DNA from: Nanobdellati archaeon
GTDB taxonomy: Archaea; Nanobdellota; Nanobdellia; Woesearchaeales; GCA-2686295
Reading direction: 5' to 3'
Length of the DNA: 53,458 nucleotides
NCBI GenBank assembly: GCA_014384375.1
Contig: JACNFY010000015.1
Span: 1 to 53,458, forward strand
A program made the translations under genes and the position numbers. Shown here piece after piece: positions 1 to 53,458 of the stretch. The notes under the pieces are model-generated. The model ran no database searches and was not told the DNA's origin. It saw only the letters and a list, made by a program, of their open reading frames with translations. Positions within the stretch are counted from its first letter, which is position 1. Each line of letters starts with the position of its first letter.

Positions 1-56
1 CCACCCTCCTAAACCTTTAATTAACAAAGTCATTTATTTATTTTGCGACAAACTCT
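1..56. repeat. Left copy of a 56-bp perfect terminal inverted repeat
   Basis: ccaccctcctaaacctttaattaacaaagtcatttatttattttgcgacaaactct is the exact reverse complement of 53403-53458; identity ends at base 57. Confidence 0.98.
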
Positions 57-90
57 ATTTTTAGATAAAATTTAAAAGAAAAAAACTTTT

Positions 91-2049
91 TTAGATTCTT
101 TCCTTTTTCAAAACTTCAACGACTTCAGGGTTTGCTAAGGTTGTTATGTTGCCGACATCTTCTGCTCCTGAAGCGATAGCCTTTAGAATCCTTCTCATGA
201 TCTTGCCGCTTCTGGTTTTTGGCAAAGAATCTGCAAATTGTATTTTGTCGGGTTTGGCAATCGGACCAATACTGCGAGCGACATGTTTCCTTAAAGTCTG
301 GACAAGCTCATCAGAACCTTTAAGGCCTTTTTTCAAGGTAACAAAAGCATACAAAGCATTTCCTTTGATGGGATGTGGTATTGGAACAACAGCTGACTCA
401 GAAACACCTTTATAACTAACCAATGCACTTTCGATCTCAGAAGTTCCTAATCTATGACCAGAAACATTAACAACATCATCGATACGACCCATAATCCAGA
501 AATAGCCATCCTTGTCTTTCTTTGCAGCGTCACCTGCAAAGTAAATGCCTCCTTTGAAATTGCTAAAATAAGTTTTTCTGAAACGTTCAGGATTCTTATA
601 CACAGTCCTCAACATACCAGGCCATGGCTGCTCTACGACAATGTATCCGCCTTCATCTGCTCTGGTTGGTTTGCCATCCTCTCTGTAGACATTTGCCTTT
701 ACACCGAAGAATGGGAAACAAGTAGATCCTGGCTTCAAATCCATAGCACCAGGTAATGGAGTAACCATTATACCGCCAGTCTCTGTCTGCCACCAAGTAT
801 CGACAATTGGACATTTTTTGTTACCAACAACGTTGTAGTACCACAACCATGCTTTGGGATTGATTGGTTCGCCAACACTACCTAAAAGTCTTAAGCTGGA
901 AAGATCGTGTTTCTTGACCCATTTATCACCGTATCTTTCAAGTGCTCTGATTGCTGTTGGTGCAGTATAGAAAATAGTAATCTTGTATTTCTCAACTATC
1001 TGCCAGAACCTGTCAGGGTTTGGATATGTTGGTATGCCCTCAAACATAACACTTGTCGCACCGTTTGCTAATGGGCCGTACACAATGTAGCTGTGACCAG
1101 TAATCCAACCAATATCTGCAGTGCACCAGTAGATGTCTTCTTCGTGATAGTCAAAAACGTATTTGAAGGTCAGGTATGTATACATTAAGTAGCCAGCAGT
1201 TGTGTGTACAACTCCTTTTGGCTTGCCGGTTGTTCCGCTTGTGTACAAGATGAATGAGATATCTTCAGAGTTCATCTTTGCAGCTTCGCAGTAATCTTTG
1301 ATATCTTTAGCTTTTAATTCATCTTGAAGCCACAAGTCTCGACCTCTCTTCATCTTGGTCTTTATGTTAAGTCTTTTGTTAACTAAAACGTACTTAATTG
1401 ATTTGCATGTGTTAATAATTTTGTCAACGCTATCTTTCATGTTGATAACCTTGTCTCCATGAAGGTTGACGTTGCTAGTTACCAGAATCTTTGCTCTGGA
1501 ATCATCAATTCTGTCTTTCAGGGATTGTGGGCTGAAGCCACCGAAGACAACGCTGTGGATTGCTCCGAGTCTGGTACAGGCCAGGATTCCTATTGCCAGT
1601 TCTGGAACCATTGGCATGTAGAAGCAGATCCTGTCGCCTTTCTTTATACCCCTTTTTTTCAGGACATTAGCAAACTTACATACTTCTTTGTAAAGCTGTT
1701 TGTAGGTGAATTTTTTTCCTTTGCCTTTATTGGCTTCCCAGATAAGAGCTGTCTTGTTACCTCTCTTTTCCAGGTGTCTGTCAAGGCAGTTGTAAGAAAT
1801 GTTAATCTTTCCGCCATCAAACCACTTGCATTCGAGTTTTGACTTGTTCCAGTAATAGACTTTGTTCCATTTCTTGAACCAATCTAATTGTTCAGCTTGT
1901 TTTGCCCAGAACTTATCAGGGGTTTTTATGGATTCGTTGTATAACTTTTTGTACTCTGCAAAGTTCTTTATATAGGCTTTCTTCCTGAAATTATACTTAG
2001 GAGGAATTTTCCTGGTCTCTTTTGCGACTGAATCTAGAACTTTTGTCAT
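91..2049 (-). CDS. acsA: AMP-forming acetyl-CoA synthetase
   Basis: 652 aa; YTSGTTGKPKGVVH, TWWQTETGG, and C-terminal PKTRSGKIMRRIL motifs. Confidence 0.97.
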   Translation of the reverse strand: MTKVLDSVAKETRKIPPKYNFRKKAYIKNFAEYKKLYNESIKTPDKFWAKQAEQLDWFKKWNKVYYWNKSKLECKWFDGGKINISYNCLDRHLEKRGNKTALIWEANKGKGKKFTYKQLYKEVCKFANVLKKRGIKKGDRICFYMPMVPELAIGILACTRLGAIHSVVFGGFSPQSLKDRIDDSRAKILVTSNVNLHGDKVINMKDSVDKIINTCKSIKYVLVNKRLNIKTKMKRGRDLWLQDELKAKDIKDYCEAAKMNSEDISFILYTSGTTGKPKGVVHTTAGYLMYTYLTFKYVFDYHEEDIYWCTADIGWITGHSYIVYGPLANGATSVMFEGIPTYPNPDRFWQIVEKYKITIFYTAPTAIRALERYGDKWVKKHDLSSLRLLGSVGEPINPKAWLWYYNVVGNKKCPIVDTWWQTETGGIMVTPLPGAMDLKPGSTCFPFFGVKANVYREDGKPTRADEGGYIVVEQPWPGMLRTVYKNPERFRKTYFSNFKGGIYFAGDAAKKDKDGYFWIMGRIDDVVNVSGHRLGTSEIESALVSYKGVSESAVVPIPHPIKGNALYAFVTLKKGLKGSDELVQTLRKHVARSIGPIAKPDKIQFADSLPKTRSGKIMRRILKAIASGAEDVGNITTLANPEVVEVLKKERI

Positions 2050-2120
2050 ATAAACACCTCTTGATAATATTAAGTCTCTAACTTGGGTATTTAAATTTTT
2101 TTATTTATAAAAAAATAGAT

Positions 2121-4694
2121 TTATATTTTTGCTTTGTATTTTTTCATCATTAGGGAATTGGTAACAACGCTTACGCTGCTGAATGCCATGGCTATTCCTG
2201 CGATGATTGGGTTTAACAGGAATCCTGTAAATGGATATAATGCGCCTGCTGCTAATGGAATTCCGAGACTGTTGTAGAAGAACGCCCAGAACAGGTTCTG
2301 CTTTATTTTTCTCATAGTATATCTTGACAGGTCCATAGCAACAACTACATCGCGTAAATCTTCCTTGATAAGAACTATATCGCCAGATTCTATGGCTACA
2401 TCTGTTCCGCTTCCTATTGCTATGCCAATATCTGCCTGTGTCAGTGCAGGAGCATCATTTATTCCATCACCGACCATGGCTACTTTCTTGCCTTCCTCCT
2501 GCAGTTTCTTGATTTCATTGGCCTTGTCTTGTGGCAGCACTTCTGACAGCACTCTTTTCATTCCCAGTTGTTTAGCGATGGCTTCTGCTGTTCTTTTGTT
2601 ATCACCAGTTATCATTATAGATTCAACATCCATGTCGTTTAATACTTTGATGGCTTCTTTTGAGAATTCTTTCAATGTGTCTGCAACTGCAACTATACCT
2701 GCAATATTATTATCTATGGCTATAAGCATAGCTGTTTTTCCTTCAGTTTCAAGTCTTTCAAGGTCTTCTGATGCGTTTCTGTAATCAATCTTTTTTTCTT
2801 CCATTAACTTTCGGTTTCCAAGATCTATTAGCAGGTTTTTGTATGTTACTTCAATACCTTTTCCAGTTATGGAATTAAATTTATCTGGGTCTTCTAGGTA
2901 TAGTTTTTTCTCTTTAGCATTATTTACTATTGCTTCACCAAGAGGATGCTCAGAGTTCTTTTCTGCAACAGCGGCATATAATAATAACTCCTTCTCATCA
3001 TATTTTGAAGTGCTTATGATATCAGTTACCTGCGGCTCGCCTTTAGTCAAAGTACCTGTTTTGTCAAACACTATTGTATTGACTTTATTAGCCATCTGAA
3101 GGCTTTCTGCATTCTTGAACAATATTCCGTTTTCAGCTCCTTTTCCAGTACCGACCATTATGGCAGTAGGAGTTGCCAGTCCTAAAGCGCATGGACAAGC
3201 TATTATTAACACTGCTACGAATATTGTTAGCGCAAAAGCCATTCCACCAAAGAAGTACCATATGATGCTGGATACAACTCCAATGGTGACAACGACAGGG
3301 ACAAAATATGAAGAAATTATATCAGCTAATTTTTGTATGGGAGCCTTGCTTCCCTGGGCTTCTTCAACCATTTTTATGATTTGTGCAAGCGCTGTTTCAG
3401 AACCAACTTTCGTGGCTTTGAACTTGAAGCTGCCTGTCTTGTTGATAGTGGCTCCGATAACATTCGAACTCACTATTTTCTCAACAGGGATGCTTTCTCC
3501 TGATATCATACTTTCGTCAATGCTTGAATGTCCTTCTGTTATAATTCCATCAACTGGAACTTTTTGACCTGGTTTAACTATAACTATATCTCCAACTATT
3601 ACCTCATCAATTGAAACTTCTATCTCTTTTCCATTTCTTATTACAAGAGCTGTTTTCGCTGACAACCCCATTAATTTCTTTATTGCTTCGCTTGTTTTCC
3701 CTTTTGCCTTTGCTTCCAAGTATCGTCCAAGCAATATGAATGCAATAAGTATTCCAGCTACTTCGAAGTATAGCTGCTCAATGTTTCCGACTAATGAGCT
3801 GTAAATGCTGTAAACATATGCAGCACCTGTACCTATTGCCACGAGGGTGTCCATGTTAGCAGTTTTTGCCTTAATGACTGATCTAAAACCTTTATAGAAG
3901 AATTCGTAACCTACTAGCATTATTGGTGTTGTTATTATGAACTGGATCAATGCCATGTATCTTTCTATAAATAGTGCTATTGGCAACCCAATGTGTGGCG
4001 CCATCGCAAAGTAAAGCAACGGCAAAGATAGAACCATAGCTATAGTGGTTTTGTATTTTAAGTTCCTTATCTCTCTTTTACGAGCTTTTTTCTCCTCGTC
4101 TTGACTGTCAGTGTCAAGGAAGTTATCATAGCCTGCATCTTTTATAGTTTCCCTGATTTTATTAGAACTAATGACGTTGGGATTATATTCTATTGTGGCT
4201 TTCTCTGTTGGCAACAACTCCTTTGATTCTATGCCTTTGAGTTTATCTAAAGCAGAACCTACAATGCTAATGCAATGAGGGTTGTCCATTCCTATGACTT
4301 TCAGCTTTAGAACATTGCCTTCAGATTTTTCTTTTACAACATTGTAGCCTGTGTCTTCAATGGTTTTTTCAAGTTCTTCTTTAGAAACATCTTTGGGATT
4401 ATACTCCACTAATGCTTTTTGAGATGCTAGATTCACTGAAGCATTCTTAACACCTTTATTTTTCTTCAATGCGTTTTCAATTGTAGAAACGCAACTTGCA
4501 CAATGCATTCCATCAATATTAATTGTGCACTTTTCACTTCCATGACTTGTTTCAGCGTGATGTTTTTCAGTTTTTCCTGTAAATGAATCATAGCAATGCT
4601 TGCTGCAGAAGTAAAATGTTTCTCCATCCTTCTCTGCTTTGAACTTTGCAGTGTCAGAATCTACTTCCATTCCGCATACTGGATCTTTAACCAT
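2121..4694 (-). CDS. copA: Cu+-type P1B ATPase with N-terminal YHS domain and two HMA domains
   Basis: YHS (KDPVCGMEV...FCSKHC), HMA GMHCASC, degenerate HMA GMDNPHC, CPC motif (ACPCALGLATP), DKTGTLT, GDGINDAPAL. Confidence 0.95.
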   Translation of the reverse strand: MVKDPVCGMEVDSDTAKFKAEKDGETFYFCSKHCYDSFTGKTEKHHAETSHGSEKCTINIDGMHCASCVSTIENALKKNKGVKNASVNLASQKALVEYNPKDVSKEELEKTIEDTGYNVVKEKSEGNVLKLKVIGMDNPHCISIVGSALDKLKGIESKELLPTEKATIEYNPNVISSNKIRETIKDAGYDNFLDTDSQDEEKKARKREIRNLKYKTTIAMVLSLPLLYFAMAPHIGLPIALFIERYMALIQFIITTPIMLVGYEFFYKGFRSVIKAKTANMDTLVAIGTGAAYVYSIYSSLVGNIEQLYFEVAGILIAFILLGRYLEAKAKGKTSEAIKKLMGLSAKTALVIRNGKEIEVSIDEVIVGDIVIVKPGQKVPVDGIITEGHSSIDESMISGESIPVEKIVSSNVIGATINKTGSFKFKATKVGSETALAQIIKMVEEAQGSKAPIQKLADIISSYFVPVVVTIGVVSSIIWYFFGGMAFALTIFVAVLIIACPCALGLATPTAIMVGTGKGAENGILFKNAESLQMANKVNTIVFDKTGTLTKGEPQVTDIISTSKYDEKELLLYAAVAEKNSEHPLGEAIVNNAKEKKLYLEDPDKFNSITGKGIEVTYKNLLIDLGNRKLMEEKKIDYRNASEDLERLETEGKTAMLIAIDNNIAGIVAVADTLKEFSKEAIKVLNDMDVESIMITGDNKRTAEAIAKQLGMKRVLSEVLPQDKANEIKKLQEEGKKVAMVGDGINDAPALTQADIGIAIGSGTDVAIESGDIVLIKEDLRDVVVAMDLSRYTMRKIKQNLFWAFFYNSLGIPLAAGALYPFTGFLLNPIIAGIAMAFSSVSVVTNSLMMKKYKAKI

Positions 4695-4760
4695 ATCTTT
4701 TACCTCTTAATATCTAACTTCATTGTGATTGATTTTTTATATTTTTTTAATTTCATCACC

Positions 4761-5006
4761 TTAATGACACTTACTGTTTTCTTTACTTTTTGAGTTAGTA
4801 TGCATGTCTTTCATCATGAAGTAATGCATAAGAGGACATAGCAGGAGTATGAACCAAAATAGGTAAGAGCTGCTTAAGCCAAAAAAATATACTGCTATAA
4901 CTAATAAAATCAGGGGTGCACCACAGCAAACAATCATCATCAAGCCATGGTTGTGCTTTGATTTTTTAGTTTCTTCTTTCATGTTATCCTCCTTAAATCG
5001 CTTCAT
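4761..5006 (-). CDS. Small membrane protein, DUF2933-like
   Basis: 81 aa, two hydrophobic segments, His/Met/Cys-rich tail; overlaps the upstream gene. Confidence 0.55.
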   Translation of the reverse strand: MKRFKEDNMKEETKKSKHNHGLMMIVCCGAPLILLVIAVYFFGLSSSYLFWFILLLCPLMHYFMMKDMHTNSKSKENSKCH

Positions 5007-6012
5007 ATTTTTTCAAAGCCCATTTTGCAATAGGTTTCATACTTAAAAATTTAGTCACAAAATTCAATTTCCAATTAGGTGAGTGTGACATTCTTCTTTG
5101 CGCTTTTAGCAAGTAGTCATAATACTTTTTATTCTTAAGGCAAAAATATGAATATCTTCTTGAACCTTCCTCTAAAGAGATTTTACCTTCTATAATCTGC
5201 TGTGCTATCCTACCGCAATATTTGCCAGCTCTTATTGCGGGTCTTATGCCTTCTACGGTTAGAGGTAATACGTTTCCTGCTGCATCGCCAACCACAAATA
5301 TGTTGTCTATAGTGGGCTTTCTTAAGTAATGCGGTATATAGTTGCCATGTGCTCCATTTAACTTTAGACCATAACTGCTCACAAAGTTTTTTAGTGATTG
5401 CATCAGCCTAGGATTTTTCCCATAGCTCCCTACTCCAAGCCTTGAATTTTCTCCTGCTGGAAAAAGCCACCCCATACCGTTCTCAATAATCTTTTCATCT
5501 ACAAAAAATCTCAGTTTGTTATCCTTATAAGGGATTTCAGTTTCTATAGCAACACTTAACTTTTTTTTATCAACAAATCTTTTGTCAATGGAACTTGCAA
5601 GTATAGCAGACCATCCTGAACAATCAACGTAAATCTTGGCTTTGTACTTTCTCTTATCTGTTATAATCGCTCCTTCTTTTAGCCCAGACACATTTTCTTT
5701 TCTGAATTCAGCATCACTTTGTTTGAAGAACTGATTGCAAAATATAGAATAATCAATTGTGCAGAATTCGTCAGCCAAAGGTATATGATGAATTTTATTT
5801 TTTGCTGTATGAAGAGTAGCAGCATCAAAAGTCTGGAGTATCGATTTTTCAAGTCTAATACTTTCTACAAATTTAACTATGGTCCCGCATGCAGAAGTTA
5901 CATTTGTTCCAATATCCTTCCTATCAAGTAGAAGCACATTGCTTTTCAATTCACTTGCTACAGCTAGTCCTGCAAAGCTTGCTCCAACTATGATTATGTC
6001 AAATTCTTCCAT
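4993..6012 (-). CDS. FAD-dependent oxidoreductase, geranylgeranyl reductase-like family
   Basis: N-terminal DIIIVGASFAGLAVASEL dinucleotide-binding fold and VGDAAGNVLPLTVEGIRPAIRAG motif. Confidence 0.85.
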   Translation of the reverse strand: MEEFDIIIVGASFAGLAVASELKSNVLLLDRKDIGTNVTSACGTIVKFVESIRLEKSILQTFDAATLHTAKNKIHHIPLADEFCTIDYSIFCNQFFKQSDAEFRKENVSGLKEGAIITDKRKYKAKIYVDCSGWSAILASSIDKRFVDKKKLSVAIETEIPYKDNKLRFFVDEKIIENGMGWLFPAGENSRLGVGSYGKNPRLMQSLKNFVSSYGLKLNGAHGNYIPHYLRKPTIDNIFVVGDAAGNVLPLTVEGIRPAIRAGKYCGRIAQQIIEGKISLEEGSRRYSYFCLKNKKYYDYLLKAQRRMSHSPNWKLNFVTKFLSMKPIAKWALKKYEAI

Positions 6013-6028
6013 TTTTATTATTTTAAAT

Positions 6029-6715
6029 CTAAATCATTATCAATAGTATGATGAATAAAGCCATTCCGACTAAAAAGTACTTTGGGTCGCCCTCTTTTTG
6101 CTCAGGCAAAATATCTTTTATTATTATGTAAAAAAGCGCTCCTATCACGAATCCCAATATGCCATAATAAACACTTTGTGTGACCCCAATATAGTACGCT
6201 ATTAAAATACCTATAATTGTTGAGCTAGATACTGTGATTCTTATATACTTATTTACTTTTATATCCTCATGTAATTCCTTGGACGAGGCAGAGCTTATTG
6301 TAGAGTGAAATAGGATTGGTATAAGGAATAATGTTCCTGCTTTTAAACTTGATTCCATCAGATAGTATAACACTGCGCCTATAATGAGGTAATATACAAA
6401 AAATCCGAAAGTATGAATGTGCTTTAGCCTTTCAAACAACTCTTCCTTGTTTGAGTGTTGATAGACATATTTCTCAAGCAAATGAAAAATAGAAAAACCA
6501 ATTAGGATTGAAACATAGCTTATCGTTCTTAATTTCTCTATGTTTTCCTCATGAATTTGTGGTAGCAACTCTAAAAATAAATACGTTATTGATATTCCGG
6601 CAGCAAACGACAGTATCTTGTCTTTATATTTAATAAATTTTAAACTGATATAATCACTTAGGTAATGAAGTATCCAGATAAAAGCTCCATAAGATAATAT
6701 TATTAAAATATTCAT
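6029..6715 (-). CDS. ZIP-like multi-pass membrane protein
   Basis: 228 aa, ~7-8 hydrophobic segments, 'LELLPQIHEEN' motif; family inferred. Confidence 0.5.
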   Translation of the reverse strand: MNILIILSYGAFIWILHYLSDYISLKFIKYKDKILSFAAGISITYLFLELLPQIHEENIEKLRTISYVSILIGFSIFHLLEKYVYQHSNKEELFERLKHIHTFGFFVYYLIIGAVLYYLMESSLKAGTLFLIPILFHSTISSASSKELHEDIKVNKYIRITVSSSTIIGILIAYYIGVTQSVYYGILGFVIGALFYIIIKDILPEQKEGDPKYFLVGMALFIILLIMI

Positions 6716-6721
6716 CTGACT

Positions 6722-6916
6722 TTACCCGCAGCAGCACCCACCTTTTTTTTGGGATCTATTCTTTATTTCTTCATTGTATTTGTTTATGTGTTCTTCGCTA
6801 CAGAAAGGTCTGTTAAACGTTCCTACATATCCTATAATCTTTATATTTGCGAATTGTTCCTGTCCTTTATCTATTTTTTCTCTGCAGTACATACATTTTT
6901 TTCTGAACAAACTCAT
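6722..6916 (-). CDS. Small Cys-rich putative metal-binding protein
   Basis: 64 aa; CMYC and FCSEEH motifs, C-terminal GGCCCG. Confidence 0.6.
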   Translation of the reverse strand: MSLFRKKCMYCREKIDKGQEQFANIKIIGYVGTFNRPFCSEEHINKYNEEIKNRSQKKGGCCCG

Positions 6917-6933
6917 TTTGTTTACCTCAAGAG

Positions 6934-7161
6934 TTATAATTTTAATTTTGCTCTTAACTCCTCTTCTCTTGGTACGCCTGTGAATTCTAATTTTTCATTA
7001 ATTACGATGCCAGGAGAGGTCATTACTTGGTATTTCTGCAATATTGCAGGATTCTTTGCAATATCAATAACTTCGTATTTGACTTTCATCTCATCCAGCA
7101 TTCTTTCTACTCTTGCGCAGTTTCCGCATCCAGGCGTTGTTAATATTTGGACTTTTGTCAT
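6934..7161 (-). CDS. Thioredoxin/glutaredoxin-like small redox protein
   Basis: 75 aa; VQILTTPGCGNCARVERML, cis-Pro SPGIVIN. Confidence 0.85.
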   Translation of the reverse strand: MTKVQILTTPGCGNCARVERMLDEMKVKYEVIDIAKNPAILQKYQVMTSPGIVINEKLEFTGVPREEELRAKLKL

Positions 7162-7192
7162 TCTCTTATATCTCCGTTTTATTCTTTTCGCT

Positions 7193-7327
7193 TAAGAATT
7201 GTTTAGGATTGCTATTAAAAGCCCATTGACAGCTTGGACTGCAAAAGTAGTATGTCTTTCCCTTGTAATCTGCTTTTGCAGCTTTCTTCTCATCAACGTC
7301 CATGTTGCATACAGGGTCTTTAGCCAT
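7193..7327 (-). CDS. Small stand-alone YHS-domain protein (44 aa)
   Basis: Not in the supplied ORF track (below length cutoff). Hand translation: MAKDPVCNMDVDEKKAAKADYKGKTYYFCSPSCQWAFNSNPKHS*; overlaps the stop of the upstream CcdA-like gene by 8 nt. Confidence 0.85.
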
Positions 7328-8309
7328 TAGCATCACCTCTGTTTTTTTTCTTATAATAGTTCCACACTATCGGAATCACAATTAGCAGAAGCAAAAACCA
7401 AGGAGCAGTTTCATGAGGTATAAAGTCTTTAGGACCTTCATGTTCATGAGCTTCTTTCATTAATTCTGCAGGCAACCCTGTTGATTTGACAAATTTGTTC
7501 CATCCTTCATGGACAATGGTTTCTTCGTACCATTCATGAGCTCCACCCATAATAAATATCACTGCTCCTAAAATAACAAGTGACCAGCCTATTACTTTCT
7601 TAACTTTTCTTTGATGTTTAAGAATAGAGCTTGTTGCGTTAATTCCCATGATTCCTAAAATGGATAAGAAGATGAGCGGAGTTGCCCTTCCTAAGCCATG
7701 AACAAACCCCATCCAGCCTCCAAATAATGCGCTTCCTTTTACAGCGATATCTCCTAGAAGGATGTAAAATAATGGGTTTGGGCAACCGACTCCTGCATTT
7801 CCCAGGAATAACCCTAAGAAGAACGCTTTGGCATAATCTTTCCTTTTTTCAATGAATTGTGGTGTTCTTGCAAATGAAGGCAGTTTAAGTTTGAGAATGT
7901 TTAATTCTGAAAGTCCAAACAGTAAAGCAGCGGCTCCTCCGACCATGAACAAGATTTTGCTCACTGTTCCTGCTTGGCTAGCTGCTTCATCTAATCCTAT
8001 TATGTTCCCTGCAATAGCAATAAATAAGCCGTAAAGTGCGATAGTTATGGATAATCCTAACCCGAATAGTAACGCCATGAAAAAACCTTTTTTATACCCT
8101 TTTCCCATACTAAAAGGGACTATAATAAATGCCAAAGGTAGAGTGCATGGAAGAACAATCATGGAAATGCCTGCTACATATGCAAATGCTAAATCTACTG
8201 TGTTCTTTGACATTGCAAAGAGATATAATACACTAATAGTTATTAGAATAAATAGTCCTAATGCTATGCTACCAAAGAGTTTTCTATTTGTATCTTTTTC
8301 CATTTTCAC
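7320..8309 (-). CDS. CcdA/DsbD-like thiol-disulfide transmembrane protein
   Basis: 329 aa polytopic; P-rich/Cys TM segments (MIVLPCTLPLAF, GNAGVGCPNPLFYIL). Confidence 0.8.
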   Translation of the reverse strand: MKMEKDTNRKLFGSIALGLFILITISVLYLFAMSKNTVDLAFAYVAGISMIVLPCTLPLAFIIVPFSMGKGYKKGFFMALLFGLGLSITIALYGLFIAIAGNIIGLDEAASQAGTVSKILFMVGGAAALLFGLSELNILKLKLPSFARTPQFIEKRKDYAKAFFLGLFLGNAGVGCPNPLFYILLGDIAVKGSALFGGWMGFVHGLGRATPLIFLSILGIMGINATSSILKHQRKVKKVIGWSLVILGAVIFIMGGAHEWYEETIVHEGWNKFVKSTGLPAELMKEAHEHEGPKDFIPHETAPWFLLLLIVIPIVWNYYKKKNRGDANG

Positions 8310-8439
8310 ATATACCTTATTTTATTAACTGACTTTAATAGGATTAAAAACATCTCTTTCACAAAAAATCCGAAGTCTTTTTCGCGTTCAGTTCCCTTTC
8401 AATAATTTTTTTTCTTAATGACATCCGCCAATCATTTTC

Positions 8440-9168
8440 CTAACCTCCTTTAATTCCTTTGTAAACAAAAAAGTAATAATATAGTCTATTTTTATCCTTG
8501 TATATCTTTGCTGTTCCTTCAGACTGCAATCTCATAAAATGTTCAAATAGTAAGGGGAGTGTTTTGTTTGCCAATTCTTTGGTAAAGTAGGTTTTTGATT
8601 TACCTATTACTTCAGCCTTAAATTCATATTTACTGAATGTCTTGATTATTTTGTCTTTGTTTGTGATAGATGCCCCGTTTAAATATAACTCTCCACCCTT
8701 TTTTAGTCGGCTGCTTGCCTGCTTTATAGCCTTGCAAAGGTGCTTTGTACCGTCCCATCCGCCATAAGTCAAAGGCTTTTCCTTCTTGAAATAAGGGATT
8801 TGGGGCAGGTTTGCTATGATCACATCGAACTTGCTCTTGACATTTGTTAACAGGTCACTTTTGACAAGCCTGACATTCTTGACAGTGTTCATTTTACAGT
8901 TCTTCAGAAAAGGTTTCTCAGTTTTTTCATCTATTTCTATACTGACTATTCTTTTAGCTCCCAATTTTGAAGCTACTATTGTCAAGGCTCCGCTACCAGT
9001 ACCGACATCACAAACATGATTGCCTTTATTTATATTAATTGAATTAGCCATTAATCTGGTGAATTTGTCAGGTTTATATGTAGATTCATTTACAACAAAT
9101 TTTAATTTAATCCCTTGATATTCTCTTTTTATGATTTTGTAATTATCTGACATCTTTTTTCTCTTCAA
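8440..9168 (-). CDS. Class I SAM-dependent methyltransferase
   Basis: VCDVGTGSGALTIVASKLGAKRIVSIEID and IIANLPQIPY motifs. Confidence 0.88.
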   Translation of the reverse strand: MKRKKMSDNYKIIKREYQGIKLKFVVNESTYKPDKFTRLMANSININKGNHVCDVGTGSGALTIVASKLGAKRIVSIEIDEKTEKPFLKNCKMNTVKNVRLVKSDLLTNVKSKFDVIIANLPQIPYFKKEKPLTYGGWDGTKHLCKAIKQASSRLKKGGELYLNGASITNKDKIIKTFSKYEFKAEVIGKSKTYFTKELANKTLPLLFEHFMRLQSEGTAKIYKDKNRLYYYFFVYKGIKGG

Positions 9169-9256
9169 GTGTGTTATATTAATTTCTATATAGTATCTTC
9201 TTTGAAACTTTTTTTCTACGTTTTGTTAACTGCTTATTTACACTCAGTTACTTTTT

Positions 9257-9502
9257 TTATACAAATTTGTTGTACAACCACACAAGCGCGTAAAGTGATA
9301 TGAAACCAATCACAGCAGCTTCAATCATCCCTGCTATTATCCCGCCGATGCTCAGCGAGAAAAACATATGCCATTTTTGCATCATCTCTGCAGTGTCTGT
9401 ATAGACGCCTATGTTTCCAAATATTCCTAGCAACAGCATTCCTGCTGCTGAAATTATTGCGCTGGCATAGCCAAGAGCTAAAGCGTTTAGTTTTTCAGCC
9501 AT
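9257..9502 (-). CDS. Small two-TM membrane protein
   Basis: 81 aa hydrophobic protein directly after the ArsR-like gene (2-nt gap). Confidence 0.6.
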   Translation of the reverse strand: MAEKLNALALGYASAIISAAGMLLLGIFGNIGVYTDTAEMMQKWHMFFSLSIGGIIAGMIEAAVIGFISLYALVWLYNKFV

Positions 9503-9503
9503 T

Positions 9504-9839
9504 TTAATACCTCCTTTTATTTTTTATCTTGCAGCATTCCTTGCATTTGGTTTTGCCGTTGAAGTGATCGAATGCATCTCTTAATATGCACCAGCAAAAC
9601 GAGTCTGATAGTTGAAATCTTTTTTCCCTTCCTTTCTTTTCATAAATAACTATGTCTAAATCGCTCAGCTGCCTTAGCTGGTGTGATATCGCTGAAAGAG
9701 TTAATTTATCTTTCCCAACAGCTTCATAAATTTCATTTACTGTTTTTGGTTCTTTTGTTAAGCTTACAAGCATCTTTAATCTGGTCTCGTCTGCCAGACT
9801 TGAGAAAAACCGTAGTATTTTCTTGTTGATTTGCTTCAT
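9504..9839 (-). CDS. ArsR-family winged-helix regulator
   Basis: RFFSSLADETRLKMLVSLTKEPKTVNEIYEAVGKDKLTLSAISHQLRQLSDLDIV. Confidence 0.88.
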   Translation of the reverse strand: MKQINKKILRFFSSLADETRLKMLVSLTKEPKTVNEIYEAVGKDKLTLSAISHQLRQLSDLDIVIYEKKGREKRFQLSDSFCWCILRDAFDHFNGKTKCKECCKIKNKRRY

Positions 9840-9983
9840 AGAATAGTTGAATGGTTGCTCAACTATTTAAATGTTTTGGTTTGAAGTTGAAAGATTAAAT
9901 GTTATTCTCTCAAACATATATCTCCACTTTCATCCCTTCCTATATGACAAGTAATATAAACAATTTCTAATAAACCATTCTCT

Positions 9984-11159
9984 ATGTTGGGTAAGTATAA
10001 TATAAAATCAAGGAATATATTAATAATGTATATAGCTCAAGTACTTGGTGGGCTATTGTTTTTTCTTCCTATTATCGCTCTTTATTTAGAAGAACATCTT
10101 TTTTCTGTTACTAATGTTGCAATAGTTTTTTTAGTTGAATCATTTGCAATGGCGATATTTGAAGTGCCGACAGGTGCAATCGCTGATTTGTTTGGCAGGA
10201 AAAAAACAATTATTTTGTCAAATGTTGTTGTATTGTTAGGGTTTATGTTTCTTTACATTGGTGGAAGTATGATTATGTTTATTTTTTTCGCACTCTTTAA
10301 TGCACTTGCAAGAAGCTTGTTTAGTGGAACCTCGAATGCAATGATATATGATACTTTGAAAGAAGAGGGTAAAGCTCATCACTACAAAAAAATCATTGGG
10401 ACTTATTCTGCTTTGTGGTCTTTTGGAGCCGTTGCAGGATCGTTAATTGGAGGATACTTAGCAAGTTTTTCATTATCATTAACAGTTATAATGTCTTTTA
10501 TACCTTTTACGATAATGCTCTTAATATTTCTCTTTCTAAAAGAGCCAAAGTATGAAACAGAACACCATAAAAATGTTGCAAAACACATGTTCTTGTCATC
10601 AAAAGAAGTTGTAAAAAATTATCAGTTGATAATAATATTTGTTGCTGGACTGATGATGTGGGGTATTGGTGAATCGATGCATCGACTTAGTTCATTATTC
10701 TATGATTTCAAACAAATACCTATAATATATTTTGGAATTATATATGCGTTCACTTTTGGACTATCATCAATAGGGCACTACTATGCACATGATGTTTCTG
10801 AAAGGCTAGGGGATAAGAATACGTTAGTGTTTGCAAGTCTTGGAACGTTTATTCTTCTTTTACTAGCAACTTTTACAACAGGATATGTATCGGTTGTGTT
10901 GTTTGTCGCGCCTTCAATATTCTTTGGTTTAAGAAATCCTATTGTTGATCACATGATAAATGAGGAAGTAGAATCAAAGAAAAGAGCAACAGTCATATCA
11001 ATATATAATTTGATGACCCGTATTGGAATGATCATATTCTTACCATTTGTTGGTTACTTAACAGAGTTATATACAATAAACACCGCGTTCAAGATAGGTG
11101 CTGTGGCTATGATTACAGTGCCTGTAATATTCATGTTTTTGAAAGAAAAAAGTGATTAA
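9984..11159 (+). CDS. MFS transporter
   Basis: 391 aa, ~12 TM; FEVPTGAIADLFGRKKTI signature loop. Confidence 0.88.
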   Translation: MLGKYNIKSRNILIMYIAQVLGGLLFFLPIIALYLEEHLFSVTNVAIVFLVESFAMAIFEVPTGAIADLFGRKKTIILSNVVVLLGFMFLYIGGSMIMFIFFALFNALARSLFSGTSNAMIYDTLKEEGKAHHYKKIIGTYSALWSFGAVAGSLIGGYLASFSLSLTVIMSFIPFTIMLLIFLFLKEPKYETEHHKNVAKHMFLSSKEVVKNYQLIIIFVAGLMMWGIGESMHRLSSLFYDFKQIPIIYFGIIYAFTFGLSSIGHYYAHDVSERLGDKNTLVFASLGTFILLLLATFTTGYVSVVLFVAPSIFFGLRNPIVDHMINEEVESKKRATVISIYNLMTRIGMIIFLPFVGYLTELYTINTAFKIGAVAMITVPVIFMFLKEKSD

Positions 11160-11593
11160 TAATTTATCTCAGCCTTCATCCCTTTATCTACACCATGTTC
11201 TTCGCTAAATCCTTCGTTCACTTCCACAACGAACTTTGCAGGTTCTTCAGAAGGGTAAAGTTCGCATGGATCTTCTTCGCAAGGAACTGCGTGCTGAATC
11301 TTAACAATCTCAAAGTCTGAGTTAATGAATATAATATCCAATGGTATCAGTGTGTTCTTCATCCAGAAGGTTCTTGGTTCTTCATCTGAGAAAATAAATA
11401 GCATTCCTTCAAACTCGCCAAGCTTTTCTCTCTCCATCAAGCCAAACATAACCTTGTCATATGTGTCTGCAATCTCAACATTAACAGTTATATCGCCAAG
11501 AACAACCTCTCCGGTTTCATACTCGAACTTTGTTTTCTCAGAACAACCATATAATAATAGTATTATTAATAATAAAATTATTTTTTTACCCAT
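11156..11593 (-). CDS. DUF192-family lipoprotein
   Basis: Lipobox LLLYGCSE; GLMEREKLGEFEGMLFIFSDEEPRTFWMKNTLIPLDIIFI. Confidence 0.88.
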   Translation of the reverse strand: MGKKIILLLIILLLYGCSEKTKFEYETGEVVLGDITVNVEIADTYDKVMFGLMEREKLGEFEGMLFIFSDEEPRTFWMKNTLIPLDIIFINSDFEIVKIQHAVPCEEDPCELYPSEEPAKFVVEVNEGFSEEHGVDKGMKAEINY

Positions 11594-12339
11594 TTTGTTA
11601 GCCAGTTTATGATTGCTTGAATTAGTTCGTTTGCTTTATTGTCTTCTGTAAACAAATGACCTGCTCCACTAATCATTTCCAAGGTTTTAGGATTGTTAGC
11701 AAGTACAAATAAGTCCTCAGATTCCTTTAGAGGTACGCTTGAATCCTTTGTTCCATGAATTATCAATAAAGGAACTTTTACTTTCTTCATTGATTCTGGA
11801 ACATTTACTTTTTCAAGGTCTTCAAAGAATATCTTGTAAAACTTGAATTTTTTTCTAGGATGGCAAGAAAAAGTGCTTCCTTTCTCGTAAGCTTCTTTTA
11901 TCCTTTCAGGCGTGAAATACCTTTTCTTCACTCCTTTCTCAGGATAAGCAGGCCCAGCCACATCCACTAACCATTTTACTCTTTTATCTTGGGCTGTTGT
12001 CAATATTGAAAGGCTTCCTCCCATGCTGTGTCCAATTAAGCAAAATTTTTTGTAACCTTTAGATTCTAGAACACCCAGAACAGTTGTTAAATCGTCAATT
12101 TCTTTGAGATAGGAAGCCTTACCAATTTCTCCTTCACTTTCTCCATTTCCAGCAAAGTCATGTTTGAAAACATTATACTTTTTGCTACTAATCGCATCAA
12201 ATAATTCTGGAAGGAAATTCTTATTTCTATGGCCAGTAAAGCCGTGGCATATAATAATCATTATATCAGAATCGTTATTTTTAGACAGGTCTCCAACTAG
12301 TTTCTCTCCATACCTGTTCTTGAAAGAAATCTTCTTCAT
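11578..12339 (-). CDS. Alpha/beta hydrolase
   Basis: HGFTGHRNK, GHSMGGSL nucleophile elbow, GTKDSSVP, GAGHLF. Confidence 0.9.
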   Translation of the reverse strand: MKKISFKNRYGEKLVGDLSKNNDSDIMIIICHGFTGHRNKNFLPELFDAISSKKYNVFKHDFAGNGESEGEIGKASYLKEIDDLTTVLGVLESKGYKKFCLIGHSMGGSLSILTTAQDKRVKWLVDVAGPAYPEKGVKKRYFTPERIKEAYEKGSTFSCHPRKKFKFYKIFFEDLEKVNVPESMKKVKVPLLIIHGTKDSSVPLKESEDLFVLANNPKTLEMISGAGHLFTEDNKANELIQAIINWLTKWVKK

Positions 12340-12443
12340 TGAAACTACGAAAAAAACCTTGTTTATAAAAGTTTTTTAAAAACTATATCTACTTTGGAAT
12401 GCTAAAACAAGTTTATATATGGTTTTCTTTATTTTTCTTCTTG

Positions 12444-14198
12444 ATGGCATTAGAGATTAATAGGCTTTCTTGGTTGATTGGCGGAGAGGCGGGTTATGGA
12501 ATAATGACTGCAGGCGAGAAATTCTCTAAAGCGATGATTTTCGGTGGCTTGAACGTCCATACACATGTTGAGTATCCATCTCTAATCAGAGGAGGACATA
12601 ATTCTTTTGGTGTAAGAGTTGAGGAGGAGGAAGTTAAGTGTCCTATTCTATTATACAACCTAGTGGTTGCTTTGAACAAAGACACCATTGACAGACATAA
12701 GAATTTCATGACAGCAGGCGGTGGAATAATATACGATGCTGACAATATTAAACTAGAGGAAAGTGAGCTAAGATCAGATATTAAGCTTTATCACGTTCCA
12801 CTCATGCAGATTGTCAAAGATACTCCTGGAGCAATCAATATAATGAGGAATACTGTTGCATTAGGAGCTTCCATAGCAGTTCTTGACTACAACTTTGATT
12901 ATCTTGCAGAAGCCATTCGAGGAGTTCACTCCAAGAAGAAGAAAAGAAATGAGATAATGGAGTTGAACGTGACAGTGGCAAAGAGAGGTTATGATTATAT
13001 CAAGAAGAACTACAATAACGACTTCGAGATAAAAATGCAGAAAAAACAGAGAAAGAAAAAGATGCTCATAACAGGTAATCAAGCAATAGCTTTGGGAGCT
13101 ATAAAAGCCGGATGCAAGTTCCTAGCTGCCTATCCAATGACACCTGCCTCTTCAATAATGAATTACTTTGTAGCTCATGAAGAAAAAGCCAAGGTCGTCA
13201 TGAAGCAAGCAGATGATGAGATAACTGCAATTAACATGGCTCTTGGAGCATCATATGCAGGTGTTAGATCCATGACCTCTACAAGTGGTGGAGGGCTTGC
13301 ATTAATGACTGAGACAACAAGTTTGCTTGGAATGACAGAAGTACCTCTCGTGATTGTAGACGTTCAAAGACCAGGTCCTGCAACTGGTCTGCCAACAAGA
13401 CAGGGTCAGGGAGACCTGAAATTTGTGCTAAACATAGGACACGGCGAGTTCCCAAGAATACTCATAGCGCCAGGAGATGCAGAGGAGTGTTTCTACGAGA
13501 CTTTCAACGCTTTCAATCTTGCAGACAAATACCAGCTGCCAGTGTTCATTGTATCTGACAAGCACCTTGCAGTTTCATACAAATCAATACCTAAGTTTGA
13601 TACCAAACACTTGAAGATAGACAGAGGTTGGCTATTATCAGATGAAGAGGTCAAGAACTGGCATGACTACAAGAGGTTCATGGTCACTGATTCAGGGATT
13701 TCACCAAGAGCAATTCCAGGGCAACACCTAATCTTTAGATCAAGCAGTGATGAGCATAACGAGTATGGTAACATATGTGAGAAAGGTGATAATAAGATTG
13801 CTCAGGAAGATAAACGTTTCAGAAAACTTGATACTGCTATGAGTGACATACCACTTCCGAAAATATACGGTCCTGAAAAAGCAGATATAACTATAATGAG
13901 TTGGGGTTCAACAAAAGGAGCAATCCTTGAAGCAATGGAATATCTGAAGAATGATGGTATCAACGCAAACTTCCTGCACATTGTATATGTGTATCCACTC
14001 CATACTCACTTTGTCAAAGAATTCCTAAAGAATGCCAAGATGGTTGTTGATGTAGAGGAAAACAAGACAGCACAACTTGCAGGTGTTATAAGAGAATTCA
14101 CAGGTTTCAAGATATATCATAAAGTACTCAAATATAATGGAAGAACACTTTATCCAAGCGAGATATATGACGGTTTGAAGAGGGTCTACTATGGTTGA
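12444..14198 (+). CDS. korA: 2-oxoacid:ferredoxin oxidoreductase, fused gamma-alpha subunit
   Basis: GGEAGYGIMTAGEKFSKA then AYPMTPASSIMNY; start taken at the internal ATG (MALEINRL) because aagtttatatatgg just upstream looks like the promoter. Confidence 0.88.
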   Translation: MALEINRLSWLIGGEAGYGIMTAGEKFSKAMIFGGLNVHTHVEYPSLIRGGHNSFGVRVEEEEVKCPILLYNLVVALNKDTIDRHKNFMTAGGGIIYDADNIKLEESELRSDIKLYHVPLMQIVKDTPGAINIMRNTVALGASIAVLDYNFDYLAEAIRGVHSKKKKRNEIMELNVTVAKRGYDYIKKNYNNDFEIKMQKKQRKKKMLITGNQAIALGAIKAGCKFLAAYPMTPASSIMNYFVAHEEKAKVVMKQADDEITAINMALGASYAGVRSMTSTSGGGLALMTETTSLLGMTEVPLVIVDVQRPGPATGLPTRQGQGDLKFVLNIGHGEFPRILIAPGDAEECFYETFNAFNLADKYQLPVFIVSDKHLAVSYKSIPKFDTKHLKIDRGWLLSDEEVKNWHDYKRFMVTDSGISPRAIPGQHLIFRSSSDEHNEYGNICEKGDNKIAQEDKRFRKLDTAMSDIPLPKIYGPEKADITIMSWGSTKGAILEAMEYLKNDGINANFLHIVYVYPLHTHFVKEFLKNAKMVVDVEENKTAQLAGVIREFTGFKIYHKVLKYNGRTLYPSEIYDGLKRVYYG

Positions 14199-15051
14199 TT
14201 TAAACGATTTATCAACAGGAAGCTATGTACCTGATTGGTGTCCGGGGTGTGGAGATTATATCATATTAAACGCTCTAAAAAGAGCGATAGTCAAGCTCAA
14301 TCTCAATCCAAAAGATGTTGTTGTTGTTTCAGGCATAGGTTGCTCTTCCAAACTGCCCCAGTGGATAAACACGTTTGGATATCATGGAGTTCATGGAAGG
14401 GGCTTGCCTGTAGGTACTGGTGTGAAACTGGCTAACAAGAAACTGAACGTTGTAGTCATCGGGGGAGATGGAGATGTTTATGGTGAGGGTATGAACCACT
14501 TTATACACGCGCTTAGAAAGAACATAAACATCACGCTGCTAGTGCACGACAATCAGATTTATGCGTTGACAAAGGGCCAGGCTTCCCCAACTACTATTCG
14601 TGGAGACAGGACAAAGACCACACCATTGGGTACTTTTGATGACCCTATTAATCCAATGGCTCTTGCAGTTGCCCAGAGAGCTTCATACATAGCAAGGAGT
14701 TTTGCAGGTGATCTTGACCACTTAGCAAATACAATTGCAGATGCGATTGCTTTCAAAGGTTTTGCGTTTGTTAATATATTTCAGCCATGCGTCACATGGA
14801 ACAAGCACAACACATACGACTGGTTCAAAGAAAGAATTTATGATTTGCAGAAAGCCAGATACAAACCAAACAACATTGAGAGAGCTTTCAAAAAGTCACT
14901 AGAGGGATATGAGAAGATACCTGTGGGTGTTTTCTTCAGGGAGAAGAGAGAACTGTTCGAAGATTCGCATCCAATACTGAAGAAAACCTCTCTTGTCAAG
15001 CAGAAGATTGATGATGTTTCTATAAATGCATTGATGGATGAGCTGTGCTAA
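14191..15051 (+). CDS. korB: 2-oxoacid:ferredoxin oxidoreductase beta subunit (TPP-binding)
   Basis: DWCPGCGDYIIL, SGIGCSSKLPQW, GGDGDVYGEGMNHFIHALRKN. Confidence 0.93.
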   Translation: MVDLNDLSTGSYVPDWCPGCGDYIILNALKRAIVKLNLNPKDVVVVSGIGCSSKLPQWINTFGYHGVHGRGLPVGTGVKLANKKLNVVVIGGDGDVYGEGMNHFIHALRKNINITLLVHDNQIYALTKGQASPTTIRGDRTKTTPLGTFDDPINPMALAVAQRASYIARSFAGDLDHLANTIADAIAFKGFAFVNIFQPCVTWNKHNTYDWFKERIYDLQKARYKPNNIERAFKKSLEGYEKIPVGVFFREKRELFEDSHPILKKTSLVKQKIDDVSINALMDELC

Positions 15052-15095
15052 AAAGTTTCTAAATATTTATATACTATTAAATCCTATTTTAATGT

Positions 15096-16244
15096 ATGGG
15101 GGATGCTGTTTGGTTTAAAAATGCAATAATATATCAAATCCTTATTGATAGGTTTGCAGGCTGTAAATCAAACAACTGGGATAAACCGATTTTTCTTGGA
15201 GGCAATATAGAAGGAATTATTGAAAAACTTCCGTATATTAAGGAATTAGGAGTCAACACTATATGGATTTCTCCTTTTTACAGGACAAGTGCATATCATG
15301 GGTATGAGATTGTGAACTTTTTTGAAGTAGATCATAGCTTTGGAACAAAGGATGATTTGATAAACTTGATAGGGAAAGTTCACGAGTTAGGGATGTGGAT
15401 AATAGCTGATTTTGTTCCAAATCATTGCTCATGGAAACATCCTTTCTTTCTAGAAGCTCAGAAAAATAAGAATAGCGAGTATTACAATTGGTTTTATTTC
15501 AAGAAATGGCCTTATGATTATATGTGTTTTTTGAAATTTAGGAATCTGCCGAAAATAAATCTTGAATATCCTCCTGCAGGACAGCATATTATTGATGCAG
15601 CCAAGCAGTGGCTGAGCCTTGGTCTTGATGGTTTCAGGCTTGATCATGTTATCGGTCCAAAACATGAATTCTGGAAAAAATTTAGAGAAGAGATAAAAAA
15701 TGAGAATCCAAAAGCGGTGTTGATAGGAGAAGCATGGATGATGGGAATAAAATTCAACGAATTAGAAACCATAAATGTTAGGAAGAAATTCTTGAAATGG
15801 TTCCTTGGCAGTTCTTCAGACAATCTATTTAAAGAATACATTGGAGAGCTTGATGGAGTTCTGGATTTCAAGTTCTGCGATTTGATGAGAGAATTTGCTA
15901 GGAGAAAAATAAACAGGAAGAGGTTAATGAGTAAATTAGAAAAACATTTTTCAAAGTACCCTGATAATTTCTTCTTACCTGTTTTCTTAGACAATCATGA
16001 CATGAATCGTTTTTTGTTTGAGTGTGGAAATGACAAGAAGAAACTTAAAGAAGCTGTGAAGATTCTCTTTTCAGTTAATCAACCAACTGTAATCTACTAT
16101 GGCTCTGAAGTTGGAATGAGACAGGAAAAATCTTTAGAAGAATTTAGTGAAAACGGGGATTTACAGGCAAGACAGCCGATGAAATGGAAGCAGCAAGATA
16201 GTGAGTTATTAGAATTCTATAAGAAAGTAATAAAGAAAGATTAG
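15096..16244 (+). CDS. GH13 alpha-amylase family glycosidase
   Basis: DFVPNHCSWKHP, GLDGFRLDHV, GEAW, FLDNHDMNRF. Confidence 0.92.
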   Translation: MGDAVWFKNAIIYQILIDRFAGCKSNNWDKPIFLGGNIEGIIEKLPYIKELGVNTIWISPFYRTSAYHGYEIVNFFEVDHSFGTKDDLINLIGKVHELGMWIIADFVPNHCSWKHPFFLEAQKNKNSEYYNWFYFKKWPYDYMCFLKFRNLPKINLEYPPAGQHIIDAAKQWLSLGLDGFRLDHVIGPKHEFWKKFREEIKNENPKAVLIGEAWMMGIKFNELETINVRKKFLKWFLGSSSDNLFKEYIGELDGVLDFKFCDLMREFARRKINRKRLMSKLEKHFSKYPDNFFLPVFLDNHDMNRFLFECGNDKKKLKEAVKILFSVNQPTVIYYGSEVGMRQEKSLEEFSENGDLQARQPMKWKQQDSELLEFYKKVIKKD

Positions 16245-16361
16245 CTCTTTTTCAAATTTATTCTGCTAAGACCTCAATTAGTGCTTCTATCACAGCTGTT
16301 CCATCCCCAATTACCATTACTTCAAAGTGTTTTTTTCATTGGTTTTTTATTCATAAAAACA

Positions 16362-16369
16362 TTTATATA
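16362..16369 (+). promoter_or_regulatory. Archaeal TATA box for the first CPFC microORF / VKOR operon
   Basis: tttatata about 60 nt upstream of the ATG at 16427. Confidence 0.55.
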
Positions 16370-16426
16370 GTTTTTGTATAGTAAAGTATTATAAGATTTG
16401 TTGAATATAAGAAAGAGGTTTGTTTC

Positions 16427-16498
16427 ATGGCTGCTAAGAAGAAGAAAAAGAAGAAAGACCACGAGTGTGAAGGTGACGAAGCCTGTCCATTCTGCTGA
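16427..16498 (+). CDS. Lys-rich CPFC microprotein 1 (23 aa)
   Basis: Hand translation MAAKKKKKKKDHECEGDEACPFC*; purine-rich RBS gaaagagg; paralogue at 19552. Confidence 0.7.
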   Translation: MAAKKKKKKKDHECEGDEACPFC

Positions 16499-16524
16499 TT
16501 AGGATAAAAAAGAGGTTTGATAGT

Positions 16525-17049
16525 GTGGATACTCAAAAAAAGTTATTTGTATCATTAATTGTTTTGCTGTCTATAGGCATGCTTGATTCTCTATTTTTAG
16601 TGTATGAACATTTTTCTCCAACTGCCAGCAAGTATTGCACTTTTGGGGAAGGTTTTGACTGTGGTATTGTTAACAAAAGTCCTTATGCAAACCTGGATGG
16701 AATATCCTACCTGCTAACAATAGACTTCAAGCTTCCGATTCCTCTTATTGACATAGCTGGTTTGGGGGTTTTCTTTGACCTTGTCACCTCTAATGCCTTC
16801 CTTGGTTTTTTGACATTACTGTTTATTTTATTGTTATTAATAGCAAGGTATGAAAAGAAGGGTTTTTTATGGGTGAAATATGAGAAGACGACTGCTTGGA
16901 TTAAGGGCTTGTTAATCTTCGGAGTGATATATGGGTTTTACTTGTTCTTAATACAGCATTTCATACTGAAAACGTATTGTCTGTTCTGTTTATTTCTGGA
17001 CTTGATATTGTTGATAGGCCTTATACTTGCCTGGAGGTTGAAAAAATGA
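16525..17049 (+). CDS. VKOR-domain membrane protein
   Basis: GTG start; CTFGEGFDCGIVNKSPYANLDG..PIPLIDIAGLG and TYCLFCLFLDL (CxxC near the C-terminus). Confidence 0.85.
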   Translation: MDTQKKLFVSLIVLLSIGMLDSLFLVYEHFSPTASKYCTFGEGFDCGIVNKSPYANLDGISYLLTIDFKLPIPLIDIAGLGVFFDLVTSNAFLGFLTLLFILLLLIARYEKKGFLWVKYEKTTAWIKGLLIFGVIYGFYLFLIQHFILKTYCLFCLFLDLILLIGLILAWRLKK

Positions 17050-17414
17050 AAAAACTCTTTGTTTTACTGGTTCCGATGTTGTTTTTGTTGGCTGCTTGTG
17101 CCTCAAAATATCCGCAGGAAGAGGTTGATAGGTTTGCGAAGTGTTTGACTGAGAACAAGGTAGTTATGTATGGTACTTTCTGGTGTCCTAAATGTGCAAA
17201 ACAGAAAAAAATGTTTGGAACTTCTTTCCAATATATACAATATATTGAATGTGACCCAAGAGGAGAAAATGAGCAGTCTGAGTTATGCATAGAAAAAAAA
17301 GTTGAGAAATATCCTGACTGGGAATTTATAGATGAGAGTAGAATGGTAGGTATTCTTTCATTTGAAGAATTGAGTGAGAAGTCAGGATGTCCAGCTCCTG
17401 TAAAAGAAGAGTAG
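17046..17414 (+). CDS. Thioredoxin-like lipoprotein
   Basis: MKKLFVLLVPMLFLLAACASK lipobox; YGTFWCPKCAKQKKMFG; ATGA overlap with the VKOR gene. Confidence 0.9.
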   Translation: MKKLFVLLVPMLFLLAACASKYPQEEVDRFAKCLTENKVVMYGTFWCPKCAKQKKMFGTSFQYIQYIECDPRGENEQSELCIEKKVEKYPDWEFIDESRMVGILSFEELSEKSGCPAPVKEE

Positions 17415-17415
17415 A

Positions 17416-18129
17416 ATGGTCACAGAAATAATATTACCCACAATACCGGTTGTTATCACAACTGCGGCGATTGATTCTATTAATCCATGCGCTATAGGTG
17501 TGCTGGTTTTACTGGTGGCTACGCTGCTGGGTTTATCAAAGAACAGACATAAGATGCTGGTTGTTGGCCTGATTTACATAACAGCTGTTTTCTTAACATA
17601 CTTGGCGGCTGGTTTTGGATTGCTTGTATTCATCCAGAAGTTAAATATCTCTACTCAACTGAGCTGGATTGTCGGAAGCTTGGTTATAATTCTTGGCTTT
17701 ATCGAGATCAAAGACTTCTGGTGGTATGGCAAGGGCATATCTCTGCAGATCCCTGCTAGGAGAGCCAAGCAGATCATGAAGCTGATTGACAATGTCTCGA
17801 TACCAGGGGCTATCGTATTGGGTATGTTCGTGGCAGCAGTTGAACTTCCGTGTACAGGCGGTCCTTATCTGGCGATAACAACCTTGCTGGCCAAGATTGG
17901 CTTGTCATGGAATGTGTTCTGGTTGCTGGTGTTTTACAACTTCATATTTGTACTCCCGTTGTTGATAATACTTGGTATTGTCTACTTCGGGGCTCACCCT
18001 GACAGGATAAAGGAGTGGAAAGACCGCGAAAAGAGGTGGATGAGGCTCTTCATGGGAATTGTTATGGTTATACTTGGAGTTTTGTTGATACTCTGGGCTT
18101 ATGGAACAATTAGTTTTGGTTTAGGATAA
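17416..18129 (+). CDS. DsbD/CcdA-like transmembrane thiol-disulfide protein
   Basis: DSINPCAIGVLVLLVATLLG and VAAVELPCTGGPYLAI motifs. Confidence 0.9.
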   Translation: MVTEIILPTIPVVITTAAIDSINPCAIGVLVLLVATLLGLSKNRHKMLVVGLIYITAVFLTYLAAGFGLLVFIQKLNISTQLSWIVGSLVIILGFIEIKDFWWYGKGISLQIPARRAKQIMKLIDNVSIPGAIVLGMFVAAVELPCTGGPYLAITTLLAKIGLSWNVFWLLVFYNFIFVLPLLIILGIVYFGAHPDRIKEWKDREKRWMRLFMGIVMVILGVLLILWAYGTISFGLG

Positions 18130-18176
18130 TTTTTTTAGCAAAATATAAAAAGAATTAAATTAGAGCAATACTTAAA

Positions 18177-18653
18177 ATGGTACATCCACTAATCGGGATA
18201 CATGCTGCATTTGGTGAGATAGGTGCATTCGCATTTCTTTGGGTGCTTGTTGAATTGTTAAACCCTAGTGAAGAGAGAATAAGGAGGGCTAAGATCGCAG
18301 CTGTTGTGGGCGTAGTGTTCTTGTTTCTCTCATGGGTCACGGCAGGTTATTACTATGTGAATATTTATGGTGCAGATGTAAAGCCAATGATTAAAGCAGG
18401 TCCTGCGCCATGGGCGCATAAGATATTTACAGAGACAAAAGAACATTTATTCATCTTCTTACCGTTCTTATCTATCCTCACTGCAGGACTTATCTTCAAA
18501 TACAAGGATGAGTTGATTGAAAACAAAGGTGCTAAATTGTCAGTCCTTTTACTTTCAGGATTAGTCTTTTTGATCGCTTTATCCATGGCAGGTATGGGGT
18601 ACATAATATCGATGGGAGCAAGAGCTGCTCTGGAGGCAGGTGTTGTAGCATGA
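18177..18653 (+). CDS. Uncharacterised 4-5 TM protein
   Basis: 158 aa hydrophobic, His in and near TM segments; in the redox cassette. Confidence 0.7.
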   Translation: MVHPLIGIHAAFGEIGAFAFLWVLVELLNPSEERIRRAKIAAVVGVVFLFLSWVTAGYYYVNIYGADVKPMIKAGPAPWAHKIFTETKEHLFIFLPFLSILTAGLIFKYKDELIENKGAKLSVLLLSGLVFLIALSMAGMGYIISMGARAALEAGVVA

Positions 18654-18952
18654 GGATTCACGTTAAATCCCTGAGCTGGTCAACAGCAATAACAATGTTG
18701 GCAGTTGCTATAGTAACTGTCTGGAGCGAGTTATCAAAACCTTTTAAGAGCTTTCTAGCTGGCATAACAGGTCATCACTGGGTTACTAAAAGCGTTTTCT
18801 CTGTTATTTTGTTTGTTCTCCTTTATTTTATATTTATGAAGATGTTGAAGGAGACTGATGATGTCAAGAAAGAGACTTATTACGTCATCGGCAGCGCTGT
18901 ATTGGGTGGGTTGGTAATATTCATCTTTTATGTATGGCACTTCTTTTCTTAA
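18650..18952 (+). CDS. Uncharacterised 3-TM protein
   Basis: 100 aa; overlaps the upstream stop by 4 nt (ATGA). Confidence 0.7.
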   Translation: MRIHVKSLSWSTAITMLAVAIVTVWSELSKPFKSFLAGITGHHWVTKSVFSVILFVLLYFIFMKMLKETDDVKKETYYVIGSAVLGGLVIFIFYVWHFFS

Positions 18953-18971
18953 GAATTAAGAGGTTGATACT

Positions 18972-19463
18972 ATGAAATATGCAAAAAAACAGTATGTATT
19001 GGCCTTTGTCAGGATTGGTCTTGGTTGGATTTTCTTGTGGGCCTTTCTAGACAAGGTTTTTGGATTAGGATTCGCCACTGAAGCTGAAAGCGCATGGCTA
19101 GCAGGAGGTTCTCCGACAGCCGGATTCCTGCAGTTTGGAACAGCAGGACCGTTCGCTTCTGTTTTTCAGGGTCTTGCAGGCAGTGCATTTGTTGAATGGC
19201 TTTTCATGATAGGCCTGTTGCTGATTGGGCTTGCTTTGATATTCGGTATGGGTGTGAAGATTGCAGGCTATACAGGAGCTCTCTTGATGCTTCTCATGTG
19301 GCTGGCAGTTCTGCCGCCGGAGCACAATCCGATACTTGATGACCACATAATATACGGCCTGATTCTGATAGGTCTGACATTCGTCAAGTCAGGACATTGG
19401 CTTGGCCTTGGCAAGTGGTGGTCAGGAACAGAGCTTGTGAAGAAGCATTCGTTTTTAGAATAA
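18972..19463 (+). CDS. DoxX/DoxD-like membrane protein
   Basis: FVRIGLGWIFLWAFLDKVFGLGFAT....HIIYGLILIGLTFVKSGHWLGLGKWW. Confidence 0.78.
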   Translation: MKYAKKQYVLAFVRIGLGWIFLWAFLDKVFGLGFATEAESAWLAGGSPTAGFLQFGTAGPFASVFQGLAGSAFVEWLFMIGLLLIGLALIFGMGVKIAGYTGALLMLLMWLAVLPPEHNPILDDHIIYGLILIGLTFVKSGHWLGLGKWWSGTELVKKHSFLE

Positions 19464-19505
19464 TTCTTTTCTTCTTTTCTTATTCTTTTGTTTCATTGCA
19501 AAAAG

Positions 19506-19513
19506 TTTATATA
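19506..19513 (+). promoter_or_regulatory. Archaeal TATA box for the second CPFC microORF
   Basis: aaaaagtttatataacgg about 40 nt upstream of the ATG at 19552. Confidence 0.6.
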
Positions 19514-19551
19514 ACGGTAGTTTCATAAGAATGTGAAGAAGAGGTGGTTTC

Positions 19552-19617
19552 ATGGCAGGCAAGAAAAAGAAGAAGTCCGTCTCTAAAGATGATGATGAGT
19601 CCTGTCCGTTCTGCTAA
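19552..19617 (+). CDS. Lys-rich CPFC microprotein 2 (21 aa)
   Basis: Hand translation MAGKKKKKSVSKDDDESCPFC*; RBS gaagaggtgg; leader and C-terminus match the 16427 ORF. Confidence 0.7.
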   Translation: MAGKKKKKSVSKDDDESCPFC

Positions 19618-19656
19618 AACCATGATTGGACGGGATGAGATTTGCGAGTGTGGGAG

Positions 19657-22353
19657 ATGGAGTTTTACAATCAGGCTGTAGAAGATGTTTTAGAATCATT
19701 AAATGTGAATCCTGATCAAGGATTAAGCACAGAGGAAGTTGAGAACAGAAGAAATATTCACGGGTCAAACGAATTAAAGAAGAAAAAGAAAACAAATCCT
19801 TTAGTTCTTTTCATAAACCAGTTCAGGAGTTTCATAATCTACATACTTCTTTTTGCAGTGGCTATATCAGCTATCTCAGGTGGATACACAGATGCTACAG
19901 TTATATTGATAATATTATTGTTCAATGCAGTCTTTGGTTTCATACAGGAGTTCAAAGCAGAGAAAGCCATCGAAGCTCTTAGGAAGATTTCAGGATTAAA
20001 TGCAAGAGTGCTCAGGAATGGTAAGGTAGAATTGGTTGATACCAAAGACATTGTAAGAGGGGATATAATACTTTTAGAAGAAGGAAACAAAGTTCCTGCT
20101 GATGCAAGGGTAATTGAATCAAATGAGATACATGTTTCCGAGGCATCGCTTACAGGAGAGTCTGTTCCTGTTGCAAAACATGAAGCTCTACTTCAAGGAA
20201 AGCTGGTTATACAGGACAGGAGGAACATGCTCTTTTCAGGGACAACGATCACAAGAGGAAGAGGAAAGGCAATAGTTACTTCTATTGGTATGGAGACCGA
20301 GATTGGAAGGATAGCTGAGATGATAACAGAGGTTGATGAAGAACTCACTCCATTACAGAAAAGGCTTGGTTCACTTGGCCGTAAGATAGGTTTGGTGACA
20401 ATACTTATATGTATTGTTGTATTTTTTGCAGGTGTTGCCAAGGAAGGGATTATTCCGATTCTTTTTTCACAAGGATTAGTTGAATTCGTATTTGCAGCTA
20501 AGGTGTGGTTCTTGACAGCTGTTTCATTAGCTGTTGCAGCTGTTCCTGAGGGCTTGCCAGCAATAGTTACTATAGCATTAGCTATTGGTGTCAGGAAAAT
20601 GGTTAAGAGAAATGCCCTTATAAGAAGACTGCCTTCAGTAGAGACTCTTGGAGAGGCAACAGTGATATGTTCTGATAAGACAGGAACCCTAACAAGAAAT
20701 GAGATGACTGTGAGGACTGCTTATACGAATCTAAAGCAGATAGATGTCGAGGGAGAGGGTTACGACATAAAAGGCAAGGTTCTTTCTTTAGGAGAGCCGA
20801 TTGATAAAGAAAGCGAGCTAATTTTCAAGATTGGAGCTCTATGCAACAATGCATCGTTAGAGGTACACAAAAAAAAGATTAATGTCACAGGAGACCCGAC
20901 AGAATTAGCTTTGTTAGTAAGCGCTGAAAAAATCGGGATTAAAACCAAGAAAATAAGTAAATCTTGGAACAGGATAGCAGAGAAGCCTTTTGATTCTGTA
21001 AGAAAGATGATGAGCACTGTCAATGTTGATCCTGAAACAGGAAGAAGCTATGTCTTTGCTAAGGGAGCTCCTGAACATGTTCTGGAGAAATGTGATAGGA
21101 TAATAATAAACGGAAATATCAGGAAACTCACTCCTGAGGACAAGGAACATATACTTGTCAGGAATGAGGAATTTGCAAAGCAGGCTTTAAGAGTGTTAGG
21201 ATTCGCTTACAAGAAACATCATAAAGGAGAGGAACTGGAAAAGAACTTGATATTTGTAGGTTTGCAGGGCATGATAGACCCTCCTCATCACGAAGTAAAA
21301 GACGCTATAAAAAGATGCGAGGAAGCTGGCATAAGGGTCATCATGATAACTGGTGATAACAGGCATACAGCTGAGGCCATAGCAAGAGAGATAGGTATTG
21401 AAGCAGAGTCAATGGATGGTCCGGAGTTCTCGAAACTATCAGAGCCAGAACAGGCAAAGGCTATTGAGAGGGTTTCAATATTCTCAAGGGTTGAGCCAAG
21501 CCATAAAATGATCATAATAAAATTATTAGAGCGCAAGGGGGAGGTTGTTGCAATGACTGGTGACGGCGTCAACGATGCTCCAGCTATAAAGAGAGCTGAC
21601 CTTGGTATCTCGATGGGTATTACAGGCACAGATGTTGCCAAGGAGTCAAGTGATATGGTGTTATTGGATGATAATTTTACAAGTATAGTGAACTCGGTGG
21701 AGGAAGGCAGGGGTATTTATGAGAATATAAGGAAATTCGTCAATTATCTGCTGTCATGTAATCTTGGAGAAGTATTTGTGATATTCTTTGCAATACTGTT
21801 TGGTTGGCCTTTGCCGATGACAGCTATAATGTTGTTATGGCTAAATCTTGTTACAGATGGCTTACCAGCGCTTGCTTTGAGTGTTGATCCTAACCCTACT
21901 GATTTGATGAAGAGACCTCCGAAGAAAACTAAAGAAGGCATTATGAACAAGCAAATAATGTTTCACATAATCTATGTTTCTGTACTGATAACAATTGGCG
22001 TACTATCCTTATTTTATTGGGGTATAAATCACTATCAAGGCACTGAGAATTATATGGACAAGATACAGACATTAGCTTTCACAACAATTGTAATTCTTGA
22101 ATTGGTTAGGTTACAAGCCATAAGATCTGAGTATAGATTAGGAATGTTCAGCAACAAGTATTTAGTGTTAGCGGTTATCACTTCTTTACTATTGCAGTTG
22201 TTAATAATTTATACTCCTCTAAATGTCTTCTTTGGCACAGTTTATCTATCACTAACTGATTGGGTGATGATAATAGTAGTCAGTGCAGCGGTTTTAGTGA
22301 TGGATGTCTTTGGACAAGCCTTGAGAAACAGAATGAATTTGTTGAGGGCTTAG
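19657..22353 (+). CDS. P-type cation-transporting ATPase (P2-type, Ca2+-like)
   Basis: SLTGESVPV, PEGLPAIVTIALAIG, CSDKTGTLTRNEMT, TGDGVNDAPAIKRAD. Confidence 0.95.
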   Translation: MEFYNQAVEDVLESLNVNPDQGLSTEEVENRRNIHGSNELKKKKKTNPLVLFINQFRSFIIYILLFAVAISAISGGYTDATVILIILLFNAVFGFIQEFKAEKAIEALRKISGLNARVLRNGKVELVDTKDIVRGDIILLEEGNKVPADARVIESNEIHVSEASLTGESVPVAKHEALLQGKLVIQDRRNMLFSGTTITRGRGKAIVTSIGMETEIGRIAEMITEVDEELTPLQKRLGSLGRKIGLVTILICIVVFFAGVAKEGIIPILFSQGLVEFVFAAKVWFLTAVSLAVAAVPEGLPAIVTIALAIGVRKMVKRNALIRRLPSVETLGEATVICSDKTGTLTRNEMTVRTAYTNLKQIDVEGEGYDIKGKVLSLGEPIDKESELIFKIGALCNNASLEVHKKKINVTGDPTELALLVSAEKIGIKTKKISKSWNRIAEKPFDSVRKMMSTVNVDPETGRSYVFAKGAPEHVLEKCDRIIINGNIRKLTPEDKEHILVRNEEFAKQALRVLGFAYKKHHKGEELEKNLIFVGLQGMIDPPHHEVKDAIKRCEEAGIRVIMITGDNRHTAEAIAREIGIEAESMDGPEFSKLSEPEQAKAIERVSIFSRVEPSHKMIIIKLLERKGEVVAMTGDGVNDAPAIKRADLGISMGITGTDVAKESSDMVLLDDNFTSIVNSVEEGRGIYENIRKFVNYLLSCNLGEVFVIFFAILFGWPLPMTAIMLLWLNLVTDGLPALALSVDPNPTDLMKRPPKKTKEGIMNKQIMFHIIYVSVLITIGVLSLFYWGINHYQGTENYMDKIQTLAFTTIVILELVRLQAIRSEYRLGMFSNKYLVLAVITSLLLQLLIIYTPLNVFFGTVYLSLTDWVMIIVVSAAVLVMDVFGQALRNRMNLLRA

Positions 22354-22414
22354 TTTTTCCCGAAAAGTTTATATACTTTATATCTAAAATTTCTAATTGG
22401 AAAAGAGGTGTTGC

Positions 22415-24823
22415 ATGGATAAGGATGAAGAGTTCATTCTATGGTTTGACCAGACAGGCATTGAAGATGTTGGGCTAGTAGGCGGGAAGAATGCATCTTT
22501 AGGTGAGATGTACAAGAATCTGTCTGAGAAAGGTGTTCGTGTGCCTAACGGTTTCTCAGTGACAGCTTATTCTTATCATTATCTTCTAGACAAGGAAGAT
22601 TTAAGAGCTAAGGTTAGGTATGCCTTGTCAGGACTTAACACCCATGACATAAAGGGTTTACAGGAAAAAGGACACAAGGTTAGACAGTTGATAAGGAACA
22701 CAGAGTTACCGCCGGAACTTAGAGAAGCTATAGTCACTGCTTACCATAATCTCTGCAAACAATACGGGCCAAATACCGATGTAGCCGTTCGTAGCTCTGC
22801 AACAGCAGAGGACTTGCCAGATGCAAGTTTTGCAGGACAGCAAGAAACCTATCTTAACATAAGAGGTGAAGAGCAACTGATAGATGCTTGCAGGAAATGT
22901 TTTGCATCGTTGTTTACGAACAGAGCAATAAGTTATCGTGAAGATAAAAACTTTGACCATTTCTCAATTGGTTTGAGCATTGGAGTGCAGAAGATGGTAC
23001 GCTCAGACCAAGCATGCGCGGGTGTGATGTTCTCAATAGATACAGAGTCTGGTTTTAAGGATGCAATATTCATAACAGCCGCTTACGGGTTAGGAGAGAA
23101 TGTTGTCCAAGGAGCGGTGAATCCTGACGAGTTCTATGTTCACAAACCAACTCTCAAGCAGGGGTTCAGGCCGATAATCATGAAGAAGGTTGGCAGGAAA
23201 GCCATCAAGATGATATACACTCATGATACCAAACATCCGACAAAGAATGTTAGTGTTTCACAACATGATCGCAAGGTTTTTTGTATCAATGATGATGAAG
23301 TGTTGGAATTAGCAAAGATGGCTCAGATCATCGAGGATCATTACTCTGAAAAAGCAGGTCATTTCAAGCCAATGGATATGGAGTGGGCAAAAGATGGTGT
23401 TACAGGCAACTTGTTCATTGTCCAGGCGAGGCCTGAGACAGTTCATTCCCAGAAGGATTTCAATGTGCTTAAAACTTATAAGTTGAATGGTGAAGGTGAG
23501 ATACTGATAACTGGGAAATCAGTTGGTGCCAAGATTGGAAAAGGAGATGCTCATATCATAAAAGATGCTCATAAGATTCATGAGTTTAAAAAAGGAGAGG
23601 TGTTGGTTACAGATATGACTGACCCTGACTGGGAGCCGATAATGAAGATAGCCTCAGCAATTGTTACCAACAGAGGTGGCAGGACTTGTCACGCAGCGAT
23701 TATCAGCAGGGAGTTAGGCATACCTTGTGTTGTTGGCACAAAGACTGCTACAGAAGTAGTACCTCCGCGTGAGGATGTAACTGTTGACTGCTCGCAAGGA
23801 GCTGAAGGTCATGTCTACAGAGGCTTGTTAGACTTTGAGATTGAGGAGACAAAGCTTGACTCAATACCAAAAACAAAAACAAAGATTATGATGAATCTTG
23901 CAGAGCCTGATCAGGCCTTTGAGCAAAGCTTTATTCCAAATGAAGGTGTTGGATTGGCAAGAGAGGAGTTTGTTATAAACTCTTACATTAAAATTCATCC
24001 TTTGGCATTGCTGAGATTTCATGAAGTTCATGATCCTGATGTGAGGAAGAAGATCGAGGATATCACTTATGGTTATGAGGATAAAGTCGCTTTTTTTGTT
24101 GATAAGTTAGCAGAGGGTATTGGGATGATTGGTGCTGCTTTCTATCCAAAGAAAGTTATTGTTAGGTTGTCAGATTTCAAATCGAATGAGTATGCTAACT
24201 TGATTGGCGGTAAACAGTTTGAGCCAGAAGAGGACAATCCTATGATTGGATGGAGAGGTGCCTCTCGTTATTATGATGAGAACTATAAAGAAGCGTTTGG
24301 TTTGGAATGCAGGGCTTTCTTGAAAGTTAGGAATGAGATGGGTTTGACAAATGTTGAAGTGATGATACCATTTCCAAGAACAGTTGAAGAAGTACAGAAA
24401 GTGAAAGCTGTGATGGCTGACTATGGCCTGAAGCAAGGCGAAAATGGTTTGAAGATTATAGGTATGTGTGAAATACCTTCAAATGTTATCTTGGCAGAAG
24501 AATTCTTGAAAGAAGTTGATGGCTTCTCAATTGGAACCAATGATTTAACCCAGCTGACTTTAGGAGTTGATAGAGATTCTGAACTAGTTGCGCATGTGTA
24601 TGATGAAAGAAATGAGGCAGTGAAGAAACTCGTTAAGCAAGTCATAGAGGTCTGCAACAAGAAGAAGAAATATATAGGTATCTGCGGACAAGCTCCTTCT
24701 GATTATCAAGAATTTGCAGAGTTTGTTGTTGAATGTGGAATACAAACTATGAGCTTGAATCCAGATACTGTGATAAAAACAACTTTGGCAATTGCAGAAC
24801 TTGAGAAGAAGTTAGGGATTTAG
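22415..24823 (+). CDS. ppsA: Phosphoenolpyruvate synthase
   Basis: GGKNASLGEMY, RSSATAEDLPDASFAGQQETYLN, GGRTCHAAIISRELGIPCVVGT, GTNDLTQLTLGVDRDS. Confidence 0.96.
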   Translation: MDKDEEFILWFDQTGIEDVGLVGGKNASLGEMYKNLSEKGVRVPNGFSVTAYSYHYLLDKEDLRAKVRYALSGLNTHDIKGLQEKGHKVRQLIRNTELPPELREAIVTAYHNLCKQYGPNTDVAVRSSATAEDLPDASFAGQQETYLNIRGEEQLIDACRKCFASLFTNRAISYREDKNFDHFSIGLSIGVQKMVRSDQACAGVMFSIDTESGFKDAIFITAAYGLGENVVQGAVNPDEFYVHKPTLKQGFRPIIMKKVGRKAIKMIYTHDTKHPTKNVSVSQHDRKVFCINDDEVLELAKMAQIIEDHYSEKAGHFKPMDMEWAKDGVTGNLFIVQARPETVHSQKDFNVLKTYKLNGEGEILITGKSVGAKIGKGDAHIIKDAHKIHEFKKGEVLVTDMTDPDWEPIMKIASAIVTNRGGRTCHAAIISRELGIPCVVGTKTATEVVPPREDVTVDCSQGAEGHVYRGLLDFEIEETKLDSIPKTKTKIMMNLAEPDQAFEQSFIPNEGVGLAREEFVINSYIKIHPLALLRFHEVHDPDVRKKIEDITYGYEDKVAFFVDKLAEGIGMIGAAFYPKKVIVRLSDFKSNEYANLIGGKQFEPEEDNPMIGWRGASRYYDENYKEAFGLECRAFLKVRNEMGLTNVEVMIPFPRTVEEVQKVKAVMADYGLKQGENGLKIIGMCEIPSNVILAEEFLKEVDGFSIGTNDLTQLTLGVDRDSELVAHVYDERNEAVKKLVKQVIEVCNKKKKYIGICGQAPSDYQEFAEFVVECGIQTMSLNPDTVIKTTLAIAELEKKLGI

Positions 24824-25246
24824 TTTTTTTATAACACCTTTGTCAGCATTTACTTCTATCTTGTCACCTGTCTTTAGAATCTTAGTTGCGTTCTTCACGC
24901 CAACGATGCATGGAACATTAAATTCTCTTGAAATAATGCCTGCATGTGATGTTATGCCACCCATCTCTGTGATAATAGCTGCTGATTTTCTCATCACTGG
25001 AACAAAATCAGCACTTGTAGCAGGTGCAATCAAGATTCCCCCTTTCTCAAACTTCTTCAAGGTGCTTGAGCTTTTAGCTACAAAAGCCTTTCCAACTGCT
25101 TTTCCAAGAGATGCAGGTGTTCCTTTGAGAGTTGAGGTTTTTTGAACACTGGTCTTTGATTGTATATACTTCCAAGCCCAATCAGCTTCTTTTCCAGTGA
25201 AAATGAAACGATCCTTATCAGATACGTAGTAAAATGTTAGTCTCAA
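24812..25246 (-). CDS. Stand-alone PEP-utilising enzyme mobile (phosphohistidine swivelling) domain, possibly N-terminally disrupted
   Basis: GKAVGKAFV...MGGITSHAGIISREFNVPCIVGVKNAT; convergent 12-nt overlap with ppsA; non-ATG start with coding-like sequence upstream in another frame. Confidence 0.75.
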   Translation of the reverse strand: MRLTFYYVSDKDRFIFTGKEADWAWKYIQSKTSVQKTSTLKGTPASLGKAVGKAFVAKSSSTLKKFEKGGILIAPATSADFVPVMRKSAAIITEMGGITSHAGIISREFNVPCIVGVKNATKILKTGDKIEVNADKGVIKKLNP

Positions 25247-25457
25247 CCTGTCTTTTATTAGTTTCTTTGGAATTCTCTTGAAGTTTCGTAGATATTATCT
25301 AGAAGCGGCCAGTTCCCGGACCAAAACCACACCCAATCCAGTGATTTTATCTCTTGTCTGATGTTTTTCATAGTTTCCTCTCTGAATAGCTTGTTCTTTC
25401 TGGATTAATAAATTTTTGCGTAAATTTTAATAATAATCTCTAACTACTTATTCAGAA

Positions 25458-26171
25458 ATGAATTCAAAAGATAAGAAAAAAGTAGCTTTTTGGGATTTTG
25501 ATAATACTGTATGGGGTGCTTACAGTGCTGATCAGTTTCTTTCATATCTTTATGTGAGTGGTGTTTTTTCAGGGCCACTCAGAGATCAAATACAGGAATT
25601 AGTTATTCAATACTCAAAAGATGAAATTGATTACAACACCTTGTGCTTTCGTTTTGGTGGGTTATGGGGTGTTGGATTTTGGGGTTTGTCAGTACAGAGA
25701 GTTAATGAAATAGCAGAAGAGTTAGTGAACATAGAGTATAATAATTGCATGCATTCTTCAACACCTGTATTGATAGATTTGTTAAAGGAAAAGGGTTATG
25801 ATAACATAATAATGTCTCTTGGACCAAGCGAGGTTGTTGAACGTGTTGGAAGCAGGTTAGGGGTAGATGGCATTTTTAGTGCTAAGCTAACAACCTCAAA
25901 TGGTGTTTATACTGGTTCGTTAGAATCCACAATCCACTATATAGATGGAAAGAAAAATTGTGTGAGGAGAATTAAGGACTCCGGAAAGTATGACTGGCAT
26001 AGATCAATGGCTTTAGGAGACTCTCCTAATGATATAGGGATGCTTGAAATGGTTGAAATTCCAATAATTCTAAATCCGACACATAACATTGAAGAGGTAG
26101 TTGAACAGTATAACTGGCCTGTATTTGACGATGAGAATGCTGTTGAAGGGCTTAGAGGAATATTGTCTTAA
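25458..26171 (+). CDS. HAD-superfamily phosphatase
   Basis: VAFWDFDNTVWG motif I, GDSPNDIGMLE motif IV. Confidence 0.85.
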   Translation: MNSKDKKKVAFWDFDNTVWGAYSADQFLSYLYVSGVFSGPLRDQIQELVIQYSKDEIDYNTLCFRFGGLWGVGFWGLSVQRVNEIAEELVNIEYNNCMHSSTPVLIDLLKEKGYDNIIMSLGPSEVVERVGSRLGVDGIFSAKLTTSNGVYTGSLESTIHYIDGKKNCVRRIKDSGKYDWHRSMALGDSPNDIGMLEMVEIPIILNPTHNIEEVVEQYNWPVFDDENAVEGLRGILS

Positions 26172-26220
26172 ATTTTTTTTATCAAAACTTATATATACCA
26201 GTAACCCATTATTTCTAAAT

Positions 26221-27441
26221 ATGCATGGAATAAAAGAGGTGATTGGTAGGCAGGTTCTTGACTCTAGAGGCAATCCTACTGTTGAGGCAGAAGTGTTTAC
26301 AGAGAACTATTCAGCTCGTGCTATAGTTCCTTCAGGAGCGAGCACTGGAGTACATGAAGCTCTTGAGTTAAGAGATGGTGGTAAAGCATATCTTGGCAAA
26401 GGAGTATTGAAAGCTGTTGAAAACATCAAAAAGATAAAAAAGTTTCTAATTGGCAGGAGTGTTCTAAAGCAGGAGGACATAGACTTCATAATGCTACAAT
26501 TCGATGGTACTGAGAATAAAAGTCGTTACGGAGCCAATGCAATACTTTCTGTGAGCATGGCTTGTGCGCGATTAGCAGCTATCGAGGAAAAGCAGCATTT
26601 GTTTGAGTACCTGAACACTCTAGCAGAGAGAAAGATGAAGATGCCAACGCCTTTCATGAACGTTATCAATGGAGGTCTGCATGCTGATAACAATCTTGAC
26701 TTCCAGGAGTACATGATTGTTCCGCAAGGAAAAACATTTTCAGAGTCTCTTAGAATGGGTACAGAGATTTATCATGAGTTGAAGGAGGTTCTTAAACATA
26801 AACATTCTTTCACAGGTGTTGGTGATGAAGGAGGATTTGCACCTAATCTAAAAGATCATGAAGAGCCTTTAAAACTTATTATGAGAGCAGCAAAGGATCT
26901 TGGCTATGAGAAGAACATGAAACTAGCAATAGATGTTGCGGCCTCTGACATTATGAAAAAGGACAGGTATATTATTGATGGCAAATCATATTCTGCGGCA
27001 AAACTATTTGATTTATACACTGATCTGATGAAAAAGTATCCGATAATTTCAATCGAGGATCCTTTTCATGAGGATGATTTCAAGGATTTTGCAGAGTTTA
27101 CAAAGAAATTCGGAGACAAGATAAGGATTGTTGGTGATGATTTCTTAGTCACAAGTGTTAATAGAATAAAGCATGCTCTGGATGTAGGTGCGTGCAACAC
27201 TCTGTTGTTGAAAGTCAACCAGATAGGAACATTGACAGAAGCTATAAAAGCAGCAAACCTAGCTTTCAGAAACAACTGGGGAGTTATGGTTAGTCACAGA
27301 AGTGGGGATACAGAGGATTCTTTCATAGCAGATCTTGCTGTAGGGCTTGGTTGCGGAATGATAAAAACTGGTGCTCCATGTAGAGGAGAGAGGACTGCAA
27401 AGTACAATCAGTTGTTGAGAATTGAGGAATTACTCAAATAA
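26221..27441 (+). CDS. eno: Enolase
   Basis: REVLDSRGNP-like GRQVLDSRGNPTVEAEV, SIEDPFHEDD, VSHRSGDTEDSFIADLAVG; start moved to the ATG at 26221. Confidence 0.97.
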   Translation: MHGIKEVIGRQVLDSRGNPTVEAEVFTENYSARAIVPSGASTGVHEALELRDGGKAYLGKGVLKAVENIKKIKKFLIGRSVLKQEDIDFIMLQFDGTENKSRYGANAILSVSMACARLAAIEEKQHLFEYLNTLAERKMKMPTPFMNVINGGLHADNNLDFQEYMIVPQGKTFSESLRMGTEIYHELKEVLKHKHSFTGVGDEGGFAPNLKDHEEPLKLIMRAAKDLGYEKNMKLAIDVAASDIMKKDRYIIDGKSYSAAKLFDLYTDLMKKYPIISIEDPFHEDDFKDFAEFTKKFGDKIRIVGDDFLVTSVNRIKHALDVGACNTLLLKVNQIGTLTEAIKAANLAFRNNWGVMVSHRSGDTEDSFIADLAVGLGCGMIKTGAPCRGERTAKYNQLLRIEELLK

Positions 27442-27481
27442 TTAGAAAAATATATTAATTCTAAGTATCATAAATGGATAT

Positions 27482-28060
27482 ATGGCTACTGTTCTGCGTC
27501 CTAACATCAAAAAAATTTTTCTGATGAATCTATTAAAGGTGCTCTCAGCAGTCGTGATATTAGTTGTTATCCTAGTTATGCTGCAGTTCACAGTTGGTTT
27601 GAGTATTTTCAATGAGATATTCTCAACTTTTGGATTTGCTATTGAAGGAGCAGCTGCTTTGCAATGGTTGATATTAGCAATCCTAGTAGTTGCAGTGTTA
27701 GTGCTTGGAGCTGGTTATTTCTCTATAATGAATGTAAAGTATGAGTTCTATGATGACAAGTTGACATACTACAGGAGTGCTATGTTGATATTCAGGAGCT
27801 CTACAGATGTCTCTTATCAGAACATTTCAAGAGTTACATATGAAAATAATGGTTTCTTTGAGGGACTGTTCAATACAGGAACTGTGATTCTTGACTTAAG
27901 CGCACTAGGTGAGAAGGAACTGAGAATGGGTTTTATGGATAACCCGGCTGAAGTGGCTAAGTACATACAAGACATCTTGAGATCATACAATCTGAAAGCA
28001 CAGGCAGAGTACACAGAGAGATACAAACTGAAGAACATACTTGATAGAGGTGGGCTCTAG
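27482..28060 (+). CDS. Membrane protein with bacterial-type PH domain
   Basis: Two TM, then VKYEFYDDKLTYYRSAMLIFRSSTDVSYQNISRVTYENN...GTVILDL. Confidence 0.75.
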   Translation: MATVLRPNIKKIFLMNLLKVLSAVVILVVILVMLQFTVGLSIFNEIFSTFGFAIEGAAALQWLILAILVVAVLVLGAGYFSIMNVKYEFYDDKLTYYRSAMLIFRSSTDVSYQNISRVTYENNGFFEGLFNTGTVILDLSALGEKELRMGFMDNPAEVAKYIQDILRSYNLKAQAEYTERYKLKNILDRGGL

Positions 28061-28103
28061 AAGTATCACAAATTTTATAAACTAGAAATAACAATTCTAC
28101 AAC

Positions 28104-28400
28104 ATGGTCAAGAAAGAAGATATCTTAAAGGCTTTGAAAAAAGTTAATGATCCTGAGATGGGTATTAACATTGTTGATCTTGGGCTCATATATAACGTTG
28201 GAATTAAGAGTGGAATAGTAAACGTGGATATGACCTTAACATCACCTGGTTGCCCTATTGCCCCTCAGCTAATGGCCGAATCAGAGGAGAGCATTATAAA
28301 GGTAAAAGGTGTGAAAAAGGTAAAGATAGAATTCGTATTTGATCCTCCATGGACTCCTGAGAAGATGTCTGACAGGGCAAAAATGGAATTAGGTATCTAG
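28104..28400 (+). CDS. MIP18/DUF59 family Fe-S assembly protein
   Basis: KVNDPEMGINIVDLGLIYNV...MTLTSPGCPIAPQL....FDPPWTPEKMSD. Confidence 0.92.
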   Translation: MVKKEDILKALKKVNDPEMGINIVDLGLIYNVGIKSGIVNVDMTLTSPGCPIAPQLMAESEESIIKVKGVKKVKIEFVFDPPWTPEKMSDRAKMELGI

Positions 28401-28591
28401 ATTTTTTCTTCAAACTCTTTCTTCAACTCGCACACAAGCAAGAATGCTTTGTGTAAGTCATCTATTATTCTATCACAAACTCTGCTTCTCTTTATCTCGT
28501 CATCGAACTCTTTTGCTTCTAGAGTATTAACTTCAGAAATAACACTTTTCAACAAACCACGAACCTTTTCATGCCTGTGCATTAAACCCAC
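28397..28591 (-). CDS. Small conserved-looking helical protein
   Basis: 64 aa; convergent with the DUF59 gene; charged helical composition. Confidence 0.5.
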   Translation of the reverse strand: MGLMHRHEKVRGLLKSVISEVNTLEAKEFDDEIKRSRVCDRIIDDLHKAFLLVCELKKEFEEKI

Positions 28592-28680
28592 CCAATTGTG
28601 TAATTATAGAAGACTTTGGAGTATTTAAACATTGTGTATTCTTGTTTAAAAATAATAAAGAAAAAAATTGGAGAGGCGAC

Positions 28681-30192
28681 TTACTCCTCTCCTTGGGGTG
28701 ATGCAAGAAAGTGATACCATGGCTTCTTAACCACTACATCTCCTGATTCAGCATCAATCTGTGCTCGATACTGCATCTTCATTGGGAAAAGCCCGAACAT
28801 TTTTCCTCTTACTTCTTTACTTGCTTCGTACACCGGCTTTCCAATATCTTTTAGCTCAATTTTGTCATACTTCTCTCCAAGAACAGATATTGCTCGCTCT
28901 GCTGCTACCTTAGGCATTATCTTGATAGGTTTTTCCTTTCCTTCAAACGACTTAAGGTATAATCCTCTCTCCTTGCTCACTAGCTGTGCGCGAGTACTGA
29001 CTATTATGTTTTCGTCTTCCAAGTATGTTTCCATCTTTTCCTTATCAGTTTTCACTATTAAGACCTTCTCGTTTCTCTCGCTAATCGCTACAGGCAACAT
29101 TAGTCCTTCGTTCAAATTGGCTGATACTAAAACTATCTGTTTTGTTTCTGAATCCTTGAAATGAATCTTTGTATCTCCAGGATGGATGGCTATACTCTCA
29201 GCAGATATTTCTACAATCTCTACTGATCTCTCCAAGTCACTAACAGGTCTTGTTATCGCTTCTCCTTCTGGAAGAGCTATTTGAAATCTTATAGGTTTCT
29301 TCACTCCTCCACTGATAGCTATGCTTGGATTTCTTATTTTTTTAACACTAAACACACCAGTTCTTCCGTCTGTTTCTTCGAAAGCAATGACAAATCCGAA
29401 GACTTCTTCTGTTTCGCCTTCCTTAATCTTTATCTCAGTTTCTTTGTAGTAAGGACGTTTAGGTGGTGTAATAGGTTGTTCTCCTTCTGCAATTGCTTCC
29501 TCTACTGTTGGTTCTGGTTCTGTTGTTTCTTCACATTTGAATTCTGCGTAGTCATTCTCTCCATCGATTACTGTGTAGTCATATCCGCCACAAGAACTTT
29601 TCCAGGTAAGCTTTTTGCCTTTTTTTCCGAAAATATCTGCTATACAGGTTCCTACTCCTGAGCATCCAAACATTTCATCGTTTGCATACTCTGCATAACA
29701 TTCTTGTGTTGAATCAGAGTTTTCAAACACGCATTTTACTTGTTCTTTGACCATAGTAGGCAGTGCTTCAGCTACTTCTCCTACTGTTACTGCTTCTCCT
29801 TTTACTACTTTTGCAGATATAGGCTTTGCAACTGGTGGTCTAACAGGATATATTTTTTGTTTATAGATAACAGTCAACTTAGCTATAGCTGACTCCATAT
29901 CGATCAATTTGACTGATAAGCCAGTTCCTAGAATCCTTGCTGACATACCTTCTTGCAGCTTGAAAGATTCTCCAAGCTTAACTGTTTGTGTTGTGCTTGA
30001 AACCACTGCTGTTCCAGTTATTACTGCTTCTCCTTCAATTACTGCTTCTCCAATTATTATGTTTTCGTCAGTTATTACTTGTTCGTTGTTTTCTTGTGCG
30101 CTAGTCAAAGGCAATAAAGTAATTAATAGTATTATTACTGTTGCCAAAGCTTTAACGCCCAAAGCACCTAACAAAAGTTTTTTTATATTCAT
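28681..30192 (-). CDS. Secreted/cell-surface protein
   Basis: 503 aa, N-terminal signal peptide ending ...LTSAQE, no cytosolic motif recognised; paired Cys. Confidence 0.75.
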   Translation of the reverse strand: MNIKKLLLGALGVKALATVIILLITLLPLTSAQENNEQVITDENIIIGEAVIEGEAVITGTAVVSSTTQTVKLGESFKLQEGMSARILGTGLSVKLIDMESAIAKLTVIYKQKIYPVRPPVAKPISAKVVKGEAVTVGEVAEALPTMVKEQVKCVFENSDSTQECYAEYANDEMFGCSGVGTCIADIFGKKGKKLTWKSSCGGYDYTVIDGENDYAEFKCEETTEPEPTVEEAIAEGEQPITPPKRPYYKETEIKIKEGETEEVFGFVIAFEETDGRTGVFSVKKIRNPSIAISGGVKKPIRFQIALPEGEAITRPVSDLERSVEIVEISAESIAIHPGDTKIHFKDSETKQIVLVSANLNEGLMLPVAISERNEKVLIVKTDKEKMETYLEDENIIVSTRAQLVSKERGLYLKSFEGKEKPIKIMPKVAAERAISVLGEKYDKIELKDIGKPVYEASKEVRGKMFGLFPMKMQYRAQIDAESGDVVVKKPWYHFLASPQGEE

Positions 30193-30205
30193 TTTATTAA
30201 CCTCC

Positions 30206-30221
30206 GCAAATTTGAATTTGC
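30206..30221 (-). promoter_or_regulatory. Inverted repeat abutting the RBS of the secreted protein gene
   Basis: gcaaatt-tg-aatttgc; on the minus strand GCAAATTCAAATTTGC directly precedes GGAGG and ATG. Confidence 0.6.
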
Positions 30222-30342
30222 ATAAGGTCTATAAAGTGAGCCAAATATATAAGTCTTGAGCGGTCCTAAAAAGCTAAAAAAGGACCAAATCGCTTGTTTT
30301 TAGAAAAAAAGGTTGAATTTAAGTCCGTTTTTAGAAAAAAGC

Positions 30343-31332
30343 TTATTTTGAGTCGAACCACTCTGTAAAGGATATTTTTTTGAGTTTTCCGATTTTCTCT
30401 ATTTTCAAGATGTTTTTTTGCTCTAAAGAGTTTAAAACTCTAACCAATGAAGTTTTTGGCATGCCTGCTCCATGCACTATGTTTGCCTGTGAAACATAGA
30501 AATCCTTCTTATCAGATTTTTCTTTTTGCTCCAAGAGATACTTAACTACTTCCTGCTCTTTCTTGCCCAACGCGGTTAGAATGTCTTCTTTGCCAGATGA
30601 AACTTCTTTTTTCTCTTCTTTTTCTTCTTTCATAACTATTTTCTTATTAACTTTAACAGCTCTATATAACATAAATAATATCGTTATTATAATTATGATT
30701 GCCAGTATCCATTCTATGAAATTGTTTTTCTTTAGCTGGTAACCATTCATTCGTAAAGTTATTTCTTGGTGTGAGCCTATGGTGATGTTATCTCCTAAGC
30801 TTACCACTATGTCTTCGATTGCAGAGCGGAAGATACATTCCCCTATTGGTAGGTAGTCTGCTGAGACTATCCCAAATTCATCTGTTCTGAAATATCCTTG
30901 TACACCATAACTTCTTGAGCAGTCAATCCTTACAGGTGCTGCCGGAACTGGTCTGTTTGAATCATCGACAACTATTACTTTAGCAGAACCTACTGGGAAC
31001 AATGCTACGGAAACATCTGTTGAATCATTTGCAAAGAAAGATATTTTTCCAAAAAAATCATAACCTTCTGTGTTGCTTTCATCTATCGAGACTATTAGTT
31101 CATGAAAACCAGGAAAAACATCTAGAGTGAAAAAACCTTCACTATCTGACATTGTTCTTCCTTCAACAGTTTCATCGTTGAAAGAGGAGTGTATTGAGTA
31201 AAAAACAGGAACGGAAACTGCTGATTCAGGAGAATCAATCACTTCTAGTGATACAGTAATTGGGGTGTTTTGAGCAGATATCAATGGAGCTAGAAGAACT
31301 ATTAATAGTAGTGATAGTGAGGGTTTTCTCAT
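30343..31332 (-). CDS. Membrane-anchored protein: signal peptide, extracellular Ig/carboxypeptidase-like domains, TM, cytoplasmic winged-helix domain
   Basis: LLIVLLAPLISAQ; EWILAIIIIITILFMLYRAV; C-terminal QANIVHGAGMPKTSLVRVLNSLEQKNILKIEKIGKLKKI. Confidence 0.8.
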   Translation of the reverse strand: MRKPSLSLLLIVLLAPLISAQNTPITVSLEVIDSPESAVSVPVFYSIHSSFNDETVEGRTMSDSEGFFTLDVFPGFHELIVSIDESNTEGYDFFGKISFFANDSTDVSVALFPVGSAKVIVVDDSNRPVPAAPVRIDCSRSYGVQGYFRTDEFGIVSADYLPIGECIFRSAIEDIVVSLGDNITIGSHQEITLRMNGYQLKKNNFIEWILAIIIIITILFMLYRAVKVNKKIVMKEEKEEKKEVSSGKEDILTALGKKEQEVVKYLLEQKEKSDKKDFYVSQANIVHGAGMPKTSLVRVLNSLEQKNILKIEKIGKLKKISFTEWFDSK

Positions 31333-31372
31333 AGAATATTGTGTTTGTGACTATTTATAAAAAGTTTACTGA

Positions 31373-31684
31373 TTATGTTTTTGCTTTTTCAAGAATTTTT
31401 TGCTTATTCCAGACTATTGAATCTGCGAATTTAACGAGTTTTTGTACCACTTCATTTTTCATGTTCAATTTGTACATCTTTGCTTTGCCTACGTTTCTTG
31501 TATGCTTTACTAGTTTGTTCTTTTCCAGGTTTGGCCATAAAAGGTTTAGTGTTGACCATGCAACGCCTGATTCTTTAGCTATATCTGATAATGAGTAGTC
31601 AAACTCTCTGAAAATCAACAAGTGGTTCAATATTTTAATTGTTGGGCTGTTTCCGAATATCTGTATGAATAAGCTTTCTTCCAT
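31373..31684 (-). CDS. Winged-helix transcriptional regulator
   Basis: PTIKILNHLLIFREFDYSLSDIAKESGVAWSTLNLLWPNLEKNKLVKHTR. Confidence 0.8.
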   Translation of the reverse strand: MEESLFIQIFGNSPTIKILNHLLIFREFDYSLSDIAKESGVAWSTLNLLWPNLEKNKLVKHTRNVGKAKMYKLNMKNEVVQKLVKFADSIVWNKQKILEKAKT

Positions 31685-31796
31685 TGTATGAAATTTTAAT
31701 TTTTAACTAATAAAATACTATAAACTAGTATTATTTTTATATTTTTCTATTTTATACCGAAAATATTACGATAATTCTTTGTTAATTCATATAAAG

Positions 31797-32060
31797 ATGC
31801 AATCTGAAGTTAATTCAATGGAAAATATTAAGAAAGCATTGCTTCGTAAATTAGTTTATATGAACAAGTGGGGAAACAATCATACATCTTTTGACAACTT
31901 ACCTAAAGGTTTTCCTTCTCACTTAGGAAAGGAAGTCAAGAAAGTAGCAAAGGAATTGATAAAGAAAGAATTATTATTAACAAAACCGACTTCTTATGGA
32001 TTTGAGGTTAGTTTAAATCCAAAAAAGAGCCAAGAAATAAAATCAATAGTTTTCTCATAG
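31797..32060 (+). CDS. Small winged-helix-like protein
   Basis: ALLRKLVYMNKWGNNHTSFDNLPKGFPSHLGKEVKKVAKELIKKELLLTKPTSYGFEVSLNP; start uncertain (31779/31797/31818). Confidence 0.6.
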   Translation: MQSEVNSMENIKKALLRKLVYMNKWGNNHTSFDNLPKGFPSHLGKEVKKVAKELIKKELLLTKPTSYGFEVSLNPKKSQEIKSIVFS

Positions 32061-32102
32061 TCATCCCAAATCTTTATAAACAGCTTATTATTTTCTCGCA
32101 CC

Positions 32103-33452
32103 ATGGTTTTAGACAAGCTTTCAGACTCTCTGAAAAGTACTTTGAAGAAGATCACAAAAGCTGTTTTTGTAGATGAGAAGCTGATAAATGAGTTAGTCAA
32201 GGATATTCAGAGAGCTCTTCTACAAGCAGATGTCAATGTCCAGATGGTTCTCGACCTCACGAAGAAGATAAAGGAGAGAGCCTTGAAGGAGACTGAGCTA
32301 ACAACCATATCAAAGAAGGAGCATCTCGTAAAGATAGTTTATGATGAGCTGGTTGACTTCCTAGGAGGGCCTGGTTCTAAGATAAACGTCAAGAAGAAGC
32401 CTTTCAAGATGTTGCTTGTCGGATTGTTTGGTAGCGGAAAAACCACTCTTGCTGGAAAACTTGCGAGGTTTTACAAGACTAGAGGTTATAAGGTTGCATT
32501 GGTGCAGACAGATACTTGGAGGCCTGCAGCTTATGATCAGTTGAAGCAGTTGTCTGCAAAGGCAAAGGTTTCTTTTTTCGGTGAGAAAAAGGAGAAGAAT
32601 GCTGTCAAGATATACAAGACATACAAGAAGGACTTGGAGAAACACGATATAATAATCATTGACAGCGCAGGAAGAGATGCTTTGAGTAAGGACTTGATAA
32701 AAGAGCTTAACTCACTTAACAAAGAAGTCAAGGCAAATGAGAATTTGCTTGTTATCAGCGCTGATATAGGTCAAGCTGCTGAGAAGCAGGCAAAAGCTTT
32801 CCATGATTCATGCAATGTTACAGGTGTTGTTGTGACAAAGCTTGATGGTACTGCTAAAGGTGGTGGTGCGTTGATAGCCTGCTCTGTTACTGGTGCACCT
32901 GTTAAGTTTATTGGTGTTGGTGAGAAAATAGCTGACATGGAAGAGTTCAAACCAGAAGGATTTGTTGGTCGCTTGTTAGGCATGGGTGACTTAGAGGCTT
33001 TACTGGAGAAGGCTAAGGAAGCTATTCCTGAGGAAAAAGTTGAGGACCTTGGCAAGAGATTCCTAAAGGGAGATTATAATCTTATTGACTTATATGAACA
33101 GATGAAGGCTATGAAGAAAATGGGTTCTCTTAACAAGATAATGGAGATGGTGCCGGGCCTTGGACAGTTGAAAATACCTAAGGAAGCTTTGGAGGTTCAG
33201 GAAGGCATGCTTGAGAAGTGGCGTTATGCTATGGATAGTATGACTAAAGAAGAGTTAGAAGATCCTGAGATATTGACAGGCGCTAGAGTTGAGAGAATAG
33301 CAAAAGGTTCTGGTTTGAAGGTTAATGAGGTTCGTTCTCTGATAAAGCAGTATAAACAGTCTAAGAAATTAGTGAAGATGATGAAGGGCAGTGATAAGAA
33401 TATTGACAAAATGATGAAGAAATTTGGGGGTAAGTTTGGAGTCAAGTTTTAG
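32103..33452 (+). CDS. srp54: Signal recognition particle GTPase SRP54
   Basis: GLFGSGKTTLAGKLA, DTWRPAAYDQLKQL, DSAGRD, TKLDGTAKGGGAL, M-domain. Confidence 0.97.
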   Translation: MVLDKLSDSLKSTLKKITKAVFVDEKLINELVKDIQRALLQADVNVQMVLDLTKKIKERALKETELTTISKKEHLVKIVYDELVDFLGGPGSKINVKKKPFKMLLVGLFGSGKTTLAGKLARFYKTRGYKVALVQTDTWRPAAYDQLKQLSAKAKVSFFGEKKEKNAVKIYKTYKKDLEKHDIIIIDSAGRDALSKDLIKELNSLNKEVKANENLLVISADIGQAAEKQAKAFHDSCNVTGVVVTKLDGTAKGGGALIACSVTGAPVKFIGVGEKIADMEEFKPEGFVGRLLGMGDLEALLEKAKEAIPEEKVEDLGKRFLKGDYNLIDLYEQMKAMKKMGSLNKIMEMVPGLGQLKIPKEALEVQEGMLEKWRYAMDSMTKEELEDPEILTGARVERIAKGSGLKVNEVRSLIKQYKQSKKLVKMMKGSDKNIDKMMKKFGGKFGVKF

Positions 33453-33493
33453 AGCTTTCGATACTTTTATTAAGAGGTTTTATGTCTTTTTAG

Positions 33494-34024
33494 TTGATGG
33501 TTGAATTAGCTATTGAAGTTGATGAGAAAGATAATGTTATAGGTGTAAGACCTAAAGAAGAGTTTCGTAATTCTAATTTTATTCATAGATCTTCTCATCT
33601 TTATCTGTTTAATTCTAAAGGAGAATTTCTTGTACAGAAGAGAGCTTTTGTTAAGAAATCGTACCCGGGTCTTTTTGATGCATCTGTATCCGGAACTGTT
33701 CGAGATGGTGAGACTTACGAACAAACTCTTGAAAGAGAAATGAAAGAAGAATTAGGTATTAGTGTTCCTTATTCTAAGTTATTCAAGTATGAATTTTCTG
33801 ATGATGTTGATAAAGCTATCAAAACTGTTTTTAAAGCTACATATGACGGGCCATTCAAACTTCAAAAGGAAGAAGTTGAAGCTGTTTACTGGATGAGTCT
33901 TGGTGATATTAAACAGAAGATGAGTGAACATCCTGAGCAGTTTTGTCCGCCTTTTTTTAAAGCTTTGAAAATATGTTTTAAGAATAAATTTTTAGAAAAA
34001 AACGATGAGAACATGAAGAGCTAA
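33494..34024 (+). CDS. NUDIX hydrolase (IPP isomerase-like)
   Basis: SGTVRDGETYEQTLEREMKEELGI NUDIX box. Confidence 0.85.
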   Translation: MMVELAIEVDEKDNVIGVRPKEEFRNSNFIHRSSHLYLFNSKGEFLVQKRAFVKKSYPGLFDASVSGTVRDGETYEQTLEREMKEELGISVPYSKLFKYEFSDDVDKAIKTVFKATYDGPFKLQKEEVEAVYWMSLGDIKQKMSEHPEQFCPPFFKALKICFKNKFLEKNDENMKS

Positions 34025-34045
34025 GGGGTGTATGAGGTGTTGGCT

Positions 34046-34081
34046 GCTAAGAATTAAGCAGGAACTCTCCATGTTCTTAGC
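34046..34081. repeat. Inverted repeat (8-bp stem)
   Basis: gctaagaa ... ttcttagc after the NUDIX gene stop. Confidence 0.7.
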
Positions 34082-34131
34082 ATCATTACTACTATATAGG
34101 AATAACTTATATTTAAATCTTTCGGTTTTTT

Positions 34132-34147
34132 ACTACTTTTTAGTAGT
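34132..34147. repeat. Inverted repeat (5-bp stem, 6-nt loop)
   Basis: actac-ttttta-gtagt. Confidence 0.5.
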
Positions 34148-34160
34148 TTATCGTTATTTG

Positions 34161-34266
34161 ATATAACAAAACCCCTTTAGAGTTTTGGAACCCAAAATGC
34201 TCCGCATTTTGATGTAACAAAAATGGCTATGCCATTTTTGAATCCCAAAAACCTTAAAGGTTTTTG
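34161..34266. repeat. Tandem array of four CAAAA-nnn-TTTTG tri-loop hairpins with alternating linkers
   Basis: Hairpins 34167-34187, 34193-34211, 34218-34240, 34246-34266; linkers ATATAA / GAACC / ATGTAA / AATCC. Confidence 0.9.
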
Positions 34267-34271
34267 ATAGG

Positions 34272-36950
34272 TTACCAGCTAAGATATTTCATAAAAAACT
34301 TTCTTTCCTTTCTGGTGTAGAATTTTCTCCATTCACCAAATAGGAATATCAAGATTGCGAATGGAACTGCCACTAGGAATTCAGCCCTGCCAAGAGGATG
34401 CGTTCCAAAGAAAGTGTTTGCAGGAGGCCAGAACACAATAATGCCTAATAAGATTAATTCAACAACAATACCTAACCAAACCAACTTGTTTCTAAAGAAA
34501 CCCTGCTTGAATATTGATTGCCTCCTTGTACGACAAATCATGACGTCAGGAATCTGGCATATGACAATGCTAGCAAAGAAAGCAGTGACAGCCTTCAAGT
34601 ATAGAGGGTCAGTAATTGCTAGTTCTGTGCCCCAACTCCATCCTCCGCTAAACAGAACAAAGAAGTAAGCGAAGAAGCCAGCAGCTGCCTGAATCATACC
34701 AACAATACCATAGGAGATGGACAACAGTTGAGGACTCAACAGTCTCTCTTTTCGAGAACGAGGAGGCTCCTTCATAACATCAGACTCTGGTCTTTCTCTG
34801 CCAAGGCCCAGGGCTGGTAATAAATCTGTTCCTAAATCGATTGCTAGTATTAAGACGACTGTTAATGGTAGAGGAATACCTAATAATACAAAGGCAATGA
34901 ATGGTAATATCTGAGGAACATTGCTTGTTAAGATATAGGCGATGAACTTTTTTATGTTGGAGTATATGGTCCTACCTTCTTCAACAGCGTTTACAATGGT
35001 TGCAAAATTGTCATCCAGCAACACCATGTTGCTAGCTTCCTTAGCAACCTCTGTCCCGATGATACCCATTGATATGCCGATGTCAGCGTTTTTCAAAGCA
35101 GGTGCATCATTCACACCATCGCCAGTTACAGCTACTATTTCTCCGTTGGCCTGCAATGCTTGCACAATCTTAAGCTTTTGTATTGGGGAAGTCCTTGCGA
35201 ATATGATATTTTCTTTTTTTAGTATCTCTCTTAAATCTTCATCGCTTAATTCTATGAGCTCTTTACCAGTTATGATTGTGTGTCGATATCCTTCTTCTAT
35301 TATACCTACTTTTCTTGCGATTGCTTCTGCAGTCAAGCTGTAGTCTCCAGTGATCATTATTACTTTGATACCTGCTTCTTTGCACTTCTCGATTGCTGCT
35401 GGAATCTCAGGTCTTGGAGGGTCGATGATGCCAACTAATGCAACGAATATGAAGTCTTCATTGTCAATCTTTCCATAAGACTGGCAGTAAGCAAGACCAA
35501 GAACCCTTTCCCCTCTGGAAGCTAAGTCTTTGTAATGCGTCTCAATAATTTTCCTTGTATTTTCATCCAGTTCTTTTTTAGTGTTGTTTATTATTATTTG
35601 GCTGCATTTCTCGAGCACAACTTCAGGAGCGCCTTTTAGATATGAGAACTTCTTGTTTTTGAACTTGTTCAGGGTTATCATGCATTTTGTCTTGGAGTCA
35701 AATGGTTGCTCATCAAGTCTTGGATGGTCTTTTTGAATTTGGTCTATGTTTACGTAGTGCTCTGCAAATGTTAGTAAAGCTCCTTCAGTTGGATCTCCTA
35801 GGTATTTCTTTTTATCCAGTTTTGCATTGTTGCAAAGCACAGCTATACCCATTGCTGTGTCGAAACCATCTACTTTCTCGGCATAGTCTTTTTCATGAAG
35901 TTCTCTTAAATTGATGAACAAGGAGTGGACAAACATCTTGTTCTGGGTTATTGTTCCTGTTTTGTCAGTGCAAATTACAGTTGTTGAGCCTAAAGTTTCT
36001 ACTGACTCAAGGTTTTTTATTAAGGTGTTCTTCTTTGCCATCTTTCTAGAAGCCATGCTTAAGGCTAATGTTACTGTTGGTAGAAGTCCTTCTGGAACGT
36101 TTGCTACTATAATACCGATTGCGAATATCAGACTGCCTATCAATTGGTTGCCAAGAGCAAAGCTCAGGAAGAAAAAGACAACTCCGAGGATGATTGCAAT
36201 AGTTGATATTATCTTTATGAAATGATTAATCTCTTTTCTGATAGGAGTTACAACCTTTTTTGTCTCTTTTGTTAACTGAGCAATCCTTCCAATCTGTGTC
36301 TTCATACCAGTTGAATAAACTATAGCTGTGCCGGTTCCTGACTGCACAAGTGTTCCTGAGAAAATCATATTTCTGGTCTCTAATATGTCTTCATGTATGC
36401 ATTCTAAGCTTCTTAACTGTGGCTCTGATTCTCCTGTTAGAGCAGAGTGGTCAACCTTTAACATGTGCTGGTCTATGAGCCTTGCATCGGCGGGTATCTT
36501 GTCTCCTTCTGACAGAAAGATGATGTCGCCAGGCACAAGTTCCATTGCAAGTATTTCTCTCTTTTTACCATCTCTCAAAACCTGTATCTTGCTTGGCATC
36601 ATCTTCTTGAAACCCTGCATGATCTTCTCAGACTGGTATTCCTGTATGAAAGTGAATGTGGCGTTTAGGAAAACAACTATTACAAGAGCAATTCCAATGT
36701 ATAGGTTTCCTTCACCAGGAGTTATGTACTCTGCAAAGAACGCTAATCCAGAACCTGCTAACAACAGCAAGGCAAAAAAGTTCGTGAAGTTCTTCAGGTA
36801 TCTTATGATTAAAGGAACATCCTCTTTTTCCTCGATGATGTTTTTTCCATACTCTTGGAGTCTTTTCTGAGCTTCCTCGTTTGATAGTCCTTTTTCTGAG
36901 GAGTCAACTCTTTTATACAACTCTTTCAGAGAAATCTTGTGCTCATCCAT
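34272..36950 (-). CDS. P-type cation-transporting ATPase (P2-type)
   Basis: SALTGESEPQ, PEGLLPTVTLALSM, CTDKTGTITQNKMF, TGDGVNDAPALKNAD. Confidence 0.95.
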   Translation of the reverse strand: MDEHKISLKELYKRVDSSEKGLSNEEAQKRLQEYGKNIIEEKEDVPLIIRYLKNFTNFFALLLLAGSGLAFFAEYITPGEGNLYIGIALVIVVFLNATFTFIQEYQSEKIMQGFKKMMPSKIQVLRDGKKREILAMELVPGDIIFLSEGDKIPADARLIDQHMLKVDHSALTGESEPQLRSLECIHEDILETRNMIFSGTLVQSGTGTAIVYSTGMKTQIGRIAQLTKETKKVVTPIRKEINHFIKIISTIAIILGVVFFFLSFALGNQLIGSLIFAIGIIVANVPEGLLPTVTLALSMASRKMAKKNTLIKNLESVETLGSTTVICTDKTGTITQNKMFVHSLFINLRELHEKDYAEKVDGFDTAMGIAVLCNNAKLDKKKYLGDPTEGALLTFAEHYVNIDQIQKDHPRLDEQPFDSKTKCMITLNKFKNKKFSYLKGAPEVVLEKCSQIIINNTKKELDENTRKIIETHYKDLASRGERVLGLAYCQSYGKIDNEDFIFVALVGIIDPPRPEIPAAIEKCKEAGIKVIMITGDYSLTAEAIARKVGIIEEGYRHTIITGKELIELSDEDLREILKKENIIFARTSPIQKLKIVQALQANGEIVAVTGDGVNDAPALKNADIGISMGIIGTEVAKEASNMVLLDDNFATIVNAVEEGRTIYSNIKKFIAYILTSNVPQILPFIAFVLLGIPLPLTVVLILAIDLGTDLLPALGLGRERPESDVMKEPPRSRKERLLSPQLLSISYGIVGMIQAAAGFFAYFFVLFSGGWSWGTELAITDPLYLKAVTAFFASIVICQIPDVMICRTRRQSIFKQGFFRNKLVWLGIVVELILLGIIVFWPPANTFFGTHPLGRAEFLVAVPFAILIFLFGEWRKFYTRKERKFFMKYLSW

Positions 36951-37030
36951 ACATCTCCCTCTTTTTGATAGTTATGGAGACAGAGAGTATATAAATATTT
37001 TGAGGAAAGCTATGCCCCGATGCTCCCCTG

Positions 37031-37528
37031 TTACTTGTTGAAAAAATTAATACCATATTTAACAGATTTCAAGAACCTATCAGGATTCTTTTCTAATCTG
37101 CTTAATAACTCTTTTCTTGTAAACCATCTGATTTCTTTAACTTCTTCCTCTTGCATTGTAAAATCATTTAATTCTTTATCAACAATTGTCAAGTACCATT
37201 GACAAAAGTAGTTATATTCTCCTCTTCTTCTTACTTTTTGTGATTTTTGAAAATGGTGATTCTTTAAACCAACTTCCTCTTCTGCTTCTCTCATAATGTT
37301 TGACTCATATGTTTCTCCTTCATCATTGGTTCCTGCAACAGCAGGTCCCCATTTACCAGGGTCATGTTTTTTGGTTAAAGCTCTCTTTGAAAGTAAAACA
37401 TCTCCTTTTGAATTCTGAATCCATAAAGCAGAAACACGATAAATATCCCCATGGTTTAAAGTGCCCCTTTCCTTATAGCCTATAATCTCATCATTTTCAT
37501 TAACAATAATTATTTTCGTATTATTCAT
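37031..37528 (-). CDS. NUDIX hydrolase (IPP isomerase-like)
   Basis: AGTNDEGETYESNIMREAEEEVGL NUDIX box. Confidence 0.88.
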   Translation of the reverse strand: MNNTKIIIVNENDEIIGYKERGTLNHGDIYRVSALWIQNSKGDVLLSKRALTKKHDPGKWGPAVAGTNDEGETYESNIMREAEEEVGLKNHHFQKSQKVRRRGEYNYFCQWYLTIVDKELNDFTMQEEEVKEIRWFTRKELLSRLEKNPDRFLKSVKYGINFFNK

Positions 37529-37749
37529 CCAATTACGTATATATCAAGGTTTTATATAAAATTGTTGGAAAGGAAAACTAGAATTACGAGGAAATAATAC
37601 TTTAGAGTTGATTATTAGAGGGATAGAGAGATGTTTTTCTTGGTTGGGTTGTGGTTGTTTACAAGCATTTCTATATAAAAGGATTTTGTACATAAAATAA
37701 GTGCTTTTACACATAAACTATTTAAATGTCATAACTTATCTTCTGAAAT

Positions 37750-38253
37750 ATGGGGAAGATAGAAGATTTAGATATTACAGGCCTTATAAGTGAGAAATCA
37801 GGCGCTCCTTTAGGTGATGCTCATGAGCTACTTGTTAGAGCCGTTCTTATGCGTCTAGGTTTTGAAGTCGGAAAAGTTGATCTTTCATCAGGACCCTATG
37901 ATTTAATAGTTGGTGCCTTTGAGAAACCCAAAGGAAAAAGACTGTTTTTGAAAGTTCAAATTAAAACCATTTCATCGAATAGTCTAACATTAAAGGGCGG
38001 GAGTAGAGGTGGCATAGACAGAACTTACAAAAGTGGAGTGAAAACCTACAAATATTCAAAAAAAGATACTGATGTGATTCTTGGAGTTGATAAAAAAAAC
38101 TTTGATTTTTACATATTTCCGACATTATTCACTTCTAAATATGGCGGTTCAGTTTCAAAGAGTAAGATTTTAGTCTGTAAAAATAATTGGGCGATTTTAT
38201 TGAATTGGAATTCTAAATTTTTATCGAGAATCAAAAAGGCGCTTAAGACTTAG
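37750..38253 (+). CDS. PD-(D/E)XK-like nuclease-fold protein; candidate restriction endonuclease
   Basis: SGPYDLIVGAFEKPKGKRLFLKVQIKT (D...QxK variant); adjacent to a DNA methyltransferase. Confidence 0.6.
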   Translation: MGKIEDLDITGLISEKSGAPLGDAHELLVRAVLMRLGFEVGKVDLSSGPYDLIVGAFEKPKGKRLFLKVQIKTISSNSLTLKGGSRGGIDRTYKSGVKTYKYSKKDTDVILGVDKKNFDFYIFPTLFTSKYGGSVSKSKILVCKNNWAILLNWNSKFLSRIKKALKT

Positions 38254-39590
38254 CTTTTCTTGAAAATCAAAATCCATTCTCCCGACATTCTTTCTTTTCT
38301 TGGTATCTTAATGTAATGATTTATAAGTCCACTATGAAAATAATTATCTAATTTAAAACCTACATTTGAAGATAATGCCATTTGAGTTATAATCTCGTGA
38401 GATTTAACATATGTCCCTCTAACAGTATTATTTCCAATAACCACACAATATTTTGCACTAGGTTTTAGCACTCTGAAAACTTCTTGCAGGTTTTTTTCCA
38501 TATCCTTAAAAAAATTAAATAAAATATATGCTCTTCGGGGATCTTCTTGATGTATTTTTCTGACTAGCCAATTTAATTTACTATAATCTGATTGATAAAG
38601 TTGATTGTATTCATAGCTAAATACTGTTTCTGTGCCAATGTAATTACGTTTTAATTTTGACAATGGGTCGCCATTGATTAAATCAAGCCAGTATAATTCC
38701 AATTGATGCGTTCTTGGATAATCAACTGCATTAGCATAAGGAGGTGATGTGATTACCAGATCCACAGAATTATCTTTTATATCTAAATTTCTAGCATCTG
38801 AGTTTTTTCTTATGTCAACGATTTTATAATATAATTTATTATACACTCTATAAAACTCTTTCATACATTCAATTTGTTTGTCTAAATTAAAGAAGAATTT
38901 ATTAATTGTGTCAAGACTGCTAATCTTTTTAACAAGTTTTTTTCTTATTACTGTTCTTGTGCAATGAGGATCCGCATTTGAAACAGTCCTAATTATGGAA
39001 GAAAAAACAATCATTAAAAAATCTTTTAAGTCATGAAGTTTTTTTTCAGAATAGTTCTCATTTGACTTTAACTTATTAATCAGGTCATTAATAGATTGCT
39101 TAATAATTGCCAATTCTTCTAATACAAAAAATTTAAACCATTTATCTCTATAGTTAAATTCAGGTATTTCAGGCTTTTTTCGAGATTTAAGTTGTATATC
39201 TATTAAGTGAAAGATAGCATTTCTGATCTTGTCTAATAGTAGCGGTTCTATAGGTGTAGTTTTAACTTTTGATATCAACTTTGCAATGGGATCTATATCA
39301 ACACCAATCGCATGTCTATTTTGTAAAATTGATTCTAGTAGAACAGTACCGCTCCCGCACATAGGGTCTAAAATTACATCTCCTACTTTGGAATATTTAG
39401 TGACTAAATATCTCGGTAATTCTGGAAAAAATTTTGCAGGAAATTTATGCACCCCATGAGTTAAAAACGATTGATCCTTGCTTATTATCAGTATATTATT
39501 TTTATTCTGAAAATCAAATTCTAAAGGCACTCGACCTTCTAATCTAACTGGTTCAAAATTCTTAACTATAAGACTAATCGACATTTCCAA
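38250..39590 (-). CDS. DNA methyltransferase (N4-cytosine/N6-adenine, TSPPY type)
   Basis: GDVILDPMCGSGTVLLESILQNRHAIGVDIDP and VDLVITSPPYANAVDY motifs. Confidence 0.9.
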   Translation of the reverse strand: MEMSISLIVKNFEPVRLEGRVPLEFDFQNKNNILIISKDQSFLTHGVHKFPAKFFPELPRYLVTKYSKVGDVILDPMCGSGTVLLESILQNRHAIGVDIDPIAKLISKVKTTPIEPLLLDKIRNAIFHLIDIQLKSRKKPEIPEFNYRDKWFKFFVLEELAIIKQSINDLINKLKSNENYSEKKLHDLKDFLMIVFSSIIRTVSNADPHCTRTVIRKKLVKKISSLDTINKFFFNLDKQIECMKEFYRVYNKLYYKIVDIRKNSDARNLDIKDNSVDLVITSPPYANAVDYPRTHQLELYWLDLINGDPLSKLKRNYIGTETVFSYEYNQLYQSDYSKLNWLVRKIHQEDPRRAYILFNFFKDMEKNLQEVFRVLKPSAKYCVVIGNNTVRGTYVKSHEIITQMALSSNVGFKLDNYFHSGLINHYIKIPRKERMSGEWILIFKKS

Positions 39591-39726
39591 AATCCTCTTT
39601 TTTCATAGTTTCTTCCATAAATATTTCTAGACTTCTAGATAAAATAATTCCCTTTTTCTTACAGAATTCTCTATAATTATCATATATTTTTTCATTAAAA
39701 CTTAAAGTAACATTTTTTTGCACCAT
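39574..39726 (-). CDS. Ribbon-helix-helix-like small protein
   Basis: MVQKNVTLSFNEKIYDNYREFCKKKGIILSRSLEIFMEETMKK; overlaps the methyltransferase start. Confidence 0.65.
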   Translation of the reverse strand: MVQKNVTLSFNEKIYDNYREFCKKKGIILSRSLEIFMEETMKKEDFGNVD

Positions 39727-39929
39727 TTGTACACCAATGTATATATTTATAAGCAAATATATTTAAATTTTACGCATCATTGTCCAGTGCTATTTTTTCT
39801 CGTCAAGAAAGATTTCCGCTTGTTCTGTAATGTTTTCTTTATTCTTATAAAAAACCGAAAGATTTAAAGAACAAATAAAAAAAATATGTGATATAAAAAA
39901 AGATATTTTATTAAAAAAAGAGGGGTTGC

Positions 39930-40769
39930 TTGTTGTTAGAAAAGATTAAGAGGAAGAGTCTTTTGTATAAGAGTGGGGTTGAATACGCTGATTTCTGCAT
40001 AAATCATGTTGAGGGTTGTTCTCATGGGTGTACTTTTCCTTGCTATGCCATGAACATGGCTAAAAGGTTTGGAAGAATTAAGACTTATTATGATTGGATT
40101 AAGCCTAAGCTCGTCGACAATGCTATTGAAATATTAGATGAAGAGATTCCTAAATACAAAGATGAGATAAAATTTGTTCATTTGTGCTTTATGACTGATC
40201 CTTTTATGTGTGGTTATAAAGAAGTTGAATATTTAACATTAAAAATTATTGCAAGGCTTAACAAAGATGATATAAAATGCACTGTTTTGACGAAAGGAAT
40301 TTATCCAAAAGTATTGAAAAACACTGAAAAATTCGGTGCGAATAATGAGTATGGAATTACTCTTGTCTCACTTGATGAGAACTTCAAGAAAAAATGGGAG
40401 CCTTATAGTGCTAAATATGAAGAAAGGATTAACTCATTGAAATATCTTCATGAACAAGGTCTGAAAACATGGGTTAGTATTGAACCATATCCCACTCCAA
40501 ACATTGTTGAACAAGACTTGTTAGAAATATTAAATAAGATATCTTTTGTAGACACAATCATTTTTGGAAAATTAAATTATAATACAAAAAGCAATATATA
40601 TGTAAATGGTAATGGAGACTTTTATGAAAACTGCGCGAAACAAGTTATAGACTTCTGCAAAAAGAATAATATTGATTATCACATAAAATTCGGCACTATG
40701 AGAGAACATATTCCTAAAAAAACAATATTATTTGAAGGAGCTTCTAAAATTCCTGTAATGGTTGAGTAG
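39930..40769 (+). CDS. Radical SAM-like protein with CX3CX3C motif
   Basis: NHVEGCSHGCTFPCYAMNMAKRFG; codons at the motif checked; SPL-like overall layout. Confidence 0.7.
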   Translation: MLLEKIKRKSLLYKSGVEYADFCINHVEGCSHGCTFPCYAMNMAKRFGRIKTYYDWIKPKLVDNAIEILDEEIPKYKDEIKFVHLCFMTDPFMCGYKEVEYLTLKIIARLNKDDIKCTVLTKGIYPKVLKNTEKFGANNEYGITLVSLDENFKKKWEPYSAKYEERINSLKYLHEQGLKTWVSIEPYPTPNIVEQDLLEILNKISFVDTIIFGKLNYNTKSNIYVNGNGDFYENCAKQVIDFCKKNNIDYHIKFGTMREHIPKKTILFEGASKIPVMVE

Positions 40770-40780
40770 TTTTTCTGTTG

Positions 40781-40807
40781 GATATCTCTGAGATATCTGC
40801 GGATATC
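40781..40807. repeat. Three GATATC palindromes at helical-turn spacing
   Basis: GATATC at 40781, 40792, 40802 (spacing 11 and 10 bp). Confidence 0.8.
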
Positions 40808-40954
40808 TGGACTTTGGTTTTTTATAGACGACAAAAACAGCTTGACAAATAATTGAATTTATTTTTATTTATTTTTTAATATTATATTACTATAATTGCC
40901 TATAGTTAACCCTAAATGGATAACTTTTTATATTCTTTTTACTAGGTTTTATCT

Positions 40955-41206
40955 ATGGATGTTGAGGAAGAGATAAATAATATCAAAAAAAGGAATAAAC
41001 GTGTTGAGCTTGACAAGGCTTGGGAGACAAGCTGGACAAGGAGGGTTTTAATTGCGATTCTAACCTATGTTGTTATAGTTATATTCTTTTTTGTTGCAGG
41101 ACTGCCTAAGCCCTTTGTGAACTCTATAGTCCCAACAGCAGCTTTTGTTCTGTCAACACTATCACTTCAGTATTTCAGGAAGATATGGGTGAAGTTTCAG
41201 AAATAA
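40955..41206 (+). CDS. Small two-TM membrane protein
   Basis: 83 aa; charged N-terminus, two hydrophobic segments. Confidence 0.65.
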   Translation: MDVEEEINNIKKRNKRVELDKAWETSWTRRVLIAILTYVVIVIFFFVAGLPKPFVNSIVPTAAFVLSTLSLQYFRKIWVKFQK

Positions 41207-41209
41207 TAA

Positions 41210-42235
41210 TTATTTTATCTGTTTTCTAACACTTTCTATGAACTTATCAAAATCTTTCTCTTTAACATTGGCACCACAGGCATAGTAATGCCCTCCACCG
41301 TAGCCATCAACGTTCTTCAATGCTTTCTTCAGAGTTGGAAGCACTGGAACTGTGGCACTTCTCAGGGACATCTTGACTTCTTCGTTTCGCTCCCTGCCAA
41401 CTAACACGAACTTGTCGGGGTGTTTGTGGAGTAATTCATTGCTCAAATCGCTGGTGACTGCGGTGTTCTTGTCAGAGTATATGAACAGTAATAGTTTGCT
41501 TTTGGAAACTTTAACGCTTTTCAACAATTTTTCATATTCTTTATTGTATTTCTGAAAACGTTTGTAGATATATACTCCTTGTGCGCTTGTTTGATCAAGT
41601 ATCTCTCTAGGATCTTGAATTCTTGTAAGTATCTTTACACACTTCATAGCGTCTCTTGCACTGCCTTTAATGCTGAAAGAGATTATCCTGGCCAATAAGC
41701 CGATCCTTGATTCGAACAAAGCATCGTCAGGTTTTGAAACTTTTTTATCCATCAAGTCAGGATATTGCTTTACAAACTCTTTTTTCAAATCTGTGAGTTG
41801 CCAGTCAGCCACGCTTCCTGTCATTCCAATCCATAAATCTTTCTTAGCAATCTGATAAGCCCAGTAACTTGTTGGCCTGTTATCATCCTTGTTATGGAGT
41901 AATGGGTTGTAATACTCAACTTTCTTAAGGTCAAGTATAGGATGGTGGTCAAGCAAAAGAACTTTCTGAGAAACTTTATCCAAAAACTCCTGTTGAACAT
42001 TAGCGATGTCTAAAACAATTATCAAGTCAGGCTGGTACTCATCAACCTTTCTGACAAAGTCCTCAGTCAACTGGTGACCCGTCTTCAGGATAATGCCTTT
42101 ACCGTCGCCCTTATACCTGTACAACTGAACAAAAGAGCATACTCCATCAGGGTCATCGTCAAAGAAGAATAAAGGTCTGGCTGACTCATCCAATGCTTTT
42201 CTGAACTCTTTTATCTCTTTGTCTGTTAATGCCAT
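41210..42235 (-). CDS. DHH-family phosphoesterase/nuclease
   Basis: FFFDDDPDGVCSF, LIIVLDIANV, LLLDHHPILD, C-terminal DGYGGGHYYACGANV; start moved to MALTDKE. Confidence 0.88.
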   Translation of the reverse strand: MALTDKEIKEFRKALDESARPLFFFDDDPDGVCSFVQLYRYKGDGKGIILKTGHQLTEDFVRKVDEYQPDLIIVLDIANVQQEFLDKVSQKVLLLDHHPILDLKKVEYYNPLLHNKDDNRPTSYWAYQIAKKDLWIGMTGSVADWQLTDLKKEFVKQYPDLMDKKVSKPDDALFESRIGLLARIISFSIKGSARDAMKCVKILTRIQDPREILDQTSAQGVYIYKRFQKYNKEYEKLLKSVKVSKSKLLLFIYSDKNTAVTSDLSNELLHKHPDKFVLVGRERNEEVKMSLRSATVPVLPTLKKALKNVDGYGGGHYYACGANVKEKDFDKFIESVRKQIK

Positions 42236-42334
42236 AAAAGAAACAAACAAAGGTTGTTTTAAAAAGTTTTTTGAATATCTTTCAGTATTTTTTCCAAAAA
42301 ATTTATAAACAATGAACATCATTAATCAATTACT

Positions 42335-42583
42335 ATGGTGATGGAAAGTTTACAGATAAGATTGAGTAAGGGATTATTGAAAGCAATAGATAGACTTGTG
42401 AAAGAAGGTGTCTATGCAAACAGATCTGATGCTATAAGAGAAGCTGTAAGGGCAAAGTTCTTTTGGGAGAGTCAAGTCGGAAGCATTCCTAATAATGGTA
42501 AGGATTCTGTGAAAGAAATCAGAGAACTAAGAAGAAAGTTGTCTAAGGAGCCGATTGATTTGGATGAAATAAACAGCCTATAA
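42335..42583 (+). CDS. RHH (CopG-like) protein, candidate antitoxin
   Basis: LQIRLSKGLLKAIDRLVKEGVYANRSDAIREAVRAKF. Confidence 0.82.
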   Translation: MVMESLQIRLSKGLLKAIDRLVKEGVYANRSDAIREAVRAKFFWESQVGSIPNNGKDSVKEIRELRRKLSKEPIDLDEINSL

Positions 42584-42997
42584 TTCTTCAGGTCTTTTTG
42601 CGTTAACAAAGTTTTTCCTTGCAAATCTTATCAATTTTTTATCTCTTGTTACTAAAATAGCATTAGTGTTTTTTGAAAGAATGAAATGAAGAATGTCATA
42701 ATAGCTGATTTCAAACTTGGTCATGGATTCTATCTTGCTTGCCAACTTGAGATCTTTGTCAGAAGGGAATATTCTTTTGTAATTCTTTGATCTGAATAAT
42801 CTTGTTTTCTCTTTAAACTCTTCTTCAGTAAGTTTGTAAGTTAATTCTTTCAGAACAAAACCAGAATAATAAACGATGTTTTTAGAAACTTTAACTTTTT
42901 CAAAAAAGTCATTAGCATATTTCCAAAAAGGTTTTCCTTGCCTTGTTTCCTTCTTCCAGAGATTCAGATAGATACAAGTATCAACATAAAAATTCAT
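42578..42997 (-). CDS. PIN-domain protein, candidate VapC-like toxin
   Basis: MNFYVDTCIYLNLW, FVLKELTYKL, ISYYDILHFILSKNTNAILVTRDKKL. Confidence 0.85.
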   Translation of the reverse strand: MNFYVDTCIYLNLWKKETRQGKPFWKYANDFFEKVKVSKNIVYYSGFVLKELTYKLTEEEFKEKTRLFRSKNYKRIFPSDKDLKLASKIESMTKFEISYYDILHFILSKNTNAILVTRDKKLIRFARKNFVNAKRPEEL

Positions 42998-43092
42998 AAC
43001 AGAATAACTCGTAATCTTTCTTTATATTTGTTTACTGGTTTTCTTCGGAATATTTTCGAAAAATTAATAAGAATGCTAAATTAAAAACTATC

Positions 43093-43731
43093 ATGTCTTT
43101 CAAACTTATCTGTTTTGATATGGATGGGGTGTTTTTCAACCAGTTTAGTTTTTGGATGGAGCTTCACAAGATTTTTGGTACTTCTGAGGAAGGCAGGAAG
43201 TTAACAGACAAATATCTTCTTTCTGATTATGACAAGCTCGTTGAAGAAGTTGTTGGCAGATTATGGAAAGGGAAAGATGCCAAGCCTTATTATGATTTAG
43301 TTAATTCAATCCCATACCTACCAGGTATAAAAGAAGTTTTTGAATATCTTAAGAAGAAAGGATTCATCACTGCAATCATCAGTGGTTCAAGCACAGACGT
43401 TGCTAGAAGAGTACAAAAAGACTTTGATGTTGACTACATCTTTGCTAACGACCTTATAATTAAAGATGGCAAGGTCAGCGGTGAGTATACATCTCCTGTC
43501 AAGGTTGGAAGACATAATAAAGCGATAATAATCAGGGATCTCTGCTCAGAGTTAGGGATATCCACCAGTGAGACTATATTCATAGGTGACAGCGAGTATG
43601 ACATAGAAGCTTTCAAAGAGGCAGGTTTCTCGATAGCATTCAACTCGAAATGCGAAGAATTGAAGAAGATAGCAAGTGTTGTTGTTGACAGCCAAGATAT
43701 ATCTGATATTATAAAGTATCTTCCTAAATAG
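43093..43731 (+). CDS. HAD phosphatase (phosphoserine phosphatase-like)
   Basis: CFDMDGVFF, IISGSSTD, FIGDSEYDIEAFKEAG. Confidence 0.88.
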   Translation: MSFKLICFDMDGVFFNQFSFWMELHKIFGTSEEGRKLTDKYLLSDYDKLVEEVVGRLWKGKDAKPYYDLVNSIPYLPGIKEVFEYLKKKGFITAIISGSSTDVARRVQKDFDVDYIFANDLIIKDGKVSGEYTSPVKVGRHNKAIIIRDLCSELGISTSETIFIGDSEYDIEAFKEAGFSIAFNSKCEELKKIASVVVDSQDISDIIKYLPK

Positions 43732-43786
43732 TTTACCGAAAATTTTTTATAATATATTCTTCAAAGTCAAGCATAGGTGATATGAA

Positions 43787-44368
43787 ATGATTAAAAAGAG
43801 GATTTCAATGTTTTTGCTGTCTCTCTTTCTGTTGATGGTTTTTTCTTTGTTGATAAATGCTCAGACTGATATTCAACAGCAGATTGAGGATGCACAACAG
43901 CAAATGGAAGAACAACAGCGACAGTTTGATGAACAGTATAAGGCTAATCTGCTTGCTATGGAAGAAGGAGTTAATACTGGTGTTAAAATCGTTGGTGTTT
44001 GGATGGTAATAGTTGTAATACTATCTATTGCAAGCTTAGCTGCTTTCATATGGGCGTTGGTTAACATACTAAGCGCTAGTAACAGTACTGGCTGGAAGAT
44101 ACTGTGGGTTATTGTATGTTTCTTCTTCGGTTTATTAGGTGTTATAATCTATGTGTTGGTAGGCAAGAAATCTAGAGTGAAGGATGCAGCTGGTGCTCAA
44201 CCTGTGCAAGCACAACCTGCTCAGCAACCTCCAGCGCAAGAGCAACCAACTCAAGAGCAACCTGCAGCTGAACAAGCAGCTCCAGCAGGTAAGTTCTGCT
44301 CTGCTTGTGGCGCAAAGCTTGATGCAGGAGTAAGCTTTTGTTCAGGTTGTGGTGCACAACAGAGTTAA
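43787..44368 (+). CDS. TM protein with Q/P-rich linker and C-terminal zinc ribbon
   Basis: FCSACGAKLDAGVSFCSGCGAQQS after AQPAQQPPAQEQPTQEQPAAEQ. Confidence 0.85.
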   Translation: MIKKRISMFLLSLFLLMVFSLLINAQTDIQQQIEDAQQQMEEQQRQFDEQYKANLLAMEEGVNTGVKIVGVWMVIVVILSIASLAAFIWALVNILSASNSTGWKILWVIVCFFFGLLGVIIYVLVGKKSRVKDAAGAQPVQAQPAQQPPAQEQPTQEQPAAEQAAPAGKFCSACGAKLDAGVSFCSGCGAQQS

Positions 44369-44464
44369 TTTTTTTATTTTATTTTATTGTTTTTTTTCTC
44401 GAAAATTTTATATACTATTTCTTCACCCAAGAGATTAAAATATTCATAAGGAGGTTAGTTTAAA

Positions 44465-46411
44465 ATGTTAGTGTATGTTATTTTGATTAGTGTTCTTGCA
44501 TTGTTGTTTGCATTGGTCGCTGCTTTTAGGATTAAGAAGCATGACCAGGGAACAGAGAAGATGAAGGAGATAGCTCATGCTATCAGGGAAGGAGCAATGA
44601 CTTTCTTGATTAGAGAGTATAAGATTCTCGTTTTGTTCATCATAGTCGTATTCCTAGTGTTGTTTTTCCTCATAGGTAATGAGATAGCCTATGCTTTCCT
44701 TGCAGGGGCAATACTTTCAGGTGTGGCTGGGAATATAGGTATGAGAGTTGCAACATCTGCTAATGTCAGGACTGCTTACGCAGCTGATCACAGCCTTAAC
44801 AGAGGTTTGAAGCTGGCTTTTTCAAGCGGAACTGTTGTGAGTATGACTGTTGTAGGTCTTGGTTTGTTGGGAGTCACAATCCTCTACATGATTTTCAAGG
44901 ACCCAAACATCATTTACGGGTTTGGTTTCGGAGCTTCAAGCATAGCTTTATTTGCAAGGGTTGGCGGGGGCATCTACACAAAAGCTGCTGATGTCGGAGC
45001 AGACCTTGTAGGGAAAGTCGAAAAAGGCATTCCTGAGGATGACCCGAGGAATCCTGCAGTTATAGCTGACAATGTCGGTGACAATGTCGGAGACGTTGCG
45101 GGAATGGGCGCAGATTTGTTCGAGAGCTATGTTGACAGTTTGATAGCTGCTATGGTTCTTGGAACTTTGGTATTTGCTACGAAAGGAGCTGTTTTCCCAT
45201 TGTTGTTGGCTGGCTTTGGAATCCTTGCTTCAATACTTGGAACCTTCTTTGTCAGGACAAAGGGTAAAAATATACATGGTGCTTTGAACAAGGGGGTATT
45301 CTCAGCTTCCATACTGATGTTGATATTCGCCTTTTTTGTAACCAAGTACTATCTTGGAGACTTGGGTGTTTTCTACGCTGCAGTATCTGGTTTAATCTCA
45401 GGAGTTGTTATTGGTCTTTCCACGCAATACTACACTTCTGCAGATATGAAGCCTGTTAAGAGCATCGCCGAGGATTCGAAGACAGGTAGCGCAACTAATA
45501 TAATTCGAGGTTTGGGTGTTGGTATGATGAGCACAATCATTCCAGTGCTTGCGGTTTCAGCAGCTATACTCTTGGCTTCTTATTTCGGTGGGTTGTATGG
45601 CATTGCGATAGCTGCTGTTGGAATGCTCAGCACGTTGGGAATAACACTTGCTACTGACACTTATGGTCCTGTCGCTGATAACGCTGCTGGTATTGCAGAG
45701 ATGGCAGGAATGGGTAATAAAGCAAGAACTAGAGCAGAGGCTTTAGATGCTGTTGGTAACACAACTGCCGCAATTGGCAAGGGCTTTGCGATTGGCTCAG
45801 CTGCTTTGACTGCTTTGGCTTTGTTCGTGAGTTTTACACAGGTGGCTGGTCTCTCATCAATTAACATCAGCCAGCCGTTGGTCATCGTTGGTTTGTTTAT
45901 AGGTTCTTTGATGCCTTTTATTTACAGCGCTTTGACAATGAATGCTGTTGGTAAGGCTGCTTTCCAGATGATTAACGAAGTGAGAAGGCAGTTCAAGCAT
46001 ATCAAAGGGTTGATGCAGGGCAAGGCAAAACCTGATTACAAGAAATGCATTGATATAAGCACAGCTGCTGCTTTGAAGGAGATGATAATACCTGGCTTGT
46101 TAGCAGTGATTGTTCCTATAGCAGTTGGTTTGTTGCTAGGTGTTGAGGCACTTGGTGGTTTGCTCGTTGGTGTGACTGCCACTGGTTTCTTGATGGCTGT
46201 GTTTATGGCAAATGCGGGTGGTGCTTGGGATAACGCCAAGAAGTACATAGAAGCAGGTCACCTTGGAGGTAAGGGAAGCTATGCTCACAAGGCAGCTGTT
46301 GTTGGAGACACTGTTGGTGACCCTTTCAAGGACACAAGCGGACCAAGTTTGAACATACTTATCAAATTGATGAGTATAGTTGCTTTGGTATTCGTGCCGC
46401 TGTTTTTATAG
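44465..46411 (+). CDS. hppA: Membrane-bound proton/sodium-translocating pyrophosphatase
   Basis: [69 protein letters not shown]. Confidence 0.97.
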
Positions 46412-46435
46412 AATTTTTTTGTTTTATTTGTTTTT

Positions 46436-47896
46436 TTATAGAAGTCTTATCTCTTGTCTTTTTAACGGTGTTTCGCAGTAGTGGCATCTCACTATTAGTG
46501 GATTTCCTCTTCTTTCAACATAGAACTTGCTTGGTGCAAACTCGAAATTTTTTGCTCTGCTAACACATAAACGTGTCTGGCATTCAAGAAAAGCATCAAG
46601 AACGTATGGTAGCATAACTTTACCTTTTTTCACTACTCTTCCGCCTTTTATTATATTAACTTTTGCTCTAAAACTAATTAATGCTAGTTTGCTTAGTTGT
46701 TTTTCAGTTAATTCTATATCCTTAATGCCTACAACTTCTTTTTTTCCGTAACGTTCACTTTTTACTCCTGCAATAATATAATCAACACCTCCATCTAAGC
46801 CTAGAGTCTGAAAAACAGGATATCCTCTTCCTCTTTCTACATGATCTATTAATGTTCCATTATTAACCCTATATAGTAGACTTTTTCCTTTTTTAGTGCC
46901 ATGAGTTATTTCTAAATCTCTCCATAGTGATTCCTCTTTCTTTTTTTTCTTCTTCCTTCCTTCGAATCCTTTTCCAAGCACTCTAATCTCAATTGCTGTT
47001 CTCATTGGTACACCATTAACTGCTTGTGGATCAATGTAACATGCATGCTTTGTTTTGTCAACATCTATCGCTATCTCCATGTTGTATTTATATCGCGGGA
47101 GGGGGTGTAGCACAATCATAAAATCATCTGCTTCTGTAAGCATACCTGCTTCCAGGTTGTAGATACTGCTTACTCTCTCATATTCAATCTCTCCTTCAGG
47201 AGTTTTAGGAAATCTCTCCTTTTGTATTCTGGTTATGTAGAGAACATTCACATTCCTTATCGCTTCCATCAGGTCAGGTGTTACTGTAACATCTCTTCTT
47301 GTTTTTTTCTTATAATCATTGATTCTCCATTGAGGCATTGCAAGCATTTCAGGCGCGACTAACCAGACATTTACATCATACAATTCACAAGCTTGTAGCA
47401 ATGAATGAACTGTTCTTCCATACATCAAATCACCAACTAAGGCTATTGTTAGGCCATCAATAGAACCTAAAGTTTCTTTTAAAGTCATTAGATCCAACAT
47501 TGTTTGTGTTGGATGGCTGCCTGCTCCGTCACCACAGTTCACAACAGGAATAGATAGGTTATCTGCTGCAAATCTTGCAGCTCCTTCAATGTCATGTCTC
47601 ATAAAAATAGTGTTGTATCCCCATCCTTCAAACATTCTTACAGTATCAAGAAGTGGTTCTCCTTTATTGACAGATGTTCCTTCTGAGCTTGGAAATCCAT
47701 TAACGTATATTCCAAGATTATGTGCTGCCGTTTCTGTACTGATTCGTGTTCTTGTGGAGTCTTCAAAGAACAAGGAAGCTAACATTTTGTCAGAAAGAGA
47801 TTGTTGAACTCCGTTTGCTTTTATAGCTAATGCTTCTTCAATTAAAGTGTCTAAATCTCTCCTAGAAAAATCTCGGATTGAGATAATGTTTTGCAT
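46436..47896 (-). CDS. pyrBI: Fused aspartate carbamoyltransferase catalytic and regulatory chains (PyrB-PyrI)
   Basis: [33 protein letters not shown]; Lys-rich linker; PyrI-like Zn site C-x4-C...C-x2-C. Confidence 0.92.
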
Positions 47897-47968
47897 CTAA
47901 AAAAATAGATAGTTTTTCTTGTTATAAAAATATTTCTATTATCTACTATACAATGGATACATTCAGAA

Positions 47969-48628
47969 TTAAATACTGACTCTTCTTATCTGGTCTTTCC
48001 AGACATCGAAGACTATGAAGTTGTCAGTTATTTTTTCTCCAATAAGGGTTTTCAGAGCTTGGGAAACAATAACTCCTGCAGCCAAGTGGACAGTAGCGTT
48101 TATTATTCCTTCGTTTTCAATATCTCCGATTTTTATCTTGTCAACGACTTTCTTGAAAAGATGCTTTTTGCCAGAGATAAATATTGCTCCGTTTGATCCA
48201 GCGTATTTGCAGTTTATTAATGGTGTTTTCTTCTTGACATAGTCGCCAATCATCTTCATCGTTTCAAGGTCGTTGCTGCAATCAATTATAACATCTGCAG
48301 AATCGAGCAGAAATAGATTGTCATTAACCATTTCCTCATGGAAAGTCTTAACACTATTCTTTGCATCTATAATTTCCAATCTCTTCTTAACTTGTTTTGC
48401 CTTGAATCTGTTATTATCATCTTCAATATATAATGTTTGTCTCTGTATATCTGGAAGTTCTACTCTTCCTTTGTCAACTATTCTAAGTTGAACTCCTTCT
48501 CTGTGCAGCATGTCAGCCACGACAGTGCCAAGACCACCAGCACCTATAATCATTACATTCTTCTTTCTAAGATCTGCGCTCTTAGCACCGATCCCCTTGA
48601 ATAATTCCTGAAAATCGTACCTGTTCAT
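47969..48628 (-). CDS. ThiF/MoeB-like E1 superfamily adenylyltransferase
   Basis: VMIIGAGGLGTVVADMLHREGVQLRIVDKGRVELPDIQRQTLY. Confidence 0.88.
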   Translation of the reverse strand: MNRYDFQELFKGIGAKSADLRKKNVMIIGAGGLGTVVADMLHREGVQLRIVDKGRVELPDIQRQTLYIEDDNNRFKAKQVKKRLEIIDAKNSVKTFHEEMVNDNLFLLDSADVIIDCSNDLETMKMIGDYVKKKTPLINCKYAGSNGAIFISGKKHLFKKVVDKIKIGDIENEGIINATVHLAAGVIVSQALKTLIGEKITDNFIVFDVWKDQIRRVSI

Positions 48629-48731
48629 AAGAAAAAAGGAATTGAGGGCTTGTTTTTAAACTTTATGGGTAAAATTAGCACTGGACAGCTATGGTAAAAA
48701 TATTAATAAGTAAGAAACATTTCTGTTTAGT

Positions 48732-49952
48732 ATGGTTAAAGCTCCTCGTAAGAAGAACGAAGAGCATCCTGTTATTAAGAATGCTCATCTTTTCTATCAG
48801 CGTATCAATGAGTTGACTAGAAAACATTCTGAGCCGAAGGAGGATTTCTTTGGAGAGGCTCCAAACATCTTTATAGGCAGATATGGTTATCCAAACGTGA
48901 ATGTTGGTGTTCTATCAAATGAGGGAGTGACTGAGGACTATGATGAGCCTTTGATATGGTATAACAAGGGTTTTGACATTCCTAAGATTGTTACTATGAG
49001 GAGTTTTTTGATAAACTCTAACTTTAAGGCGAGAGTGAAGTCTTTCAGTGATAGATTGTTGGATATCACTCAGGAGGTTGGTATGGCTAAGAAACCTGTG
49101 GATGTTGAGATAAATCTGAACAAAAAACCTCATTACAAGTTGGAAGTAGGACCAGACATCACGCCTTACGGTCCGACAGTCAAATTAAAAAAAGCAGAGA
49201 TAACAGAGAATCCTAAGATACCTGCAAAGGTTGACAAGGTATACTCTGACACTGATTTGAAAGCAGTTGAAGCTATTGATTATCTGGAGAAGCACGAGTT
49301 TGACGAGCATTACTTGACAAAGTTGTTAAGTGCAGGAACTCTAGGTGTTAAAACTCAGAGAAAACTAGTTCCGACACGTTGGTCAATCACAGCTATTGAT
49401 GACACTCTTGGTAAGAGGAATATCAAGAAGATAAAAGACTTCAACAATCGGATGAACTATAAAGTTTATTCAGGTAATTATATGGGTAATTATTATGTCA
49501 TCATGTTCTTTCCAGAAGTGTGGACTTATGAGTTATTCGAGAGCTATATGCCAAACGATGCTTGGCGCTTGAAAGAGTTGAAGACATTCATAGATTACGA
49601 AGGGTATGATGGCAGGAAAGAATATGCTTTCAACACTGTCGGGGGCTACTACGCTGCAAGATTAGCAGTTACAGAACTTCTCATGAGAGAGAAGAAACAA
49701 GGCTCTGCTCTTTTACTGAGATTTGTTACTGATGACTACTGGGTACCTCTTGGAGTTTGGGTTGTCAGACAGACTGTGAGGAAAACTCTAGGCAACAAAC
49801 CATTGGAGTTCTCTTCAAAAGAACTGATGTTAAAGTATGTAAGAGCCTTAGTCAAGAAGAAGTTCGGCTACAATGTTGATAATCTTCTGAATAAAAGCAA
49901 GTTGTTGAAAGACATGAAGAGTCAGATGAAGATAAGCACTTTTTTCTCGTAA
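48732..49952 (+). CDS. nreA: Archaeal DNA repair protein NreA
   Basis: APNIFIGRYGYPNVNVGVLS; C-terminal PIP-box QMKISTFF. Confidence 0.85.
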   Translation: MVKAPRKKNEEHPVIKNAHLFYQRINELTRKHSEPKEDFFGEAPNIFIGRYGYPNVNVGVLSNEGVTEDYDEPLIWYNKGFDIPKIVTMRSFLINSNFKARVKSFSDRLLDITQEVGMAKKPVDVEINLNKKPHYKLEVGPDITPYGPTVKLKKAEITENPKIPAKVDKVYSDTDLKAVEAIDYLEKHEFDEHYLTKLLSAGTLGVKTQRKLVPTRWSITAIDDTLGKRNIKKIKDFNNRMNYKVYSGNYMGNYYVIMFFPEVWTYELFESYMPNDAWRLKELKTFIDYEGYDGRKEYAFNTVGGYYAARLAVTELLMREKKQGSALLLRFVTDDYWVPLGVWVVRQTVRKTLGNKPLEFSSKELMLKYVRALVKKKFGYNVDNLLNKSKLLKDMKSQMKISTFFS

Positions 49953-49985
49953 TATTTTTAAATTACTTTCTTTTCTTTCTCTTTT

Positions 49986-50729
49986 ATGGACTTGGGGGGG
50001 TTTGAGGATAAGTTTAAGACTGCTTATGACAAGAAAGAGTTCATCACTTTCTTCTGCAAGTGCAAGATAATCTATAGTGGTAGAGCTGAGGCTTCGCTTG
50101 GAAAAGGTGATCGCTTGGTTTCTGTGAAGCAGGATGGCACTGTGTTTGTTCACCAGCCAGAAGGTGGCAATCCTATAAACTATATGAAAGCTGGTGGTTC
50201 TGTTGATATAATTAAGCAGGATTATGGCTTGTTGTTCAAAGCTTACAACTCAGCAACCAAGGAATATTTGGAGTTAGAGATATCAAGAGTTTATAATTTT
50301 ATGTCTCGGAAGCTTGAGGATGGTCAAAAACAGATGCTTGCAGGCACTGAGGCTGATATGTCTGACATGATAAAGCAAAACCCTAGTCTTATCAGCAAAG
50401 ACTTCAAGCCTCTTTCCAGAGAGGAGCATACAAAGTTCGGCTTCATAGATGTGTTTGGTCATGACAAAAAAGGAACTCTTGTAGTTGTTGAATGCAAGCG
50501 ATATACTGCTGGCTTGGATGCTGTACATCAACTTCGAAGATATGTTGAGAAGATCAAAGAGTTGAAAGGAACCAACAAAGTTTCTGGGATATTAGCGTCT
50601 CCAAAGATAAGTCCTAATGCTGAAGAAATGCTTAAGAAATGGGGCTTTGAGTGGAAACTTGTCAATCCTCCTATGAGATTGGTGAGACATAATAAAAATC
50701 AGAAGGCACTGGATGCCTTTTGGTCATAA
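49986..50729 (+). CDS. nucS: Endonuclease NucS
   Basis: GRAEASLGKGDRLVSVKQDGTVFVHQPEGGNPINYM; VVVECKRYTAGLDAVHQLRRYVE; C-terminal PIP-like QKALDAFW. Confidence 0.92.
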   Translation: MDLGGFEDKFKTAYDKKEFITFFCKCKIIYSGRAEASLGKGDRLVSVKQDGTVFVHQPEGGNPINYMKAGGSVDIIKQDYGLLFKAYNSATKEYLELEISRVYNFMSRKLEDGQKQMLAGTEADMSDMIKQNPSLISKDFKPLSREEHTKFGFIDVFGHDKKGTLVVVECKRYTAGLDAVHQLRRYVEKIKELKGTNKVSGILASPKISPNAEEMLKKWGFEWKLVNPPMRLVRHNKNQKALDAFWS

Positions 50730-50731
50730 AT

Positions 50732-51295
50732 TTATTTTAGGCAATTCTTGCAGGCGCTTAATCCTTTTCCTGCTGCTTGTCTTTTTGAGGTATAGACTAT
50801 TATTTTGCTTTTTGGCACTTTGCTAACATAGGCACATGTTGGTCTATGATACTTCTTGCTTCCCTCAGCTGATACCAGTAGTTCTTTCTTTGCAGTGCTT
50901 TTTTTAGGTTTCTCAGTTATAGGTTCGATAGTGGGTTCCATCTCAACTACTTTCACACCAGGTTCTTCTTCTACAGATTCTTTTGAGAATACTGTTAGAA
51001 AGAATCCTAATATCAAGGAAACTATTATCTCAACAGACAGAGGTGCTGTTATCTCGCTTGTCCCTGGTTGTATATGTGCAAGCAGGAATAATAGTACTAT
51101 TATAAAGATGAAGAAAGCATACCAGCTCTGGAAATCCCATTTTCTTTCTTTAATCAAACTTGTTATTATCAATGCTTCTGTTATGAGCATTACTATTATG
51201 GTTAATCCTTTCAAAGTACCTGAGACTTGGAGAAGAACTATTATCAGTATTATTTGCGATAAATAGCTTATAAGAACTGGACCTTTATTTTCCAC
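50732..51295 (-). CDS. Membrane protein with C-terminal Ada-like metal-binding domain
   Basis: Three TM, linker, then KYHRPTCAYVSKVPKSKIIVYTSKRQAAGKGLSACKNCLK. Confidence 0.7.
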   Translation of the reverse strand: MENKGPVLISYLSQIILIIVLLQVSGTLKGLTIIVMLITEALIITSLIKERKWDFQSWYAFFIFIIVLLFLLAHIQPGTSEITAPLSVEIIVSLILGFFLTVFSKESVEEEPGVKVVEMEPTIEPITEKPKKSTAKKELLVSAEGSKKYHRPTCAYVSKVPKSKIIVYTSKRQAAGKGLSACKNCLK

Positions 51296-51418
51296 CTTTA
51301 CCCCCTATTCATTTTTGAGAATCAACTAATATATAAACTTTTTGATTTTTTATCTATTCGCGAGTGGTTATTATTTTACTTGGTAAGTTTTATAAACAAT
51401 CTCTTTTTTTATTATTCC

Positions 51419-52030
51419 ATGGCTTTTGTCTTTAAAACTTCTAAGCAAGAAATCCATGACTTGATTGAGGCTTGGATATTCATTAGTTTGGCTTTTGCCA
51501 TCCTCCTATCTGGTGGAAGGTTGTTTTCTTTGACTATTATCAAGACATTTATCCTTGCAGCACTCACTGTTGGTATTGGCTTCTTGTTCCATGAGATGGC
51601 TCACAAGATAGTTGCCCAGAGATATGGGTGCTTTGCAGAATTCAGAGCTAGCATACAGATGCTGGTTCTAGCATTAATCATGAGTTTCTTTGGCTTCCTA
51701 ATAGCTGCTCCTGGAGCTGTCATGATATCTGGTCGTGTTAGTAGAGCCCAGAATGGCAAGATAGCAATTGCAGGTCCTATTGTTAACCTTGTCTTATCCT
51801 TGTTATTTGTTCCATTGTTTTTACTGGCCACAATGCTTAATATTGGGTTACTCTTAGAGCTCGCTTCTTATGGTATCTGGATAAACGCTTTCCTTGCTTT
51901 CTTTAACATGCTGCCTTTCTTTGTGTTGGATGGGAAAAAGGTGATGATGTGGAGCAGAGAAGCTTATTTCGCAGTTGTCATACCTGCACTGATAGTTATG
52001 TTTTCAGCCATAAAGTATGTAAGTATTTAA
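51419..52030 (+). CDS. Site-2 protease-like (M50) membrane metallopeptidase homologue
   Basis: FLFHEMAHKIVAQRYG (HExxH), IAGPIVNL, NAFLAFFNMLPFFVLDGKKVM. Confidence 0.88.
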   Translation: MAFVFKTSKQEIHDLIEAWIFISLAFAILLSGGRLFSLTIIKTFILAALTVGIGFLFHEMAHKIVAQRYGCFAEFRASIQMLVLALIMSFFGFLIAAPGAVMISGRVSRAQNGKIAIAGPIVNLVLSLLFVPLFLLATMLNIGLLLELASYGIWINAFLAFFNMLPFFVLDGKKVMMWSREAYFAVVIPALIVMFSAIKYVSI

Positions 52031-52086
52031 TTTTCCAAAAAATTTATATACTTTTCAAATATTAACATTGAGAGAGGGGTGTATAT

Positions 52087-52719
52087 ATGGCAAAACATGT
52101 TCATGACATTCATTACATGCTAATAGTTCTTATCCTAGCTTTTTTTGTCATAACCCTTTCCTACAACCAAGTGAATCCAGGAATAACAGGTCAGGTTGTT
52201 AAAAGAACAATTGGTACTGAAGGTTTTGTTGTCAAATTTTTAAGGTCTACCACAGCGCCTTCTGATTTCAAAGCAGTAAGTACTGAAGGATTGCTTACTC
52301 CTATAAAGATAAATACTGTGAGGTTGCCTTGGAAAAAAATTCTGAATGTAGAGATTCCTGTAAAGAATATCGGTGGTGAAACAGTATATCAAATGCCTGC
52401 AGGTGAGGATGTAGTAAAAACAAATCTTGATTGTGCTTGGGTGAATCTAAACAACAAGGATTTCATAAAGCTCAGATCTCTAAGTGGCCACATGGCTTGC
52501 AGAGCTACTGACTATGATTCATGCTTGATGACAAACACTGTGAAAACAATGATATATTATAGTTCTGGAGATGGTTCATTTAAGGATGTGATGTTCAAGG
52601 ATGTGTCTAATAATTTCAATAATTGTTATAATACTATCAGAACAACTGATGAAAACTATAGGGATGAGTCAGGGGATGTTCGGGAGACTAAGTACACAAC
52701 TGTTTTCTGCTGTAAATAG
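52087..52719 (+). CDS. Secreted/membrane-anchored small protein
   Basis: N-terminal TM LIVLILAFFVITLSYNQVNPGITGQVV, then a Cys-containing extracellular region. Confidence 0.65.
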   Translation: MAKHVHDIHYMLIVLILAFFVITLSYNQVNPGITGQVVKRTIGTEGFVVKFLRSTTAPSDFKAVSTEGLLTPIKINTVRLPWKKILNVEIPVKNIGGETVYQMPAGEDVVKTNLDCAWVNLNNKDFIKLRSLSGHMACRATDYDSCLMTNTVKTMIYYSSGDGSFKDVMFKDVSNNFNNCYNTIRTTDENYRDESGDVRETKYTTVFCCK

Positions 52720-53349
52720 TTATATTCTTCCCTTAGAAATATAGTTATTGATATCTTCTCGTGTCATATGAATTCTTGAAGAGAATGACCTGTTGAATTG
52801 TTTTTTCTGCTTCTTAAGATAGAATCCATAGATAAATCCAACTGCCATTCCAACTAGATGTGCGATGTTCCCAACTCCTGAGGGAAAGAATATTCCTCCG
52901 ATGTCAAGTAGTGCCCACACAACGCCTGCCACCCAAAAGGGCATTGGTATTGCAAAGAAGAAGAGAACTCTTAAATTAGGCATTAAGACAATTAACGCTG
53001 CTAGTATTCCCATGATTGCTCCGCTTGCACCCAACGAAGCACGGTAGAAAAAACTAGCTACAAAGCCAGCTATTATACCAGATAGGAAGTAAACCATTAA
53101 GAATCTTTTAGGACCTATTTTTCTCTCAAGCAAACCGCCGAACAAAACTAGAGCATAGAGATTGAACAATAGGTGTGCAAATCCTCCGTGTAAGAACATG
53201 TGCGTTACTAGAATCCAAGGCCTTGTGAAAACATCTTCTGATATCAGCATGAAATTAGTTTTAAAGGCTGGAAGAATTATTTGGACTAAAAACAGAGCTA
53301 TGTTTATACCTGCCAGCCACATAACAACGTTTCTGGATTTAAAATTCAT
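52720..53349 (-). CDS. Rhomboid family intramembrane serine protease
   Basis: HMFLHGGFAHLLFNLYALVLFG, GASGAIMGI, GNIAHLVGMAVGFIYG. Confidence 0.92.
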   Translation of the reverse strand: MNFKSRNVVMWLAGINIALFLVQIILPAFKTNFMLISEDVFTRPWILVTHMFLHGGFAHLLFNLYALVLFGGLLERKIGPKRFLMVYFLSGIIAGFVASFFYRASLGASGAIMGILAALIVLMPNLRVLFFFAIPMPFWVAGVVWALLDIGGIFFPSGVGNIAHLVGMAVGFIYGFYLKKQKKQFNRSFSSRIHMTREDINNYISKGRI

Positions 53350-53402
53350 GGATATGTATGTTAAGTTGTTTTTTTTAAATCTTTGTTTAATTGGGTTTTT
53401 TC

Positions 53403-53458
53403 AGAGTTTGTCGCAAAATAAATAAATGACTTTGTTAATTAAAGGTTTAGGAGGGTGG
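53403..53458. repeat. Right copy of the 56-bp terminal inverted repeat
   Basis: agagtttgtcgcaaaataaataaatgactttgttaattaaaggtttaggagggtgg, exact reverse complement of 1-56. Confidence 0.98.

Follow-up and report, generated by a model that had tools for sequence, protein, structure and literature searches.

The locus

The window, i.e., the whole stretch of 53,458 nucleotides that was analyzed, is contig C27 of an archaeal genome of 1.27 Mb, in which genes for SRP54, archaeal ribosomal proteins, the proteasome and SBDS were recognized in the translated sequences. A gene for a P-type cation-transporting ATPase (34272..36950, minus strand; function read from the translation of the ORF) abuts, with its 3' end, an array of four hairpins. 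Hairpin 1 (34167..34187, CAAAACCCC-TTT-AGAGTTTTG) is joined by the 5-nt linker GAACC (34188..34192) to hairpin 2 (34193..34211, CAAAATGC-TCC-GCATTTTG). A 6-nt spacer, ATGTAA (34212..34217), separates this first unit from the second, in which hairpin 3 (34218..34240, CAAAAATGGC-TAT-GCCATTTTTG) and hairpin 4 (34246..34266, CAAAAACCT-TAA-AGGTTTTTG) are joined by the 5-nt linker AATCC (34241..34245). The array stands between two copies of the direct repeat TTTGATA, a putative target-site duplication; the left copy occupies 34157..34163, and the right copy, 34263..34269, overlaps the foot of hairpin 4. The hairpins and linkers agree with those written out in an earlier note on this DNA, every loop being of 3 nt, and the array is the doubled two-hairpin unit that the note had described. 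The two mismatches that it had seen in hairpin 1 are also present; both are C.A on the plus strand, and correspond to G.U wobbles in RNA of the minus strand, which is the coding strand of the adjacent ATPase.

A comparison of the folding with shuffled sequences, suggested in the earlier note, was carried out with 200 dinucleotide shuffles, none of which matched the array. The z-scores were -5.3 for RNA of the plus strand, -5.0 for RNA of the minus strand and -6.6 for DNA, i.e., the array folds far better than the shuffles on both strands.

On its other side, the array is followed by an archaeal-type promoter with a BRE/TATA-like sequence, CCGAAAGATTTAAATA (34108..34126, minus strand), which is conserved in three relatives (G003, G004 and G005), so that the array is placed between the 3' end of the ATPase and a promoter of the same direction. 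In the region 34010-34126 of the minus strand, this promoter is followed by a small, stem-closed region with an invariant CAACACCTCATACA core, which is kept in the same three relatives. The region has no match in Rfam, and is probably an undescribed small RNA beside SRP54/ATPase. This small conserved, transcribed-looking region and its promoter separate the array from a NUDIX gene. The description of the array as lying between convergent genes is thus correct for the ORFs, but not once the promoter and the small region are counted.

A family of double hairpins

Further copies were sought, as had been proposed, and found. A BLAST search of the same genome showed that the composite of hairpin 1, GAACC and hairpin 2 recurs on contig C8 with 91% identity over 66 nt, and that another GAACC-linked hairpin pair is present on contig C3; the linker is found within C8:6151-6195 and C3:10500-10542, and the genome has three exact GAACC-linked units. 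When the unit was represented as a pair of C-A4/5...T4/5-G hairpins with 5-6 nt between them, this pattern gave 29+29 matches, versus 2+4 for a reversed-pattern control. Of the seven other family members, six showed enrichment of the pattern, of which there was little elsewhere in the order.

We also performed a strict search of 193 genomes, in which both hairpins and a linker of exactly 5 nt were required, and the reversed pattern served as the control. The collection covers an order with at least 88 families, a number that would point to a DPANN group, e.g., Woesearchaeales. Strict units were found in family f1 (11 in the genome of the window, 7 in G004, 2 in G005 and 10 in G006) and in genus g38 of family f37 (7 in G043, 22 in G111 and 21 in G187), with control counts of 0 in both groups; another genome of this genus, G146, had 0 strict units. 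Outside f1 and g38, they occurred as single copies in a few genomes, and were nearly absent from the other ~180 genomes. The reversed control was non-zero in just 2 of the 193 genomes. A scan of named GTDB contigs yielded one match, in Prevotellaceae, which we take as chance. By this distribution, the double-hairpin family is confined to a small number of archaeal lineages. The idea of a palindromic repeat family, put forward in the earlier note, is borne out by these copies, which rule out a one-off spacer. That the array is a one-off palindromic spacer or an assembly artefact has nothing in its favor beyond the AT-rich composition; with units of this kind in at least 8 genomes that belong to two families, and reversed controls near zero, the probability of this explanation is practically negligible.

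The statistics on the anatomy of the family are based on a 446-kb sample (~1/3 of the genome), targeted loci and pattern searches. There are 87 distinct arrays, of which 72 contain two hairpins, 8 contain three and 7 contain four. Linkers have 5 nt in 68 of 109 cases and 6 nt in 30, i.e., 5 or 6 nt in 98 of 109, and their sequences are many. The alternation of conserved linkers ATRTAA and (G)AAYCC, as read from the window, does not extend to the family, in which the length of 5-6 nt alone is constant. We rejected the idea that a two-hairpin unit was simply duplicated with its linkers fixed, since the sequence of the linker varies whereas its length is kept. The view that inner stems vary while their pairing is kept is well supported: in double hairpins chosen by their outer five pairs, the only ones used for these counts, Watson-Crick pairing holds at pair 6 in 156 of 160 hairpins and at pair 7 in 121 of 148, with 115 distinct inner sequences. 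Some inner sequences recur and are common to different loci and families, e.g., ATCAAAGAT (five times) and AGCAAAGCT (four times). No Rfam model exceeded its gathering score for the hairpin array. The asymmetry of G.U versus A.C on the sense strand amounted to 3 versus 1 events, too few for a test of selection on RNA.

Hairpins are about 10 times denser in the gaps between ORFs than inside ORFs, as defined by a simple ORF caller. By the same kind of simple calls, the genes flanking classifiable arrays are tandem in 40 cases, convergent in 12 and divergent in 10. The expected location mainly at convergent genes was not found, and a convergent-gene terminator as a family-wide rule is ruled out by these numbers. 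It should be noted that, in G006 (L268-L275) and G187 (L248-L256), the linkers on either side of a hairpin are often complementary, e.g., ATGC[hairpin]AGCAT, which lengthens the stem beyond a bulge.

Empty and filled sites

The distance from the ATPase stop codon to the promoter is 145 nt in the window, compared to 29-32 nt in G003-G005, where the site is empty. Removal of the array together with one copy of TTTGATA leaves 39 nt; hence, we favor the reading of the window array as an insertion at this site. The other filled sites contain a unit of ~41-56 nt between direct repeats of 4-7 nt. For example, the uS3 site is filled in the genome of the window, with TGATAG on both sides of the double hairpin, and empty in seven relatives, which have AATGATAGAAAG or a similar sequence, with overlapping stop and start codons in most of them. 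The eL14 site is filled in the same genome, with the repeat TGTTT, and empty in G002 and G003; the old Shine-Dalgarno (SD) sequence and ATGTTT still precede the insert, which is followed by a second TGTTT. This insertion is probably common to G001 and, hence, not recent. At DnaG, filled in the genome of the window and empty in G002-G005, the repeat GGAGG is the SD itself. The eL39 site, with the repeat ATGG, is filled in G002 and empty in G001 and G003-G006. Joining the flanks produced the arrangement of the relatives at uS3, eL14, DnaG, eL39 and the window site.

Direct repeats were compared to a control in which the left and right flanks were re-paired among the arrays 400 times. Repeats of at least 6 nt flank 12 of the 87 arrays (control mean 2.0, maximum 8), and repeats of at least 5 nt flank 20 (control mean 7.5, maximum 15), leaving 67 of 87 without a repeat of 5 nt or more. 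In overlapping genes (ATGA), the stop and start codons already demand a part of the repeat. At the start of the hydrogenase gene HydA in G005 (L225), there are nested insertions, with a 31-nt duplication of the gene start, separated by SD-bearing hairpins.

The recurrence of the units, the presence of empty and filled sites, and the excess of direct repeats over the control argue for mobile non-autonomous elements. We consider it likely that the window array consists of two tandem copies of a non-autonomous mobile double-hairpin element of ~41-56 nt. Certain properties are less expected for such an element. The similarity between copies outside the hairpin frame is low, which is unusual for descent from one master element. 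The length of the direct repeats varies, and the 31-nt duplication at HydA is a poor fit to a transposase with a fixed stagger. A crude motif scan of the 446-kb sample (~1/3 of the genome) gave no match to a Y1/HUH transposase, the type that includes the RAYT enzymes of REP sequences.

The variable repeats, from 4 to 31 nt, would also fit an origin of the hairpins at the site itself, through fold-back (template-switch) synthesis or through error-prone end repair of staggered breaks. Either process would give rise to perfect hairpins that differ in sequence, and to short duplications of the target, with no mobile element involved. The nearly complete Watson-Crick pairing of stems that differ in sequence is consistent with this origin, as is the 5' foot CAT of the hairpin, which complements the host start codon in copies at ATG starts. 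However, formation in place does not explain why the same hairpins turn up in two families, as well as at loci that are not linked (the five and four occurrences of ATCAAAGAT and AGCAAAGCT), why a composite of 66 nt recurs at 91% identity, or why the two-hairpin unit and its 5-6-nt linker are constant. We regard this origin as unlikely.

In the mobile-element model, insertion at a new site would duplicate 4-7 nt of the target, and copies would be kept where they are harmless, i.e., after gene ends, in tRNA introns and between the genes of operons. Copies at gene starts could be tolerated if the duplication restores the SD or the start codon or, alternatively, if the second hairpin carries its own SD just before the start. 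The elements would be moved by an enzyme acting in trans, which may recognize single-stranded hairpins.

Copies at gene starts

In 23 of the 87 arrays, an SD-preceded ORF of at least 60 codons begins at or just past the array. The SD is located inside the last hairpin at 16 loci and just after it at 7. Where it is inside the hairpin, the start codon is the 3' foot in 13 cases and lies 0-3 nt beyond the foot in 3; at nearly all of these loci, another ATG-containing copy is kept ahead of the first hairpin. Among the 7 loci with the SD after the array, the SD is the repeated target in several. Many of the last hairpins are alike (CAWAATTT...GAGG...AAATTWTG), and one such hairpin at gene starts, CATAATTTTCTGGAGGGAAAATTATG, is identical in the genome of the window and in G005. 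Judging from this resemblance, the elements are likely to bring the SD along instead of gaining it later. The SD-bearing hairpin may drive translation.

The stereotyped layout at these 16 loci, with the SD in the hairpin and the start codon at its foot or close to it, would also be expected if the arrays were cis-regulatory RNA structures (putative terminators, 3'-end stabilizers or translation-start modules) selected for structure, with dispersal being secondary. The strong folding, and the position of the window array directly past the ATPase stop codon and ahead of a promoter, point in the same direction. Conversely, arrays are usually missing at orthologous sites, the insertion scar at eL14 keeps the old SD and start, hairpins are found in tRNA introns too, and G.U pairs are few, both strands pairing equally well. 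Taken as a primary explanation, such a regulatory role appears very unlikely.

For the mobile element, the gene-start copies suggest a more specific, tentative model, to which we give somewhat less than even weight, namely that of mobile ribosome-binding sites. Such elements would insert into start codons or SDs and duplicate these. They would separate genes that overlap (and are coupled in translation), and would provide an SD-loop hairpin with a new start codon at its foot, core ribosomal protein genes included. The copies at uS3, eL14, eL30 and eL39, by which the translation start is rewritten, would represent a route for changing the coupling of genes in operons, and the comparison of filled and empty sites allows for the study of translation coupling.

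Comparison to known systems

The closest known systems are the mitochondrial double-hairpin elements of Allomyces and the repetitive hairpin-forming elements, or RHE, of sponges (PMC2800124), which consist of one or two short hairpins with a conserved structure and diverging sequence. Like the arrays studied here, they are present or absent between close relatives, are located in spacers and RNA genes, and form multi-hairpin clusters by tandem insertion. The differences are that the present copies reside in an archaeal genome rather than in mitochondria, and that some of them carry an SD and sit on gene starts. In addition, the double-hairpin elements of Allomyces have no flanking duplications (PMC2800124), whereas the archaeal copies have direct repeats above the control.

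REP, BIME and REPIN sequences, associated with RAYT transposases (PMC3116915, PMC2817692, PMC3733652), are also small, non-autonomous extragenic palindromes that are often paired or clustered. A REPIN is composed of two inverted tagged REPs, unlike the unit described here, which has two hairpins, a 5-6-nt linker and target duplications. Inspection by eye showed no REP tag, GTAG or CGTC, at the hairpin feet of the copies in the genome of the window; in G111, some copies have CGTCC/GGACG, but solely as a linker. MITEs (PMC10969869) are similar in being small and non-autonomous and in having short target-site duplications, the lengths of which vary in our case. Unlike MITEs, the unit lacks terminal inverted repeats shared across it, each hairpin being its own palindrome; by eye, the unit ends are complementary just in the CAAAA/TTTTG feet.

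The programmed bypassing elements (byps) of yeast mitochondria are mobile hairpin inserts in coding sequence that are skipped by ribosomes. The archaeal inserts resemble byps as mobile hairpins tolerated in expressed regions, but are found at gene starts, where they supply a new start site. Among the literature searched, nothing matched on hairpin repeats in DPANN archaea or on mobile elements carrying an SD. Mobile hairpin elements of such small size have been described mainly in mitochondria or, as tagged REPs, in bacteria. A family that disperses in very small archaeal genomes, and of which the empty sites and target duplications are clear, offers a tractable case for the spread of DNA that is poor in sequence and rich in structure.

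tRNA genes and neighboring repeats

Many tRNA genes of the genome of the window look, by eye, interrupted in the D-loop and in the T-loop (after GGTTCAAA), in addition to the usual anticodon position; the loci are L183, L184, L188, L189, L197, L085 (560-760) and L003. Some of these inserts appear, again by eye, to hold the same hairpins as the array family. ARAGORN reported no tRNA in L003 and L085, though half-genes are visible there, and we judge both by eye to be tRNAs with unusual introns. A second motif is present near tRNA genes (L079, L085, L186, L190, L193, L194 and L197), and consists of a variable hairpin, e.g., GACGC-NNN-GCGTC, a GCGACTGAAAGGA-like stretch and, often, another hairpin.
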